From contig JASBVO010000006.1 of assembly GCA_029961105.1 (NCBI GenBank), forward strand, positions 166,185 to 230,184: a stretch of 64,000 bases of DNA. The letters are read 5' to 3'. This DNA comes from Micrococcus sp. (lineage in GTDB: Bacteria; Actinomycetota; Actinomycetes; Actinomycetales; Micrococcaceae). A program made the position numbers and the translations under genes. The notes below the pieces were generated by a model that was given only the letters and a program-made list of their open reading frames with translations, searched no databases and had not been told where the DNA came from. Positions within the stretch are counted from its first letter, which is position 1, and each line of letters starts with the position of its first letter. This document shows positions 1-64,000 of the stretch, piece by piece.

Positions 1-510
1 GCGCAGCACCACGGTCTCGGCGGTCATCTCCCCCTCCGGCGCCGGCGCGGAGATCATGGCCTCCTCCACCTCACGGCGGATGGTCCCGCGGACCTTGGCC
101 AGGCGCTCCCGTTCCAGCTCCTCCGGCGTGCCGGGCTCCCAGGGGCGGACGGGAACCGGCGAGCCGGTGGAGTCCACGGCCACGTAGACCATGACGCACT
201 CCGTGCACACCACGGCCTTGCCGTTCTCGTCCCGGGTGTCCGGCAGGACCACCCGGGTCTGCACGTGGACCGAGGTCCGGCCCGTGTGGACCACGCGGGC
301 CTCGGCGATCACGCGCGTCTCCACGGGCACCGGGTTGGCGAAGTGCATGTTCCCCACGTAGGAGCCCACCACGTCCCTGCCCGACCAGCTGGCGGCGGCA
401 GCATAGGCCGTCTTGTCGATCCACGTCATCACGGTCCCGGCGTCGACGGCGCGGTCCGGGTGGTCATAGGCCTCGGCACGGAACTGGAGGGCGACGGAAC
501 TACGGGGCAT
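1..510 (-). CDS. acyl-CoA thioesterase family (hotdog fold) protein, C-terminus beyond left edge
   Basis: Reverse-strand reading from ATG at 510: MPRSSVALQFRAEAYDHPDRAVDAGTVMTWIDKTAYAAAASWSGRDVVGSYVGNMHF...; closely resembles the adjacent double-hotdog protein; open to window edge. Confidence 0.75.
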   Translation of the reverse strand, partial: MPRSSVALQFRAEAYDHPDRAVDAGTVMTWIDKTAYAAAASWSGRDVVGSYVGNMHFANPVPVETRVIAEARVVHTGRTSVHVQTRVVLPDTRDENGKAVVCTECVMVYVAVDSTGSPVPVRPWEPGTPEELERERLAKVRGTIRREVEEAMISAPAPEGEMTAETVVLR

Positions 511-649
511 GAGTCGAAACTAGCATCAGTGACCCACGCCACGTGGACGCCATTCTCACCCAGCGGAATCTCTGTGCTGACGTGGAGGAACTGCCCGGGT
601 GGCGTACAGGTTCGGGGCGCGTGCCACCCCATCCGGCAGAATGGGCTCC

Positions 650-1651
650 ATGGAGACCGCACCGCAGCCCACCGCGGCCGAGCCCGCCCGCGAGCGCCGG
701 CACGAGGTGACCCTGCGCTTCCTGGCCGCCCCCATGGACCGAGGCCACGCCGGGACGGTGGACGCCGGCAGGGTGCTGGAGTGGATCGACAAGGCCGCCT
801 TCGCCGCGGCCACCGCCTGGTCCGGGTCCTACTGCGTGACCGCCTACGTGGGCAACATCCACTTCCACGACCCGGTACAGGTCGGGGAGATGGTGGAGGT
901 CACCGCCACCGTGCTGTACACCGGCCGGTCCTCGATGCACATCAACACCATGGTGCGCTCCGGCGACCCGAAGACCGGGCACCTGGAGGAACGGGCCCGC
1001 TGCCTGGTGATCTTCGTGGCCGTGGACGCCGCGGGCCACTCCACCGCGGTCCCGGAGTTCGTGCCGCGGACCCTGGAGCAGCAGCTCGCCCGGGACTACG
1101 CCGTCTCCCGCATCCCGGTCCGGGAGGAGATCGGCGCGGAGCTGAAGAAGCAGCAGTACACGGACGCCGGGACGGCCGAGAAGGTGGTCCTGCGCTTCCT
1201 GGCCGCGCCCACGGACGTCAACTGGGGCGGCAAGGTGCACGGCGGGATCGTCATGGAGTGGATCGACCAGGCCGCCTACCTGTGCTCCTCGCGCTACTGC
1301 GGGCGGGACACCGTGGCCGTGTTCTCCGGCGGGATCCGCTTCCTGCAGCCCCTGCACATCGGGGACCTGGTGGAGGTGGAGGCCCGGCTGATCTACACCG
1401 GGAACAAGGGCATGCACGTGGCCGTGGAGGTCCGCTCCGGGGACCCGAAGGGGGACCGGCTGCAGCTGACCACCAACTGCATCACCGTCATGGTGGCCCG
1501 CGACGACGAAGGCACCTCCGTTCCCGTCGAGCCCTGGGTGCCCGTCACCGAGGAGGACCGCCGGCTGTGGCAGCACGCCCGCGACCTGCTCATCATCCGC
1601 GGGCGGGCCCAGGGCAACCGCCTGCCCAACCACCTGCTGGAGGAACACTGA
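650..1651 (+). CDS. acyl-CoA thioesterase, double hotdog domain
   Basis: ORF with two hotdog repeats (VTLRFLAAPMDRGHAGTVDAGRVLEWIDKAAFAA... and VVLRFLAAPTDVNWGGKVHGGIVMEWIDQAAY); start 650 favoured by CAGAAT 7 nt upstream. Confidence 0.85.
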   Translation: METAPQPTAAEPARERRHEVTLRFLAAPMDRGHAGTVDAGRVLEWIDKAAFAAATAWSGSYCVTAYVGNIHFHDPVQVGEMVEVTATVLYTGRSSMHINTMVRSGDPKTGHLEERARCLVIFVAVDAAGHSTAVPEFVPRTLEQQLARDYAVSRIPVREEIGAELKKQQYTDAGTAEKVVLRFLAAPTDVNWGGKVHGGIVMEWIDQAAYLCSSRYCGRDTVAVFSGGIRFLQPLHIGDLVEVEARLIYTGNKGMHVAVEVRSGDPKGDRLQLTTNCITVMVARDDEGTSVPVEPWVPVTEEDRRLWQHARDLLIIRGRAQGNRLPNHLLEEH

Positions 1652-2259
1652 TGGACGAGGGCAACCGGAGCTTCTGGGACGTGCGCCTGCCGGCCACCGC
1701 CGACGACGGCGAGGCCGGGCTGGTGGCGGCGGCCCTCGAGCAGCTGGGCGGCAACCGACTGGCCGACTGGGCCGTGCGGCTGCTGACAGGACGGGCTCGT
1801 CCCGGCGACGACGGCGACCCGGACATCGCCCTGATCCGCGGGGAGGCGGCCGCCCTGGACCCTGAGCTCGCCCTGGACCCACACCTGTCCCGGTGGCTCG
1901 GTGCCCGCGTGCTGGTGCACCACTGGCATCCCCGGGCCGCCGACGCCGTGCGGGACGGCCTCGCCGATGACAGCGCGGCCGTGCGGCAGCTGTGCTGCCG
2001 GATCGTGGCCGTGCAGGGCTCCCCGGCCTTCGACGCCGCGGCCCGCACGGTCGAGCAGTTGCTGGCCGACCCGGAACCCCGGGTGCGCAGCGCAGCGGCC
2101 CTGGCGCTCGGCGAGGTGGGGGGCGAACACGCCGCGGGCCCCCTGCGGGGGCTGCTCATGGACCCCGACTCCGTGCTGGCCTCGGCCGCCGAGGAGGCCC
2201 TGGGCCGGCTGGCGCATCGGCATGCCCGCCCGGACCTGCGCGCCGACCCCGAGTACTGA
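1651..2259 (+). CDS. HEAT-repeat domain protein
   Basis: ATG overlaps thioesterase stop (TGATGG); C-terminal helical repeats AVRQLCCRIVAVQGSPAFDAAARTVEQLLADPEPRVRSAAALALGEVGG. Confidence 0.7.
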   Translation: MDEGNRSFWDVRLPATADDGEAGLVAAALEQLGGNRLADWAVRLLTGRARPGDDGDPDIALIRGEAAALDPELALDPHLSRWLGARVLVHHWHPRAADAVRDGLADDSAAVRQLCCRIVAVQGSPAFDAAARTVEQLLADPEPRVRSAAALALGEVGGEHAAGPLRGLLMDPDSVLASAAEEALGRLAHRHARPDLRADPEY

Positions 2260-2360
2260 TCCGGGCATCGCCGGGACGGGCCGTGCCCGCCCTGCTCCCG
2301 GGACCAGCCGTGCCCGCCCTGTTCCCGGGACTGGCTGACCGCGGCGGCGCGCAGCATCCC

Positions 2361-3917
2361 CTACTCGACCCGGAACCGCACCTCGTGCCAACCGGTCGCC
2401 CCGTCCGGCGCGGGGGCCGCGCGCCCTGAGGTCTGCACCTCCCCGGTGCGGCTGACCGCCCGGACCCGCGCCGTGTGGTTCCCCGGCGCCCCCTCCCAGG
2501 CCAGGGACCATTGCCGCCAGGTGTCCACCGTGGCCTCGGCCGCCAGCGTGGCGTCCTGCCACGCCCCGTCATCGACCTGCACCTGGACCCGGTCGATGCC
2601 GATGCCCTGGGCCCAGGCGGTTCCGCCCAGCACGGTGGCACCGGCCGGCACCGTCGCGGCGCTCCGGGGAACGTCGATCCTCGAGGCCAGCTTGATCAGC
2701 CCGCGTTCGGACCAGCCACGTTCGGTCCAGTAGGCGGCCCGGTCCGCGAACCGGGTGACCTCCAGCTCCACCACCCACTTGGTGGCCGAGACGTAGCCGT
2801 ACAGCCCGGGCACCACCATCCGCACGGGGAAGCCGTGCTCCAGCGGCAGCGGCTCGCCGTTCATGCCGACCGCGAGCAGGGCATCGCGCCCGTCGGTCAG
2901 GGCCTCCAGCGGCGTGGAGGCGGTGAAGCCGTCGGCCGAGGTCGAGAGCACCATGTCGGCACCGGCCAGGGGCCGGGCCCGCCGCAGCAGCTCCCGCACC
3001 GGGTACCCCAGCCACTTGGCGTTGCCGGCCAGGTCCCCTCCCACCGGGTTGGACACGCACGTCAGGGTCACCCAGCATTCCTGCAGGTCCAGGTCCAGCA
3101 GTTCGGCGAAACCGACCGTGAACTCCTCCTCCACCATTCCGTGGACCCGCAGTTCCCAGTCGGAGGGGTCGATCTTCGGGACGGCCAGGGCCGTGTCGAT
3201 GCGGTAGAACTGCGCGTTCGGGGTGATGAAGGGGGGCATTCCGGGCACGTCGGCGCCGACTCCTGCGGGCAGGGCCGCGGCGGCTCGGCGGGCCCCGGGC
3301 AACCGGAGCGCCTCGCGGCTGGCGACGGCGGCGCGGCCCGCCGCGGTGAGGGCCCGGCCGCCGGCGGCCGCGACCACGGCGGCCGCGGTGGTCAGTCCGG
3401 CGGCGAACAGGAAGGCGCGCCGGGCGCTCCCGGATCCCGCCGTGGCCTCGCCGGCCCTCGGAGCCATCCGGTGGGCCAGCCCCACCAGCCACCGCAGCAC
3501 CGCGATGCCCACCACCGCACCGGCAGCGGTGGGCAGCGCATCGCCCCACGTGGTGCCGGGGCGGGACAGCACCGCCGCGCCCAGGAGCAGGGCGAGGACC
3601 GCGCAGAGCACGCACGCCAGGGCCAGCCGGCGCCGTGCCACCAGGCCCAGTGCGGCAGCCACCGCCAGCGCCACCACGGCCATCGAGACGACCAGCACCG
3701 GCTTGTCGGCCGTGCCGAAGGCGTCGATGGCGACGTCCTTCAGCCAGGCGGGAGTGACGTCGATGAACGCCGCCCCCACCGCCACCAGGGGCGAGGACAC
3801 CGGGGAGAACAGCACCGAGGAGATCTCCGCCACGCCGAACAGGACCGCGGCCGCTATGGCCCCGGACACGGCGAAGGGCCAGCCCCGGGCGGGGCTCGCC
3901 TGAGGACGCCTGGTCAT
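2361..3917 (-). CDS. membrane-anchored molybdopterin-dependent oxidoreductase (sulfite oxidase family)
   Basis: N-terminal TM helices, then PFITPNAQFYRIDTALAVPKIDPSDWELRVHG...LQECWVTLTCVSNPVGGDLAGNAKWLGYPV (Mo-ligand Cys region) and dimerisation domain. Confidence 0.9.
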   Translation of the reverse strand: MTRRPQASPARGWPFAVSGAIAAAVLFGVAEISSVLFSPVSSPLVAVGAAFIDVTPAWLKDVAIDAFGTADKPVLVVSMAVVALAVAAALGLVARRRLALACVLCAVLALLLGAAVLSRPGTTWGDALPTAAGAVVGIAVLRWLVGLAHRMAPRAGEATAGSGSARRAFLFAAGLTTAAAVVAAAGGRALTAAGRAAVASREALRLPGARRAAAALPAGVGADVPGMPPFITPNAQFYRIDTALAVPKIDPSDWELRVHGMVEEEFTVGFAELLDLDLQECWVTLTCVSNPVGGDLAGNAKWLGYPVRELLRRARPLAGADMVLSTSADGFTASTPLEALTDGRDALLAVGMNGEPLPLEHGFPVRMVVPGLYGYVSATKWVVELEVTRFADRAAYWTERGWSERGLIKLASRIDVPRSAATVPAGATVLGGTAWAQGIGIDRVQVQVDDGAWQDATLAAEATVDTWRQWSLAWEGAPGNHTARVRAVSRTGEVQTSGRAAPAPDGATGWHEVRFRVE

Positions 3918-4048
3918 GGCAGTCTCTCCTCTGCCGGGCGGTGCTCCGGACCTGGACCCGCCGGTACCCGGACGGGCCACCGGGAACACCTGCTGGAGGC
4001 AATTCTAAGAACCTCCACGCGCACCGGAACCACTACTCTTTAAGCATC

Positions 4049-5254
4049 ATGCAGTGCCCCCACTTCGACGCCGGCGAGTGCCGTTCCTGTCCGCTGATGG
4101 GCGTCCCCTACGCCCGGCAACTGGCGGACAAGCAGGCCGGTGTGCGGGTCCTGCTGGACCCGGTGGCGGGGACCACGGCGCCGGACGGCACGGACCTCTG
4201 GCTGGACCCGGTCCCCTCGGCGGAGTCCGGATTCCGCAACAAGGCCAAGATGGTCGTCACTGGTACCGCGGCCCACCCGAGGCTGGGCATCCTGGACCCC
4301 CGCCAGCACCCCAGGCACCACGACGGCCGCGGGGTGGACCTGCGCGACTGCGGCCTCTACGAACCCGCCCTCGGCGCCGCCTTCCCGCACCTGGCCGATG
4401 TCATCACCGCCGCCGGGCTCACCCCCTACGACGTCGGTTCCCGCAGCGGTGAGCTCAAGCACGTCATCATCACCCTCTCCCCCGACGGCGGGCTGATGAT
4501 CCGCTTCGTGCTGCGTTCCACGGACCAGCTGCCGGCCCTGCGCCGTGCCGTGCCCGCGCTGCTGGCGGCCCTGCCGCACGCCGAGGTGGTCACCGCGAAC
4601 ATCCTCCCGCAGCACCAGGCGCTGCTCGAGGGCGAGGAGGAGATCCACCTGGCCGGGGACCAGACCCTGGCCATGCGCCTGAACGGCATCCCGCTGCACC
4701 TGCGCCCCCAGGGCTTCTTCCAGACCAACACGGCCGTCGCCGCCCGGCTCTACGCCGAGGCCTCCGCGTGGCTGGACGCCACGGACGCCGCCGGCGTCTG
4801 GGACCTGTACTGCGGAGTCGGCGGCTTCGCCTTCCAGCTCGCCGGGGTCCGGCACGACGGCGGCCCTCGGCCCGTGGGCGCCCCGCGGCAGGTGTGGGGC
4901 CTGGAGACCAGCGCGGACGCCGTCGCCGCGGCCCGGGTGACCGCCGGGGAGCTGGGGGTGCAGGACCGGGTGCGCTTCGCCGTCGGGGACGCCACGGACC
5001 CGGCGCACCGGCCGCCGGAGCTGCCGGACGCCGTCGTGGTCAATCCGCCGCGGCGGGGCATCGGCGCGGACCTGGCCGACTGGCTGGAGGGCTCCGGGAT
5101 CCCCCACGTGCTGTACTCCAGCTGCAACGCGACCACGCTGGCGAAGGACCTGGCGCGGATGCCCGGCTATGCCCCCGTCCGGGCCCGGCTGCTGGACATG
5201 TTCCCGCAGACGGGCCACTACGAGGTGCTCGTGCAGTTGCGGCGGCGGGACTGA
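4049..5254 (+). CDS. rlmC: 23S rRNA (uracil-C5)-methyltransferase RlmC
   Basis: MQCPHFDAGECRSCPLMGVPYARQL Fe-S Cys cluster; SAM motifs DLYCGVGGFAFQLA; VVNPPRRGIG; YSSCNATTLAKDL. Confidence 0.92.
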   Translation: MQCPHFDAGECRSCPLMGVPYARQLADKQAGVRVLLDPVAGTTAPDGTDLWLDPVPSAESGFRNKAKMVVTGTAAHPRLGILDPRQHPRHHDGRGVDLRDCGLYEPALGAAFPHLADVITAAGLTPYDVGSRSGELKHVIITLSPDGGLMIRFVLRSTDQLPALRRAVPALLAALPHAEVVTANILPQHQALLEGEEEIHLAGDQTLAMRLNGIPLHLRPQGFFQTNTAVAARLYAEASAWLDATDAAGVWDLYCGVGGFAFQLAGVRHDGGPRPVGAPRQVWGLETSADAVAAARVTAGELGVQDRVRFAVGDATDPAHRPPELPDAVVVNPPRRGIGADLADWLEGSGIPHVLYSSCNATTLAKDLARMPGYAPVRARLLDMFPQTGHYEVLVQLRRRD

Positions 5255-5410
5255 CCGCGCCCCGGAGCCCCGGTGATCCCGCCGCCGCTGAGGTCACCGG
5301 CCGTCCATGAAGCCGCAAGGTGCCGTGGCTAGCATGACCCCCGGGGCCCGCCCGGGCCGCCCATCCAGAACACGACTGTCCAAGGACCATCCGAGGAACA
5401 GGAAGGCTGC

Positions 5411-8400
5411 ATGCACCCCCTGACCAAGCCCGTCAGACTGACCGGGCCTGCCCGACGCCACACGCTCCGTCACTTCCGTGCCGTGATCTTCGACATGGAC
5501 GGCGTGGTCACGGACACCGCCGGAGTGCATGCCCAGGCGTGGAAGGACCTGTTCGACGCGTCGATCGGGGCGGTCGGGGCGCTGCCGCAGAATGCCGCCG
5601 CGGTGCAGGCCGACCCGGACCGCCTGCGCCCCTTCGACGCGGTGTCCGACTACCTCGCCTACGTGGACGGCAAGCCGCGCGAGGACGGCGTGCGCTCGTT
5701 CTTCGCCTCGCGGGGCCTCCTCGTCCCGGAGGCCGCCGAGGCCGTGGAGATCGCCGAGCACCCCGGCGCCCCGGCCGCCGAACCGGTCCCCGTGGCGCCC
5801 CTGGGAGAGCCGACGGCGTCGCCCGGGACGAACGGCCGGCTCACCGTGCAGGCGCTGGCGGCGAGGAAGCAGGGCTTCTTCGAGGACGTGCTGGCCCGGG
5901 ACGGCGTCACCGTGTTCCCGGAGGCACTGGAGCTGCTGACCAAGCTGCGCCACGAGGCGGTGCCCACCGCCCTGGTGACCTCCTCGCGCAATTCCCTGGC
6001 CGTGCTCAGCGCCGGGCACGTGCAGCGGATGTTCGACGTGGTGGTGGACGGCAACACCGCGATCGAGCGCGGCCTGCCCGGCAAGCCCGACCCGGCCATG
6101 TTCCTCGTCGCGGCCCAGGAGCTCGGCGTGGAGCCGGCCGACGCGATCGTGCTCGAGGACGCCGCCTCGGGCGTGCGGGCCGCCCGCGACGGCGGCTTCG
6201 GGCTGGTGGTCGGCGTCGACCGGGCGAAGGACCCGCTGCGCCTGAAGCGGGCCGGGGCGGACGTGGTGGTGGAGGACTACACCGAGCTGCAGCTCGCCCA
6301 GCGCACCACGCGGCCCTTCGACCCGGCCTGGGTGCTCGCCTACGACGACTTCGACCCGGCCGAGGAGGGCACCCGGGAGGCCCTGTGCACCCTGGCGAAC
6401 GGCTACTGGGGCACCCGTGGGTCCGTTCCCGGGACCACCGCCGGCCCCGTCCACTACCCGGGCACCTACCTGGCGGGCATCTTCAACCGCCTGGAGTCCA
6501 CGGTGCAGGGACGCACGGTGGAGACCGAGCACATGGTCAACTGCCCGGACTGGACGTACATGCGGGTCACGCTGCCCGGTGGGGACCAGTTGCTGCCGGG
6601 CAACCCGGACATGATCTCCTACCGCCAGGAGCTGGACCTGCGCCGGGGCCTGCTGACCCGTACCGCACGGTTCCGGGACCGGCACGGCCGGACCACCCGC
6701 GTGATGACCCGCCAGTTCCAGTCCTTCGCCGGCCACCACCTGGCCGCCATGGAGCTGACCGTGGAGGCCGAGGACTGGTCGGGCCACGCCACGGTCCGGT
6801 CCATGATCGACGGGCGGGTGGCCAACCAGAACGTGGCCGATGACCGCGAGCTGGCCTCCCACCACTGGGATCCGGTCCAGTCCCGCGAGCTGGACGGCGA
6901 GACCGTGCTGCTGGAGACCGTGACCAGCCAGTCCCGAATCCACGTGGCCATGGCCGCCCGCACCCGCTTCCAGTCCCCCGCGGACGCCGAGGAGCCGGTG
7001 CGGACCCCGGTGCAGCTGAGCGGGATGGTGGCCGGCCACGACATCGAGGTCGAGCTGGCCGCGGGCGTGCCCGTGATGCTCGAGAAGATCGTGGCGGCGG
7101 CCAACACCCACGACCACGCCGTCTCCACCGTGTGGCACAACGCGGCCAAGCGGATCGAGCGGACCGGGTCCTTCCGCCAGCTGCTGACCTACCACGAGGA
7201 GATGTGGGGCGTCAACTGGAGCCGCTTCGCCGTGAAGCTGGAGCCGATCCAGGAACAGCCCGAGCTGATGCCGGAGGCCTTCAGCGGGATGTACGGCTTC
7301 GTGGGCGCCAACCAGCGCCACCAACTGGCCCTGAACCTGCACACCTTCCACGTGCTGCAGACCTCCTTCGGCTCCCGCCGGGACCTCGACGCCGGGCTGG
7401 GCGCCCGGGGCCTGCACGGCGAGGGCTACCGCGGCCACATCTTCTGGGACGAGATCTTCGTCTACCCGATGCTCACCCTGCGCCGTCCCGAGCTGACCCG
7501 CGGGCTGCTGATGTACCGCTACCGGCGCCTGGGCGAGGCCCGGGCCAACGCCCGCGCCGAGGGCTACCGGGGGGCGATGTTCCCGTGGCAGTCCGGGTCG
7601 GACGGCCGCGAGGAGACGCCCCGGGAGCTGTGGAACCCGCGGTCCCGGATGTGGATGCCGGACAACTCGCACAACCAGCGCCACGTCTCCCTGGCCGTGG
7701 CGTACTCGGTCCTGCGCTACATCGAGGCCACGCGGGACCACACCTTCATCTCCGACTACGGGGCGGAGATGCTGGTGGAGATCAGCCGGTTCTTCGTCTC
7801 CATGGCCCATTACAACCCGCAACGGGACCGGTACGAGATCCACGGCGTGATGGGCCCGGACGAGTACCACGACGGCTACCCGGACACCCCCGGGTCCGGG
7901 CTGCGCAACAACGCCTACACCAACGTGCTGCTGTCCTGGGTGCTGTCCGAGACGGTCCGCCTGGTCCGGTGGCTCGACGGACTCGACGACCCGCTGACCG
8001 AGTGGCTGGACGTGTTCGAGGACGAGCTGGACCTGTGGGAGGAGATGAGCCTGAAGCTCCGGGTGCCCTTCCAGTCCGGCGGGGTGATGAGCCAGTTCGA
8101 CGGCTACGAGGACCTCGAGGAGTTCGACTGGGACCACTACCGGGGGAAGTACGGCAACATCGGCCGGCTGGACCTGATCCTGCAGGCGGAGGGCGACTCG
8201 ACCAACCGGTACAAGCTCTCCAAGCAGGCCGACGTGCTCATGCTCGCCTACCTGTTCTCCTCCGAGGAGCTCCAGGACATCCTCAACCGGATGGGCTACC
8301 ACTTCACCTCGGAGGACTTCTCCGCCACGGTGGAGTACTACCTGGCCCGCACCTCGCACGGCTCCACGCTGTCCCGGCTGGTGCACGGCTGGGTGGCGGC

Positions 8401-8854
8401 CCGCACGGACCGCTCCAGCTCCTGGCGCCTGTTCGAGGAGGCCCTGGAGGCGGACCTGTCCGACACCCAGGGCGGCACCACCCGGGAGGGCATCCACCTG
8501 GGCGCGATGGCGGGCACGGTGGACATGGTCATCCGCTGCTATGCCGGGGTGGAGACCCGATCGGACACCCTCTGGCTGCACCCGCTGCTGCCGCTGGAGG
8601 CCTCGGGCGTGCAGTTCACCATCCGCTACCGCAAGCAGCCGCTGAGCGTGCGCATCACCCAGTACTGCATCACGCTGGAGCTGCTGGAGGGCTCGGCCCG
8701 GCCGATCCACCTCAACGTGGAGGGCCGGGAGAAGACCATGCACCCGGGCGAGAAGTGGACCGTGCCGCTGCTGAACCGGCACCCCTCCCTGACCGCCTCG
8801 GTGGACCCGATGGCCTGCATCTCCCCCGACGCCAACCGCCTCGGCATCCTCTGA
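5411..8854 (+). CDS. HAD hydrolase (beta-phosphoglucomutase-like) fused to glycoside hydrolase family 65 phosphorylase
   Basis: N-term VIFDMDGVVTDTAGVHAQAWKDLFD and GKPDPAMFLVAAQELG...LEDAASGVRAA; C-term GH65 GEGYRGHIFWDEIFVYPM, HGVMGPDEYHDGYPDT. Confidence 0.92.
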   Translation: MHPLTKPVRLTGPARRHTLRHFRAVIFDMDGVVTDTAGVHAQAWKDLFDASIGAVGALPQNAAAVQADPDRLRPFDAVSDYLAYVDGKPREDGVRSFFASRGLLVPEAAEAVEIAEHPGAPAAEPVPVAPLGEPTASPGTNGRLTVQALAARKQGFFEDVLARDGVTVFPEALELLTKLRHEAVPTALVTSSRNSLAVLSAGHVQRMFDVVVDGNTAIERGLPGKPDPAMFLVAAQELGVEPADAIVLEDAASGVRAARDGGFGLVVGVDRAKDPLRLKRAGADVVVEDYTELQLAQRTTRPFDPAWVLAYDDFDPAEEGTREALCTLANGYWGTRGSVPGTTAGPVHYPGTYLAGIFNRLESTVQGRTVETEHMVNCPDWTYMRVTLPGGDQLLPGNPDMISYRQELDLRRGLLTRTARFRDRHGRTTRVMTRQFQSFAGHHLAAMELTVEAEDWSGHATVRSMIDGRVANQNVADDRELASHHWDPVQSRELDGETVLLETVTSQSRIHVAMAARTRFQSPADAEEPVRTPVQLSGMVAGHDIEVELAAGVPVMLEKIVAAANTHDHAVSTVWHNAAKRIERTGSFRQLLTYHEEMWGVNWSRFAVKLEPIQEQPELMPEAFSGMYGFVGANQRHQLALNLHTFHVLQTSFGSRRDLDAGLGARGLHGEGYRGHIFWDEIFVYPMLTLRRPELTRGLLMYRYRRLGEARANARAEGYRGAMFPWQSGSDGREETPRELWNPRSRMWMPDNSHNQRHVSLAVAYSVLRYIEATRDHTFISDYGAEMLVEISRFFVSMAHYNPQRDRYEIHGVMGPDEYHDGYPDTPGSGLRNNAYTNVLLSWVLSETVRLVRWLDGLDDPLTEWLDVFEDELDLWEEMSLKLRVPFQSGGVMSQFDGYEDLEEFDWDHYRGKYGNIGRLDLILQAEGDSTNRYKLSKQADVLMLAYLFSSEELQDILNRMGYHFTSEDFSATVEYYLARTSHGSTLSRLVHGWVAARTDRSSSWRLFEEALEADLSDTQGGTTREGIHLGAMAGTVDMVIRCYAGVETRSDTLWLHPLLPLEASGVQFTIRYRKQPLSVRITQYCITLELLEGSARPIHLNVEGREKTMHPGEKWTVPLLNRHPSLTASVDPMACISPDANRLGIL

Positions 8855-8921
8855 CCGCGCTCGGTGGAGGCACGGGTCCCGCCCGTCCCCACCGCCGGGC
8901 CCCGCGTGCCAGAATCCAGCC

Positions 8922-10061
8922 ATGAGCACCGTCTCGCGCGTCCTGACATCCCGGGTCCCCGTGGCCGCCGCACCGATGGCCGGCGGACCGTCCACCTGGC
9001 AGCTCGCCGCGGCCGTGACCCGGGCGGGCGGGACCGGCTTCCTGGCGGCGGGGATGCGCCCGGTACAGCAGCTCGTGCAGGACGTGGCCCGCACGCGCAG
9101 CGCTCTGGAGGGGATGGACGATCCGGTCTTCGGGGTCAACCTCTTCGTCCCCGAGCCGGCGAACACCGCCGTCCCCGCGGACCGCAAGGCCCCCGGCTCC
9201 GAGGCCCGCCGGCGCCGCGCCGAGTCCGTGCGGCAGTACCGTGCCAGCCTGCTCCCCGAGGCCGAGCGCCTGGGCGTGGAGCTGCCGGGCGAGGACGCCC
9301 TGGACCCGGACGCCATGGACGACTGGGAGGCCAAGTGCGAGGCGTCCGAGGCCGGGGCCTGGCCCCTGGTGACCTTCACCTTCGGGCTGCCCGCACCGTC
9401 CGTGTTCGACCGCTTGCACGCCGCCGGCTCGGTGCTCGGGGTGACCGTGACCAGCGCGGCGGAAGCGGCCCGCGCCCTGGACCACGGGGCGGACCTGCTC
9501 TGCGTCCAGGGCCCGGAGTCCGGCGGCCACCGCTCGGTGCACGACCCCGCCGCCGATCCCGGCACCACGCCCCTGCTGTCCCTGCTCGCCGAGGTGCGGG
9601 CCGCCGTCGGGACCGGCGCCGGCCCCGACGTCCCGCTGCTGGCGGCCGGCGGCATCATGGACGCCGCCGGCGTGCGCCGGGTCCTGGAGGCGGGCGCGAC
9701 GGCGGCGCAGTGCGGCACCGCCTTCCTGCTGGCCGAGGAGGCCGGGACCTCGCCGCTGCAGCGGGCCGCGCTGGAGCAGGCGGCGTCCGGGACGGGGTTC
9801 GTGCACGACGACGGCTCCGCGATGACCGCGCTCACCCGCGCCTACTCCGGCCGCTGGGCCCGCGGTCTGGCGAACCGGTTCATGCGCGAGCACGCGGACG
9901 CCCCGGCCGCCTATCCGGAGGTCAACACCCTCACCGGGCCGCTGCGCAAGGCCGCCACCGCGGCCGGTGACGCGGAGTCGGTGAGCCTGTGGGCCGGCGT
10001 CGGGGCCGCCTGCGTGCGCTCCGCCCCGGCCGCGGAGATCGTGCGGAGCCTGACGCCCTGA
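8922..10061 (+). CDS. nitronate monooxygenase / 2-nitropropane dioxygenase family flavoprotein
   Basis: PVAAAPMAGGPSTWQLAAAVTRAGGTGFLAAGM; GPESGGHRSVHD; LLAAGGIMDAAGVRRVLEAGATAAQCGTAFL. Confidence 0.88.
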   Translation: MSTVSRVLTSRVPVAAAPMAGGPSTWQLAAAVTRAGGTGFLAAGMRPVQQLVQDVARTRSALEGMDDPVFGVNLFVPEPANTAVPADRKAPGSEARRRRAESVRQYRASLLPEAERLGVELPGEDALDPDAMDDWEAKCEASEAGAWPLVTFTFGLPAPSVFDRLHAAGSVLGVTVTSAAEAARALDHGADLLCVQGPESGGHRSVHDPAADPGTTPLLSLLAEVRAAVGTGAGPDVPLLAAGGIMDAAGVRRVLEAGATAAQCGTAFLLAEEAGTSPLQRAALEQAASGTGFVHDDGSAMTALTRAYSGRWARGLANRFMREHADAPAAYPEVNTLTGPLRKAATAAGDAESVSLWAGVGAACVRSAPAAEIVRSLTP

Positions 10062-10306
10062 GCCTGACGCCCGGAGCCTGACGCCCTGAGCCGCGGGGCC
10101 GTTCCTGCGGAACCCTGTCCGGCGGCACCGGTTCCCGGGTCGCAGACCATGGGTCCTGGGCGCCCCCCACCCACGGTTCGTGACCCGAGAGCGCGGCGGA
10201 GCGCGCAGGCTGGTGGAGCGCGCAGGCTGGTGGAGCGCGCAGGGCGGCGAAGACCAGACCCGGGGATGACGCGGAGGTTCCCGGCACCGGCCTAGGGTGG
10301 GACACC

Positions 10307-11581
10307 GTGAACCCCCTGCGCCGCTTCGACACCTGGTTCCGCGACCACCCGATCCTCACGGACGTGCTGGTGGCATGCCTGCTGGTGTTCACCGTCTCCG
10401 GCCTGTCCGTCGGCGCCGCCGCACCGATGGGTTCCCCACGCGGGTCCGAGTTGCCGTGGATGCTGCTGTCCTTCTTCATCGCGGTCGGCCAGCTCGCCCC
10501 CTGGGCCATCCGCCGGTGGAGGCCGGTGCTGGCCGCCGGGATCACGGTGTCCTTCTGCCTCCTGCAGCTGGCCATCGGCCCGGACCTGCTGCCCTCGATC
10601 ATCGCCGTGCCCATGATGGTGCACAATCTCGCCGTCAACGGCCCCCGGTGGGCCTCACTGGCGGGGATCGGCGCGGCGCTCGCCGGGGCCGTGCTCAACG
10701 GGCTCAAGATCGCCTACGCCCCGCCGTCCTTCCTCGATCCCGGCGATGCACTGACGTCCGGCACCGGCTTCACGCACGCCGACCCGATCCAGCAGGTCAT
10801 CATCTGCAGCTCCTTCGCCGTGGGCGCGTCCGCCATCGTGCTGTCCGCCTGGGCGTTCGGGGACCTGGCCCGCACCCGCCGGCTGGCCATGGAGCAGTTG
10901 CGGGACCGGGCCCGGCAGCTCGAGGTCGAGGCCGCCCAGGAGCGGGAGCTGGCCGCCGCCGACGAGCGCAACCACATCGCCCGGGAGATGCACGACATCG
11001 TCGCCCACTCCCTCCAGGTGATCATCACCCAGGCCGACGGCGGCCGGTACGCCGGCGCACAGGACCCGGCGGTCGCCGTCGGCACCCTACACACCATCTC
11101 GGACACCGGCCGCCGCGCCCTGGGCGAGATGCGCCGGTTGCTGGGGGTGCTCCGCGGCCCGGAGGCGGTCGAGTTCCACCCGCAGCCGGGGCTGGCGGAC
11201 GTGGGCGCCCTGGTGGAGACGATCCGGCTGACCGGGCTCGAGGTGGAGTTCACGGTCGAGGGGACGCCGCGCCGCGAGCTGCCGGCCGGCGGGGAGCTCG
11301 CCGCGTACCGGGCTCTCCAGGAGTCCCTGACCAATACGGTCCGCCACGGGGGGCCGAACGCGCGGGCCATGGCCCGGCTGCGCTGGACGGCCCGGGGACT
11401 GGAGATCTCCGTGGACGACGACGGCCGGGGTGCCGCCGCGTCCGAGGAGACCCGCGGCTCGGGCCAGGGCCTCACGGGACTGCGCGAGCGCATCGGCCTG
11501 TTCGGCGGCTCGGTCACGGCGGCCCCGCGTCAGGGCGGCGGCTTGAGCGTGCACGCCACGGTGCCGTACCAGGAGATCTGA
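10307..11581 (+). CDS. sensor histidine kinase, NarL/DesK (HisKA_3) class
   Basis: TM N-terminus; ERNHIAREMHDIVAHSLQVIITQADGG; ATPase DDDGRGA...GSGQGLTGLRERIGLFGG. Confidence 0.92.
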   Translation: MNPLRRFDTWFRDHPILTDVLVACLLVFTVSGLSVGAAAPMGSPRGSELPWMLLSFFIAVGQLAPWAIRRWRPVLAAGITVSFCLLQLAIGPDLLPSIIAVPMMVHNLAVNGPRWASLAGIGAALAGAVLNGLKIAYAPPSFLDPGDALTSGTGFTHADPIQQVIICSSFAVGASAIVLSAWAFGDLARTRRLAMEQLRDRARQLEVEAAQERELAAADERNHIAREMHDIVAHSLQVIITQADGGRYAGAQDPAVAVGTLHTISDTGRRALGEMRRLLGVLRGPEAVEFHPQPGLADVGALVETIRLTGLEVEFTVEGTPRRELPAGGELAAYRALQESLTNTVRHGGPNARAMARLRWTARGLEISVDDDGRGAAASEETRGSGQGLTGLRERIGLFGGSVTAAPRQGGGLSVHATVPYQEI

Positions 11582-11716
11582 TCGCGCCCGGACGCCGTCC
11601 GGGACCGTTCGACCGGGACGACCGCCGGTGACATCCGTCCGCTCCCGGAGGACACGTCCGTGCGGGAGGCCAGGGGGACACGTCCTCTCGACGCGGACGG
11701 AATGCCCGATGATGGG

Positions 11717-12547
11717 ATGGTGACCGTAGACCCCGCCCCGATCCGCGTCGCCCTCGTGGACGACCAGCAGCTGGTCCGCTCCGGACTGGGCATGCTCATC
11801 AACTCCCAGCCGGATCTGGACGTGGTCGGTGAGGCCTCGACCGGCCGGGAGGCCGTGGCCTCCCCCTCGGTGCGCGGCGCGGACGTCATCCTGATGGACG
11901 TCCGCATGCCGCAGATGGACGGCATCGCCGCCACGCGCGCCCTGCTCGGCGAGGTCCCCGACGGCGGCCGGGCACCGGGTCCGGACCGCGCGGCGCCCGG
12001 GGCCGCGGAAACCGGGGCCGCGGAACCGGGGGCCGCGGAACCCGGGGCCGCTGCCGGCCGGACACCGGACCACCGGGACGGGACGGGCGCAGTGACCGGC
12101 CCGCGCGTGGTGGTCCTGACGACCTTCGACCTGGACGAGTACGCGCTGGAGGCGATCGAGGCCGGAGCCTCCGGGTTCCTGCTCAAGGACGCCCCGCCCG
12201 AGGAGCTGCTGGCGGCCATCCGCACCGTGCACCGGGGGGATGCGGTCATCGCCCCCTCGACGACCCGCCGGCTGCTCGACCACATGGCTCCCACCCTGCG
12301 CCGGGACCATGCCAGGGACCGGCGGCGGCAACAGGAGGCCGCCGCGGTGGAGTCCCTGACCCGCCGTGAGCGGGAGGTGCTGGAGCTGATGGCCCGCGGC
12401 GAGTCGAACCAGGAGATCGCCGCCGGGCTGTTCCTGTCCGAGGCCACGGTCAAGACCCACGTGGGACGCGTCCTGGCCAAGCTCGGGGCACGGGACCGGG
12501 TGCAGGCCGTGGTCACCGCCTACCGGACGGGCGTGGCGCACCCCTAG
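11717..12547 (+). CDS. LuxR/NarL-family response regulator with low-complexity insertion in receiver domain
   Basis: [20 protein letters not shown]...[22 protein letters not shown]-term [49 protein letters not shown]. Confidence 0.92.
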
Positions 12548-12615
12548 GCCGGCGTGCCGGGAGGCGGGCCCTGGTGCCGGCGACCTGGCACAGCGAGCTG
12601 ACCGATGAACCCGCG

Positions 12616-14133
12616 CTAGCCTGCGGCCGGAATCCAGAGCATGGTGGCGACGGCCCACAGCAGGATGCAGCCCAGCACGTACGGCATGGTCACGCGGAGC
12701 ATGTTGCCCCGCGTCACGGCCGGTCCCGGCGTGTCCGCGCGCTGGTGCGGAGCGGCCAGCCGGTAGGCCAGTTCGATGCGCGCCGGACTGGTCAGCGTGC
12801 CCAGGCCCGCCCCGGCGTTCTGGGAGGCCATCACCCACAGCGGATCCACCCCGAGCGCGTGGGCGGAGGCCGTCTGGGTGCCACCGAACATCGAGTTCGC
12901 GCCCGTGTTCGAGGCGGTGATGTAGCCGCCCAGTCCGCCGATCCACGGCACCAGGAACAGGTAGCCGGCACCCAGGGAGGTCAGGGCCCCGGCCAGAGAC
13001 TGGGCCAGCCCGCCGCCGGACACCGCGTAGCCCAGCAGCAGGTACAGCCCGGTGGGCACGGCGGTGCCCAGCCACATCCGCCAGGTCTCCCGGGGCAGCC
13101 GCCACCGGTGGTCACGGTCCAGGGCCAGCACCACGATGCCACTGAGGGCACCGATCGTGGACCACACGGCCGGGGAGCCGAGGACCGCCCCGAGACCGCC
13201 CGGCAGCAGGAACCGCTCGACCATCTGGCCCGCGATGGTGCCGGCTAGCAGCACCAGGTAGGGCGTCAGGGCCCGCCACGGCGTGGGACCCAGCCGTCCG
13301 CGGCTGATGACCAGCGCCCAGGTGGCGGCCATCAGCAGGGACCCGACGGCGCCCGCCACGGCGGTGCCCAGCAGCAGGTTCGCGCCGAGCACGAGGGCGG
13401 CGAGGGCCAGCCCGGAGGCCAGTCCGGTGGCGATCCAGACGGCGTAGGCGGACCGGGGCGGGCGTGCCCTCCCGGGCCCCTCGCCTTCGTGCTCCCCTGC
13501 GGCGCTCCCGGCTCCCGTCCGGGCCGCCTCGGCGGCGCCCCGGCCGGCGACGACGGCGGCCACGGCGCCGGAGCCGGCGAAGGCCAGGACGTTGAACACC
13601 CCGGAAGCCAGGCCGAGGTCCAGCAGCGGGACCCCGGCGATCCCCGCCCCGAGCAGGGTACCGGGGGCCATGGAGCCCCACGGGGCGACGGCCAGTCCGA
13701 GCAGGGCCAGCGTGGCAGCACGGATTGGGGTGAAGCCGAGCGAGAGCAACAGGGGCAGGCCGATCATGACGGACACCCCGAACCCGGTCACCGATTCCAG
13801 GAACGGCACCACGCCGGACACCATCAGCAGGGCCGAGGCCACCGTGGGACCGCCGCCGGCCGACAGCCAGCCAGCGATCCGCCGCTGCGCCCCGCTGCGG
13901 TCCATGACGCGAGAGAGCAGGATGCCACCGGCGATGATGCCGAGCACCTCCACCAGCGTGCCCATCCCCGCGCCGAACGCACCGGCCAGCTCGGCCGGGG
14001 CCGTGCGGAACCACAGCAGGCCGGCCAGCAGCGCGGCCACCAGGCCTGCGCCCGGGGGCACCCAGGCGGGGGCCGGCACCACCAGCAGGGCCAGGGTCAG
14101 CACGATGGGCAGCGCCGCCACGAGCACGTCCAC
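12616..14133 (-). CDS. L-lactate permease (LctP) family transporter
   Basis: Polytopic; FLESVTGFGVSVMIGLPLLLSLGFTPIRAATLALLG; GYITASNTGANSMFGGTQ. Confidence 0.85.
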   Translation of the reverse strand: MDVLVAALPIVLTLALLVVPAPAWVPPGAGLVAALLAGLLWFRTAPAELAGAFGAGMGTLVEVLGIIAGGILLSRVMDRSGAQRRIAGWLSAGGGPTVASALLMVSGVVPFLESVTGFGVSVMIGLPLLLSLGFTPIRAATLALLGLAVAPWGSMAPGTLLGAGIAGVPLLDLGLASGVFNVLAFAGSGAVAAVVAGRGAAEAARTGAGSAAGEHEGEGPGRARPPRSAYAVWIATGLASGLALAALVLGANLLLGTAVAGAVGSLLMAATWALVISRGRLGPTPWRALTPYLVLLAGTIAGQMVERFLLPGGLGAVLGSPAVWSTIGALSGIVVLALDRDHRWRLPRETWRMWLGTAVPTGLYLLLGYAVSGGGLAQSLAGALTSLGAGYLFLVPWIGGLGGYITASNTGANSMFGGTQTASAHALGVDPLWVMASQNAGAGLGTLTSPARIELAYRLAAPHQRADTPGPAVTRGNMLRVTMPYVLGCILLWAVATMLWIPAAG

Positions 14134-14406
14134 CGCAGCCTCCGTCCCGTCCTGCCGCCGTCGCAGGTGCCTGTTCCTCGCGGACGATCCGTGCGCCGCC
14201 GCCCCCGCGAATGCTACCGGCCCTCACCGGCGCCCCTTCCGCACCCGGCCGCCCCCGGTCACACGAGGTCTCCTGCCTCCGGGTGTCCCGTAGTCCCCCC
14301 GGAGTCCGGGATGCCCCCGAGTCATCCCGGAGGATGACCCGGATTCACCACGGAACGGGCCTCCAGGCCGATCCGTGCGGGGCCTCCGGCGGCGAGAGTG
14401 GACACC

Positions 14407-15231
14407 ATGAATCCCACCACTGACCTCACCGCCGCCGAGCACGCCTCGGCCAGCGCGTCCACCACCACCTCCCCGGACCCATCCGCGCAGTCGGTCGCCT
14501 CCTCTGTTCCGGCGGTCTCGGCTCGGGGGCTGGTGAAGACCTACGGCCGCGGCGAGGCCGCGGTGCGCGCGCTGGCCGGGGTGGACGTGGACTTCGCCGC
14601 CGGGGCCTTCACCGCGATCATGGGCCCCTCCGGCTCCGGCAAGTCCACCCTGATGCACTGCCTGGCCGGACTGGACACCGCCGACGCCGGCCGGATCACC
14701 CTGGGCGGCCAGGACATCACCGGCCTGAACGACGCCGCCCTGACCCGGCTGCGCCGGGACCGGATCGGCTTCGTCTTCCAGGCCTTCAACCTCGTCCCCA
14801 CCCTGACCGCGGAGCAGAACATCCTGCTGCCCCTGGACCTGGCCGGCACACCGGTGGACCGGACCTGGCTGGCCGAGGTCGTCGGGATCCTGGGCCTGGC
14901 CGACCGGCTCAAGCACAAGCCGCACGAGCTCTCCGGCGGCCAGCAGCAGCGCGTGGCCGTGGCCCGGGCCCTGCTCACCCGCCCCGAGGTGGTGTTCGGT
15001 GACGAGCCGACCGGCAACCTGGACTCCGCCACCGGGGCCGAGGTCCTCGCCCTGCTGCGCCGCTCGGCCCGGCAGATGGGCCAGACCATCATCATGGTCA
15101 CCCACGACCCGGTGGCCGCCTCCTACGCCGACCGCGTCGTGCTGCTCGCCGACGGCCGCCTGGCCGGGGAGATCAACGAGCCGACCCCGCAGAACGTGCT
15201 GGCCTCCCTGACGAAGCTGGGGGTGGGCTGA
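14407..15231 (+). CDS. ABC transporter ATP-binding protein (LolD/MacB-type), copy 1
   Basis: Walker A GPSGSGKSTLMHCLAG; signature LSGGQQQRVAVARALL; Walker B VVFGDEPTGNLD. Confidence 0.95.
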   Translation: MNPTTDLTAAEHASASASTTTSPDPSAQSVASSVPAVSARGLVKTYGRGEAAVRALAGVDVDFAAGAFTAIMGPSGSGKSTLMHCLAGLDTADAGRITLGGQDITGLNDAALTRLRRDRIGFVFQAFNLVPTLTAEQNILLPLDLAGTPVDRTWLAEVVGILGLADRLKHKPHELSGGQQQRVAVARALLTRPEVVFGDEPTGNLDSATGAEVLALLRRSARQMGQTIIMVTHDPVAASYADRVVLLADGRLAGEINEPTPQNVLASLTKLGVG

Positions 15232-15417
15232 GCCATGCTCAAGCTCGCACTCTCACAACTGAGGGACCAGCCACGCCGATACGTCTCGGTGCTGCTGGCC
15301 ATCGTCATCGGCGTCACCTTCCTGGCCTCCGCCCTACTGGTTGGCTCCTCCTCCACCGCCAGCCTGCGCAACTCCCTCGGCGCCACCTACTCCCGCGCCG
15401 ACCTCGTCATCGCCCCC
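14509..15417 (+). repeat. direct repeat copy A (~909 bp), identical to 18248..19156
   Basis: Sequence comparison at offset +3739; three overlapping ORFs in different frames/strands are identical in both copies. Confidence 0.9.
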
Positions 15418-17928
15418 GCCCCCGACGCCGCCTTCGACACCCTGACGGGACTGGCGGCCGCGGCCGGCACGTCGGCCGAGCCGGGCCCGCTCCAGGACGT
15501 GGAGGGTGTCCGGGAGGCCTACGCCCACGTCGTCACGCCCGTGGGCGTCAAGCGCCCGGCGGACCGGGAGGGCACGGGCACGTGGGGCCCGACGTCGGAC
15601 TACGCCCTGGTCGCCACCATGCCGCAGGATCCCTCGCTGGTCCCCGAGGAACTCGTGGACGGCCGGTACCCGGCCGCCGGTTCGGCCTCCGAGATCGTCC
15701 TGGACGAGCGCGCCGCCCGGGACTTCGGGCTCGACGTCGGCTCCGGCACCTTCCTGATGTCCGGGATGGCGGCCGACGCCGCCGGACGCAAGGTCACCGT
15801 GGTCGGGCTCTCCGAGGTCTCCCAGGACCCGAACGCCATCGGCGCCATCCAGGTCCGCGCCGACCAGGCCCTCACCGCCCAGCTCAGGGCTGATGCCGCC
15901 GCCGCGTTCCAGCCCGGTGCCGGCGCTGCCGCCGGTGAGCCCAGCGCCGGGGAGGAGGCCGCCCAGGCCGAGATGGCGGAGGTCATGACCGCCGCCTACG
16001 CCGAGTACGTGCTGGTCCGACTCGAGCCCGGAGCCGACCGCGACGCGGTCGCGGCCGCCCTGCAGGACGCCACCGACGCCGAGGGGCTGGCCGTCACGGT
16101 CGCCACACCGGACGTGCAGGCGCAGCAGCAGATGGCGCAGATGGCCGGCTCGAACGTCTTCGTCTGGGTCCTGGGGGCCTTCGCCGCCATCGCCCTGCTG
16201 GTGACCGCCCTGGTCATCGCCAACACCTTCTCCGTCCTGGTGGCCCAGCGGTCCCGGGACCTGGCCCTGCAGCGCGCGCTGGGCGCCTCGCGGCGGCAGG
16301 TCCGCGGGTCCGTGCTGGCCGAGGCCGGGGTGGTCGGGTTGGTCGGCGCCGCGATTGGCATAGGGCTGGCCTGCGGGCTGGTCGCCGTGCTCGTCGCCTG
16401 GGGCGCCACCAACGATGGCTTCGGTTTCCTCACCTTCGAGGCGGCCCCGCGTGACCTGGTCGTCTCGGTGGCCGTCGGCGTGCTGCTGACCATGCTCGCC
16501 TCCTCATCGGCCGCCGTCGCCGCCACCCGGGTCTCCCCGCTGGAGGCCATGCGCCCGAAGGAGGACGCGGCCCTGGGCAACCGGGCCGGCGTCGTCCGGC
16601 TGGTGGCCGGCGCCCTGCTGCTCGTGGCCGGCGCCGCGGGGCTGGTCTGGGGCGCCGCAAGCGCCAACCTGGGCGTCGCCGTCGCCGGCGGGGCCGTCTC
16701 CTTCGTGGGCGTGCTGATGCTGGCGGTGCTGTTCGTGCCGGCCGTCGTGTCGGTGGCGGGCCAGGCGGCCCGGCCGGCCGGGGTGCCCGGGCGGATGGCC
16801 CGGGTCAACGCGGTGCGCAATCCGGGCCGGACCGCCGCCACGGCGTCCGCGCTGCTGATCGGCACCACCCTGGTCGCCATGATGCTCACCGGCGGGCGCA
16901 CCGCCCAGGTCCAGATGGACACCATCTTCAGCGCCGAGTTCCCCGTCGACCTGCAGGTCGTGCTCGCCGCCGACGGCGGTGCCACCGAACGCGAGAAGGT
17001 CGCCGCGCTGGACGGCGTGGACGCCGCGGCCCTGCTGCTGCCGGCCGGCACCGCGGCGGTCGACGGGGGCTCCACCGCCGTGTACGCCGCCGATCCCGCC
17101 CAGTTGCGCGAGGTGGTGGCCGGGCTGCCGGCCGGCGCGGCCGAACGCCTGGGTGATCCCGGCACCGTCCTGGTGCCGAACACCGTGGAGTCCGGGACCC
17201 TGACGGTCACCGGACCGGAGGGATCCCGCGAGTTCGACACCGTCCTGAGCGCCTCCTCCGCCCTGCTGCCGGTGATCTCCCTGGAGGACGCCCGGGCCCT
17301 GGGCCTGGACGCCGCGGCGGGTGCCGGGCCGGGCGCCGGATCCGGAACCGCCGAGGCCACCCCGCAGCTGTGGCTGCAGGCCGGGGACGGGATCACCCTG
17401 GACGGGCTGCAGGAACTGAACACCGCGGTGGCGCAGGCCGCCGGGGTCTCCCAGGAACAGGTCAGCGGCGAACTGGCCCTGCGGCTGCTGTACTCGATGA
17501 TCATCGACGGGATGCTCATGGTGGTCACGGCCCTGCTGGCCGTCTCGGTGCTCATCGCCCTGATCGGCGTGGCGAACACCCTGTCCCTGTCCGCCATCGA
17601 GCGCACCCGGGAGAACTCCCTGATGCGTGCCCTCGGACTCACGCGCGGCGGGCTGCGCGGCATGCTCGCCCTGGAGGCCGTGCTCATCTCCGGGGTGGCG
17701 GCCCTCATCGGCAGCGCCCTGGGCACCGTCTACGGTGGCCTGGGCGCCCACACGGTCTTCGGGCCCATGGCCGCCGGCATCGGCCAGTCGATCGTCTGGC
17801 CGGCCGTGCCGTGGCCCGAACTGGCGCTGATCGTGCTGGTCTCCGTGGTCGCCGGGCTGCTCGCCTCCGTGGCGCCGTCCCAGCGGGCGGCCCGGCTGTC
17901 CCCGGTGCAGGGGCTCGCCATGGCCTGA
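15235..17928 (+). CDS. ABC transporter permease, FtsX/MacB-type, copy 1
   Basis: Starts 3 nt after ATPase stop; MLKLALSQLRDQPRRYVSVLLAIVIGVTFLASALLVG; two FtsX domains, C-term SPVQGLAMA. Confidence 0.93.
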   Translation: MLKLALSQLRDQPRRYVSVLLAIVIGVTFLASALLVGSSSTASLRNSLGATYSRADLVIAPAPDAAFDTLTGLAAAAGTSAEPGPLQDVEGVREAYAHVVTPVGVKRPADREGTGTWGPTSDYALVATMPQDPSLVPEELVDGRYPAAGSASEIVLDERAARDFGLDVGSGTFLMSGMAADAAGRKVTVVGLSEVSQDPNAIGAIQVRADQALTAQLRADAAAAFQPGAGAAAGEPSAGEEAAQAEMAEVMTAAYAEYVLVRLEPGADRDAVAAALQDATDAEGLAVTVATPDVQAQQQMAQMAGSNVFVWVLGAFAAIALLVTALVIANTFSVLVAQRSRDLALQRALGASRRQVRGSVLAEAGVVGLVGAAIGIGLACGLVAVLVAWGATNDGFGFLTFEAAPRDLVVSVAVGVLLTMLASSSAAVAATRVSPLEAMRPKEDAALGNRAGVVRLVAGALLLVAGAAGLVWGAASANLGVAVAGGAVSFVGVLMLAVLFVPAVVSVAGQAARPAGVPGRMARVNAVRNPGRTAATASALLIGTTLVAMMLTGGRTAQVQMDTIFSAEFPVDLQVVLAADGGATEREKVAALDGVDAAALLLPAGTAAVDGGSTAVYAADPAQLREVVAGLPAGAAERLGDPGTVLVPNTVESGTLTVTGPEGSREFDTVLSASSALLPVISLEDARALGLDAAAGAGPGAGSGTAEATPQLWLQAGDGITLDGLQELNTAVAQAAGVSQEQVSGELALRLLYSMIIDGMLMVVTALLAVSVLIALIGVANTLSLSAIERTRENSLMRALGLTRGGLRGMLALEAVLISGVAALIGSALGTVYGGLGAHTVFGPMAAGIGQSIVWPAVPWPELALIVLVSVVAGLLASVAPSQRAARLSPVQGLAMA

Positions 17929-18115
17929 CCGTGGCCGCATCAAGGGGGAGGGCTCACCGCGGATGCACCATGCGTCCATGGTGGGTCCTCCCTCCTCGTC
18001 CCGGGGCCACCACGTCCCGGGGCCACCACGTCCCGGGCGGGATGATGGCGGTCCGGGACGTCCCTGCCCCGTCATGGTTTCCGGGAAGAGGCGCCACACA
18101 GGCAATAGTGGAGCC

Positions 18116-18970
18116 ATGGAGATCACTGACGCCGCTCCCGGATCCTTCGCCCGTCCGAACGCCCAGGGGGCCGCCTCGCCCTCGGAGCAACCGTCAACGC
18201 CGGGTCGGTCCACTCTGCCCGCGCAGCGCCGGGCCACCACTCCGGCCCCGGCGGTCTCGGCTCGGGGGCTGGTGAAGACCTACGGCCGCGGCGAGGCCGC
18301 GGTGCGCGCGCTGGCCGGGGTGGACGTGGACTTCGCCGCCGGGGCCTTCACCGCGATCATGGGCCCCTCCGGCTCCGGCAAGTCCACCCTGATGCACTGC
18401 CTGGCCGGACTGGACACCGCCGACGCCGGCCGGATCACCCTGGGCGGCCAGGACATCACCGGCCTGAACGACGCCGCCCTGACCCGGCTGCGCCGGGACC
18501 GGATCGGCTTCGTCTTCCAGGCCTTCAACCTCGTCCCCACCCTGACCGCGGAGCAGAACATCCTGCTGCCCCTGGACCTGGCCGGCACACCGGTGGACCG
18601 GACCTGGCTGGCCGAGGTCGTCGGGATCCTGGGCCTGGCCGACCGGCTCAAGCACAAGCCGCACGAGCTCTCCGGCGGCCAGCAGCAGCGCGTGGCCGTG
18701 GCCCGGGCCCTGCTCACCCGCCCCGAGGTGGTGTTCGGTGACGAGCCGACCGGCAACCTGGACTCCGCCACCGGGGCCGAGGTCCTCGCCCTGCTGCGCC
18801 GCTCGGCCCGGCAGATGGGCCAGACCATCATCATGGTCACCCACGACCCGGTGGCCGCCTCCTACGCCGACCGCGTCGTGCTGCTCGCCGACGGCCGCCT
18901 GGCCGGGGAGATCAACGAGCCGACCCCGCAGAACGTGCTGGCCTCCCTGACGAAGCTGGGGGTGGGCTGA
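18116..18970 (+). CDS. ABC transporter ATP-binding protein (LolD/MacB-type), copy 2
   Basis: From ~18248 identical to copy 1 (offset 3739 bp); different N-terminal ~44 aa. Confidence 0.95.
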   Translation: MEITDAAPGSFARPNAQGAASPSEQPSTPGRSTLPAQRRATTPAPAVSARGLVKTYGRGEAAVRALAGVDVDFAAGAFTAIMGPSGSGKSTLMHCLAGLDTADAGRITLGGQDITGLNDAALTRLRRDRIGFVFQAFNLVPTLTAEQNILLPLDLAGTPVDRTWLAEVVGILGLADRLKHKPHELSGGQQQRVAVARALLTRPEVVFGDEPTGNLDSATGAEVLALLRRSARQMGQTIIMVTHDPVAASYADRVVLLADGRLAGEINEPTPQNVLASLTKLGVG

Positions 18971-19156
18971 GCCATGCTCAAGCTCGCACTCTCACAACTG
19001 AGGGACCAGCCACGCCGATACGTCTCGGTGCTGCTGGCCATCGTCATCGGCGTCACCTTCCTGGCCTCCGCCCTACTGGTTGGCTCCTCCTCCACCGCCA
19101 GCCTGCGCAACTCCCTCGGCGCCACCTACTCCCGCGCCGACCTCGTCATCGCCCCC
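18248..19156 (+). repeat. direct repeat copy B (~909 bp)
   Basis: As for copy A; identity stops at cgccccc|gcc versus cgccccc|aca in the permease. Confidence 0.9.
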
Positions 19157-21892
19157 ACAGCGGGTGGCCCCCTCAGCACCCGAGGCTATGACGCCATGGT
19201 CGGCCTCGCCGATGCCGCCGGCACGACCGCCGAGCCGGGCCCGCTCCAGGACGTGGAGGGTGTCGCCTATGCCTATCCCCACGTGGCCGCCACCGTCGGG
19301 TTGCTGCGTCCGGAGTCCATGGAGGGTGAAGGGACATGGAGCGATCAATCCGATTTCGCCATCGTGAGCACCATGCCGCAGGATCCCTCCCTGGTCCCGG
19401 AGCGGCTGCTGGCCGGTGAGTTCCCGGAACCGGGATCCACCACCGAGATCACGGTGGATGCTCAGACGGCGTCGCACTTCGGCCTGGAGGTGGGCTCGGC
19501 CACCCGGCTCGTCACCAGCACGGAAGCCGGGGACGAGGGCCGTGAGGTCACCGTCACCGGCCTGACGGAGCGTTCCCAAGACCTCGCCTCCGTGATGGCC
19601 ATCCAGATCCGCGCCAGCGAGGAACTGGCCGAGACCATGCGTTCCGGCGCCGTGGCGACCGCACGGGCCGCGGCGGATGCGGCCGGTGACGCGGCCGCCG
19701 AGGCCGGCAAGGCCGCCTCCACCGCCGACGCCGCCGCCGGAGCGGGCGATCCCCGGGCCGAGGAAGCCGGCGAAGAGGCCCGTGCAGCGCAGGATGAGGC
19801 GGAAGAGCAGGCCGCGGCGTCGAACGACCTCGTCGAGAAGCTGAGCGTCCGGCAGGCCACCCACGTCCTGGTGCGTCTCGAACCGGGAGCGGATCCAGAG
19901 CTTGTCGCCTCCCACATCCAGGCCCTGCTGCAGGAGTCCGGCGTCGAGGCGACCGTGGCTGACCCGGACGAGCAGTCACAGGGTCAGGTGGCCGCCATGG
20001 CCGGCTCCAATGTCTTCCTGTGGGTCCTCATGGCCTTTGCGGCCATCGCCCTGCTGGTGACGGCGCTGGTCATCGCCAACACCTTCTCGGTGCTGGTGGC
20101 CCAGCGCTCCCGGGACCTGGCCCTGCAGCGGGCCCTGGGTGCCTCCCGGCGCCAGGTCCGTGGGTCCGTGCTGGCCGAGGCCGTCCTGGTGGGCCTGGCC
20201 GGTTCCCTCCTCGGCATCGCGGGCGGCATGGGATCGGTCTACCTCCTCGTAACATGGGGGGCCTCGCTCGACGGATTCGGCTTCCTGACCTTCGAGGCCG
20301 CGCCGCGGGACCTCATCGTCTCGGTGGCCGTCGGCGTGCTGCTGACCGTGCTCGCCTCCTCCTCGGCCGCCGTCGCCGCCACCCGGGTCTCCCCGTTGGA
20401 GGCCATGCGCCCCCGCCAGGATGCCGCCGTCGGCAACCGGGCCGGCGTCGTGCGTCTGGTGGTCGGTGCCCTGCTGTTGCTGGCGGGACTTGCCGCGCTG
20501 TTCTGGGGTGCCAGGGACGGTGACCTTGCCGTCGCCGTCGCCGGGGGTGCCCTGTCCTTCGTGGGCATCCTGGCGCTGACGGTCCTCGTCGTCCCCGCCC
20601 TCGTCTTCGTCGTCGGCTTGGCAGCGAGGCTCTTCGGCGTGCCGGGCCGGATGGCCCAGCTGAACGCCCGGCGCAATCCGGGCCGGACCGCCGCCACGGC
20701 GTCCGCGCTGCTGATCGGCACCACCCTGGTGGCCATGATGCTCACCGGCGGGCGCACCGCGCAGGTCCAGATGGACGCCATCTTCAGCGCCGAGTACCCG
20801 GTGGACGTGAACGTGAGCCTCGATGCCGGCGCGTCGGGACTGCAGTCGTTCCCCGGAGCGGCGGAGGGCGGGGAGGACCCGGAGGGTGGCGCCGGTACTC
20901 CTGCGCCGGCGGGAGCCGGAACGTCCGAGGGGAACAAGGCGTCGGGCTACCTCGATGCCGGGGCGGCCGCGACGGCACGTGATGCTGCCGCGGACGTGGA
21001 CGGCATCGAGGCCGCTGCCCTCCTGAGCTACGTCGGCACGGCGGGCACGGGCGATGACGCCAGCACCGCCTATGCCGCCGACCCCACCGAACTGCGGTCC
21101 ATCGTCTCGGCCCTGCCCGCCGATCAGCCAGCCGATCGCCTCGGCCGGCCCGGCACCGTCCTCGTCCCCGCATCGGTCACCGCCGACACCCTGGTGGTGA
21201 AAGGACCCCAGGGCTCCGCTGAGTTCGAGGTGGTCCACAGTTCGGCGTCCAACATCTCCCCGGTCATCACCCTCGATGATGCCCGTGCCCTGGGATGGGA
21301 CGCCGAGGCCGAGGCGACGGCTCCCTCCATGCTGTGGCTCAAGGCCTCCGGCGACCAGACGCTCGAGACCCTTCAGGCGTTGAACACCGAGGTGGCCCGG
21401 GCGACGGGTGTCAGCCAGGACAAGGTCGGGGGAACGCTGGCAGAGCGTCTGCTCTTCTCCGTGATCGTCGACGCCATGCTCATGATCGTGACGGCGCTGC
21501 TGATGGTGTCCGTGCTCATCGCCGTCATCGGCGTGGCGAACACCCTCTCGCTCTCGACGATCGAGCGGACCCGGGAGAACTCCCTGATGCGCGCCCTGGG
21601 GCTGACCCGGGGCGGACTGCGTGGCATGCTCGCCCTGGAGGCCGTGCTCATCTCCGGGGTGGCGGCCCTGATCGGCTGTGCCCTGGGCACGTTCTACGGG
21701 GGGATGGGTTCCCACACCGTCTTCGGGCCCATCGCCGCCAGGTACGGACAGGAGATCGTCTGGCCGACCGTGCCGTGGGCCGAGCTGGCACTGATCGTGC
21801 TGGTCTCCGTGGTCGCCGGCCTGCTGGCGTCCGTGGCGCCGTCCCGGCGGGCCGCCCGGCTGTCCCCGGTGCAGGGGCTCGCCATGGCCTGA
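18974..21892 (+). CDS. ABC transporter permease, FtsX/MacB-type, copy 2 with Ala/Glu-rich insertion
   Basis: First ~61 aa identical to copy 1, then diverged extracytoplasmic domains; FtsX domains conserved. Confidence 0.93.
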   Translation: MLKLALSQLRDQPRRYVSVLLAIVIGVTFLASALLVGSSSTASLRNSLGATYSRADLVIAPTAGGPLSTRGYDAMVGLADAAGTTAEPGPLQDVEGVAYAYPHVAATVGLLRPESMEGEGTWSDQSDFAIVSTMPQDPSLVPERLLAGEFPEPGSTTEITVDAQTASHFGLEVGSATRLVTSTEAGDEGREVTVTGLTERSQDLASVMAIQIRASEELAETMRSGAVATARAAADAAGDAAAEAGKAASTADAAAGAGDPRAEEAGEEARAAQDEAEEQAAASNDLVEKLSVRQATHVLVRLEPGADPELVASHIQALLQESGVEATVADPDEQSQGQVAAMAGSNVFLWVLMAFAAIALLVTALVIANTFSVLVAQRSRDLALQRALGASRRQVRGSVLAEAVLVGLAGSLLGIAGGMGSVYLLVTWGASLDGFGFLTFEAAPRDLIVSVAVGVLLTVLASSSAAVAATRVSPLEAMRPRQDAAVGNRAGVVRLVVGALLLLAGLAALFWGARDGDLAVAVAGGALSFVGILALTVLVVPALVFVVGLAARLFGVPGRMAQLNARRNPGRTAATASALLIGTTLVAMMLTGGRTAQVQMDAIFSAEYPVDVNVSLDAGASGLQSFPGAAEGGEDPEGGAGTPAPAGAGTSEGNKASGYLDAGAAATARDAAADVDGIEAAALLSYVGTAGTGDDASTAYAADPTELRSIVSALPADQPADRLGRPGTVLVPASVTADTLVVKGPQGSAEFEVVHSSASNISPVITLDDARALGWDAEAEATAPSMLWLKASGDQTLETLQALNTEVARATGVSQDKVGGTLAERLLFSVIVDAMLMIVTALLMVSVLIAVIGVANTLSLSTIERTRENSLMRALGLTRGGLRGMLALEAVLISGVAALIGCALGTFYGGMGSHTVFGPIAARYGQEIVWPTVPWAELALIVLVSVVAGLLASVAPSRRAARLSPVQGLAMA

Positions 21893-21967
21893 TCTGCCGG
21901 CGGGCGGTGCGCCACTGCGCACGATCGGAGTCGGCCCGGGGAACTGAGCGGTCCTAGGGTCGGCTCC

Positions 21968-22411
21968 ATGAGCACGGGAATCGGAACGACCATGTACCTC
22001 AACCTGCCCATCCGGGACGTCTCCGCGGCACGGGAGTTCTGGACGAGCGTGGGCGTGCGCATCGCGGAGGACTACTCCGACGAGCACGCCGTCTCCCTGG
22101 ACTTCAGCGAGCACGTGGTGGCGATGCTGCTGGACCGGGACTTCTACGCGACGTTCCTGAACGGACGGCCCGTGGCCGACCCGCACACCGCCAGTGGGGC
22201 CATCGTCGCCCTGGACGCCGCCTCGCGGCGGGACGTCGACGCCTTCGTGGACGCCGCCCTCGCCGCCGGGGCCACCGAGGTCCCGCCGCCGGACCCCCAC
22301 CCCGCCCAGGAGATGATCGACTCCGGGATGATGTACGGCCGGACGTTCACCGACCCGGACGGACACCAGTGGGAGATCCTGTGGATGTCCGACCAGATGC
22401 CCGCCGGCTGA
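21968..22411 (+). CDS. VOC (glyoxalase/bleomycin resistance) family protein
   Basis: MYLNLPIRDVSAAREFWTSVGVRIAEDYSDEHAVSLDF...DPDGHQWEILWM; TAGGGT 7 nt upstream of ATG. Confidence 0.88.
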   Translation: MSTGIGTTMYLNLPIRDVSAAREFWTSVGVRIAEDYSDEHAVSLDFSEHVVAMLLDRDFYATFLNGRPVADPHTASGAIVALDAASRRDVDAFVDAALAAGATEVPPPDPHPAQEMIDSGMMYGRTFTDPDGHQWEILWMSDQMPAG

Positions 22412-22467
22412 GGCGACAGGGTCCGCCGCGGGGTGACATCGGGTACCGCGCGGCCCACACTGGAGCG

Positions 22468-23295
22468 GTGAGGGACCAACGCGTCGAGCACGACGCCGCC
22501 GCCCGGCGGGCCGTCAGCTTCATCACGGAACGGGCCGCGGAGCCGATCACGGTGGCGGACATCGCCGACGCCGCCGGCTACAGCCCGTTCCACTTCACGC
22601 GCCTGTTCGCCGACCGCGTCCGCGTCACCCCGAACCGGTTCCTGGCCGGGGTCCGCTTCCACCGGGCCAAGCAACTGCTGCTGGCCGGTGACGACCCGGT
22701 GGTCGACATCTGCCACGAGGTCGGCTTCTCCTCCCCCGGCACCTTCACCCGCCGGTTCCGCGAGGAGGTGGGGGTGGCGCCGTCCGCCCTGCGCCACCTG
22801 GCGGACGTCCTGTCCGTCTCGACGCCGGCCCCGTTCACCCTCTACCCGGACGGCGTCACCGAGGCGGACCTGGCCGAGGGGCTGCCGGACCCGGCCACCG
22901 GCCTGCTGGGCACGGTGGACGGCACCGTCCACCTGCCGGCCGGGCTGGGCTCCGGCCCCGGGCTGGAACCGCTGGTCTGGATCGGCTTCTACCCCACGCC
23001 CTCGCCCACGGGGCTGCCCGTGACCGGGGTGCTGCGCCTGGGCGAGGGCTCGTTCCGGCTGCCCCTGCCGGCCTCGGCCAGCTGGCTGCTGGCCACCGCC
23101 GTCCCGGCCACCGCGGAACCGCAGGACCACCTGGCCAACCCGCGTCCCGCCGTCGGGATCCACCCCCGGCCGCTCACCGGGACCGCCACCGTCCGGCTCA
23201 CCCTGGCACCCGCCGCCCCGTGGCAGTTCCCGCTGCTGTCGGCCCTGCCGGCGCTCGTGCCCGAACACCACCACTTCCTCAGGAGGACGTCATGA
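22468..23295 (+). CDS. AraC-family transcriptional regulator
   Basis: ITVADIADAAGYSPFHFTRLFADRVRVTPNRFLAGVRFHRAKQLLLAGDDPVVDICHEVGFSSPGTFTRRFREEVGVAPSALR; GTG start. Confidence 0.9.
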   Translation: MRDQRVEHDAAARRAVSFITERAAEPITVADIADAAGYSPFHFTRLFADRVRVTPNRFLAGVRFHRAKQLLLAGDDPVVDICHEVGFSSPGTFTRRFREEVGVAPSALRHLADVLSVSTPAPFTLYPDGVTEADLAEGLPDPATGLLGTVDGTVHLPAGLGSGPGLEPLVWIGFYPTPSPTGLPVTGVLRLGEGSFRLPLPASASWLLATAVPATAEPQDHLANPRPAVGIHPRPLTGTATVRLTLAPAAPWQFPLLSALPALVPEHHHFLRRTS

Positions 23296-24128
23296 CCGAT
23301 CACGTACCCACCGCGAACACCGACTCGATCGGCATCGGTCACGGCTCGCCCGTCTGGATCGACCTCACCGTCCCGGACCTCGAGGCCGTGAAGCCCTTCT
23401 ACGAGACCCTCTTCGGGTGGGACTTCGAGGACTACGGCGAGGAGTTCGGCCACTACCACATGATCACCAACGGCGGCGCCTTCGTGGGTGGGGCGATGTC
23501 CCAGTCCGGTGCCGGCGCCGGACAGCCGTCGGCCTGGTCCGTCTACCTCAAGAGCAATGACATCACCCAGTCCCTGACGGACACCGCAGCGGCCGGCGGG
23601 GCCGTGCTCGTGCCGGCCATGCCGGTGGGCGACCTCGGCCAGATGGGCGTGGTCACCACCCCCGGCGGGGAGGCCCTCGGCATCTGGGAGAACGGCACGT
23701 TCGGCGGCTTCACGATGACCCGGACGGTGGGCTCGCCGGTGTGGTTCGAGGTGATGAGCTTCGACTTCGACGCCGACGCCGAGTACTACCGCTCGGTCTG
23801 GGGCTGGAATCCGACGCTGCTGGCGATGGACGCCGGGGCCGACTCGCCGAGCACTCGTTACGCGAACAACCGTCCCGGGGAGGCGGCCACGGCGGGGCTG
23901 TGCGAGGCGAATCCGTCCTGGTTCCCCGAGGGGACACCGTCCTACTGGCGGGCCTACTTCATCGTCGAGGACGCGGACGAGGCCGCGCGGACGATCACCG
24001 GCCTGGGCGGTGCCGTGCTCGACGGGCCCATGGACACCCCGTTCGGCCGGCTCGCCACGGTGGCCGACCCGGCCGGGGCGACCTTCCAGATCGCCCAGAT
24101 GACCGAGGAGGAGCAGTCGCGGGAGTAG
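23292..24128 (+). CDS. VOC family protein, two domains
   Basis: ATGA overlap with araC-type gene; GSPVWIDLTVPDLEAVKPFYETLFGWDFEDYG and second half GSPVWFEVMSFDFDADAEYYRSVWGW. Confidence 0.9.
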   Translation: MTDHVPTANTDSIGIGHGSPVWIDLTVPDLEAVKPFYETLFGWDFEDYGEEFGHYHMITNGGAFVGGAMSQSGAGAGQPSAWSVYLKSNDITQSLTDTAAAGGAVLVPAMPVGDLGQMGVVTTPGGEALGIWENGTFGGFTMTRTVGSPVWFEVMSFDFDADAEYYRSVWGWNPTLLAMDAGADSPSTRYANNRPGEAATAGLCEANPSWFPEGTPSYWRAYFIVEDADEAARTITGLGGAVLDGPMDTPFGRLATVADPAGATFQIAQMTEEEQSRE

Positions 24129-24194
24129 GGCACCGGACCCGACGGCGGCGGGCCGGCCCGAGGAGGCCGCCCCCCGGGCCGTCGGCTGAGCGGC

Positions 24195-24833
24195 TCAGCC
24201 CGGCGTCGCCTCGGCGATGCCCCGGAGCCGCTCGGTGTAGGCCCGCCACCAGGCGGCGTCCACGCCCTCGGCGTCACCGGGCAGGTTCGGGGCGCCGGGA
24301 TTCAGCCCGGCCCGGCCGTCCAGCAGTTCCCGGACGACGTCCGCGTGGCCCAGGTGCCGTCCGTACTCCTCCACCATGTGCACCATCAGCCTGCCCAGGG
24401 TCACCTGCGGCCGGGCCCACCAGGGCACGGTCGCGACGTCGTCCAGGCCCAGGTCTGCGATCGCTGCGTCCGAGGCGGCGGCGCAGCGGTCGGCCAGTCC
24501 GAGGATGTCCTGCACCGTCTCCTCAGCGGTGGCGTACATGTCGGCGTTGGGTTCGGCCCCGTCGTCGAACCAAGGCATGGGGATGGCCGAGGGGCGGCCG
24601 AAGCAGTCGGTGAAGTACCCGGCCTCCACCGAGGCCACGTGCTTGAGCACGCCCAGCAGGTTGGTGCCCGTGGGGGTCATCGGCATCCGTAGCTGGCGCT
24701 CGGTCAGGCCCTCGAGCTTCCAGCGCAGGTCACGGCGTGCCCCTCGCAGGTAGTACCAGAGGACGGCCTTCAGTCCGCCGTCGGCCTCGGTACCGCCGGG
24801 GGAGGGCGGGGGCGTGGAGGGCTCTGCGCTCAT
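24195..24833 (-). CDS. DinB family protein (DUF664)
   Basis: LWYYLRGARRDLRWKLEGLTERQLRMPMTPTGTNLLGVLKHVASVEAGYFTDCFGR...LMVHMVEEYGRHLGHADVVRELLDG. Confidence 0.88.
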   Translation of the reverse strand: MSAEPSTPPPSPGGTEADGGLKAVLWYYLRGARRDLRWKLEGLTERQLRMPMTPTGTNLLGVLKHVASVEAGYFTDCFGRPSAIPMPWFDDGAEPNADMYATAEETVQDILGLADRCAAASDAAIADLGLDDVATVPWWARPQVTLGRLMVHMVEEYGRHLGHADVVRELLDGRAGLNPGAPNLPGDAEGVDAAWWRAYTERLRGIAEATPG

Positions 24834-24917
24834 GGACGCCATCGTGCCACCGGACGCGGACCGCGGCCAGTGGCACGTGGGGCGCGATCAGCGGTCGGGA
24901 CTCACTCGACGCGCAGG

Positions 24918-25370
24918 TCAGAACGGACGGCGGCGCAGGATCTCGGGGAACACGGCGGTCAGCAGGGGCGCCACGCCACAGCCCGCGGGGGCCACCGGGG
25001 CCTTCGGATCCATCCACGCCAGTTGCTCGATCTCGGCAGTGGGTTCCGGCACCTCGTTGCGGGCCAGCGGCCGCAGCAGGGCGAAGACCTCGGAGTGCAG
25101 CAGATGGCCGTTCTCATTGGCGGCCGGGGTGTCGAATCCACCCAGGTACTCGAGGTCCTGCGAGGGGACTGCCAGGCCGGTCTCCTCCGCGAGCTCGCGG
25201 ACGGCAGTCTGCAGCGGGGACTCGTCCTCGCGGTGCTTGCCGCCGGGGAACATGAACATCGTGGTCCCGGTCTTGCGCACGGTCAGGACCTGTCCGTCCG
25301 GCCGGTACAGCACCACGGCGGACACCAGGATCCGGTTCTCGGCGTCATCACCGCCCACGGGAGTAGTCAC
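24918..25370 (-). CDS. NUDIX hydrolase
   Basis: Nudix box GGKHREDESPLQTAVRELAEETGL; GTG start inferred. Confidence 0.88.
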   Translation of the reverse strand: MTTPVGGDDAENRILVSAVVLYRPDGQVLTVRKTGTTMFMFPGGKHREDESPLQTAVRELAEETGLAVPSQDLEYLGGFDTPAANENGHLLHSEVFALLRPLARNEVPEPTAEIEQLAWMDPKAPVAPAGCGVAPLLTAVFPEILRRRPF

Positions 25371-25593
25371 GGGTCCATCTTCTCCCTTTCCCCGCGGAAA
25401 GGTCGCAGGCAGGGGGTGCTGGCGTGTTGGCGCGCGTGCCCGGCGCGGTGATCGGCGCAAGACCCGGCGGCCAGTCCGGGCCGGACCTGCGGCCACTCCG
25501 GGCCAGACCTGCGGCGTCCACGTCCGGCCCGGACGTGGGCGCCGACCCGGCCGGGCCGTGACCATCCGGCACCGGCCGCCCTAGGGTGAGACC

Positions 25594-26235
25594 GTGACCG
25601 ACATCTGGCCCCTGATCCACGCTGAGCGCGCCGCCCTCGCCGACGACCTCGCCACCCTGACTGACGAACAGTGGAAGCACACCACCCTGGCCACGGAGTG
25701 GACGGTCGAGGAGGTCGTCGCGCACCTGACGGCGGCCGCCACCACCGGACGGTGGGCGTGGCTGAAGAGCATCATCGGCGCCGGGTTCAACCCGGCGGTG
25801 CACAACAACCGCCGGCTGGCCGAACACCTCGGTCCCACCCCGGCCGGGACGCTGGTGAACTTCCGCCGGGTCATCACCTCCACCACGGCGCCGACGAACA
25901 ACCTGGCCGCCTGGCTGGGCGAGGTGGTCGTCCACGGGCAGGACATCCGCGAGCCCCTGGGCCTGGGCCGGGCCTACCCACCAGAGGTGCTCGCGGTCCT
26001 CTTCGAGTTCTACGAGTCCTCGAACTTCACGGTCCCGTCCAAGGCCCGTGCCAAGGGCCTGACCCTGGTGGCCACGGACCTGGGCCGCTGGCTCGGCGCC
26101 GGCCCCGAGGTGGAGGGCACCGCCCTGGACCTGATCATGGCCATGGCGGGGCGCCCGGTGCCGGTCGAACGGTTCTCCGGCCCGGGCGCCTTCGACTTCG
26201 ACGCCCGGGGCCAGAGGCCGTCCCAGAACCGCTGA
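25594..26235 (+). CDS. maleylpyruvate isomerase family / mycothiol-dependent (DinB-like) protein
   Basis: IHAERAALADDLATLTDEQWKHTTLATEWTVEEVVAHLTAAATTGRW; VHGQDIREPLGLGRAYPPE. Confidence 0.85.
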   Translation: MTDIWPLIHAERAALADDLATLTDEQWKHTTLATEWTVEEVVAHLTAAATTGRWAWLKSIIGAGFNPAVHNNRRLAEHLGPTPAGTLVNFRRVITSTTAPTNNLAAWLGEVVVHGQDIREPLGLGRAYPPEVLAVLFEFYESSNFTVPSKARAKGLTLVATDLGRWLGAGPEVEGTALDLIMAMAGRPVPVERFSGPGAFDFDARGQRPSQNR

Positions 26236-26253
26236 ACGGCGGGCAGCGCCGGC

Positions 26254-26904
26254 TCAGGCGTCCGAGACGGTGAACCGGGTGTTGCGGTGCGCCGGGGACT
26301 GCACCTCGTCCAGGATGGCCACGGCCATGGTGCCGGTGCTGGTGCGTGACTCACCGTCAGCGGCGGTCATGATCTCGTCGCGCCCGAGCTTCGGTGCCGT
26401 GGCCTCGCCCGGGGCGAACATCATCTGCGGGGAGACACCCACCCAGTCGGCGGAGTCGACGGTGCGCAGGTACTCCAGCTGCTTCAGCTGCTGCGCGGGG
26501 ATGTTGATCCAGTGCTCGGAGCCCGGCACCTTTCGGATGTCCTCGATCGCCAGCTCGCCGGTGGCGGGGTTGGTCAGCGACCCGGCGCCGAGGATGAACA
26601 CGAGCCGCGGGGAGTCCTCGGCAGAGGAGGGGGCCGCCTCTACGAGGCGGCGGGACAGGTCCAGGTGGAGATGGGCGTCGTCCGGGGCGGTGCCGAAGGC
26701 GTTGACCACGGCGTCGAAGCCGGCGAGGTCCTCCGCGGTCAGTGCGAAGGCGTCCTTCTCGACGACGTCGACCCCGGCTCCGAGCACCTCCTGCGCCCGG
26801 GCGGCGTCCCGGACGAGCGCCACGGCGTCCGCGCCGCGGTCCACCGCCTCGCGGTAGACGTCCCGCCCGGCCTTGCCGGTGGCTCCGATGATGCCGATCC
26901 TCAT
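26254..26904 (-). CDS. NAD(P)H-binding NmrA-like oxidoreductase
   Basis: MRIGIIGATGKAGRDVYREAVDRGADAVALVRD Rossmann motif. Confidence 0.88.
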   Translation of the reverse strand: MRIGIIGATGKAGRDVYREAVDRGADAVALVRDAARAQEVLGAGVDVVEKDAFALTAEDLAGFDAVVNAFGTAPDDAHLHLDLSRRLVEAAPSSAEDSPRLVFILGAGSLTNPATGELAIEDIRKVPGSEHWINIPAQQLKQLEYLRTVDSADWVGVSPQMMFAPGEATAPKLGRDEIMTAADGESRTSTGTMAVAILDEVQSPAHRNTRFTVSDA

Positions 26905-26976
26905 GTGCAGCTCCTTCGTCGATTTCAGTTTCCACTTCAACCAACGCAGGACCTGCCGTTCACATTCCGCCCGTGG

Positions 26977-27843
26977 TCAGCCCATGGCCAGCCCGGCCGC
27001 GATGAACAGCATCACCACCCCGACCACCCAGTCCACGATGCGCCAGGTCCGCGGCGTGTCCAGCAGCGGGGCCAGGGCCCGGACGCCCAGGCCGAGGGTG
27101 AGGAACCAGAGGGCGGAGCCGGTCACGGCGCCGGCGGCGAAGACCCACTTGTCCGCCCCGTAGGAGTTGGCGAGCGTGCCGAGCATGACCACCGTGTCCA
27201 GGATGGCGTGTGGGTTGAGCACCGAGACGGACAGCGCCGTCAGCACCACGATATGCACCGGGGTGAGCGCGCGCCCGGGCGTCCCCGGGACGAGCCTGGC
27301 CTTCTCCTCCTGACCGGTCCGGGACCGGGGGATCCGGACGGCGGGCGCGGGTTTCGTGGCCAACACGACGGCCGGGGCACCACCGGTCACCGCGGCGGTC
27401 GGACCGCCGCCCGGCGCACCGGCGGCGACCACATCCTCCTCAGCCCCGGTCCGGGTGGGGACGCCGCCGGCGCCGGCCGCGTCTCCGCCGGGCCCCGCGC
27501 CCGCCGCGGGGCCCTCGGTGTCCTCGGCCGGGCCGGCGTCGGGAAGGGACGGCTCCGTGCGCTGACGGGAGAGCGCCGAGCGGAACGAGGTCAAGGCGAA
27601 CCAGAGCAGGTAGGCCACCCCGCCCCAGGTCAGCACCCATAGCAGCCAGGGCGCGCGCTCGGTGATCACGCCGATGCCCGCGGTGCCGGAGAAGACCAGC
27701 ACGATGTCGCCGGCCAGGCAGACGGCCAGCGTGAGGACGAGGCGATCACGGCGGATGGCCTGGCGCATGATGAACAGGCTCTGGGCACCGATGGCCACGA
27801 TCAGGGCGAGGCAGGTCAGCAGTCCGGTCAGGAAGATCATCAC
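26977..27843 (-). CDS. LysE-family amino acid exporter with large low-complexity cytoplasmic loop
   Basis: FLTGLLTCLALIVAIGAQSLFIMRQAIRRDRLVLTLAVCLAGDIVLVFSGTAGIG; C-term NPHAILDTVVMLGTLANSY; GTG at 27846 also possible as start. Confidence 0.88.
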   Translation of the reverse strand: MMIFLTGLLTCLALIVAIGAQSLFIMRQAIRRDRLVLTLAVCLAGDIVLVFSGTAGIGVITERAPWLLWVLTWGGVAYLLWFALTSFRSALSRQRTEPSLPDAGPAEDTEGPAAGAGPGGDAAGAGGVPTRTGAEEDVVAAGAPGGGPTAAVTGGAPAVVLATKPAPAVRIPRSRTGQEEKARLVPGTPGRALTPVHIVVLTALSVSVLNPHAILDTVVMLGTLANSYGADKWVFAAGAVTGSALWFLTLGLGVRALAPLLDTPRTWRIVDWVVGVVMLFIAAGLAMG

Positions 27844-27913
27844 CCGGCCACGCTAGGGTGACCTGCGCTTTCCGTTCCACCTGCATATCCTTCAGGCTAT
27901 TAAGGTTTCCTTC

Positions 27914-28807
27914 ATGAACACCGAGCACCTGCGTGCCCTGGCCGCCGCCGTCGACGAGGGGACCTTCGACGCGGCCGCAGCCTCCCTGCGTATCTCCGGG
28001 TCCGCGTTCTCCCAGCGGATCCGCTCCCTCGAGAAGGACGTCGGGCAGGTGCTGCTGACACGCACCGTCCCGGTCGGCACGACGGCGGCGGGAGACCGGA
28101 TGCTGCGTCTGGCCCGCCAGGTCGCGGTGCTGGAGGAGGAGGCCCGGCGCTCGCTCGGGCAGGGCACCGGAGGGCGGGCCGTGCTGTCCGTGGCCGTCAA
28201 CGCCGACTCGCTGGCGACCTGGTTCGTCGAGGTGCTCAGGCAGGCGGCCACGTGGGACGACGCCGTCCTGCAGCTGCACCTCGAGGACCAGGAACACACC
28301 CACGAGCTGCTGCGGCAGGGCACCGTGATCGCCGCGGTCACCGAGAGCCCCACGCCGGTCTCCGGGTGCGTGTCCATGGAGCTGGGCACCATGGTGTACC
28401 ACCCGGTGGCCGCCCTCTCCCTGCTGGACCGGTACCGCCTGCCGGACGGCTCGGTGGACTTCACGGCCGTGCCGGTGCAGGACTTCGGCAGCCGGGACAA
28501 CCTGCAGCGCTCCCGGCTGGCCGCCTGGCGCGAGGACCGCCCGGGAACGGAGGCCCTCCCGCCCCGGCACCAGGTCCCCACGGTCGGGGGATTCAACGCC
28601 GCGGTGGCCGCCGGACTGGGCTGGGGCATGGTCCCGGCCGGCCAGCTGCCCGAGGGGGTGCTGGAGGGAACCCACCCGGACCTGGTGGTGATCCCCGAGC
28701 TGGAGCAGGTCCGGGTACCGCTGCACTGGCAGCGCTGGTCCGCCGGTACACCGGCGCTGGACCGGCTCACGGACGCCGTGCAGCAGGCCGCGCGCAACAT
28801 GGCGTGA
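27914..28807 (+). CDS. LysR-family regulator, LysG/ArgP type
   Basis: MNTEHLRALAAAVDEGTFDAAAASLRISGSAFSQRIRSLEKDVGQVLLTRTVPVGTTAAG; divergent from lysE. Confidence 0.9.
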   Translation: MNTEHLRALAAAVDEGTFDAAAASLRISGSAFSQRIRSLEKDVGQVLLTRTVPVGTTAAGDRMLRLARQVAVLEEEARRSLGQGTGGRAVLSVAVNADSLATWFVEVLRQAATWDDAVLQLHLEDQEHTHELLRQGTVIAAVTESPTPVSGCVSMELGTMVYHPVAALSLLDRYRLPDGSVDFTAVPVQDFGSRDNLQRSRLAAWREDRPGTEALPPRHQVPTVGGFNAAVAAGLGWGMVPAGQLPEGVLEGTHPDLVVIPELEQVRVPLHWQRWSAGTPALDRLTDAVQQAARNMA

Positions 28808-28864
28808 GGCCCCGGCCCGGTGGTGTGGACTGGTGTCCCCGGTCTCCGCAGCAGAAGGACCCGC

Positions 28865-29857
28865 ATGACTCCGACAGCCCTCCCCTCCCCCGCACGCGTG
28901 CTCCTGCTGGGCTTCGGTGCCATCGGCCGCCAGGTCGCCCTGCAGCTGGCGCCGGAACGCGAGGCCGGAACCGTCCGGCTGTGGGCGGCCGAGCGGGACG
29001 TGGCCGCCAGCCGGCACCGCGCCATCGCCGGAGTCGACCTCGTCACCACCGGCGCGGACGTGGACTGCCTCAACTGGTCCGACGCCCTCTCCCAGGCGGA
29101 CCTCGTGGTGGAGTGCGCCGGCGTGGCCCCCGCCGCGCAGTACGGGCCGGAGGTCATCGCCGCCGGCACCGGCCTGGTCCTGACCAGCGTGGGCGCCCTC
29201 GCCGATCCGGGGATCACCCGGCAGCTGCTGGCCGGGCCGGGCCGGCTCTGGGTCACGTCCGGAGCGATCGGCGGTTTCGACGTCCTGGGGGCGGCCGCGG
29301 ACGCCGGCGGGCTGGACCGCATCCGCATCCGCACCACGAAGCTCCCCGGCTCCCTGCTGCGCCCGTGGATGTCCGGCGCCGAGCAGGACGCGCTCCGGGC
29401 CCTGCGGCCCGGCGACGGACCGGTGACCGTGTTCTCCGGCGGGCCGGTGGAGGCGATCGAGCGGTTCCCGGCCAACGTCAACGTCGCGGTCGGCCTGGCC
29501 TGGGGCACGCGGGGCCGGCCGGCCGCCGTCGGGAGGGCGGCGGCCCGGGCCGGTGAGGCCGGCGGTCCTGCCGCCGAGTCAGGTGCCGTGGCCTCGCCAG
29601 GCGCCGAGGACGTCGCGCTCCTGCAGCGCTCGCTGGAGCGGGTCCACGTGGAACTGGTCGCCGATCCCGCCGTCGGGCGGAGCCGGCACGAGATCCTCGC
29701 CGAGGGACCCGCCGGCCGCTTCGAGCTGTCCTTCGAGTCCGCGCCGAGCCCGGAGAACCCGAAGACCTCCGGCCTGACCGCGCTCTCGGTCACCCGGACG
29801 GTCCGTGAGGCCCTCGCCTCACGCCCGGCGACCGGTCACGAGCGCGCTGCACGGTGA
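28865..29857 (+). CDS. aspartate dehydrogenase family protein
   Basis: VLLLGFGAIGRQVALQL; DLVVECAGVAPAAQYGPEVIAAGTGLVLTSVGALAD; ANVNVAVGLAWGT. Confidence 0.8.
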   Translation: MTPTALPSPARVLLLGFGAIGRQVALQLAPEREAGTVRLWAAERDVAASRHRAIAGVDLVTTGADVDCLNWSDALSQADLVVECAGVAPAAQYGPEVIAAGTGLVLTSVGALADPGITRQLLAGPGRLWVTSGAIGGFDVLGAAADAGGLDRIRIRTTKLPGSLLRPWMSGAEQDALRALRPGDGPVTVFSGGPVEAIERFPANVNVAVGLAWGTRGRPAAVGRAAARAGEAGGPAAESGAVASPGAEDVALLQRSLERVHVELVADPAVGRSRHEILAEGPAGRFELSFESAPSPENPKTSGLTALSVTRTVREALASRPATGHERAAR

Positions 29858-29895
29858 TCCGCCCGGCGTGTCCCACCGTGCAGCGCGCTCGTGAC
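29835..29895. terminator. 22-bp perfect inverted repeat between convergent genes (bidirectional terminator candidate)
   Basis: gtcacgagcgcgctgcacggtg (29835-29856) / caccgtgcagcgcgctcgtgac (29874-29895), 17-nt loop; no U-tract. Confidence 0.7.
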
Positions 29896-29906
29896 TACCG
29901 GCGTGG

Positions 29907-30680
29907 TTACCGGCCCACGTAGCCGGCGTCGGCGTGGATGACCGTGCCGGTGACATAGGAGGAGGCGTCCGAGGCGAGCCACAGGGTGGCCTCGGCGATC
30001 TCCCGCGGCTGGCCGAAGCGGTTCAGCAGGGACAGCTGCGGGGCGTAGGACTCCTCGTCCAGCCCGAACTCCTCGAGGGCACCGCGCAGCATCGGGGTGT
30101 CGATGGCGCCGGGGGCCACGGAGTTCACGCGGATGTTGTGCTGGCCGTTCTCCATGGCCGCGACCTTGGTCATGCCGACCACGCCGTGCTTGGCGGCCAC
30201 GTAGGCGATGTTGTTGGGCTGCGGGCGGAAGCCTGAGACGGAGGAGATGTTGATGATGGAGCCGCCCTCACCCTGGGCGATCATCTGCTGCAGCTCGTAC
30301 TTCTGGCACAGCGCGGCGCCCTTGAGGTCCACGGCCATCAACCGGTCCCAGTAGGCCTCGTCGAACTCGCTGGCCAGCCCGTTGTCCGGGGTCAGGGCGG
30401 CGTTGTTCACCGCCACGTCCAGGCGGCCGAAGCGCTCCACGGTGGCCTCCACCATGGCCTTGACCTGGGCGGAGTCAGAGACGTCCACCTTCACGAACAG
30501 GGTCTGGGCACCGGTGTCCGAGCCGATGGACTCGGCCACCTCCTCGCCCTTCGCCTCGTTGAAGTCGGCGATCACCACGTTGGCCCGGGCTTCGGCGAAG
30601 AGGCGGGCCGTGGCCTCGCCCATGCCCATGGCGGCACCGGTGACGATGGCGGTCTTGCCGTCGAGGACGGGGAAAGTCAT
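29907..30680 (-). CDS. SDR family NAD(P)-dependent oxidoreductase
   Basis: GKTAIVTGAAMGMGEATARLFAEARANVVIADFN; NNAALTPDNG; YVAAKHGVVGMTK. Confidence 0.93.
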   Translation of the reverse strand: MTFPVLDGKTAIVTGAAMGMGEATARLFAEARANVVIADFNEAKGEEVAESIGSDTGAQTLFVKVDVSDSAQVKAMVEATVERFGRLDVAVNNAALTPDNGLASEFDEAYWDRLMAVDLKGAALCQKYELQQMIAQGEGGSIINISSVSGFRPQPNNIAYVAAKHGVVGMTKVAAMENGQHNIRVNSVAPGAIDTPMLRGALEEFGLDEESYAPQLSLLNRFGQPREIAEATLWLASDASSYVTGTVIHADAGYVGR

Positions 30681-30709
30681 GTCATGCTCCTTCGTTCATT
30701 CGTTCATTC

Positions 30710-30725
30710 GGGTGCAGGTGCACCC
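30710..30725. promoter_or_regulatory. palindrome GGGTGCAGGTGCACCC upstream of SDR gene (operator candidate)
   Basis: 7-bp perfect arms, 2-nt spacer, 30 bp upstream of start. Confidence 0.4.
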
Positions 30726-30902
30726 CGGTTCCACTGTTGCCGGGCGGCCGGTGCGGCGGGGAGGGACGAGCGCCGCCGGCACGCTGTCGGCTTCCTCACA
30801 CTCCTGGACTCACCGTGACATGGGAGGGCGGACGGGCACCGTGGGTGCCTCCAGCAGGCCTCCCACCGGCCGGATCCGGACGTCGGTCGAGCGGCTCAGG
30901 AG

Positions 30903-32099
30903 CTAAGCGAGCATGTCCAGCACCAGGGGCTTGACCCTGGAGCCGTACAGCTCGATCGAGCCCATCATGTACTCGTGCGGCAGGGTGCCGTTGCCGTACT
31001 TCATGCCGAAGCGGCTGGCCCCGAGGGCCTTCACGCTGCGGGTGATCTTCCGCGCCACGGTCTCCGGGGAGCCCAGGTGCAGCGCCCCGTGCTCGATCTC
31101 CTGGCGGAACTGGATGGGGCTCGGGGCCGGCCAGCCCCGTTCGGCGCCGAGCTTGCGGATGGCCGCCTCCCAGTGCGGGTAGTACAGCTCGGCGGCCTGC
31201 TCGTCCGTCTCGGCCACGAAGCCGTGGGAGTGCACCGCGACGCGGCGCTCGTCCAGGCCGAGTTCCTGGATCGATCGGCGGTAGAGCTGTGCGAACGGGG
31301 CGAACCGCTCCGGCGCCCCGCCGATGATGGCCAGTTCCAGGCCCATGCCGTGCTTCGCGGCGCGCACCACCGAGGCCGGGGTGCCGCCCACCGCGACCCA
31401 GGTCGGCAGCCCGTGCTCGTGCGCCGTCGTCGGGAACACGGACTGGCGCTGCAGCGCGGCCCGGGTGTTGCCCTGCCAGGTGACCGGCGCTTCCGTTCGC
31501 AGTTTCGCGAACAGGTCCAGCTTCTCCTCGAACAGCCGCTCGTAGTCCTGCAGGTCGTAGCCGAACAGGGGGAAGGACTCGATGAAGGAGCCGCGGCCCA
31601 GGGAGATCTCCGCGCGGCCGTCCGAGACGGCATCGAGGGTGGCGAAGCGCTGGTAGACGCGCACCGGGTCGTCCGAGGACAGCACGGTGACGGCGGAGAT
31701 CAGCTTGAGGTGCTCGGTCTTCCCGGCGATCACGGACAGCACCATCTCCGGCGAGGACACGGAGTAGTCCGGGCGGTGGTGCTCGCCGATGCCGAGCACG
31801 TCCACGCCGGCCTGGTCCGCCAGGACGCCCTCCGCCACGAGGTTGCGCAGCACCTCGGGATGGTCCAGCGCCCGGCCGTCCAGCGAGTGGGTGACGTCCC
31901 CGAACGTGTGCAGGCCGAACTCCACCGTGCCATCCGGCAGGGAGTCGGCACGCTCGGTGCTCGGATTCGGGTGCGGGGCCGCGTGGGCGGCGGGGCCCGC
32001 GGCGGGCTGGGGTCCGTCGTCGGGCCCGACGGCGGCGTGCGCCTGGGCGGGTCGGTTCGGCTCGGTCTCGGAGCGGGGAATCTCGGTCACACCAGGCAC
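30903..32099 (-). CDS. LLM-class (luciferase-like) flavin-dependent oxidoreductase
   Basis: VEFGLHTFGDVTHSLDGRALDHPEVLRNLVAEGVLADQAGVDVLGIGEHHRPDYSVSSPEMVLSVIAGKT; start codon uncertain. Confidence 0.9.
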   Translation of the reverse strand: MPGVTEIPRSETEPNRPAQAHAAVGPDDGPQPAAGPAAHAAPHPNPSTERADSLPDGTVEFGLHTFGDVTHSLDGRALDHPEVLRNLVAEGVLADQAGVDVLGIGEHHRPDYSVSSPEMVLSVIAGKTEHLKLISAVTVLSSDDPVRVYQRFATLDAVSDGRAEISLGRGSFIESFPLFGYDLQDYERLFEEKLDLFAKLRTEAPVTWQGNTRAALQRQSVFPTTAHEHGLPTWVAVGGTPASVVRAAKHGMGLELAIIGGAPERFAPFAQLYRRSIQELGLDERRVAVHSHGFVAETDEQAAELYYPHWEAAIRKLGAERGWPAPSPIQFRQEIEHGALHLGSPETVARKITRSVKALGASRFGMKYGNGTLPHEYMMGSIELYGSRVKPLVLDMLA

Positions 32100-32203
32100 A
32101 ACGTGGGAGGTGCCGGAATCATTCCTTCAGTTTTGAAAAACCACGGACCGGCCGTGTCCAGGCGCCGATGGGGTGCCGGAGGGCGGGGCCGTGGGCCGCC
32201 GGA

Positions 32204-32461
32204 TCAGAAGAACCCGGCGAAGCGGCCGATGATCGCCAGGACCACGAAGACCACGACCAGCACGAGGACCAGGACGAGCCAGACCTTGTTCTTGGCGCCC
32301 TCCCCCGGCTTCTCGACGTCCATGTCCGGATTGGTGGGGCCCACGCCGAGGCCCTCGGCCGGCGGGGTGTCCCCCTCGATGCTGTGTCCCGTGCTCTCCC
32401 GCGTGGCCTTCTTGGCCTCCTCGGGGTCGTTCCGGGCGTCTTCGGGACTGCGGTCTGCCAT
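32204..32461 (-). CDS. small single-TM protein (possibly DUF6480-like)
   Basis: MADRSPEDARNDPEEAKKATRESTGHSIEGDTPPAEG...VWLVLVLVLVVVFVVLAIIGRFAGFF. Confidence 0.6.
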   Translation of the reverse strand: MADRSPEDARNDPEEAKKATRESTGHSIEGDTPPAEGLGVGPTNPDMDVEKPGEGAKNKVWLVLVLVLVVVFVVLAIIGRFAGFF

Positions 32462-32543
32462 GAGGGCCTGCCTTCCACGGTGGGGTGCACGCATCACGCG
32501 CACAGCCTCAGGGTAACAAGCCGGCGGCCGGCCGCGTTCGTGT

Positions 32544-33191
32544 TCAGCCCTGCCCGGTGGTGATCACGTGGGTCAGCTGCCGGTCGGCCGCGTGGCGCAG
32601 CTCGAAGGCCAGCCGGGCCGCGTCCCGGGCCGCGTCCCGGGCCCACTCCGGGACCTCGGCGTCCGGGTCCACCTGGTCGAAGGCCACGGTTCCACCGGAG
32701 CCCACGGCGAACTCGTAGCGGGCCGAATGCGTCTCCACCGGCCCCTCACCGAACAGGCAGACCAGTCCGGCGCCCCCCGTGGAGGCGTCCACGAACAGCT
32801 GGGTCGGGGTGAACGCCCAGTCCGGGGCCAGCCCGGACGGCACCTCCTCGGCCCCGGTGCCGCGCAGGCGGTGCCGTACCGTGACGTCCCACCGTCCGCC
32901 GGGGTCCGGGACGGCGTGGGGCCCACTGGCCACGCGCAGGCGAAGCTGGGCCAGGGCCGTCCGCGCCCGGTCCGCCCAGGCCTCGGGCAGGTCCGGCGGG
33001 CCGATGAGCTCCCAGTCCTTGATCACCAGCCGGTGGTGGAAGACGGCGGGCCGGTCCACCGTGCCGCGCACCGTGCCGCGGAGCCTGCTGCCGAGACTCG
33101 CGCTGAGCGACAACCGGGTCCCGTCCCCGTCCGGGCCGTCGTCCACCTGTTCCCAGTCGTGGCGGGTCACCGTCTCGGTGAGTTCCAGCAT
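32544..33191 (-). CDS. hypothetical protein
   Basis: Long ORF with consistent GC3; no family recognised. Confidence 0.6.
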   Translation of the reverse strand: MLELTETVTRHDWEQVDDGPDGDGTRLSLSASLGSRLRGTVRGTVDRPAVFHHRLVIKDWELIGPPDLPEAWADRARTALAQLRLRVASGPHAVPDPGGRWDVTVRHRLRGTGAEEVPSGLAPDWAFTPTQLFVDASTGGAGLVCLFGEGPVETHSARYEFAVGSGGTVAFDQVDPDAEVPEWARDAARDAARLAFELRHAADRQLTHVITTGQG

Positions 33192-33544
33192 CGCGCCCAT
33201 CTCCCTAACCCGTCTCATCGTCCTGCCCCGCTGACGAGGATCTGTGCAGCGCAGCCGCGCCACCGGCCGTCCCGCGGGGTCCCCGAGGACAGTCTGCCGC
33301 TCCGCCGTGGCCGTGGGCGGCAGCGCGGACGGCGCGCCGGAAAGGACCTGCCCAGGACTGATCTGCGCGGTCGGAGCCTCGGGTCGTCATCGGGTCTGCC
33401 TCTCGTCTGGTCATCCACCCGGCGGGTTCTACGACCAGACCACCACCCCACCCTCGGTCCGCCCTTTGCCATTCCTGTGCCCAAGCTGTGTCTGCGCGTC
33501 CGGCGGCCGCGGCCCGGTGACCGGGCCCGGGGCTCACCGCGCGC

Positions 33545-35128
33545 TCACGCCTGTCCGGTGCCACCCGGGGCTCCAGAGGCGGGCAGGTCCACGGCGAACA
33601 CGGTCCGTCCGGGGCCGGATTCCACGGTGGCGTCCCCGCCGTGGGCGCGGGCCACCGAGCGCACGATCGACAGTCCCAGTCCCGTGGAGCCCTCGCGCGT
33701 GGTACGGGCGGTGTCCCCGCGCACGAAGCGGTCGAACAGTCCGGACACCAGCCGCGGCTCGATCCCCGGCCCGTCGTCCAGCACGGTGAGGCGCACGGTC
33801 CCGGCACCGGCCGGGGACTCCTCCTCCAGGCGCACCTGCACGGTGGTCCCGTCCGGGGTGTGCTTGCGGGCGTTGGAGAGGAGGTTGGCCACCAGCTGGG
33901 CCAGCTGCTGCCGGTCGCCGAGCACCGTCACGGGCTCCTCGGGCACGTCCACCGTCCAGTTGTGGTCCTGGCCGGCCGCGGTGGCGTCCATGACGGCATC
34001 CACCACCACCTCACCCAGGTCCACCTCCCCGCGCCGGTGCTCCCGCCCGGCGTCGAGCCGGGCCAGCAGCAGCAGGTCCTCGACCAGTGAGCCCATCCGG
34101 TCCGACTGCTGCAGCACCCGTCCCAGCGCGTCCTGGCCGCGATCGGTCAGGGGCTCGGTCAGCCGGACCATCTCGGCGTATCCGCGCACCGAGGCCAGCG
34201 GCGTGCGCAGTTCGTGGGAGGCGTCCGCCACGAAGGTGCGCAGCCGCTGCTCGGAGCGGTTGCGCTGCTCGATGGCCCCGTCCACGGAGTCGATCAGCCG
34301 GTTCAGGGCGAAGCCCACGTCCCCGACCTCGTTCACGGGCTGGGCCAGCTCACGGCGGACGCGGTACCTCTCCAGCGAGACCTCCCCGGAGCCCATGGGC
34401 ACGTCCGCCACGCGCGCCGCGGCCTGGGACACCTCCCCCAGGGGACGCAGTGAACGGCGGATCCACCACCAGCCCAGCAGCCCCGCCAGCACCAGTGCGG
34501 CCAGCGAGCCGAGGACCTGCACCCGGGCCAGCTGCGCCTTCGTCGTGTCCACCGGCTTCGTGGGGAGGCCGACGACCGCCACGCCGTCATCGTCGTCGAC
34601 GGTCTCCGACAGCACGAGGAACCGGCCCTCCTGGAGGCCCAGGGTGCGGATCAGCCGGACGTCGTCGACGGCCTCCGCCTCCTCCTCCGGCAGCTCGGCC
34701 AGCCTGGCGTCCTGCGCCTCCTGCTGCCGGACGGTCTCCTCGGCCAGCGCGGCCAGCGTCTGCACGTCCTGCGCGGCGAGATCCACGGCGTCCTCGTCCG
34801 CGTCCAGCCGCGAGGCCTGGAACACCTGGCCGCCGGCCGTGACCAGCACCAGCAACCCCTCCGGCTGGCCGGACGCGCCCAGCGGATTCCGGCCGGCGAA
34901 GTCAGGGTGGTCGACCCTGCCGCGCCAGAGGAAGCCATAGGTGCGGTCCCACGCCTGCTCCACGCTCTGCTCCAGCTGGGCGTCCACGGTACGCCCGGTG
35001 AAGGCCAGGGAGGTCAGCGTGAAGACGCTCAGCACCACGGCCAGCAGGACCACGACGCCGGCGGCGGTCCTCACGGCCAGGCTCACCCGCCGTCGGGGGC
35101 GGGCGGCCGCACGGGCCGACGAGCTCAT
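33545..35128 (-). CDS. sensor histidine kinase (HAMP, HisKA; TcrY/MprB-like)
   Basis: HAMP; RTFVADASHELRTPLASVRGYAEMVR; NLLSNARKHTPDGTTV; DDGPGIEPRLVSGLFDRFVRGD. Confidence 0.93.
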   Translation of the reverse strand: MSSSARAAARPRRRVSLAVRTAAGVVVLLAVVLSVFTLTSLAFTGRTVDAQLEQSVEQAWDRTYGFLWRGRVDHPDFAGRNPLGASGQPEGLLVLVTAGGQVFQASRLDADEDAVDLAAQDVQTLAALAEETVRQQEAQDARLAELPEEEAEAVDDVRLIRTLGLQEGRFLVLSETVDDDDGVAVVGLPTKPVDTTKAQLARVQVLGSLAALVLAGLLGWWWIRRSLRPLGEVSQAAARVADVPMGSGEVSLERYRVRRELAQPVNEVGDVGFALNRLIDSVDGAIEQRNRSEQRLRTFVADASHELRTPLASVRGYAEMVRLTEPLTDRGQDALGRVLQQSDRMGSLVEDLLLLARLDAGREHRRGEVDLGEVVVDAVMDATAAGQDHNWTVDVPEEPVTVLGDRQQLAQLVANLLSNARKHTPDGTTVQVRLEEESPAGAGTVRLTVLDDGPGIEPRLVSGLFDRFVRGDTARTTREGSTGLGLSIVRSVARAHGGDATVESGPGRTVFAVDLPASGAPGGTGQA

Positions 35129-35138
35129 CGTCACCGCC

Positions 35139-35948
35139 TCAGGGGGACGGTCGCAGGACGTACCCGGCGCCCCGGACGGTATGGATCATCGGTTCCCGGC
35201 CGGCGTCGATCTTCTTGCGCAGGTAGGAGATGTACAGCTCGACGATGTTGGCCTGCCCGCCGAAGTCGTACTGCCAGACGTGGTCCAGGATCTGCGCCTT
35301 GGACAACACGGCCCGGGGATTCTCCATGAGGTAGCGCAGGAGGTTGAACTGGGTCGCGGTGAGGTCCACCGGCTCGCCGGCGCGCGTGACCTCGTGGGTG
35401 CGGATGTTGAGCACCAGGTCCCCCACCACCAGCTCGTCCGCGTCCTGCGCGGCCACCCCGGAGCGCTGGACCAGCCGGTGCAGGCGGATCAGCACCTCCT
35501 CCAGCGAGAACGGCTTGGTGACGTAGTCGTCCCCGCCGGCCGCCAGGCCCCGGATGCGGTCGTCCACCGAGTCCCGGGCGGTGAGGAACAGCGCCGGCAC
35601 GTCCGGGCGGAAGGCACGGATCCGCTCCAGCACCTGGAGCCCGTCCAGCTCCGGCAGCATCCAGTCCAGAACCAGCACGTCCGGCTGGGCGTTCCGGGCG
35701 GTCTCGACCGCGGCGCGTCCGGCGTGCGCGACGTGCACCTCCCAGCCGCAGAGGGACAGGCCCATGGAGACCAGGTCCGCCAGCATCGGTTCGTCGTCCA
35801 CCACGAGCGCGCGCAGGCGGCTGCCGTCCGGGTGGGAGAGCTTGGGCAGGATCTCGTGCAACGCCGCCAGGGACGTGGGCGAACCGTTCGCGGCGGGCGG
35901 ACCGGAGGCGGGGGAGCCGGACAGCGGGCCGGAAAATGAGGAGGTCAC
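35139..35948 (-). CDS. OmpR/PhoB-family response regulator (TcrX-like)
   Basis: LRALVVDDEPMLADLVSMGL...DVLVLDWMLPELDGLQVLERI; winged helix DLVLNIRTHEVTRAGEPVDLTATQFNLLRYLMENPRAVLSKAQILDHVWQYDFGGQANIVELYISYLRKKID; GTG start. Confidence 0.93.
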   Translation of the reverse strand: MTSSFSGPLSGSPASGPPAANGSPTSLAALHEILPKLSHPDGSRLRALVVDDEPMLADLVSMGLSLCGWEVHVAHAGRAAVETARNAQPDVLVLDWMLPELDGLQVLERIRAFRPDVPALFLTARDSVDDRIRGLAAGGDDYVTKPFSLEEVLIRLHRLVQRSGVAAQDADELVVGDLVLNIRTHEVTRAGEPVDLTATQFNLLRYLMENPRAVLSKAQILDHVWQYDFGGQANIVELYISYLRKKIDAGREPMIHTVRGAGYVLRPSP

Positions 35949-36152
35949 GGTTCGCTCCTAGAGACGGGCGGGTTTTAGGGCGAGGACGCCATGTCCAGTC
36001 CAGACTCCCATCCTGTCAGGAGGATCAGCCAGACCTGTGCCCAGGCTGTGACCTTTTCTCCCCCGGAAGCCGCCTGCGGTGCAGCGCGGCTTCGGTACTG
36101 AATCGCCCTGGGTTTCTTGGAGGCTCCTGACCTTGGAAACGAGGATGGAGTC

Positions 36153-36497
36153 ATGCCGAAGGACATCTCGCAGGATCAGCCGACCACGCGTCGGTACAGC
36201 GCGGAAGAGAAGGCCGCAGCCGTCAGGATGGTGCGCACCCTGCGCGCCGAGCTGGGGACCACTCAGGGCACCGTGAAGCGCGTTGCCGAACAGCTCGGTT
36301 ACGGCACCGAATCGGTGCGGACCTGGGTCAAGCAGGCCGATATCGATGAGGGTCACGCTCCGGGCGTCACCACCGATGAGGCAGCACGGATCCGTGCGCT
36401 GGAGCAGGAGAACCGTGAACTGCGTCGTGCCAATGAAATTCTCAAGCGGGCTGCGTCTTTCTTCGGGGCGGAGCTCGACCGCCAACACAAGAGGTAG
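36153..36497 (+). CDS. IS3-family transposase OrfA (HTH, leucine zipper)
   Basis: RRYSAEEKAAAVRMVRTLRAELGTTQGTVKRVAEQLGYGTESVRTWVKQADID...IRALEQENRELRRANEILKRAASFF. Confidence 0.93.
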   Translation: MPKDISQDQPTTRRYSAEEKAAAVRMVRTLRAELGTTQGTVKRVAEQLGYGTESVRTWVKQADIDEGHAPGVTTDEAARIRALEQENRELRRANEILKRAASFFGAELDRQHKR

Positions 36498-36586
36498 TTG
36501 CGTTCATCCACGCCCATCGGCACGAGGTCGTCGATGGGCGCCAGCTCGGGGTCGAGCCCATCTGCACCGTCCTGCGCCAGGCAGGA

Positions 36587-37435
36587 GTGCCGGTGGCCCC
36601 GAGCACGTACTACGCCGCGAAGTCCCGCCGGCCTTCAGTCCGGGCGCAGCGGGATGCGGTGATGATCCAAGTGGTGCGGCAATTGTGGGAGGAGAACTAC
36701 CGGGTCTACGGGGCCAGGAAGATCTGGAAGGCCGCACTGCGTGAGGGCCACCAGATCGGACGGGACCAAGTCGCCCGCCTCATGCGAGTCGAAGGCATCG
36801 AAGGAGTGCGCCGCACCAAGAGGGTCCGCACGACCCGGCCAGATCCCGAGGTGGCCCGTCATCCTGACCTGGTGGTCCGACAGTTCACCGCCGGGGCGCC
36901 GAACCAGTTGTGGGTCACCGACCTGACGTACGTGCCGACCTGGGCCGGAGTTGCCTACGTGTGCTTCATCATCGATGCCTACTCGCGCATGATCGTGGGA
37001 TGGCGCGTCGCCTCACACATGCGGACCTCGATGGTGTTGGATGCGATCGAGATGGCCCGCTGGTCCCGTGGCACCAGACTGGAGGGCTTGCGTTGCCACA
37101 GCGATGCAGGCTCGCAGTTTACGTCCATTCGATATGGGGAGCGGCTGGCCGAGATTGGGGCGGTGCCCTCGATCGGCACCGTGGGTGATAGCTATGACAA
37201 TGCCCTGGCGGAAACGGTGAATGGCTACTACAAGGCCGAGCTGATCCGAGGTCCGGCCCGTGAGGGCCGACCGTGGAGGACCGTCGAGGACGTCGAGCTC
37301 GCCACCCTCGGCTGGGTCCACTGGCACAACAGCACCCGCCTGCACGGCTATCTGGATGACGTGCCCCCAGCAGAGTTCGAGGAAACGTTCTACGCTACAA
37401 ACCGGACCGACCAGACCTTGGTCGGAATCCAATAG
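36587..37435 (+). CDS. IS3-family transposase OrfB (rve/DDE integrase core), likely expressed by -1 frameshift with OrfA
   Basis: WVTDLTYVPTWAGVAYVCFIIDAYSRMIVGWR...HSDAGSQFTS...GDSYDNALAETVNGYYKAELI; frame opens upstream to ~36491 (VVAFIHAHRHEVVDGRQLG). Confidence 0.93.
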   Translation: MPVAPSTYYAAKSRRPSVRAQRDAVMIQVVRQLWEENYRVYGARKIWKAALREGHQIGRDQVARLMRVEGIEGVRRTKRVRTTRPDPEVARHPDLVVRQFTAGAPNQLWVTDLTYVPTWAGVAYVCFIIDAYSRMIVGWRVASHMRTSMVLDAIEMARWSRGTRLEGLRCHSDAGSQFTSIRYGERLAEIGAVPSIGTVGDSYDNALAETVNGYYKAELIRGPAREGRPWRTVEDVELATLGWVHWHNSTRLHGYLDDVPPAEFEETFYATNRTDQTLVGIQ

Positions 37436-37475
37436 AACGAGTCTCCATCAAACCCAGGGCGATTCAGTACCGCTC

Positions 37476-38005
37476 ACGCCACCGTCGGCAGGAATCCGGC
37501 GAGGGCCTCGGTGAACGCCTCGGGCCGCTCAGTGTTGATCTCGTGCCCCGCACCGTCGACCACCGTCAGCCGGGCTCCGGGTATGCCAGCGGCCAGGGCT
37601 CGCTGCACTGCGCAGGATGCGCTGGCGGCTGGTGCCGTCCGGCGCGATGACCCGGCGGGGCAGGATCCGGGTCAGGCCGGCCTGCAGCGCCATCAGCACC
37701 CGGGGCGGGTGGACCTGGCCACCGGAGATCACGTGGGAGGCCACGCGGGCCGGGTGGGTGATGGCCAGCTGGGTGGCCAGCATCGCCCCGAGGGACAGTT
37801 CGCACACGTGAGCCCGGTCGACGCCGAGTCGGTCCAGTCCGGCCACGACCTCGTCCACCGCGCGGCCGACGCTGAACTCACCATCGCCGTCCGACAGCCC
37901 GGCGATCCGGGGAGCATGGCCGACGAATCCGTCCGGCAGTCCCGCGACCTGAGCGCGCCAGGAGTCCGGGCCGGTTCCCATGCCCTGCCCGGGGGACTGG
38001 GCCAT
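37476..38005 (-). pseudogene. alpha/beta hydrolase remnant (internal deletion/frameshift, N-terminal truncation)
   Basis: C-term frame RALAAGIPGARLTVVDGAGHEINTERPEAFTEALAGFLPTVA* and a different frame with AVDEVVAGLDRLGVDRAHVCELSLGAMLATQLAITHPARVASHVISGG. Confidence 0.8.
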
Positions 38006-38019
38006 CCTGGGAGCGCTCC

Positions 38020-39321
38020 TCAGCGGTTCCGGGAGAACAGCATCCCCACGCAGCCGGCCGCCAGGGCCGTGAGCAGGGTCAGTGCCGCCGGCACGAGCGC
38101 CCAGAGGTCGCCCACGACACCCAACCCCACGCAAAACCCGCCCATGCACAGATAGGCGATCGCGAAGTACCGGCTCATCAGGGAGCCGGCCCGCGCCGGG
38201 TGGCGGCGCACGAGCTCGCCCATCTCCTGGGTGGCGCTCAAGTACGTGAAGCCATGCCCGACGCCGGCCCCCACCGAGGCGACCAGCGCCAGCCACACCT
38301 GCCCGGTCAGCAGCATCGCGGCGAAGCCGGCGATCCCCAGGATGACGAACGCGAAGCCGAGGCGCCGGGCCACGGGGTAGGCGACATCGCGGGACAGGAC
38401 CTGGACGAGGCCGGCCACGCCGAGGACGATGGCCACGATCCCACCCAGTGCAGTGAGGCTGTCCACCTCCAGTGCGGCGCCGATCAGTCCCGGCCCCACG
38501 GACTGGTACAGCCCGATCATCGACCAGCTGGTCGCGGCCGTCAGGCTGATCATCAGGTGGCTGCGCGGCTGAACGACTGCGGCCGGTGGTCCTCCTGCCG
38601 CTGGCTCCGCCATGCCGTCGGCCACCGGAGTCCGGCCCTCCGCCGCGGTGGCACCATCCGTGCCCGCGCCCGTGTCCGTGCCCGCGCCCGTGTCCGTGCC
38701 CCCGTCCGTGTCCGTGCTCCCGCCCGCGTTCCCGGACGCGAGCGCCCCGGGCGCTGCCGGCACGGCCCCGTGCACGATCAGCAGGACCAGCACGGCCACG
38801 AGCGCCAGCGCCACACCGATCATGGGGGCTGTGGTCCCCCCCGAGGCATCCGCCAGCACGCCCGCGACCAGCGGGCCCAGGCAGGCGCCGAGGATCGCCG
38901 TCAGCGTGACGAGCAGGGCGGTGTAGGTGCGTGGCCGCGGGGGGACGGCCTGGTACAGGGCGGCGCTGCTGGCGGTCATGACGACGCCGAGGGCCAGGCC
39001 CTGCACGGCGCGGGCCCCGATCAGTGTCACCGGGCCGGCGGCCACCGCGAGGGCCAGGGCGGCCAGCACGGACACGGCCACGGCCCAGACCATGAGCGTC
39101 CTCGGAGGAAACCGCAGCAACCAGCGACCCGTCAGGATGAGCCCCGGGATGAGCCCGGCGACGTAGACCGCGTAGACGAGGGTCTGGACGGTGGCGGGGA
39201 AGCCCATCTGCTCGCGCCAGGCGGCGTACAGCACGGTGGGGGCGTTGACAGCGGCGAACGCGATGAGCGCGGCGAGGAAACCGGTGATCCGGGGTACGGG
39301 GCGCGTCTCGGTCACCCCCAC
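38020..39321 (-). CDS. MFS transporter with repeat-containing central loop
   Basis: 12-TM profile; APTVLYAAWREQMGFPATVQTLVYAVYVAGLIPGLILTGRWLLRFPPRTLMVW; loop STDTDGGTDTGAGTDTGAGTDGAT. Confidence 0.88.
   Translation of the reverse strand: MGVTETRPVPRITGFLAALIAFAAVNAPTVLYAAWREQMGFPATVQTLVYAVYVAGLIPGLILTGRWLLRFPPRTLMVWAVAVSVLAALALAVAAGPVTLIGARAVQGLALGVVMTASSAALYQAVPPRPRTYTALLVTLTAILGACLGPLVAGVLADASGGTTAPMIGVALALVAVLVLLIVHGAVPAAPGALASGNAGGSTDTDGGTDTGAGTDTGAGTDGATAAEGRTPVADGMAEPAAGGPPAAVVQPRSHLMISLTAATSWSMIGLYQSVGPGLIGAALEVDSLTALGGIVAIVLGVAGLVQVLSRDVAYPVARRLGFAFVILGIAGFAAMLLTGQVWLALVASVGAGVGHGFTYLSATQEMGELVRRHPARAGSLMSRYFAIAYLCMGGFCVGLGVVGDLWALVPAALTLLTALAAGCVGMLFSRNR
38659..38726. repeat. 18-bp in-frame minisatellite (~3.8 units) inside MFS gene
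   Basis: cgtgcccgcgcccgtgtc / cgtgcccgcgcccgtgtc / cgtgcccccgtccgtgtc / cgtgctcccgcccg. Confidence 0.85.
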
Positions 39322-39443
39322 CCCTCTCCGGCCAGCGACCGTCCAGTCCTCCGCTTGGTCGGTCAGCCCGTCACGGGGACGGGCACGGCGACCCGCGCCG
39401 GCGCACCAAGCGCCCGGCGCTCCTTCGATGGTACTGCGGCCGG

Positions 39444-39812
39444 TCAGCCCTCCTTGCCCGGCTGGTCCGGCTCGGTCGCCTGGTCGTCCTCGACCATGAC
39501 GTACCGGTAGCCCTCCTGGAAGGGCTTGGGCGGGCTGGTATGGCGCTGGATGACGTCCTCATCACCCTCGACGTCCTCGCCGGCTGCCCGCCGGACGCTG
39601 GCCGGCGGCTCCTTGCCCTGCGTCCGGTACGCCGTGGCCACTCGCTGGGCCCGTTCCACCCGGAGCTGCTCGCGGGGGTTCAGGCCGGGCTGGCGGCTGG
39701 CCGGTCCGTACACGTCGTTGGCTGCGAAGCGGATCCGCCACAGGATCCGGTACCCCAGCGACAGGCCCGTGTTGTCCTTGACCAGGGGATGGCTCTTCTC
39801 GTACTCGTGCAT
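39444..39812 (-). CDS. hypothetical protein
   Basis: MHEYEKSHPLVKDNTGLSLGYRILWRIRFAANDVYGPASRQPGLNPREQLRVERAQRVATAYRTQG...; SD GGGAGG upstream, -10-like TAGACT at 39861-39866 (rc). Confidence 0.7.
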   Translation of the reverse strand: MHEYEKSHPLVKDNTGLSLGYRILWRIRFAANDVYGPASRQPGLNPREQLRVERAQRVATAYRTQGKEPPASVRRAAGEDVEGDEDVIQRHTSPPKPFQEGYRYVMVEDDQATEPDQPGKEG

Positions 39813-39832
39813 GACATGCCTCCCAGAGGACT

Positions 39833-39851
39833 GCCGTTGCGACGCAACGGC
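39833..39851. promoter_or_regulatory. perfect palindrome GCCGTTGCG-A-CGCAACGGC in the 5' region of the 39444..39812 gene
   Basis: 9-bp arms around one nucleotide, between -10-like hexamer and SD. Confidence 0.55.
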
Positions 39852-39952
39852 CGCACCTCCAGTCTAGATTCGGCATGGGGGAAGGTGAACGGCTGGCGAC
39901 CGTGGGCCGGCCGCGGCGCTCAGGACAGGCGGCGTTGCGGCGCGGCCACGCC

Positions 39953-40744
39953 TCAGGCCAGCGACAGCGCGAAGGACAGGGCGAAGCCGGCCGTGGTGCT
40001 CACGGCCACGGCCGGGCCGCCGTGTTCGTAGGCCTCCGGCATCAGGGTGTCGGCCAGTGAGGCGATGACGGCACCGGCGGCGAAGGCCAGTGGCAGGGAG
40101 ATCGTCTCGGGGTCGGTACGGGCCAGCGGGCCCGCGCCGACCACCACGGCCACCACCAGCAGCACGGCGCAGACCGTCCAGAGCAGGACGGCCTTCACCC
40201 GGGACATGCCCCGCTCGCGCATCGATGCCGCACCCACCAGGGATTCCGGCAGATTGGACACGAAGATGGCCGCGAGCAGGGCCAGGCCACCCGTGCCCTC
40301 CGAGAGCGAGACGCCCAGGGCCACGTTCTCCGGCACGCCGTCGAGGGTCACGGCGGCCAGCAGGGCCAGGCCGGCCGCGCCACTGGAGGATGAGGCCTGG
40401 GGCGCCTGGCCGTGTGCTGCGGCATCGGTGTCCAGTTTCGCGCTGCCCTGCTGCAGCTCGGCCTCCTCGGACGAGGAGCCGGGCTGCGCCCAGCGGTCGA
40501 GCAGCGCGCTCAGGACCGTGAACACCACGGCACCCACGAACAGGCCGATCACGGCCCGCCAGAGGCCGCCGCGCTCGTAGGAGTCCTCGAACAGCTCGAA
40601 GGTCAGTGCAGTGATCAGGGCCCCGGCAGCGAAGGAGAGCAGGATGGCCAGGAGGCGCTTGGGCAACTCGAAACGCACGCCGATCAGGGCGCCGATGACG
40701 AGGGCGCTGGAGGCGATGACGCCGAAGACGAGGGACTCGGCCAT
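39953..40744 (-). CDS. ZIP-family metal transporter
   Basis: ESLVFGVIASSALVIGALIGVRFELPKRLLAILLSFAAGALITALTFELFE; TLDGVPENVALGVSL; IFVSNLPESL. Confidence 0.88.
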   Translation of the reverse strand: MAESLVFGVIASSALVIGALIGVRFELPKRLLAILLSFAAGALITALTFELFEDSYERGGLWRAVIGLFVGAVVFTVLSALLDRWAQPGSSSEEAELQQGSAKLDTDAAAHGQAPQASSSSGAAGLALLAAVTLDGVPENVALGVSLSEGTGGLALLAAIFVSNLPESLVGAASMRERGMSRVKAVLLWTVCAVLLVVAVVVGAGPLARTDPETISLPLAFAAGAVIASLADTLMPEAYEHGGPAVAVSTTAGFALSFALSLA

Positions 40745-41052
40745 GGCTTGAGAGGGCTCAGACGGCCCGGTCGGGGCCGGCCTCGGTGGCCGTGGAGCCG
40801 GAAGGAATCTGCTCACTCATGACGCTCTCCTCATCGGGGTCTCCCGCTGCGGCGGGCCCATGCCCACTGCACGGAGGGCCATGATCCGCACCGGGCCGAC
40901 CACGTCTGCGGTGTGGACACAAGGCTTCCGGAGTGGCGTGCGGGTGGCAATGTCTGCGGCCCCGCGCCCCTTGTCCGTGAACCTGGGGTCTGCTTAGGAT
41001 CGACAGCACTCTGCAGGCCAAGGAAGTCCAGTACTCACGGGAGATGAGGACC

Positions 41053-41319
41053 ATGGCAGACCAAACGAGGGTGACCGATGACAGCGTGCAGGTTCGCCAA
41101 CTCAACCACTACCAGTTCAGTTTCCGCGCCGGGGACCAGAACAACGACGGGATGTGGACCCTTCAGTTGGTGCTCGACGAGGGTGCCTGGGAGGAGATCA
41201 TCACGGTGACCGCCGAGGACGCCGACGTCCTCCAGGAGCTGTTCGTCGCCAACAAGACGGTGTTCTACGACATCAAGCGGCGACTGTTCATGTTCGGCGT
41301 GAAGAAGCCCGGACACTGA
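41053..41319 (+). CDS. small conserved-looking hypothetical protein
   Basis: MADQTRVTDDSVQVRQLNHYQFSFRAGDQNNDGMWTLQLVLDEGAWEEIITVTAEDADVLQELFVANKTVFYDIKRRLFMFGVKKPGH. Confidence 0.7.
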   Translation: MADQTRVTDDSVQVRQLNHYQFSFRAGDQNNDGMWTLQLVLDEGAWEEIITVTAEDADVLQELFVANKTVFYDIKRRLFMFGVKKPGH

Positions 41320-41361
41320 GCCGGCGCACGCCGAGGCCGGGCGGCCGGTCCGCCCCGGATT

Positions 41362-42054
41362 TCACTCCGATTCCCCGCCGTCAGCGCCGGGTGGTCGGGG
41401 CACCAGGTACCGCACGAACCAGTCGCGGGCCAGCCGGGCAGCCTCCTCGAGGGTGCCGCGTTCCGGGAACAGGTGGGTGGCCCCCTCCACGACCTCCAGC
41501 CGGTGCTCACAGTGCAGTTGCGTCCGCGCACGGGCGTTGAGCTCCAGCACCTGGTGGTCCCGCCCGCCCACGATCAACAGCGTGGGGGCCCGGACCAGGT
41601 GCAGCCTCGGCGCCGCCAGGTCCGGCCGCCCTCCCCGGGAGACGACGGCGGCCACCCGCGCCCCGGGCTCGGCCGCCGCCCAGAGCGCGGCGCCTGCGCC
41701 GGTGCTGGCCCCGAAGAAGCCGACGGAAGAGGACATGGTCTCCGGTTGCTGGTGCACCCAGGCCTCGGCGAGGGTCAGCCGCTGGGCGAGCAGCGGGATG
41801 TCGAAGACGTTCCCGCGGTCGTCCGCCTCCTCCTCCGTGAGCAGGTCCAGGAGCAGCGTGCCCAGGCCGGCCTCCTGAAGCACCGAGGCGACATACCGGT
41901 TGCGCGTGCTGTGCCGGCTGCTGCCGCTGCCGTGGGCGAAGACGACCACCGGCACGCTCGACGCCGGCAGGTGGAAGTGGCCCTCGAGCCCTGCGGGCTC
42001 CGCGGGGATCAGCACGTCCCGGCCCGCACCCACCCTGTCCAGGGACTCCGCCAT
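41362..42054 (-). CDS. dienelactone-hydrolase-like alpha/beta hydrolase
   Basis: VPVVVFAHGSGSSRHSTRNRYVASVLQEAGLGTLLLDLLTEEE; GFFGASTGAGAAL; HLFPERGTLEEAARLARDWF. Confidence 0.88.
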   Translation of the reverse strand: MAESLDRVGAGRDVLIPAEPAGLEGHFHLPASSVPVVVFAHGSGSSRHSTRNRYVASVLQEAGLGTLLLDLLTEEEADDRGNVFDIPLLAQRLTLAEAWVHQQPETMSSSVGFFGASTGAGAALWAAAEPGARVAAVVSRGGRPDLAAPRLHLVRAPTLLIVGGRDHQVLELNARARTQLHCEHRLEVVEGATHLFPERGTLEEAARLARDWFVRYLVPRPPGADGGESE

Positions 42055-42190
42055 GGCTCCTGACCTTTCCCGCGGTGGCGCTACGCGGCCGGGATCCTGG
42101 ACGGACCGGCAGCCGCGCGCCGCCCGACGACTGTCCACGGTCAGCGTAGGACGCCCGGTCCGCAGCCGGGTAGGGGCGGGCAGCGGCTGA

Positions 42191-42922
42191 TCAGGCGCGT
42201 GGCGCGGAGCCGGCCGGCTTGGTCGCCCAGTGGATCGCCAGGGTGCCGAACAGGTGCGTCTCGTGGCCCACGTCCACGAACCCGGCGTCCTCGAGCAGCT
42301 CCTGGATCTGTGCCGGGGTCTTGAAGCCCCGGCTGGTGGCCGAGAGGTATTCGTAGGCGGCGGAGTCACCGGTGATCATCCGGGACAGCCGGGGCACCAC
42401 GTGCTTGATGTAGGCGGTGGAGAAGGGCTTGATGATGTTCTCCGGGGCCGGGGACGTCTCCAGCGCCACCATCCGGCCGCCGGGCTTCAGCACCCTGAAC
42501 TGCTCGGCCAGGGTGGTGGGGATGTCCGCCACGTTGCGCAGCAGGTAGCCGTGGGTGACGGCGTCGAAGGTCTCGTCCGCGAAGGGCAGGTCCATGGCGT
42601 CCGCCTCGACCCAGGTGATCTGGTCGCCGCCGGGCCGTGCCCTGCCGACCTCCATCATCTCGGGGGCGAAGTCCGCCCCGGTGATCCTGGCCCCGTAGTG
42701 GGAGCGCAGCACCTGAAGCGCGATGTCCCCCGTGCCGGTGGCCAGGTCCAGCACGACCGGGGCGTCCGGAAGCTCCGCCCGTTCCACCGTCCGCCGCACG
42801 AACCGGGGCTCCTGCCCCCACGTCATGACGAGGTTCATCAGGTCATAGCGGCCGGCGATGCCGTCGAACATGGAGGAGACCTGGGCGCCGTGGTCGTCAG
42901 GGGCGGGATGCTGGGTGTTCAC
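42191..42922 (-). CDS. demethylmenaquinone methyltransferase (UbiE/MenG family)
   Basis: VSSMFDGIAGRYDLMNLVMTWGQEPRFVRRTV; VLDLATGTGDIALQVL; DAVTHGYLLRNVADIPTTLAEQFRVLKPGGRMVALE. Confidence 0.9.
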   Translation of the reverse strand: MNTQHPAPDDHGAQVSSMFDGIAGRYDLMNLVMTWGQEPRFVRRTVERAELPDAPVVLDLATGTGDIALQVLRSHYGARITGADFAPEMMEVGRARPGGDQITWVEADAMDLPFADETFDAVTHGYLLRNVADIPTTLAEQFRVLKPGGRMVALETSPAPENIIKPFSTAYIKHVVPRLSRMITGDSAAYEYLSATSRGFKTPAQIQELLEDAGFVDVGHETHLFGTLAIHWATKPAGSAPRA

Positions 42923-43107
42923 CCGCCCCACGCTAGTCGCTCCGCCGCGGACAGGCGTCCCGCGTCCCGGCCGCACCGCAGGCCGACGCACGGGTACCCA
43001 GTGCCACGCCGGCCCCGGAAGAGGAAGGCGACCGGCGTGGTCACTGGCGTGTCCACCATGGACCCAACCACGTGGCGAAGCCCCGCACGGCTCCTTGCGC
43101 CACCAGG

Positions 43108-43126
43108 TAAGGCTAGGCTAACCTCC
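43108..43126. promoter_or_regulatory. IdeR/DtxR-type iron box
   Basis: TAAGGCTAGGCTAACCTCC, 15/19 to TTAGGTTAGGCTAACCTAA, upstream of siderophore ABC operon. Confidence 0.75.
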
Positions 43127-43256
43127 CGAAATTAGGCAATAGCGATGTTGGCAAATGATCCGGTCGGGTCTCCGGCACCATCGTCGCCCACCGGTTCCAC
43201 ACCTCGTTGCCGGTCCGTCCGCAGGCCCGCCTGTGACTTCCGAAAGGCCACCTGAA

Positions 43257-44369
43257 GTGACCTCTTCCTCCCCCTTGCCCGTTCCCCGGCACGCCGGACC
43301 CACTCGTCGTCGGGCGCTGACGCTCGGCTCGGTCGCCCTCGGAGCCATGCTGCTGGCCGGCTGCTCCACCGGCCCGGCCGGCGGCTCGGGCGAGGGGAGC
43401 TCACCCGCCGCCTCCGCCTCCGATGCCAGCGGGGCCGCGGCGAGCTTCCCGCGCACCATCGAGCACGCCTTCGGCACCACCGAGATTCCGGAGCAGCCCG
43501 AGCGCGTGGCCACCGTCTCCTGGGTGAACCAGGACATCGCGCTGGCCCTGGGCGTGGCCCCGGTCGGCGTGGCGGCCACGGAGTACGGCGGGAACGAGAA
43601 CCAGTCCACGGACTGGTTCGACGCCGCCCTGGAGGAGCAGGGCGCGGAGGCCCCCGAACAGTACTCGGAGTCGGACGGGATCGACTTCGAGGCCATCGCC
43701 GCGACCGAGCCCGACGTGATCCTGGCGACCTACTCCGGCATCGACCAGGAGCAGTATGACAAGCTCTCCGAGATCGCCCCGGTCGTGGCCTACCCCGAGG
43801 GCACCGCGCCCTTCGGCACCCCCTGGCAGGACTCCACCCGGATCATCGGCGAGGCCCTCGGCAAGGAGGACGCGGCCGAACAGGTCGTGGCCGACGTCGA
43901 GGCGCAGATGGCCGAGGCCGCCGAGGCCCACCCCGAACTGGCCGGCACCACCTTCCTCTACGGGACCGTGGACCCGGCCGCGGCGGACCAGGTCTACCTG
44001 TTCACCGCCACGGACAACCGCCCGAAGTTCCTCTCCGCCCTCGGCATGGAACTGGCCCCCGTGGTCGCCGAGAACGAGGACGCCGAGGACGCCTTCTTCC
44101 TGACCTGGTCCCCGGAGCGCGCCGACGAGCTCGACTCGGACATCTTCGTCTCCTCCGCCACGGACGCGTCCGTGGGCGAGGCCATCAAGGCCGACCCGCT
44201 GCTGGGCTCCATCCCGGCGGTGCAGGACGGGACCCTGGTCCTGCAGACCGACGAGCAGGAGGTGCTGTCCATCTCGGCGGCCTCCCCGCTGTCCATCCCG
44301 TGGGCCCTGGAGAACGCCCTGCCGAAGATCTCCGAGGCGGCGCAGAAGGCGGGCGGCTCCGCTGAGTAG
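43257..44369 (+). CDS. iron-siderophore ABC transporter substrate-binding lipoprotein
   Basis: Lipobox LLAGCS; FPRTIEHAFGTTEIPEQPERVATVSWVNQDIALALGVAPVGVAATEYGG; GTG start. Confidence 0.92.
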   Translation: MTSSSPLPVPRHAGPTRRRALTLGSVALGAMLLAGCSTGPAGGSGEGSSPAASASDASGAAASFPRTIEHAFGTTEIPEQPERVATVSWVNQDIALALGVAPVGVAATEYGGNENQSTDWFDAALEEQGAEAPEQYSESDGIDFEAIAATEPDVILATYSGIDQEQYDKLSEIAPVVAYPEGTAPFGTPWQDSTRIIGEALGKEDAAEQVVADVEAQMAEAAEAHPELAGTTFLYGTVDPAAADQVYLFTATDNRPKFLSALGMELAPVVAENEDAEDAFFLTWSPERADELDSDIFVSSATDASVGEAIKADPLLGSIPAVQDGTLVLQTDEQEVLSISAASPLSIPWALENALPKISEAAQKAGGSAE

Positions 44370-44396
44370 TCACCTGGAGTCCCGGCGGGGTGCGGC

Positions 44397-45476
44397 GTGA
44401 GCCTCGCCCCGGCCCGGGTGCCGCGCGTCCCGGCACCCCGGACGGCACGGCGGCGGCCGGTCACCTTCCTGGTGGTCCCCGCCTTCGTGCTGGCGCTGGC
44501 GTGCGTGGCGGCCCTGGCCCTCGGGGCCCGGTCCGTGGCCCCCGCCACCACACTGGACACCCTGGGCGCGTTCCTCACCGGCGCCGGTGCCGCCCCCGGG
44601 GACATCGACGCCGCCGCGGTGCTCTCCCGCATTCCCCGCACCGTGACCGCGGTGCTGGTCGGCGCGGCGCTGGCGGTGTCCGGGGTGGCCCTGCAGGGCG
44701 CCACCCGCAACCCGCTGGGCGACTCCGGCCTGCTGGGCCTGACCGCCGGGGCCTCGCTGGCCGTGGCCGTCGGGCTCGGCGTGGGGTTGCCCTCCGGGCT
44801 GGCGACCGCCGTGGTGCTGGCGATCCTCGGCACGGTGCTGGCCGCCGTCGTGGTCTATGCGGTGGCCGCGACCGCCTCCCGGCTGGGCGCCGGCACCGAC
44901 TCCGCCCCCGGCCCGCTGTCCCTGGTGCTGGCCGGCGCCGCCGTCACGGCCGGCTGCACCGCGGCCACGAGCGCCCTGCTGATCCTCTCCCCCGCAGTGC
45001 TCGAGCGCTTCCGGTTCTGGACGGTCGGCTCGGTGGCGCGCACCTCCCTGGAGGACGCCGCCTGGCTGGCGCCGGTCATCGCCGCCGGCATCCTCCTGGT
45101 GCTGGCGGCCGCCCCCGGCCTGGACGCCCTGGCCCTCGGCGATGAGCTCGCCCACGGCCTGGGGTCCCGCCCCGAGCGGCTACGGCTGACGCTGCTGGGC
45201 GCCACCGTGCTGCTGACCGCCGCGGCCACCGCCCTGGCCGGGCCCGTGGTGTTCGTCGGCCTGCTCGTCCCCCATGCCCTGCGCCGGTTCCGGCCGGCGT
45301 CCACCCGCGTGCTCGTGCTCGGCTGCGCCCTGTGGGGCGCGGTGCTGCTGGTGGCCGCCGACCTGGCCGGCCGGCTGGTGATCGCCCCGCAGGAGATCCA
45401 CGTGGGCGTCACCACCGTGCTGATCGGCGTGCCCGTGCTGCTGGTGCTGCTCCGGCGCAAGGCGGTGTCCCTGTGA
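44397..45476 (+). CDS. FecCD-family iron-siderophore ABC permease
   Basis: RIPRTVTAVLVGAALAVSGVALQGATRNPLGDSGLLGLTAGASLAV. Confidence 0.93.
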   Translation: MSLAPARVPRVPAPRTARRRPVTFLVVPAFVLALACVAALALGARSVAPATTLDTLGAFLTGAGAAPGDIDAAAVLSRIPRTVTAVLVGAALAVSGVALQGATRNPLGDSGLLGLTAGASLAVAVGLGVGLPSGLATAVVLAILGTVLAAVVVYAVAATASRLGAGTDSAPGPLSLVLAGAAVTAGCTAATSALLILSPAVLERFRFWTVGSVARTSLEDAAWLAPVIAAGILLVLAAAPGLDALALGDELAHGLGSRPERLRLTLLGATVLLTAAATALAGPVVFVGLLVPHALRRFRPASTRVLVLGCALWGAVLLVAADLAGRLVIAPQEIHVGVTTVLIGVPVLLVLLRRKAVSL

Positions 45477-46612
45477 GCGCGCCGGCTCGTCCGGCCGCCC
45501 CCGCCCCGGCCGACCTGCCCGCTGCGGCGCCCGTGGCGGTGGCCGCCGTCCGTTCCCTGCAGTCCGGGTCCCGACGCCGGCTGCTCGCCGTCACCTGCAG
45601 CCTCGCCGTGGCCCTGGTGCTGGCGATGGGGGTGCGCGTGCTGCTGGGCGCATACACCGTCACCATCCCCGACTTCGTGGCGATCCTGGGCGGTGAGACC
45701 ATTCCCGGGGCCTCGTTCATCGTGCTGCAGGAGAAGCTGCCTCGGGCCGTGGCCGGTGCCCTGGCCGGTGCCGGGTTCGGCGCCGCGGGGGCGCTGTTCC
45801 GGCGGACCCTGCGCAACCCGCTGGCGAGCCCGGACATCCTGGGCGTGACCCAGGGAGCCGCGGTGGCCGCCGTCGGGATGCTGGTCCTCGATGCGGGGGC
45901 CGGCGGCGGGGCAGTCATGGCGGCGGCCGCCCTGGCCGGCGGCCTGGCGGCGACCGCGGTGGTGCTCGGCTTCTCCACGGCGGGGCGGTCCGGTGGACGC
46001 CTGGGCGCCGGCACCCCGGGCGGGTCCGGCGGGCTGGCCGGCGCCCTGGGCGGTACGGCGTTCATCGTGGCGGGCATCGCCGTGGCCACCCTGTGCCAGG
46101 CCGTGCTGTCCGGGGCGATGCTCTCCCTGAACCAGCACGACCTGCAGTCCGCGGCGATCTGGACGGCGGGATCGCTCAATGCGGTGACGTGGGAGCGGAT
46201 CGCGGTGCTGGCCGTCCTGCTGGTGGTGCTGCTGCCGGCCGGCGGGACGCTGCACGCGCATCTGGCCCCGGCCGACCTGGGCGGGGAACTGGCCCACGGC
46301 CTGGGGTCCCGGCCGGGCCGCACCGGGCTGGGGGCGCTGGCCGTCGGCGCGCTGCTGGCCGCGGCGGCCACCGCCGCCACCGGGCCGCTGGCCTTCGTGG
46401 CCCTGCTGTCCACGCCGGTGGCCCGCGGGCTGACCGGCGGACGCCCCTCCCTGCCGGTCGCCGCCCTGTGCGGCGCGGTGATCGTGGTGGTGGCGGACTT
46501 CCTGGCCGCCGAGGCGTTCGGCGGGGCTCGGTTGCCGACGGGCGTACTGACCGGAGCGGCCGGCGCGCCGTTGATGCTGTGGCTGCTGGTGCGGTCCGGA
46601 CGGAGGAGCTGA
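45473..46612 (+). CDS. FecCD-family iron-siderophore ABC permease
   Basis: GTGA overlap; KLPRAVAGALAGAGFGAAGALFRRTLRNPLASPDILGVTQGAAVA. Confidence 0.93.
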   Translation: MSAPARPAAPAPADLPAAAPVAVAAVRSLQSGSRRRLLAVTCSLAVALVLAMGVRVLLGAYTVTIPDFVAILGGETIPGASFIVLQEKLPRAVAGALAGAGFGAAGALFRRTLRNPLASPDILGVTQGAAVAAVGMLVLDAGAGGGAVMAAAALAGGLAATAVVLGFSTAGRSGGRLGAGTPGGSGGLAGALGGTAFIVAGIAVATLCQAVLSGAMLSLNQHDLQSAAIWTAGSLNAVTWERIAVLAVLLVVLLPAGGTLHAHLAPADLGGELAHGLGSRPGRTGLGALAVGALLAAAATAATGPLAFVALLSTPVARGLTGGRPSLPVAALCGAVIVVVADFLAAEAFGGARLPTGVLTGAAGAPLMLWLLVRSGRRS

Positions 46613-47512
46613 ATGAACACGGAATCTGGAGAGCATCCCGGGGCCGGCACCGCCGACCGGACCGGGACGGGCCCGGTGGCGGCCGAGGGCCCCGCGCCGG
46701 CGATCCGCCTGCGCGGGGTGACGCTGGGCTACGGCGACCGCGTGGTGGTCGGCCCGGGCGAGCCCCTGGACCTGGACCTGCCCGCCGGCCGGACCACGGC
46801 GATCATCGGGGCCAACGGTTGCGGCAAGTCGACCCTGCTGCGCGGACTGACCCGCCAGTTGCCGTTGCTGACCGGCACCCTCGAGGTGCTCGGCCGGTCC
46901 GTGGACCGCTGGCCCGCCCGTAGCTATGCCCGCACCGTGGCCCTGCTGCCCCAGTCGCCCGTGGCCCCGGACGGGATGACCGTGGAACAACTGGTGGACC
47001 GCGGGAGGCACCCGCACCGCGGCTGGTTCGGCGCCCGGACGGCCGCCGACACCGAGGCCATCGCCCGGGCCCTGGAATTGACGGACCTCGTGGACCTGGC
47101 CGGCACCGACGTCTCCGAGCTCTCCGGCGGCCAGCGCCAGCGCGCCTGGCTGGCCCTGGTACTGGCCCAGCAGACCCCCGTGGTGCTGCTCGACGAACCG
47201 ACGAGCTACCTGGACCTGTCCCACCAGGTCGAGCTCATGGACCTGGTGCGCTCGCTGCCGGACTCCACGGCGGCCGGGAGGCGGGCCACCGTGGTGGCAG
47301 TGCTGCACGAGCTGAACCTCGCCGCCCGCAGCGCCGACCACATCGTGGCCATGGCCGGCGGCCAGGTCGTGGCGGCGGGTCCACCGGGCCAGGTGATGAC
47401 CCCCGCGCTCCTGGAGGAGGTCTACGGGCTGGACGCCGACGTCGTTCCCGATCCGCTGCTGGGGCACCCGGTGGTGCTGCCGCGGACGCCGGCCGACCGG
47501 CTGGAGGGCTGA
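46613..47512 (+). CDS. iron-siderophore ABC ATP-binding protein (FecE/FepC type)
   Basis: IGANGCGKSTLLRGLTRQLP; VSELSGGQRQRAWLALVLAQQTPVVLLDEPTSYLDL. Confidence 0.94.
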   Translation: MNTESGEHPGAGTADRTGTGPVAAEGPAPAIRLRGVTLGYGDRVVVGPGEPLDLDLPAGRTTAIIGANGCGKSTLLRGLTRQLPLLTGTLEVLGRSVDRWPARSYARTVALLPQSPVAPDGMTVEQLVDRGRHPHRGWFGARTAADTEAIARALELTDLVDLAGTDVSELSGGQRQRAWLALVLAQQTPVVLLDEPTSYLDLSHQVELMDLVRSLPDSTAAGRRATVVAVLHELNLAARSADHIVAMAGGQVVAAGPPGQVMTPALLEEVYGLDADVVPDPLLGHPVVLPRTPADRLEG

Positions 47513-47516
47513 GGGC

Positions 47517-48860
47517 TCAGGCGAACAGCGCCACCACCATCACCATGGGCAGGGAGACGATCGAGGCGATCGAGGTGACCATCGTCAGCGTCTTGAAGGT
47601 GCCCTGGGTGGACAGTCCGAGCAGTGCCTTGAACATCCAGAAGAAGTTGCTGTTGACCTGGAGGGCGAACATCGCGCCCGAGGCGATGGCTAGGCCGATG
47701 ACGATCGGCGAGACATCGATCGACCCGAGGATCGGCCCGATGATCCCGGCGGCGGTGATCGCGGCGACCGACACCGAGCCGATCGCCAGGTGCAGCGCCG
47801 CGGCGATGCACCAGGCCAGCAGGATGCTGAGGATGGCCGGTGCCCCGGCCTCGGCGGTGAAGAGCCCGGCCATGATCGTGTCCAGGCCGGTCTCCCCGAT
47901 GACGGCGCCAAGGGACCCGCCGATGCCGGTGATGAGCAGGATCTCCCCGGTGGTGTGGAACCCCTCGCTCATCGCCGTCCCCGTGCCGTCCGCCCCCAGG
48001 GCGCGTCGGCAGAGCAGGTAGGCACCGAGCAGGCCCGCGAAGAGCGCGAGGTTGGCGTTGCCGAGAAAGGCGATGACGTCGTTCGAGAACCCGAACAACT
48101 CGGCGAAGGCCCCGAACGCGATCATCACCAGCGGCACGAGGATGGGCAGCAGGGAGACGAACAGCGGGGGCGTGCGGGTGTCCTGCGTGACGAGCTCAGT
48201 GGTCTCCAGCTCGATCATCGCCTCGTCGACCCGCTCGTCCCTGGGCGGTTTCCAGTAGCGTCCGCGGAGCAGCTGGCGGAACACCAGGGTCGTCACGATC
48301 GCGGTCAGCGGGCCGAGCACGAAGCCGTAGAGCAGCCAGGTGCCGAGCGGAATCCCCATGAGTCCCGCGATGGATACCGCGGCCAGGCCCGGGACGACGA
48401 AGACGTAGCCGGCGAAGATGCCGGTGCCCAGCGCGCCGGACATGAGCGGCAGGCCCGCGGGACCGACGTAGGGCCCGGTCGACCGCGCCACGGGCGCGGC
48501 CAGCACCACCTGCACGTCCACGTAGATCGAGGGGAAGATCGTCGACATCGCCGCCGTCAGCGCGTACGGGAGCCGGCGCGCACCGACACCGTTGACCAGC
48601 AGGGTCACCATCTTCTGGAAGGCACCCATCGCGTGCAACAGCGCGCCGATGAGCACTCCGAAGCCGATCAGCAGGCCGACCTCGGCCATGATCTCGCCGA
48701 AGCCGGTGGCGATCGCCTCGATCGTGGCCGTGAACCCCACACCGGTGGCCAGGCCGAGGTAGAGGGAGCCGATGACCAGCGAGATCACCGGGTCGACCTT
48801 CAACCGGATGATCAGCACGACGATCACTGCGATGGCGATCACCGTGTGGAGGATGACCAT
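47517..48860 (-). CDS. GntP-family gluconate:H+ symporter
   Basis: RLKVDPVISLVIGSLYLGLATGVGFTATIEAIATGFGEIMAEVGLLIGFGVLIGALLHAMGAFQKM; STIFPSIYVDVQVVLAAPVARS. Confidence 0.9.
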   Translation of the reverse strand: MVILHTVIAIAVIVVLIIRLKVDPVISLVIGSLYLGLATGVGFTATIEAIATGFGEIMAEVGLLIGFGVLIGALLHAMGAFQKMVTLLVNGVGARRLPYALTAAMSTIFPSIYVDVQVVLAAPVARSTGPYVGPAGLPLMSGALGTGIFAGYVFVVPGLAAVSIAGLMGIPLGTWLLYGFVLGPLTAIVTTLVFRQLLRGRYWKPPRDERVDEAMIELETTELVTQDTRTPPLFVSLLPILVPLVMIAFGAFAELFGFSNDVIAFLGNANLALFAGLLGAYLLCRRALGADGTGTAMSEGFHTTGEILLITGIGGSLGAVIGETGLDTIMAGLFTAEAGAPAILSILLAWCIAAALHLAIGSVSVAAITAAGIIGPILGSIDVSPIVIGLAIASGAMFALQVNSNFFWMFKALLGLSTQGTFKTLTMVTSIASIVSLPMVMVVALFA

Positions 48861-49257
48861 GACGTGCTCCAATCGCAAGGCGGAGCGACGGCGTCCCCCG
48901 TCGTCACCGCCACGACGAGCACACCATCTGACGGCGGCAGTCCCAGTGTCAAGGCGTGGCCCCCGGCAGTGCGACCGGAGCCGGCGGGACGGCGTCGACC
49001 GTGCCGTCCAGGGGGCAGGTGCCCGTGCCGGACAGGTATCCGGCACGCATGCCACGGCGTCCCGACCGTCCATATCGTGGGAGGCGGGGGTGTGCCGTGC
49101 TGCCCGGCACGTCGCCGACGCCCGGGTCACGGGGGATGTCTGCGCATGTCTTCGATCGTGTCCATCGCGCACGCGGTGTTCCGGTCCGTCGGCACGGGGC
49201 ATCATCGTGCTGCCGGAGCACCAGGCACCGTACCGCTAGAGAGAGGAGACTGCGTCC

Positions 49258-49746
49258 GTGAAGCTCCGTACCCGCACCGTGACGGCCCTCGCCCTCGGAT
49301 TCACCGTGCTGGCCGCCACCGGATGCGCTGGCGGTCCCACCACCCCGCCGGACCCGACAGTCACGGTGACCGCCGCGGCCTCCGTCCCCGAATGGACGCG
49401 GAGCGTGAACCCTGAGTGGGACTTCCTGACCGCAATACGCTCGAGCGGCATGGACTTCACCCGGGACTGGGAGGCGGACCTGGAAGCCCTCGGCGTGGAC
49501 CTGGCGGAGACGGACACCTTCCAGCTGCGCAGCCAGGTGTGCGGAACCGCCATGGACGATGGTGAGGGCGACTACAACCCTGCCAGCCGGACGCACGAGT
49601 TCTGGCTGTCGTCGTTCTATGACGAGGTTCGCAGGATGGGCCGGGGTGGCGCCTGGGACGTTCCCCGCACGGTCGCGTACCACCACTGCCCGTCCCGGTT
49701 CGAGGCCGTGGGCGCCGTGCAGGAGTTGGAGGCCCGGTCCCGTTGA
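49258..49746 (+). CDS. hypothetical lipoprotein
   Basis: GTG start; MKLRTRTVTALALGFTVLAATGCAGGPTTPPDPTVTV lipobox. Confidence 0.7.
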   Translation: MKLRTRTVTALALGFTVLAATGCAGGPTTPPDPTVTVTAAASVPEWTRSVNPEWDFLTAIRSSGMDFTRDWEADLEALGVDLAETDTFQLRSQVCGTAMDDGEGDYNPASRTHEFWLSSFYDEVRRMGRGGAWDVPRTVAYHHCPSRFEAVGAVQELEARSR

Positions 49747-49791
49747 GCGTTCGTGTTGGCCCCGCAGGGGCAGCGGGGCAGTCTCAGCCGG

Positions 49792-50061
49792 TCAGGTCCT
49801 GCACGAGGTCCTGGATGCGTCCTCCGGTTCCGGCCCGAGGGGCGCGCTGTCTCCGTAGCCCGGCAGGTCCGGGGCGTAGACGGTGTACCGGTCCGCAAGC
49901 CGGGACAGCACCCCGCGCCAGTACGCCGAGCTCTCTCCCACCCCGTGCAACAGCAACAGCGGGCGGCCGGAGCCGGCGACGAGATAGTGGATCCACCTGC
50001 CGTTCAGGTGGAGTTCGCGTTGAGCGAGGCCCATGCGTGCCCGTTCCTCAGTGGTGACCAT
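49792..50061 (-). pseudogene. truncated alpha/beta hydrolase (N-terminal ~75 aa only)
   Basis: LHLNGRWIHYLVAGSGRPLLLLHGVGESSAYWRGVLSRLADRYTVYAPDLPGYGDSAPLG then short unrelated tail and stop; no nucleophile elbow. Confidence 0.65.
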
Positions 50062-50245
50062 CCAGTGCCGTCCTGTCCAGTCCGCTGCAGCCTGCCCCGA
50101 TCATTCCATGCCCGGGCATCCTGCCACCCCGGGCCGACCCGCCGGGACCGTCATCGGCCTTGCTCGGCACGGCGCCACAGGGGACGATGACCACAGCGCC
50201 AGATCGCGCATCACCGGCACGTCAGCACTGACCCCTGGAGGCACC

Positions 50246-51166
50246 ATGAGCCAGCCCACCATCGACTCAGCCACCCCCATGGTCATGCCCGCCGCCTTCT
50301 TCGGCCACGGCAACCCGATGAACGCCCTGGAGACCAACCGCTACACCTCCGCATGGAAGGCCTTCGGCGAGGCCGTGCCGACACCGCGGGCCATCCTCGT
50401 CGTCAGCGCCCACTGGTACATCAACGCCACCGCGGTCACCGCCATGCCGGACCCGCGCACCATCCACGACTTCTACGGCTTCCCGCAGGAGCTGTTCGAC
50501 CTCCAGTATCCGGCCCCCGGCCTGCCGGGGCTCGTCGAGGAGATCAGCGACACCGTCCACCCCACGTGGGTCGGCGCCGACGTGGACAGCTGGGGCATCG
50601 ACCACGGCACCTGGTCCGTGCTCACCCATGCCTTCCCGGACGCCTCCATCCCCGTGGTGCAGATGAGCATCAACGCGGACAAGCCGCTGGACTACCACCT
50701 CAAGCTCGGTGCGGACCTGGCCCCGCTGCGCGAGCAGGGCATCCTGATCGTGACCAGCGGGAACATCGTGCACAACCTGCGCAGCATGGACTGGAAGCGC
50801 ACCGACGACGGCTTCGACTGGGCGCACCGCTTCAACGAGGACGCCAAGGAACGCCTGCTCACCGATCCCACCGAGATGCCCACCCTGGACGCCCACGCGG
50901 ACTGGCACCACGCCGTGCCCACCCCGGACCACTTCATCCCGTCCCTGTACCTGGCCGGTCTGGCCGGTGCCGCGGGCAGCTCGGGGAGTGCCGCAGGCAC
51001 CGGGACTTCCGGCCAGCCGGGGATGGACGTGCTTGTAGACGGCTATTCCTACGGCTCGCTGTCCATGACGGCGTACACGCTGGGACTGGACTGCCCGGCG
51101 TCGCCGGACGGGGACGGCTCCCCCGTGCCACCGGTGGACCTGCCGCCGGACGGGTCCAACATCTGA
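50246..51166 (+). CDS. extradiol ring-cleavage dioxygenase, 4,5-DOPA dioxygenase (YgiD) family
   Basis: PAAFFGHGNPMNALETNRYTSAWKAFGEAVPTPRAILVVSAHWY; GIDHGTWSVLTHAFPDASIPVVQMSIN; GNIVHNLRSMDW. Confidence 0.92.
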   Translation: MSQPTIDSATPMVMPAAFFGHGNPMNALETNRYTSAWKAFGEAVPTPRAILVVSAHWYINATAVTAMPDPRTIHDFYGFPQELFDLQYPAPGLPGLVEEISDTVHPTWVGADVDSWGIDHGTWSVLTHAFPDASIPVVQMSINADKPLDYHLKLGADLAPLREQGILIVTSGNIVHNLRSMDWKRTDDGFDWAHRFNEDAKERLLTDPTEMPTLDAHADWHHAVPTPDHFIPSLYLAGLAGAAGSSGSAAGTGTSGQPGMDVLVDGYSYGSLSMTAYTLGLDCPASPDGDGSPVPPVDLPPDGSNI

Positions 51167-51792
51167 TGGAGTCGACGGTCCCCACGGAACCGCCCCCCGC
51201 GCCCGACTTCACCGTCAAGACGTCCCTGGCCGGTGACCTCGTCCGCCTGGTCCCCGCCACCCGTGAGCACGCCGCCACCCTGCACGGGCTGCTGGCGGAC
51301 CCGGAGGTCGGACGGCTCACCGGCTCGGTGCACACCTCCGACGCCGGCCCTGCCGGCGCTGCGCCGGCGATGCCCTGGAGCGTGGTGCAGCTGGAGGAGA
51401 TCTACGAACGCTGGTCCCGCGCGGATGACCGCCTTGTCTGGGTCATCGAGGAGCGTTCCTCCGGGGAGCTCGTCGGCGAGTCGGTGCTCCATGAGCTGGA
51501 CGAGGACAACCTTGCCTGCGGCTTCCGGATCTGGATCTCCGGGGCCCGGGACCGCGGACTGGGCACCGAGGCGGTGGAGCTGACAATCCGGCACGCCTTC
51601 GAGGACCAGCACCTGCACCGGGTGGGACTGGAGGTCTACGACTTCAACCCGCGGGCCCGCCACGTCTACGAGAAGGCCGGCTTCGTCCTGGAGGGCACGA
51701 TGCGCGAGGCCCTGCGGTTCGACGGCCACTGGGTCGACTGCCACGTCATGGGGCTCCTGGCCCGGGAGTGGCACGCACTGACCCGACGGTGA
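51166..51792 (+). CDS. GNAT-family N-acetyltransferase
   Basis: TGATGG overlap; VIEERSSGELVGESVLHELDEDNLACGFRIWISGARDRGLGTEAVELTIRHAFEDQHLHRVGLEVYDFNPRARHVYEKAGF. Confidence 0.92.
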   Translation: MESTVPTEPPPAPDFTVKTSLAGDLVRLVPATREHAATLHGLLADPEVGRLTGSVHTSDAGPAGAAPAMPWSVVQLEEIYERWSRADDRLVWVIEERSSGELVGESVLHELDEDNLACGFRIWISGARDRGLGTEAVELTIRHAFEDQHLHRVGLEVYDFNPRARHVYEKAGFVLEGTMREALRFDGHWVDCHVMGLLAREWHALTRR

Positions 51793-51892
51793 ACCCGCTC
51801 CGGTGAGACCCCGGCCCGTGGACCGCCGCCCCGTCCACCACCCCGTCCGCCAGCCGTTCACAGCGGGACGGCCCCCGGGCACACTGTCTGCC

Positions 51893-52258
51893 ATGGCTCA
51901 TGGAGACATCACCCACATCGACATCCCGGTGGCGGACGTCGGGCGCGCCACCGAGTTCTACGGCAACGTGTTCGGCTGGGACATCAATGAGTACCCCGGC
52001 TTCGAGGGCTATCCCATGTGGCGGGCGCCCAACCAGGTCAGCGGCGGGGGGCTCGCCCCGCGCAGCGAGGGCTTCACCCAGCCCCGGTCCACGGTGGAGG
52101 TCGACTCGATCGACGACACCCTCGCCAAGGTCACCGAGCTCGGCGGCGAGGTCCTCGCGCCGAAGACCGCCATCGACCAGACCAGCTGGTGGGCGGTCTT
52201 CCGGGACCTCGACGGGAACGAGATCGGTCTCTACGAGGGCCACACCTCGTCCGGTTGA
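51893..52258 (+). CDS. VOC family protein
   Basis: MAHGDITHIDIPVADVGRATEFYGNVFGWDINEYPGFEGYPMWR; CACACT 7 nt before ATG. Confidence 0.9.
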   Translation: MAHGDITHIDIPVADVGRATEFYGNVFGWDINEYPGFEGYPMWRAPNQVSGGGLAPRSEGFTQPRSTVEVDSIDDTLAKVTELGGEVLAPKTAIDQTSWWAVFRDLDGNEIGLYEGHTSSG

Positions 52259-52309
52259 ACCGCGTCACGGGCCCGCCCAGGGGGCCGGTCACGTCCTCCG
52301 GCGCCTCGC

Positions 52310-52936
52310 TCAGGTGAGGCGCATCGAGGTCAGGCAGGTCGGGTCCTCCGCGCCGGTGGCGATGTCCGCCGTCGCGCTCTTGCCCTGCGCCCGGACCTCG
52401 ATGGTTCCCTCGATGTCCGCCGGCAGCCAGAGGCCGACGAAGCCATTGGCGTAGGTGGTGCGGTCCTCGTCCAGCAGGACGGTTCCGTCCGCGGCGGTGA
52501 CGGTCACGTGCACGGGGATGTCCACGAGTTCGCCCTGGCAGCCGGACAGGCTGTGGTGGAAGCAGTCGTGGGTGGTGGTCTCGTAGGGGGCGACCGCCAG
52601 GTAGAACCGGCCCTCCGGCACGTCCAGGCCGACCTGCCGGTCCTGGTCGGCCAGCACCACCTGATCGGCGGTGACCGAGGCCGCGAGCCCCTTCTCCCGG
52701 TCCTCATGCGTGGAGTCCAGCGCCTCCACGACCTCCTCCGCGGACCCGCCCTCGAAGCCGTACTCCCCCAGCAGGGCCTCGACGTCGGCCGCGTCGGTCG
52801 CCACGCCCGGCACGGCGGCCGAGGACGTGGTCCCCGAGCCCGCGCCGGGGGCGGAGCATCCCGCCACGAGCAGCAGGGCCGCGGCGGCGGTCAGGACACG
52901 GGAGGCGGTGCGGATCTGAGGAGCGGCGGGGAACAT
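52310..52936 (-). CDS. CueP-family copper-binding lipoprotein
   Basis: Lipobox LLLVAGCS; ETTTHDCFHHSLSGCQGELVDIPVHVTVTAADGTVLLDEDRTTYANGFVGLWLPADIEGTIEVRAQGKS...DPTCLTSMRLT. Confidence 0.82.
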   Translation of the reverse strand: MFPAAPQIRTASRVLTAAAALLLVAGCSAPGAGSGTTSSAAVPGVATDAADVEALLGEYGFEGGSAEEVVEALDSTHEDREKGLAASVTADQVVLADQDRQVGLDVPEGRFYLAVAPYETTTHDCFHHSLSGCQGELVDIPVHVTVTAADGTVLLDEDRTTYANGFVGLWLPADIEGTIEVRAQGKSATADIATGAEDPTCLTSMRLT

Positions 52937-53035
52937 GCCCTCCATTCTGCCCCCGGATGAATCCTTTGGCGCCTCCCGTGACTGATGGAACAGTGGGCGG
53001 CACGGCACGCACGCCCGTGAGAGAAGGAGAACACC

Positions 53036-53695
53036 ATGGCGAAGTACCTGATCATCGGCGGACACGGCAAGGTGGCCCTGCGCACCGCCCCCCTGCTGGC
53101 ACAGGACGGCCACGAGGTCACCTCGGTCATCCGCAACCCCGATCACGCCGCTGACGTCGAGGCGGCGGGCGCCACGCCCCTGGTGCTCGACGTCGAGACC
53201 GCCTCACAGGATGAGCTCGCCCAGGCCTTCGCCGGGCAGGACGCGATCATCTGGTCCGCCGGGGCCGGTGGCGGCAACCCGGAGCGAACCTACGCTGTGG
53301 ACCGGGACGCGGCCATCCGCTCCATGGACGCCGCCGAGCAGGCCGGCGTGAAGCGCTACCTCATGGTCTCCTACTTGGGCGCCCGCCCGGCGCACGGTGT
53401 CCCGGAGGACGACTCCTTCCACCCCTACGCCACGGCCAAGGCCGCCGCCGACGACCACCTGCGCACGTCCAGCCTGGACTGGACCATCCTCGGCCCGGGC
53501 GCCCTCACCACGGAGGATCCGAGCGGGCGCATCCGGCTGGCCACCGCCGCCACCGTCGGGGAGCTGCGGGACACCTCCCGCGGCAACGTGGCGGAGGCCA
53601 TCCGCGCGGCCCTGGCCTCCGGGAACTCCATCGGCAAGCAGTACGAGTTCGTGGACGGCGAGGAGCCCGTCGCCGCCGTCTTCGCCCGGGCCTGA
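53036..53695 (+). CDS. NAD(P)-binding SDR-like (atypical) oxidoreductase
   Basis: MAKYLIIGGHGKVALRTAPLLAQDGHEVTSVIRNPDHAADVEAAGA; KRYLMVSYLGARP. Confidence 0.9.
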   Translation: MAKYLIIGGHGKVALRTAPLLAQDGHEVTSVIRNPDHAADVEAAGATPLVLDVETASQDELAQAFAGQDAIIWSAGAGGGNPERTYAVDRDAAIRSMDAAEQAGVKRYLMVSYLGARPAHGVPEDDSFHPYATAKAAADDHLRTSSLDWTILGPGALTTEDPSGRIRLATAATVGELRDTSRGNVAEAIRAALASGNSIGKQYEFVDGEEPVAAVFARA

Positions 53696-53823
53696 CGGCA
53701 GCCCCCGCCCGCGGTACGCAGGCCTCCCGGGGGCAGACAGCGCGCATGCGCCGGTGACATCCTGAAGGGGCGGTCCCGTCCACGTCCCGCGACGCAGTGT
53801 CCACCCCGACCCAGGAGCACACC

Positions 53824-54189
53824 ATGCCCCAGTTCATGATCTCCGTCTGGCACGCCCCAGGAACCCAGCAGCGGGCCCTGGGCCCCTATGACTCCGAGGA
53901 GGCCATGCACGCGGCATTTCAGGCGGTCAGCGAGTTCAACGAGTCGCTCCAGGCCGAGGGGGCGTGGGTCTTCGCCTGCGGCCTGACCGCGCCCGAGGAG
54001 TCCTCCGTGGTGGACGGGACCAACGGGGGCGAGCCCACGGTCACGAAGGGCCCCTATGCCGAGGCCTCGGCGCACCTGGGCGGGCTGTGGGTCGTGGAGG
54101 TCAACGTACCGGACCAGGCCCACGAGCTCGCGGCGCGCGCCTCGGCGGCGTGCGGCCAGCGGGTCGAGGTGCGCCAGCTGCAGGGCTGA
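53824..54189 (+). CDS. YCII-related protein
   Basis: MPQFMISVWHAPGTQQRALGPYDSEEAMHAAFQAVSEFNESLQAEGAWVFACGLTAPEES...TKGPYAEASAHLGGLWVVEV. Confidence 0.85.
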   Translation: MPQFMISVWHAPGTQQRALGPYDSEEAMHAAFQAVSEFNESLQAEGAWVFACGLTAPEESSVVDGTNGGEPTVTKGPYAEASAHLGGLWVVEVNVPDQAHELAARASAACGQRVEVRQLQG

Positions 54190-54196
54190 GCGCGGC

Positions 54197-54907
54197 CTAC
54201 CTCCGTCTCCCGGCGAGCAGCAGCCGGTCGAGTACCCACATCACGGCCGCCACCGCGAAGAAGAACGCCAGGATGGCCGCCAGGTAGACGGACACCCCGG
54301 CGTATCCCATGCGGGGAACGTCCATGATGCTGTACGGGTACCAGTCCAGCCACGGTCCGCGCAGCAGGGTGAACGCCAGCCAGGCCAGCGGGATCACCGC
54401 CGCCAGGCCGATCCGCCGCCACGTCACCTCCCCCTTGCGGTCGAAGAGCAGCCAGACCAACGGGGTCACGAGGGGGGTGATGACGTGCTGGATGGTGTCG
54501 TTGACCTGCTCCACGCGGGTCATCGGATCAGCGTCCCGCAACAGCACGTTGAACACCACCCCGGTGATGACGATGCACGCCACCCCGGCGATCCGTGCCG
54601 CGTGGAAGAGCTCCGAGCTGCGGCGCGGCCGGATGGCCAGCAGCAGCGAGGTGAGGCCCACCAGGAAATTCGACAGGAAGGTGAAGTACGTCGGCTGGTT
54701 CACCATGTGGTCCCAGCCGGCGGCGAACCCGCCCGCGAAGCCGGCGTCCACCGGCAGGCTGGAGGCCTTCCAGGACCCGATGTAGAAGCTCAGCCCGTTG
54801 CCGGTGAAGGACAGCAGCGCGGCGAGGATGTACACCACCCGTCCGACGTCGGCCCACCACGCCGGTGCGCGCCGCGCGGTCCGCTCGGTTCCGGAGACCA
54901 CGGCCAC
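54197..54907 (-). CDS. Pr6Pr family membrane protein
   Basis: FTGNGLSFYIGSWKA...MVNQPTYFTFLSNFLVGLTSLLLAIRP...QHVITPLVTPLVWLLFDRKGEVTWR. Confidence 0.8.
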   Translation of the reverse strand: MAVVSGTERTARRAPAWWADVGRVVYILAALLSFTGNGLSFYIGSWKASSLPVDAGFAGGFAAGWDHMVNQPTYFTFLSNFLVGLTSLLLAIRPRRSSELFHAARIAGVACIVITGVVFNVLLRDADPMTRVEQVNDTIQHVITPLVTPLVWLLFDRKGEVTWRRIGLAAVIPLAWLAFTLLRGPWLDWYPYSIMDVPRMGYAGVSVYLAAILAFFFAVAAVMWVLDRLLLAGRRR

Positions 54908-54912
54908 CGCGA

Positions 54913-55296
54913 TCAGTCCTGGTGCAGGCAGATGATGTTGCCGACCGTGTCATCGATCAGCGCATCGGTGCCTCCGTACTGCTGCTTGGTGGGCTCCATG
55001 ATGACCGCGGCACCCCGGGCCCGGATCTGCTCGAACTCCTCGGTGCCACCGGTCAGCGTCATGGCGAACGCCGGCATCCCGGACTGGCGGACCTCGTCCT
55101 GGTAGGCCTTCGCCGCACCCCGGGCGGCGTCGAGCACCAGGGACGCACCGCCGTCGGGCCCCGGGGCGCGCAGCGACAGCCAGCGGAAGTCCCCGGAGTC
55201 GAAGTCCGTCTCCACCTCGAAGCCGAGCACCTCGGTGTAGAACGCCTTCGCCGCGTCCTGGTCGTCCACGAGCAGGAACGCCTGGGTGATCTTCAT
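54913..55296 (-). CDS. VOC family protein
   Basis: MKITQAFLLVDDQDAAKAFYTEVLGFEVETDFDSGDFRWLSLRAPG. Confidence 0.9.
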   Translation of the reverse strand: MKITQAFLLVDDQDAAKAFYTEVLGFEVETDFDSGDFRWLSLRAPGPDGGASLVLDAARGAAKAYQDEVRQSGMPAFAMTLTGGTEEFEQIRARGAAVIMEPTKQQYGGTDALIDDTVGNIICLHQD

Positions 55297-55416
55297 GGGG
55301 AGCCTTTCGACGTGGGATGACGGGCCGGACCGCGTGCCGGACCCGCACCCCCTAGTGTGGGCACTGGAGAACGGCACCGCCAGCACATTCCGCCCAGCCA
55401 ACCAGGAGGACCCGGC

Positions 55417-55995
55417 ATGAGGATCGGCATCGTCATCGGCTCGGTACGCGAGGGACGTCTCGGCACGTCCGTGGGGGCGTGGGTGGCCGACCGCGCCCGG
55501 GCCCTGGACACCTCGGCGGTGCCCGGAGGGGTGGAGTGGCAGGTCCTGGACCTCAAGGACTTCCGCCTGCCGGTGATGACCGACGAGAACTGGGCGCAGG
55601 CCGCGGACGGCCCGGCCGAGGTGCACCGGTGGCGGGACGCCGTGGCTGCGTGCGACGGCTTCGTCTTCGTCAGCCCCGAGTACAACCGGAACATCCCCGG
55701 GGCGTTCAAGAACGCCTACGACCTGCTCTCCCGGCAGTGGATGGACAAGACCCTGGCGATCGTGGCCTACGGCGGGCTCGGCGGGGTGCGGGCCAACGAG
55801 GCCTGGCGGATCACCACCGCCGCGTACAACATGCACGTGGTGGGCGACTCCGTGAACCTGGTGCGCCGGATGGACTTCCCCGGTGGCGAGCTCGCCCTGA
55901 CCGACCACCACGACCGATCCCTGGACAAGGTCCTGCGCCGCCTCGTGGACCTCACCCGCGCCGTCAGCGCCGAGCGGGCCGTCACGGGCCGTTGA
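55417..55995 (+). CDS. NADPH-dependent FMN reductase family
   Basis: MRIGIVIGSVREGRLGTSVGAWV; DGFVFVSPEYNRNIPGAFKNAYDLLSRQWMDKTLAIVAYGGLGGVRA. Confidence 0.92.
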   Translation: MRIGIVIGSVREGRLGTSVGAWVADRARALDTSAVPGGVEWQVLDLKDFRLPVMTDENWAQAADGPAEVHRWRDAVAACDGFVFVSPEYNRNIPGAFKNAYDLLSRQWMDKTLAIVAYGGLGGVRANEAWRITTAAYNMHVVGDSVNLVRRMDFPGGELALTDHHDRSLDKVLRRLVDLTRAVSAERAVTGR

Positions 55996-56105
55996 CCCCC
56001 CGGGGCCTCGCCGGCACGCGAGCTCCCGCCGGCCGGATCCTCCTGCCGGAGGGCCAACCCCTCCCGGACCGTGGTCCCAGCCCCTTCCCTCCGGAGCCGC
56101 CTGCC

Positions 56106-56750
56106 ATGACCCGCCCGACGCCGGTCCCGGCACCCCCGGTGCCCCTGCGCACCGAGCGCTTGTCCCTGCGGTACTTCCGCGGTTCCGACGCCGGTGAGCT
56201 GCTGCGCTACTACGGTCGCCAGGACACCACCCGCTACCTGCTGGACGGGCCGTGGGATGCGGCCAGGGCCCGGCACGAAGTCGCTCGGCGCGCGGGCCGG
56301 CTGCACATCACCGCTGCCGGCTTCGCCGTGTGCCTGGTGGTCGAGGAGCCGGGCCCAACCCGTGCGGCCGGTGAGGACGGCGGCCGGCGCGGAGGCACGT
56401 CGCCGGGCGAGCCGGCCGGGGAAGGCGGCGGCGCCGTCGTCGGGGACATCACGTTGTGGGCCGTGGACGACTCCCTGTCCCTGGGGGAGATGAGCTGGGT
56501 GTTCGACCCGGATGCCGGCGGCCGCGGCCTGGCCACGGAGGCCGCCCGGGCGGTGCTGGACCTGGCCTTCGGCCACTACGGCATGCACCGGGTGCGCGTG
56601 CGGATGGACGCCCGCAACGCCGCCTCTGCCCGCCTCTGCGAGCGCCTGGGCTTCCGCCGCGAGGGGCTGCTGCGGCGGGACTGGCTGATCAGGGGCGAAT
56701 GGACGGACACCCTGGTCTACGGGATGCTTACCGAGGAGCGCCCACGGTGA
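56106..56750 (+). CDS. GNAT-family N-acetyltransferase
   Basis: LRTERLSLRYFRGSDAGELLRYYGRQDTTRYLLDGPWD...GDITLWAVDDSLSLGEMSWVFDPDAGGRGLATEAARAVLDLAFGHYGMHRVRVRMDARNAASARLCERLGFRREG. Confidence 0.93.
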   Translation: MTRPTPVPAPPVPLRTERLSLRYFRGSDAGELLRYYGRQDTTRYLLDGPWDAARARHEVARRAGRLHITAAGFAVCLVVEEPGPTRAAGEDGGRRGGTSPGEPAGEGGGAVVGDITLWAVDDSLSLGEMSWVFDPDAGGRGLATEAARAVLDLAFGHYGMHRVRVRMDARNAASARLCERLGFRREGLLRRDWLIRGEWTDTLVYGMLTEERPR

Positions 56751-56789
56751 GCGGATACTGTCGTCCCATCACCGTCCGAGGAGGCTCGA

Positions 56790-57150
56790 CGTCCCACAGC
56801 ACCCCGCCCAAGCCGGCACGCCCGCTGACCGTGCCGGAAGTGGCGGAGGTCGTTGCCGGGACGATCGGTGCGCTGGGAGTCGCGTCCCCCGTCGTCATCG
56901 GCCACTCCATGGGCTGCCAGGTCGTCGTGGACGCCATAGCGGGCCATCCGGAGCTGTGCTGCGCGTACGTGCTGATCGGCCCGACCGTCGACCCGGCGGC
57001 GCGACGGCCCCGGGGATTGTTGTCCGTCCGCACGCTCGGCACCAGGGAGATCGTGGACATCTTCTCGGTCCGCGCGGCACCGGAAGCCCTGGCGGTCCGG
57101 CCCCGAGCCGAGGGCGATGGCCGGGACGACGCCGTCGCCGACCTCCGCAG
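56790..57150 (+). pseudogene. alpha/beta hydrolase internal fragment
   Basis: PKPARPLTVPEVAEVVAGTIGALGVASPVVIGHSMGCQVVVDAIAGHPELCCAYVLIGPTVDPAARRP; lacks N-terminal HG motif and catalytic His region. Confidence 0.7.
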
Positions 57151-57494
57151 GGGCGCCCCCAGCGGCCCGCTAATCCTCCAGCTGGTCGTCACCGGTGGCC
57201 AGCAGGGCCAGGATGCGGGCGGACTCGGGAGCGTCCGACGTCTCGTGCGTGGTCATGCTGTGTCCCTTCGGGTCAAGTGCCGGCCTCGCGCCGGCGTCGG
57301 GTCCTCTTGAACTGTCAGAAGTACGCCATACTAGCCGGGACCCGCCGCGAGAGGGAGGCCGGTACAGCGGATTGACTTGGGGCTTTCTCCATCTGCGGCG
57401 CGTTCTCGGGCAGGGTCCCGCCGGCCTGGCCCGTGCCCGGGGGATCTCCAGGGCACGCGCATCGTTCCGCCCGCCCTGGCACCCAGGCCCGGGT

Positions 57495-57812
57495 TCAGCG
57501 GGCCGCGGCCTCGACGAGGAGGATGCCGCCGATGATCAGGGCGATCCCCAGGGCCATGACCCAGGTGAAGCGCTCCTTGAACAGGGCCGCGCCCAGCACC
57601 GCCGTGATGGCCACCCCCGCAGCCGACCAGATGCCATAGGCCACGCCCAGTGGCATGCCAAGGGCCAGGACGGCCGCGAGGAGGGTGAACGCGAGGGTAT
57701 AGCCGGCGACGACGGGCAGGTACCAGGCCCTGGAGCCTTTCGTGGCCATGCGCAATGACAAGGTGGCGCTGACCTCGGCGACGATGGCCAGGCTCAGAAG
57801 GAACCAGTGCAT
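57495..57812 (-). CDS. SMR-family multidrug efflux subunit B
   Basis: MHWFLLSLAIVAEVSATLSLRMATKGSRAWYLPVVAGYTLAFTLLAAVLALGMPLGVAYGIWSAAGVAITAVLGAALFKERF. Confidence 0.92.
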   Translation of the reverse strand: MHWFLLSLAIVAEVSATLSLRMATKGSRAWYLPVVAGYTLAFTLLAAVLALGMPLGVAYGIWSAAGVAITAVLGAALFKERFTWVMALGIALIIGGILLVEAAAR

Positions 57813-58180
57813 GCCGTCTCTCGTCCCTTGCCTGGCAGCTCCGCGTCCTCGCGCTCGCCCGCCGCGTGCGATCCTAGTTCCACGCACAGCACCCCGGTGA
57901 TGATGACCAGGATGCCCAGGCCCATCGTCCAGTTCATGGGCTCGCCGAACAGGACCGCGGAGAGGGTGGCGGTCAGGGCGACCCCGCTGGCGGCCCAGAT
58001 CCCATAGGCGGCTCCCAGGGGCATGCCCTGGCGCAGCGCTCCGGCGAGAAGGCTGAAGGCGACGAGGTAGCTGGCCGCGGTCACGCCATAGAGAGGAGGC
58101 GTTTCCAAGGCGGCCTTCAGTGTCAGCGACCCGGTGACCTCGGCCAGCACGGCGCCGATGAGCAGGCCCCACCGCTTCAT
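57794..58180 (-). CDS. SMR-family multidrug efflux subunit A
   Basis: MKRWGLLIGAVLAEVTGSLTLKAALETPPLYGVTAASYLVAFSLLAGALRQGMPLGAAYGIWAASGVALTATLSAVLFGEPM; overlaps subunit B by 19 bp. Confidence 0.92.
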   Translation of the reverse strand: MKRWGLLIGAVLAEVTGSLTLKAALETPPLYGVTAASYLVAFSLLAGALRQGMPLGAAYGIWAASGVALTATLSAVLFGEPMNWTMGLGILVIITGVLCVELGSHAAGEREDAELPGKGRETACTGSF

Positions 58181-58707
58181 GCTCGCGTTCCCTGGTCGAT
58201 CAGGCCGAGGGCGAGGTCCAGGAGCGACTGTCGTTCATCGTGATCGAGGGTCACGACGCCGAGGCACTGGTTGATCCAGGCCCCGTCGGCCAGCAGTCGC
58301 GCGGCCTGGTAGGCGGCCCGCTGTGGCGCCGGGCCTTCGATGCCGGTCCCGAACCAGGGGTCGAGCCGGGCGACCCACTGGCTGCGCAGGCGGTCACGGA
58401 GGCGGGCGTCGGCCAGCATGGCCAGGTCCGAGGGATCGAAGTCGCCCGTCAGCGTCCAGTGCACGTAAGCCCGCAGCCGCCCCAGCGCGTCGGCTCCCGG
58501 GTCGATACGGCGGTTGAGCTCGGCTTCCCAGCGATCCACGACGTGGTCCACCACGGCCATGGACAGGGCCTCCTTCGTCGGGAAGTGATGCACCACGCCG
58601 GGCTTGGTCATCCCGGCCTGCCGCGCCACGGCATCGAGCGTCAGCACCTGGCCTTGGCGCAGCACCGCGAGCGCATCGTCCAGGAGGGATTCGCTGCTGC
58701 GGGCCAC
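58177..58707 (-). CDS. TetR-family transcriptional regulator
   Basis: SLLDDALAVLRQGQVLTLDAVARQAGMTKPGVVHHFPTKEALSMAVVDHVVDRW; GTG start; 4-bp overlap with SMR A. Confidence 0.92.
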   Translation of the reverse strand: MARSSESLLDDALAVLRQGQVLTLDAVARQAGMTKPGVVHHFPTKEALSMAVVDHVVDRWEAELNRRIDPGADALGRLRAYVHWTLTGDFDPSDLAMLADARLRDRLRSQWVARLDPWFGTGIEGPAPQRAAYQAARLLADGAWINQCLGVVTLDHDERQSLLDLALGLIDQGTRA

Positions 58708-58717
58708 GCCGGCAACT

Positions 58718-58733
58718 TACCATACGAATGGTA
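58718..58733. promoter_or_regulatory. TetR operator candidate TACCATACGAATGGTA
   Basis: 14/16 palindrome, 11 bp upstream of the TetR GTG start. Confidence 0.7.
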
Positions 58734-58878
58734 GGTGAGGTGGGCCACTCGTGAGCGGGCATGGCCGGTTTGACCTGGCGGGGGGCGTTGCGGATAGGTT
58801 CGAGACCCGCCCCGGCTGCCGTGGATCCGGCACCGGGGGCGGCAACGTAACCAGATCCCCGTAAGAGAGGACCCAGCG

Positions 58879-59141
58879 TGATTGGATTCATCGTGGCCGG
58901 ACTCGTCATCGGCGCCCTGGCCCGCCTGATCAAGCCCGGCAAGCAGAACCTCGGACTGGTGGCCACCCTGCTGCTCGGACTGGTCGGCTCCGTGATCGGT
59001 GGCGTGGTGGCCAACCTGCTGGGCACCGGCGACATCTTCGAGCTGAACATCCTCGGCTTCATCGTGGCCGTGATCGCGGCCGTGGCCCTGATCGGCGTCG
59101 CCGAAGCCCTGGCCGGACGCAGCCGCTCCCGCTCCCACTGA
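58879..59141 (+). CDS. GlsB/YeaQ/YmgE-family stress-response membrane protein
   Basis: MIGFIVAGLVIGALARLIKPGKQNLGLVATLLLGLVGSVIGGVVANLLG (exact start within 1 nt of 58878; GTG start). Confidence 0.9.
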
Positions 59142-59168
59142 TGCCTTGCCCACCGCGGGATCCCTGGA

Positions 59169-59196
59169 GCCCGTCACCGGACGTGCGGTGACGGGC
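59169..59196 (+). terminator. intrinsic-type hairpin after GlsB-like gene
   Basis: GCCCGTCACCG-gacgtg-CGGTGACGGGC, 11-bp perfect stem. Confidence 0.7.
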
Positions 59197-59224
59197 GAGG
59201 GGCCCGGGGTGGTATGACTGGGGC

Positions 59225-60721
59225 ATGTCGATGCAGGCAGTCGCCGGGACCGCGGTGGATCCGAGGGCTCTGGGCGGCATACCGCGGGCGCGGATGGCGG
59301 CGGGCCTCGCCGTCGCCGTACTGGTCCCGGGGGCACTGCAGACCCTGTGCCTGGTGGTGTGGGATGCCGGGCTGACCACCACGTCCTTGCTGCAACTCAC
59401 CGGTGCGGTGGTGGCGGCCCTGCTCGGAGGCCTGGTCCCCGGACTGGTCGCGGCGCTGTGGGCGAGCCTGTTGCTGAACTACTTCATGGTCGAGCCCACC
59501 GGGTCGTTGTTCATCCACGACGCCGCAACGGCCGTCTCCTTGGCCTGCTTCGTGATGGTGTCGGGGGCGGTGGCCCTGGTGGTGCATCTCTCGGCGCGGC
59601 GGCTGGCGCAGGCGCGGCGGGCGCAGGCCGAGGCGGAGGTGCTCAACCGGCTGGCGCTGATCGTGGTGGCCGCGGAGGATCCGGTGTCCAGTCTGCTGGG
59701 ACAGGCCCGGGAGGTGTTCGGCCTGGACGGTGTCGCGCTGTTCGTCCACCCCCCGGCCATCGCGGGACAGTCGGAGCCGAAACTGCGGTGGGAGCGGGGA
59801 GCGGCGGTCGGACGGGTGCCGGCCTCGGTGGACAAGGCGGACATGGTGGAACCGGTGGACGAACACACCGTCCTGGCGTTGCGCGGCCCGCGGGTGCCGA
59901 CCGGGGAGCGGGACCTGCTGCGGGCGTTCACTGCTCAGTTGGTCGCGGTGCAGGACCGCCAGCGGCTGATGCGCAGCATGGACGAGAACCGGGTGCTGGC
60001 CCAGGACAACAAGATGCGCACCTCCATCCTGCAGGCGGTCAGCCACGACCTTCGCACCCCACTGGCCGGGATCAAGCTGGCGGCAAGCAGCCTGCTCCAG
60101 CCCCAGGGACGCTTCGATGCCGCTGAACAACATGAACTGCTGGACACCATCGAGGCCTACGCCGACCAATTATCGGGGATGGTGGAGAACCTGCTGGACA
60201 TGTCCCGGATCACCGGGGACGCGGTGGGTGCGGTACTGGGGCCGGTGCAGTGGCAGGACGTGCTGCCGGGGGCGCTGGGCGCGGTCCCGGCCGAGTCCGT
60301 CGATCGGCACGGCGTGCAATCCGGTGGTCCGGTGCTGGCGGATGCCGGACTGCTGGAGCGGGTGATCGCGAACCTGGCCGAGAACGCCCACCGCCACGCC
60401 CCCGGATCCCGGATCACCCTGGTGAGCGGCGACCGGATCGACGACGCCGGGACAGTGGTCGGCGAGCTCCGGGTGATCGACACCGGCTCACTGCCCCTGC
60501 CCCAGGATCTGGAGCAGTTGTTCACCCCCTTCCAGCGCTTCGATGACACCGGGGACGGGTCCGGGACCGGCCTGGGCCTGGCGGTGGCCCGCGGGCTCAC
60601 CGAGGCCATGGGTGGAACCTTGCACGCCCAGCGGACCCCCGGCGGAGGGCTGACCATGGTCCTGCGCTTGCGTCAGGCCGCCCCGGGTCCGGGCACCGGA
60701 GCACCGGCGGAGGGGCGGTGA
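59225..60721 (+). CDS. DUF4118/KdpD-like sensor histidine kinase lacking the N-terminal KdpD and Usp domains
   Basis: LLGGLVPGLVAALWASLLLNYFMVEPTGSLFIHDAATAVSLACFVMVSGAVALVVHLSARRLAQA; AVSHDLRTPLAGIKLAASSLL; GTGLGLAVARGLTEAMGGTL. Confidence 0.9.
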   Translation: MSMQAVAGTAVDPRALGGIPRARMAAGLAVAVLVPGALQTLCLVVWDAGLTTTSLLQLTGAVVAALLGGLVPGLVAALWASLLLNYFMVEPTGSLFIHDAATAVSLACFVMVSGAVALVVHLSARRLAQARRAQAEAEVLNRLALIVVAAEDPVSSLLGQAREVFGLDGVALFVHPPAIAGQSEPKLRWERGAAVGRVPASVDKADMVEPVDEHTVLALRGPRVPTGERDLLRAFTAQLVAVQDRQRLMRSMDENRVLAQDNKMRTSILQAVSHDLRTPLAGIKLAASSLLQPQGRFDAAEQHELLDTIEAYADQLSGMVENLLDMSRITGDAVGAVLGPVQWQDVLPGALGAVPAESVDRHGVQSGGPVLADAGLLERVIANLAENAHRHAPGSRITLVSGDRIDDAGTVVGELRVIDTGSLPLPQDLEQLFTPFQRFDDTGDGSGTGLGLAVARGLTEAMGGTLHAQRTPGGGLTMVLRLRQAAPGPGTGAPAEGR

Positions 60722-61392
60722 CGACGGTGCTGGTGGTCGAGGATGAACGCCGGTTGCTGCGTGCCCTGCAGCTGGCGTTGCAGTCCCACGGCTATGACGT
60801 GGTGGCCGCGCCGACCGGCACCAGCGCCCTGGCGTCCTTGGCCGAGCGCGCGGTGGACGCGGTGGTGCTGGACCTGGGTCTGCCGGACATGGACGGCCAG
60901 GTCCTCATCCGGCGGGTACGCGCCACAGCGTCGATCCCGATCCTGGTGCTCTCGGCCCGGCACGCATCCGCGCAGAAGGTGGCTGCCCTGGACGCCGGGG
61001 CCGACGACTACGTGACCAAGCCCTTCGGGCTGGACGAGCTGCTGGCCCGACTGCGGGCGGTGCTGCGCCGCGGGCATCCCACTGCGGACCTCGACCGTGT
61101 GGACACAGGGAGTTTCTCCCTGGATTTCCCCGCACGCCGAGCGGCCCGGAACGGGGACGAGGTGCGGCTGACCCCGACCGAGTGGAAGATCCTGGAGGTG
61201 CTCACCCATACTCCGGGGCGGCTGGTGCCGCACCAGGAGATGCTGGAGCGAGTGTGGGGGCCGGCCTATGTCAAGGAGACCCAGTACCTGCGGGTCTACC
61301 TGGGCCAACTGCGGCGCAAGCTCGAGGCGGATCCGTCCCGGCCCCGGCACCTGATCACCGAGGCCGGGCTCGGCTACCGCTTCGACCCCTGA
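60718..61392 (+). CDS. KdpE-like OmpR-family response regulator
   Basis: GTGA overlap; VLVVEDERRLLRALQLALQSHGYDVVAAPTGTSALASLAERAVDAVVLDLGLPDMDGQVLIRRVR; LTPTEWKILEVLTHTPGRLVPHQEMLERVWGPAYVKETQYLRVYLGQLRRKLE. Confidence 0.93.
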   Translation: MTTVLVVEDERRLLRALQLALQSHGYDVVAAPTGTSALASLAERAVDAVVLDLGLPDMDGQVLIRRVRATASIPILVLSARHASAQKVAALDAGADDYVTKPFGLDELLARLRAVLRRGHPTADLDRVDTGSFSLDFPARRAARNGDEVRLTPTEWKILEVLTHTPGRLVPHQEMLERVWGPAYVKETQYLRVYLGQLRRKLEADPSRPRHLITEAGLGYRFDP

Positions 61393-61414
61393 ACACGGCG
61401 GACCGGAGCGCCGC

Positions 61415-63391
61415 TCAGCCGACGTGGACCCACGGGCGGCGGGTGACGTCCGGTTCGGCGCGGCGCAGGATCTCCCGGGTGACCGGGGCGATCTCCCCGG
61501 CGCCGAACACCAGGAAGCGCAGCAGGTTGGCCAGCGGGTCGCCCTCGGTCCAGCGGAAATGCACGTGCGGCATCAGCCCGGTGACATCCCGGATGTGCAG
61601 CAGCACCGCGGCGATCGTGTTCGGCACCGCGGGCCCGTGCACCTCGAGGATCCTGTATCCGTGCCGGGTGATCCCGTGGACGTACAGCTCGGTCTCGAAC
61701 TCGGAGGAGTCCTCCACCACGACCTCCAGGAAGATGACGTCGGCCTCCACCGGCAGGTGATAGACCGCCTGGGCCGCGGACAGCTTCTTGCGGTAGGCGG
61801 CCTCGTCCAGACGGCGCGGCTCGTGGGCGATGATCTGGATCGGCCCGGTGTCCTCGGCGGCCAGGAACTCCACCGCCGCCGCGTCCAGGTGGACCCGGGT
61901 GGCGTGCAGCTCGAAGGAGCGGGACGCCCGGGACGCGAAGGAGATCACCACGATGCCCAGGATGAACAGCGTGGCGATGCGGATGCCCTCGGGACGCTCC
62001 ACGATATTGACCGCGGCGGTGTAGATGAACACCACGGCGATCGCCCCGAAGCCGGCCATCGACCACCATTGCCCGCGAGCCCGCGCCGACAGGGTCACCG
62101 CCACGGCTGCAGAGGTGATCAGCATCAGGACCCCGGTGGCGTAGGCCCCGCCCTGGGCGTCGACGTCGGCGTCGAAGGCCAGGGTGACGGCGAACGCGAC
62201 GGCGGTCAACACCAGCACCAGCGGCCGGGAGGCCTTCGCCCATTGCGGGGCCATCCCGTACCGGGGCAGATAACGGGGCACCAGGTTCAGCAGTCCAGCC
62301 ATGGCCGAGGCCCCGGCGAACCAGAGGATCGTGATGGTGCTGACGTCATAGACGGTGCCGAAACCCTCCCCGAGGTGCTCATGCGCCAGGTAGGCCAGGG
62401 CACGGCCGTTGGCCTGGCCTCCAGGCTGGAATTCCTGGGAGGGGATCAGCACCACCGTGGTGAAGCTGGAGGTCAGCAGGAACCCACTCATGATCAGCGC
62501 GGCACCGGTGAGCAGCCGTCGGGTGCCCCGGATCCTGCCCGCCGGGTGCTGCTCAGTATCGAACCGGTCCCCGCTCACCTGGGGCATGACCGCCACCCCG
62601 GTCTCGAATCCGGAGAGCCCCAGCGCCAGTTTGGGGAAGACCAGCACGGCCGCGGCAACCGCCAGCGCCGGATTGCCGTAGGAGCCGGCCAGGGCACCCG
62701 CCCAGTCACCCACCACCATGGGATGTGAGAACGCGATGGCCAGGCAGACGACGATCAGCGCGGCGTTCAGGGTCAGGTAGACCGCCACCACCACCACCGC
62801 CACCCCGATGACCTCGTGGAACCCGCGCAGGAACACCACGCCCAGGGCGCCCAGGAGCACCAGCGTGATGGCCACCTCCTGGCCGCGCAGCCCCGCAGGG
62901 ACCAAGGGATTCTCCACCAGGTGCGCGGTGGCATCGGCGGCCGAGAGGGTCATGGTGATGATGAAGCTCGTGGCCGCGAAGCCGAGCAGGCCCAGGACCA
63001 GGAGCTTGCCCCGCCAGCGAGGCAGCAGGCGTTCCAGCATCGCGATCGAACCCGAGCCGTGCGGGCTCTCACCGGCCACTCGCCGATAGACCGGCAACGC
63101 CCCGAACAGCGTCACCAGCACCAGCACCAGCGTGGCCAGCGGGGACAAAGCCCCCACCGCCAGGGCTGCGATGGCCGGCTGATACCCGAGGGTGGAGAAG
63201 TAATCCACACCGGTCAGGCACATCACCTGCCACCACGGATGCCGGCTCTCCCGCTTCCCGGCCTTCGCGTAGGGCCCTTGGCGCAATCCACGCACCTCCG
63301 GCAGGTCATGCAGCAACCACCGGCGCACCCGCTCTCGCCGGGAAGGAGCAGTCCCCCGCAATTCCCACGGAGGCTGGCTCATCGTCGTCAT
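61415..63391 (-). CDS. APC-superfamily permease with large cytoplasmic C-terminal domain (potassium or amino-acid transporter)
   Basis: [105 protein letters not shown]; ~200-aa soluble C-terminus. Confidence 0.85.
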
Positions 63392-63574
63392 CGCTATGTC
63401 CTTCCGCGCCATCTCGACCACTGGAACGAAGCAGACGGTACGCCTCACCACCGGCGTGCCTCCGTGATCTTGATGGATCCTTTACACCCCTCCCTGCACG
63501 ACCTGCGGTGACGACGGCTTCCCGGAGCTCGCGCCGGGACGGATCAGCGCGTCCGCGCGCATGGTTCTGCAGGG

Positions 63575-63629
63575 CCATGCTCGAGCCATACTCGAGTCAT
63601 ACCTGAGTCATGCCGGAGTCCTACGCGAG
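63575..63629. repeat. five tandem 11-bp repeats, consensus YCATRCYBGAG
   Basis: CCATGCTCGAG CCATACTCGAG TCATACCTGAG TCATGCCGGAG TCCTACGCGAG, immediately followed by ccgTTGACA. Confidence 0.85.
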
Positions 63630-63632
63630 CCG

Positions 63633-63638
63633 TTGACA
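63633..63638 (+). promoter_or_regulatory. -35-like TTGACA
   Basis: Canonical hexamer 3 bp after the 11-bp repeat array; possible -10 CAGTGT at 18-nt spacing. Confidence 0.5.
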
Positions 63639-63754
63639 CCCTGATCGCCGAGGTGCCAGTGTGCACTGCATCGCAGGTGGGCCTCGATTCGCTTGGATCA
63701 GCACCGGCATCCCCCCTCTCCGGCGCTGGGTTGTAGTGCATCTCACTGGAAGGC

Positions 63755-64000
63755 ATGGCCGTGACGGATCACCATGATGCTCTCGCCGATCGGGGGTCCG
63801 GGATTCGCGGCCCGGGCCGGCTGTTCCCCCAGGGACTGGGCACGGTTGAGAGCCGCCTCGCATCCGGCAGGGAAGGCAGGGAGGTCGCGGCCTTCGTGCC
63901 GGCGGCCGGTTCGCCCGACGGCGGAGGCGGCGGTTCGGGCGTGCTCGTCGACTCCCGGTTCGACCAGCGGGTGCGCTGGTCCCCCGGTGAACGACTGGAC
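63755..64000 (+). CDS. start of a protein running off right edge; possibly adenylation-domain (NRPS-like) protein
   Basis: ATG at 63755, open to edge: MAVTDHHDALADRGSGIRGPGRLFPQGLGTVESRLASGREGREVAAFVPAAGSPDGGGGGSGVLVDSRFDQRVRWSPGERLD. Confidence 0.4.
   Translation, partial: MAVTDHHDALADRGSGIRGPGRLFPQGLGTVESRLASGREGREVAAFVPAAGSPDGGGGGSGVLVDSRFDQRVRWSPGERLD

Follow-up and report, generated by a model that had tools for sequence, protein, structure and literature searches.

Results

The window, by which we mean the entire 64,000-nucleotide stretch analyzed here, comes from a 3.3-Mb assembly of 31 contigs that is 96.5% complete and whose nearest named relative is a Citricoccus. Near its right end, an intergenic region separates an APC-type permease gene from a gene that reads rightward (Table 1). 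The latter, previously described as a large gene leaving the window, is indeed present from ATG 63755 or GTG 63761, with better Shine-Dalgarno spacing for GTG, and is cut because its contig (C28) stops at the window's last base. Its orthologue in the congener G002 encodes an amino acid adenylation protein (TIGR01733), and its paralogues bear TIGR02353, the C-terminal domain of Pls/PosA. The genus also has full-length paralogues, which are synthetases of the Pls/PosA family adjoining diaminobutyrate transaminases. Both the G002 orthologue and a paralogue on contig C26 are truncated after the adenylation core (A-only), suggesting that the rightward gene may be a remnant. The last 64 bases of the window are 95% identical to the C26 locus, so a repeat is probably where the assembly broke. 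The duplicated Pls-like adenylation genes comprise the copy at the window's end, G000:C26:9152-10571, and G002:C27:12310-13899, with two copies truncated.

Table 1. Features of the intergenic region, its flanking genes, and a related regulatory site in the window.
Feature	Position	Strand	Sequence or remark	Basis
PhoP-type box upstream of PhoP-like regulator gene	36034-36051	-	TCACAGC-CTGG-GCACAGG	Conserved in 8/9 orthologues
Sensor kinase with DUF4118, KdpD-like	59225-60721	+	Partner of KdpE-like regulator	
KdpE-like response regulator	60718-61392	+		Best NCBIfam model KdpE, 1.3e-69, below cut-off
APC-type permease gene	61415-63451	-	Conserved start at 63391	80 relatives found
Second 11-bp direct repeat, upstream of permease gene	63468-63485	-	GTAAAGG-ATCC-ATCAAGA	Conserved across loci
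Six 7-bp half-sites with 4-bp spacers	63572-63633	+	Three possible tandem dimers	Register inferred
Five 11-bp direct repeats	63575-63629	+	Consensus YCATRCNNGAG	Sequence; lag-11 identity
-35 hexamer	63633-63638	+	TTGACA	Sequence; TTGACC at aligned place in G002
Putative weak -10 hexamer	63657-63662	+	CAGTGT, 18 bp from the -35, preceded by extended TG motif (TGC)	Inferred; block GGTGYCAGKGTGCASTGYATCGCA conserved in G002
Start of Pls/PosA-like NRPS adenylation gene, cut by contig end	63755-64000	+		Orthologue G002:C27; paralogues

On the other side, the permease gene is neighbored by genes for a KdpD-like kinase and a KdpE-like regulator, and this pair co-occurs with the permease in many other genomes. 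PDB relatives of the regulator include KdpE (4kny). The permease itself has no match in Pfam and no sequence match in PDB, the latter being the reason that we do not identify it as KimA; we suspect that it transports K+.

The intergenic region contains five 11-bp direct repeats that, exactly as written in the preliminary description, abut a TTGACA hexamer: the units end at 63629 and are followed by CCG, a 3-bp gap, and then by the hexamer. Self-identity of the array at a lag of 11 is 34/44, the top lag-11 value of the 64-kb window (runner-up, 27). In 15 Mb of first-order Markov sequence simulated with the composition and dinucleotide statistics of the window, the lag-11 peak was 27 to 30 per Mb, with a maximum of 30. 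Because this maximum lies below the 34 observed, chance is excluded and the origin of the array is non-random. Neighboring units differ at about a quarter (~23%) of positions, and therefore the array is not a product of fresh slippage or duplication. The window is GC-rich and has many tandem arrays with other periods, some of them intergenic (14-bp × 3.4 at 10046 and 17-bp × 2.7 at 10198). RNA structure z-scores for the array were near 0, an Rfam search of the window gave no match, and a plasmid similarity search found none.

A genome scan for the motif at 11-bp spacing, also proposed in the preliminary description, revealed no second array in the assembly. When a 22-bp version of the motif was used with up to two mismatches, the sole other match in the 3.3 Mb was inside the coding sequence of a FecCD-type permease, where it is probably a chance occurrence. 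The pattern scan of 298 Micrococcaceae, allowing at most two mismatches, returned about a dozen matches. Outside the array's own genome, these lie in unrelated contexts and fit a rough chance estimate, so the motif is no regulon signal of the family as a whole. No 11-bp array was found upstream of the paralogous Pls clusters and 23 relatives.

In a 7 + 4 register, the array can be read from 5′ to 3′ as the half-sites GGGCCAT, GAGCCAT, GAGTCAT, GAGTCAT, GAGTCCT, and GAGCCGT, the sixth of which overlaps the first base of the -35 hexamer (1 bp). While the -35 is a perfect TTGACA, the best -10 hexamer at a spacing of 17 to 18 bp is CAGTGT, making this a half-consensus promoter, and a consensus scan found no sigma-70 promoter. 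A weak -10 is what an activator-dependent promoter would be expected to have.

We searched eight genomes of the genus (the window's own included) and 398 genomes of the family for the same leader, start, and promoter, which were found only in G002. Local alignment of the two promoters starts at the array's 5′ edge (63579) and continues through the -35 and GGTGYCAGKGTGCASTGYATCGCA to the start codon. The last four array units are identical to the G002 sequence at 25/44 positions without gaps, compared to 1/11 for the bases just upstream. The G002 units keep the array's register and are degenerate, with a lag-11 identity of 13/33 that is the highest among lags 5 to 21 (shuffle p of about 0.03). 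When the 14.4-kb G002 contig was scanned with a four-unit matrix derived from the window's array, the best match was at exactly the homologous place and register, which homology alone would already favor. By hand count from the alignment, identity between the two promoters is 14/24 in unit-invariant columns and 11/20 in variable columns; as substitutions are not concentrated in the variable columns, they do not demonstrate that the repeat as such is under selection. The comparison with relatives envisaged earlier thus yielded a homologous promoter in register in one orthologue, with degenerate units. Judging from this alignment, the array element is old and shared with the G002 promoter.

Roughly 90 bases from the array is the second 11-bp repeat, which differs from it in sequence. 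In the general form GTWAAGG-N4-RTCAAGA, this repeat is found 93 to 154 bp upstream of the permease start in all Micrococcaceae loci compared (17/17), against a null of at most 12/18 in coding DNA. Variants are present in Streptomyces, Rathayibacter, and Agreia (e.g., GTTAGGA-ATTC-GTTAGGA in the last), and the motif is kept ahead of the permease gene whether or not the regulator gene is adjacent. Because this permease is accompanied in many of these genomes by the KdpE-like regulator and its kinase, that regulator is the natural binder of the permease repeat, which we predict is likely its operator; RegX3 may be an alternative binder.

Trans_reg_C proteins number eleven in this genome, and we derived candidate regulator sites by comparing upstream regions. 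The PHO box upstream of pstS in the genus (GTTAAG/GTTAATC/TTCACC) provides half-sites that the array matches poorly, at 2.8 to 3.4/7, and a reading of the array as a RegX3 PHO box was rejected. The window's PhoP homologue (35142-35888), whose closest PDB relative is Mycobacterium tuberculosis PhoP, has a box of its own upstream (Table 1), through which it is predicted to be autoregulated. This homologue had also been put forward for comparison as a binder of the array, which matches its TCACAGC-N4 box at 3.4/7 and does not contain the CACAG core. Upstream of a PrrA-like regulator gene (G000:C6:113884; L205 and orthologues) are three TYCAG repeats with 11-bp spacing that are conserved in the genus; these differ from the array. 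No matching conserved repeat was present upstream of three more response regulators (L009, L012, and L016 families), and the TCAT-N7-TCAT seen at the L016 promoter is unconserved and at chance level.

SARPs are defined by a BTAD domain (Trans_reg_C plus BTAD), and their heptamer consensus is TCGAG. No match to BTAD (PF03704), and thus no SARP, was found in the assembly, which is incomplete to the extent given above and in which contig C28 ends inside the rightward gene. None of the regulator footprints compared matches the array well. The best of the half-sites compared were the SARP-like TCGAGNN, at 5.4/7 in a comparison that let 11 phases vary, so that some excess match is expected, and the E. 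coli pho-box CTGTCAT, at 4.4/7.

Discussion

The array is most likely a new instance of a known operator architecture. OmpR/PhoB-family sites consist of 7-bp half-sites separated by 4-bp spacers, with an 11-bp period, adjoining the -35 (PMC4832192, PMC9019756, PMC5930380). The 7 + 4 layout is backed by published operators and structures (PMC4832192, PMC5930380, PMC9019756, PMC3264566). Such tandem operators have direct repeats of around 7 bp with 4- to 5-bp spacers (10- to 11-bp period), situated on a -35 or immediately before it; the array, with its strict 11-bp period, its six half-sites in 7 + 4 register, and its place next to TTGACA, agrees in both respects. From the sequence, it looks like an element that serves the rightward Pls/PosA-like gene rather than the neighboring permease. 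Our best explanation, to which we assign about even confidence, is that it is an upstream activating element for this gene, in the form of a tandem operator of the OmpR/PhoB type. A winged-helix activator of this type would bind the array head to tail, with one monomer per 11-bp turn and all monomers on one face of the DNA, filling up to six half-sites as three dimers. The last monomer would abut the -35, where RNA polymerase would be recruited by the activator to a promoter whose -35 is good and whose -10 is poor. Protein binding, the class of the protein, and activation rather than repression are what we infer.

Known systems resemble the array to different degrees. The 7-bp plus 4-bp layout with a TCA core is found in known PhoB and PhoP sites (PMC4832192). 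The array has the layout and period of the E. coli PhoB pho box (CTGTCAT(A/T)4CTGTCAT), and its GAGTCAT contains the GTCAT core, but the first two bases of the half-site differ and the spacers are GC-rich. It resembles the actinobacterial RegX3/PhoP PHO box (GTTCACC repeats) in having 11-bp direct repeats upstream of a promoter, though not in half-site sequence, as the pstS comparison indicates. With the M. tuberculosis PhoP box (TCACAGC-N4-TCACAGC), it shares the 7 + 4 layout and a leading TCA, but not CACAG.

The main rival to an activator operator is rather unlikely in our estimation: a degenerate minisatellite to which no protein binds, formed by replication slippage near the promoter of a synthetase gene that is duplicated and may be decaying. 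The arrays of other periods in the window, the loss of most periodicity in the G002 copy, and the truncated A-only orthologue and paralogue are all in line with this explanation. It accounts less well for the divergence between adjacent units, for a period of one helical turn placed exactly beside a -35, and for a G002 homology block whose start coincides with the array's 5′ edge. Ribbon-helix-helix proteins bind 11-bp repeats beside a promoter in plasmid ParR/parC systems, and use of the array by this or another kind of tandem-binding protein, perhaps as a repressor, would agree with the architecture alone; we consider it highly improbable, as no partition genes were seen near the array, no plasmid similarity was found, and the array is upstream of the -35 and -10 rather than over them.

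A SARP-type operator (TCGAGNN heptamers, 4-bp spacers, near a -35) controlling secondary metabolism would suit the NRPS type of the gene served and the top mean match, to which the heptamers TCGAGCC, TCGAGTC, CTGAGTC, CGGAGTC, and GCGAGCC contribute. Streptomyces SARP operators share with the array heptamers, 4-bp spacers, and a place near the -35 of a biosynthetic gene, and SARP sites are 11-bp repeats (PMC5930380), but with no BTAD protein in the assembly we regard this reading as improbable. Least probable of all is the suggestion of the preliminary description that the array is bound by the KdpE-like regulator, whose gene is 2 kb away. The two are in the same neighborhood, and KdpE half-sites at kdpFABC have 11-bp spacing (TTTATA-N5-TTTACA; PMC3264566), yet that site is AT-rich and unrelated in sequence, and the permease-upstream repeat is the better candidate. 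Moreover, the array matches the half-sites of the permease motif at a mean of only 2.8 to 3.8/7, where the motif's assignment to the regulator is itself presumptive, and the Citricoccus locus L026 has the regulator, the permease, and the permease repeat without the array. The proposal of an OmpR-family array is therefore plausible as to architecture (7 + 4, 11-bp period, adjoining the -35), whereas the regulator named as its binder is probably not the right one.

A more specific form of the activator-operator reading, which we offer tentatively as a doubtful but distinct possibility, is that the array is an unusually long, three-dimer operator made of an unrecognized OmpR-type half-site, GAGTCAT-N4, through which a Pls/PosA-type synthetase in Citricoccus responds to a dedicated signal, and that it evolved recently next to a regulator-permease operator that is ancient and shares its architecture. 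If this is true, the array provides a handle on what in Micrococcaceae turns on a Pls/PosA-like synthetase gene, and a single intergenic region contains two neighboring operators that share the 11-bp architecture and differ in sequence. Sturdier by-products of the analysis are two predicted sites, GTWAAGG-N4-RTCAAGA for the KdpE-like module and the TCACAGC-N4 autoregulatory box of the PhoP homologue. In another Micrococcaceae genome (G037, L106:1490-1560), six 11-bp repeats with the sequence GGAGTCRTCYC are located between genes for an ANTAR-type protein and a membrane protein; by eye, they resemble the array, in a different context.
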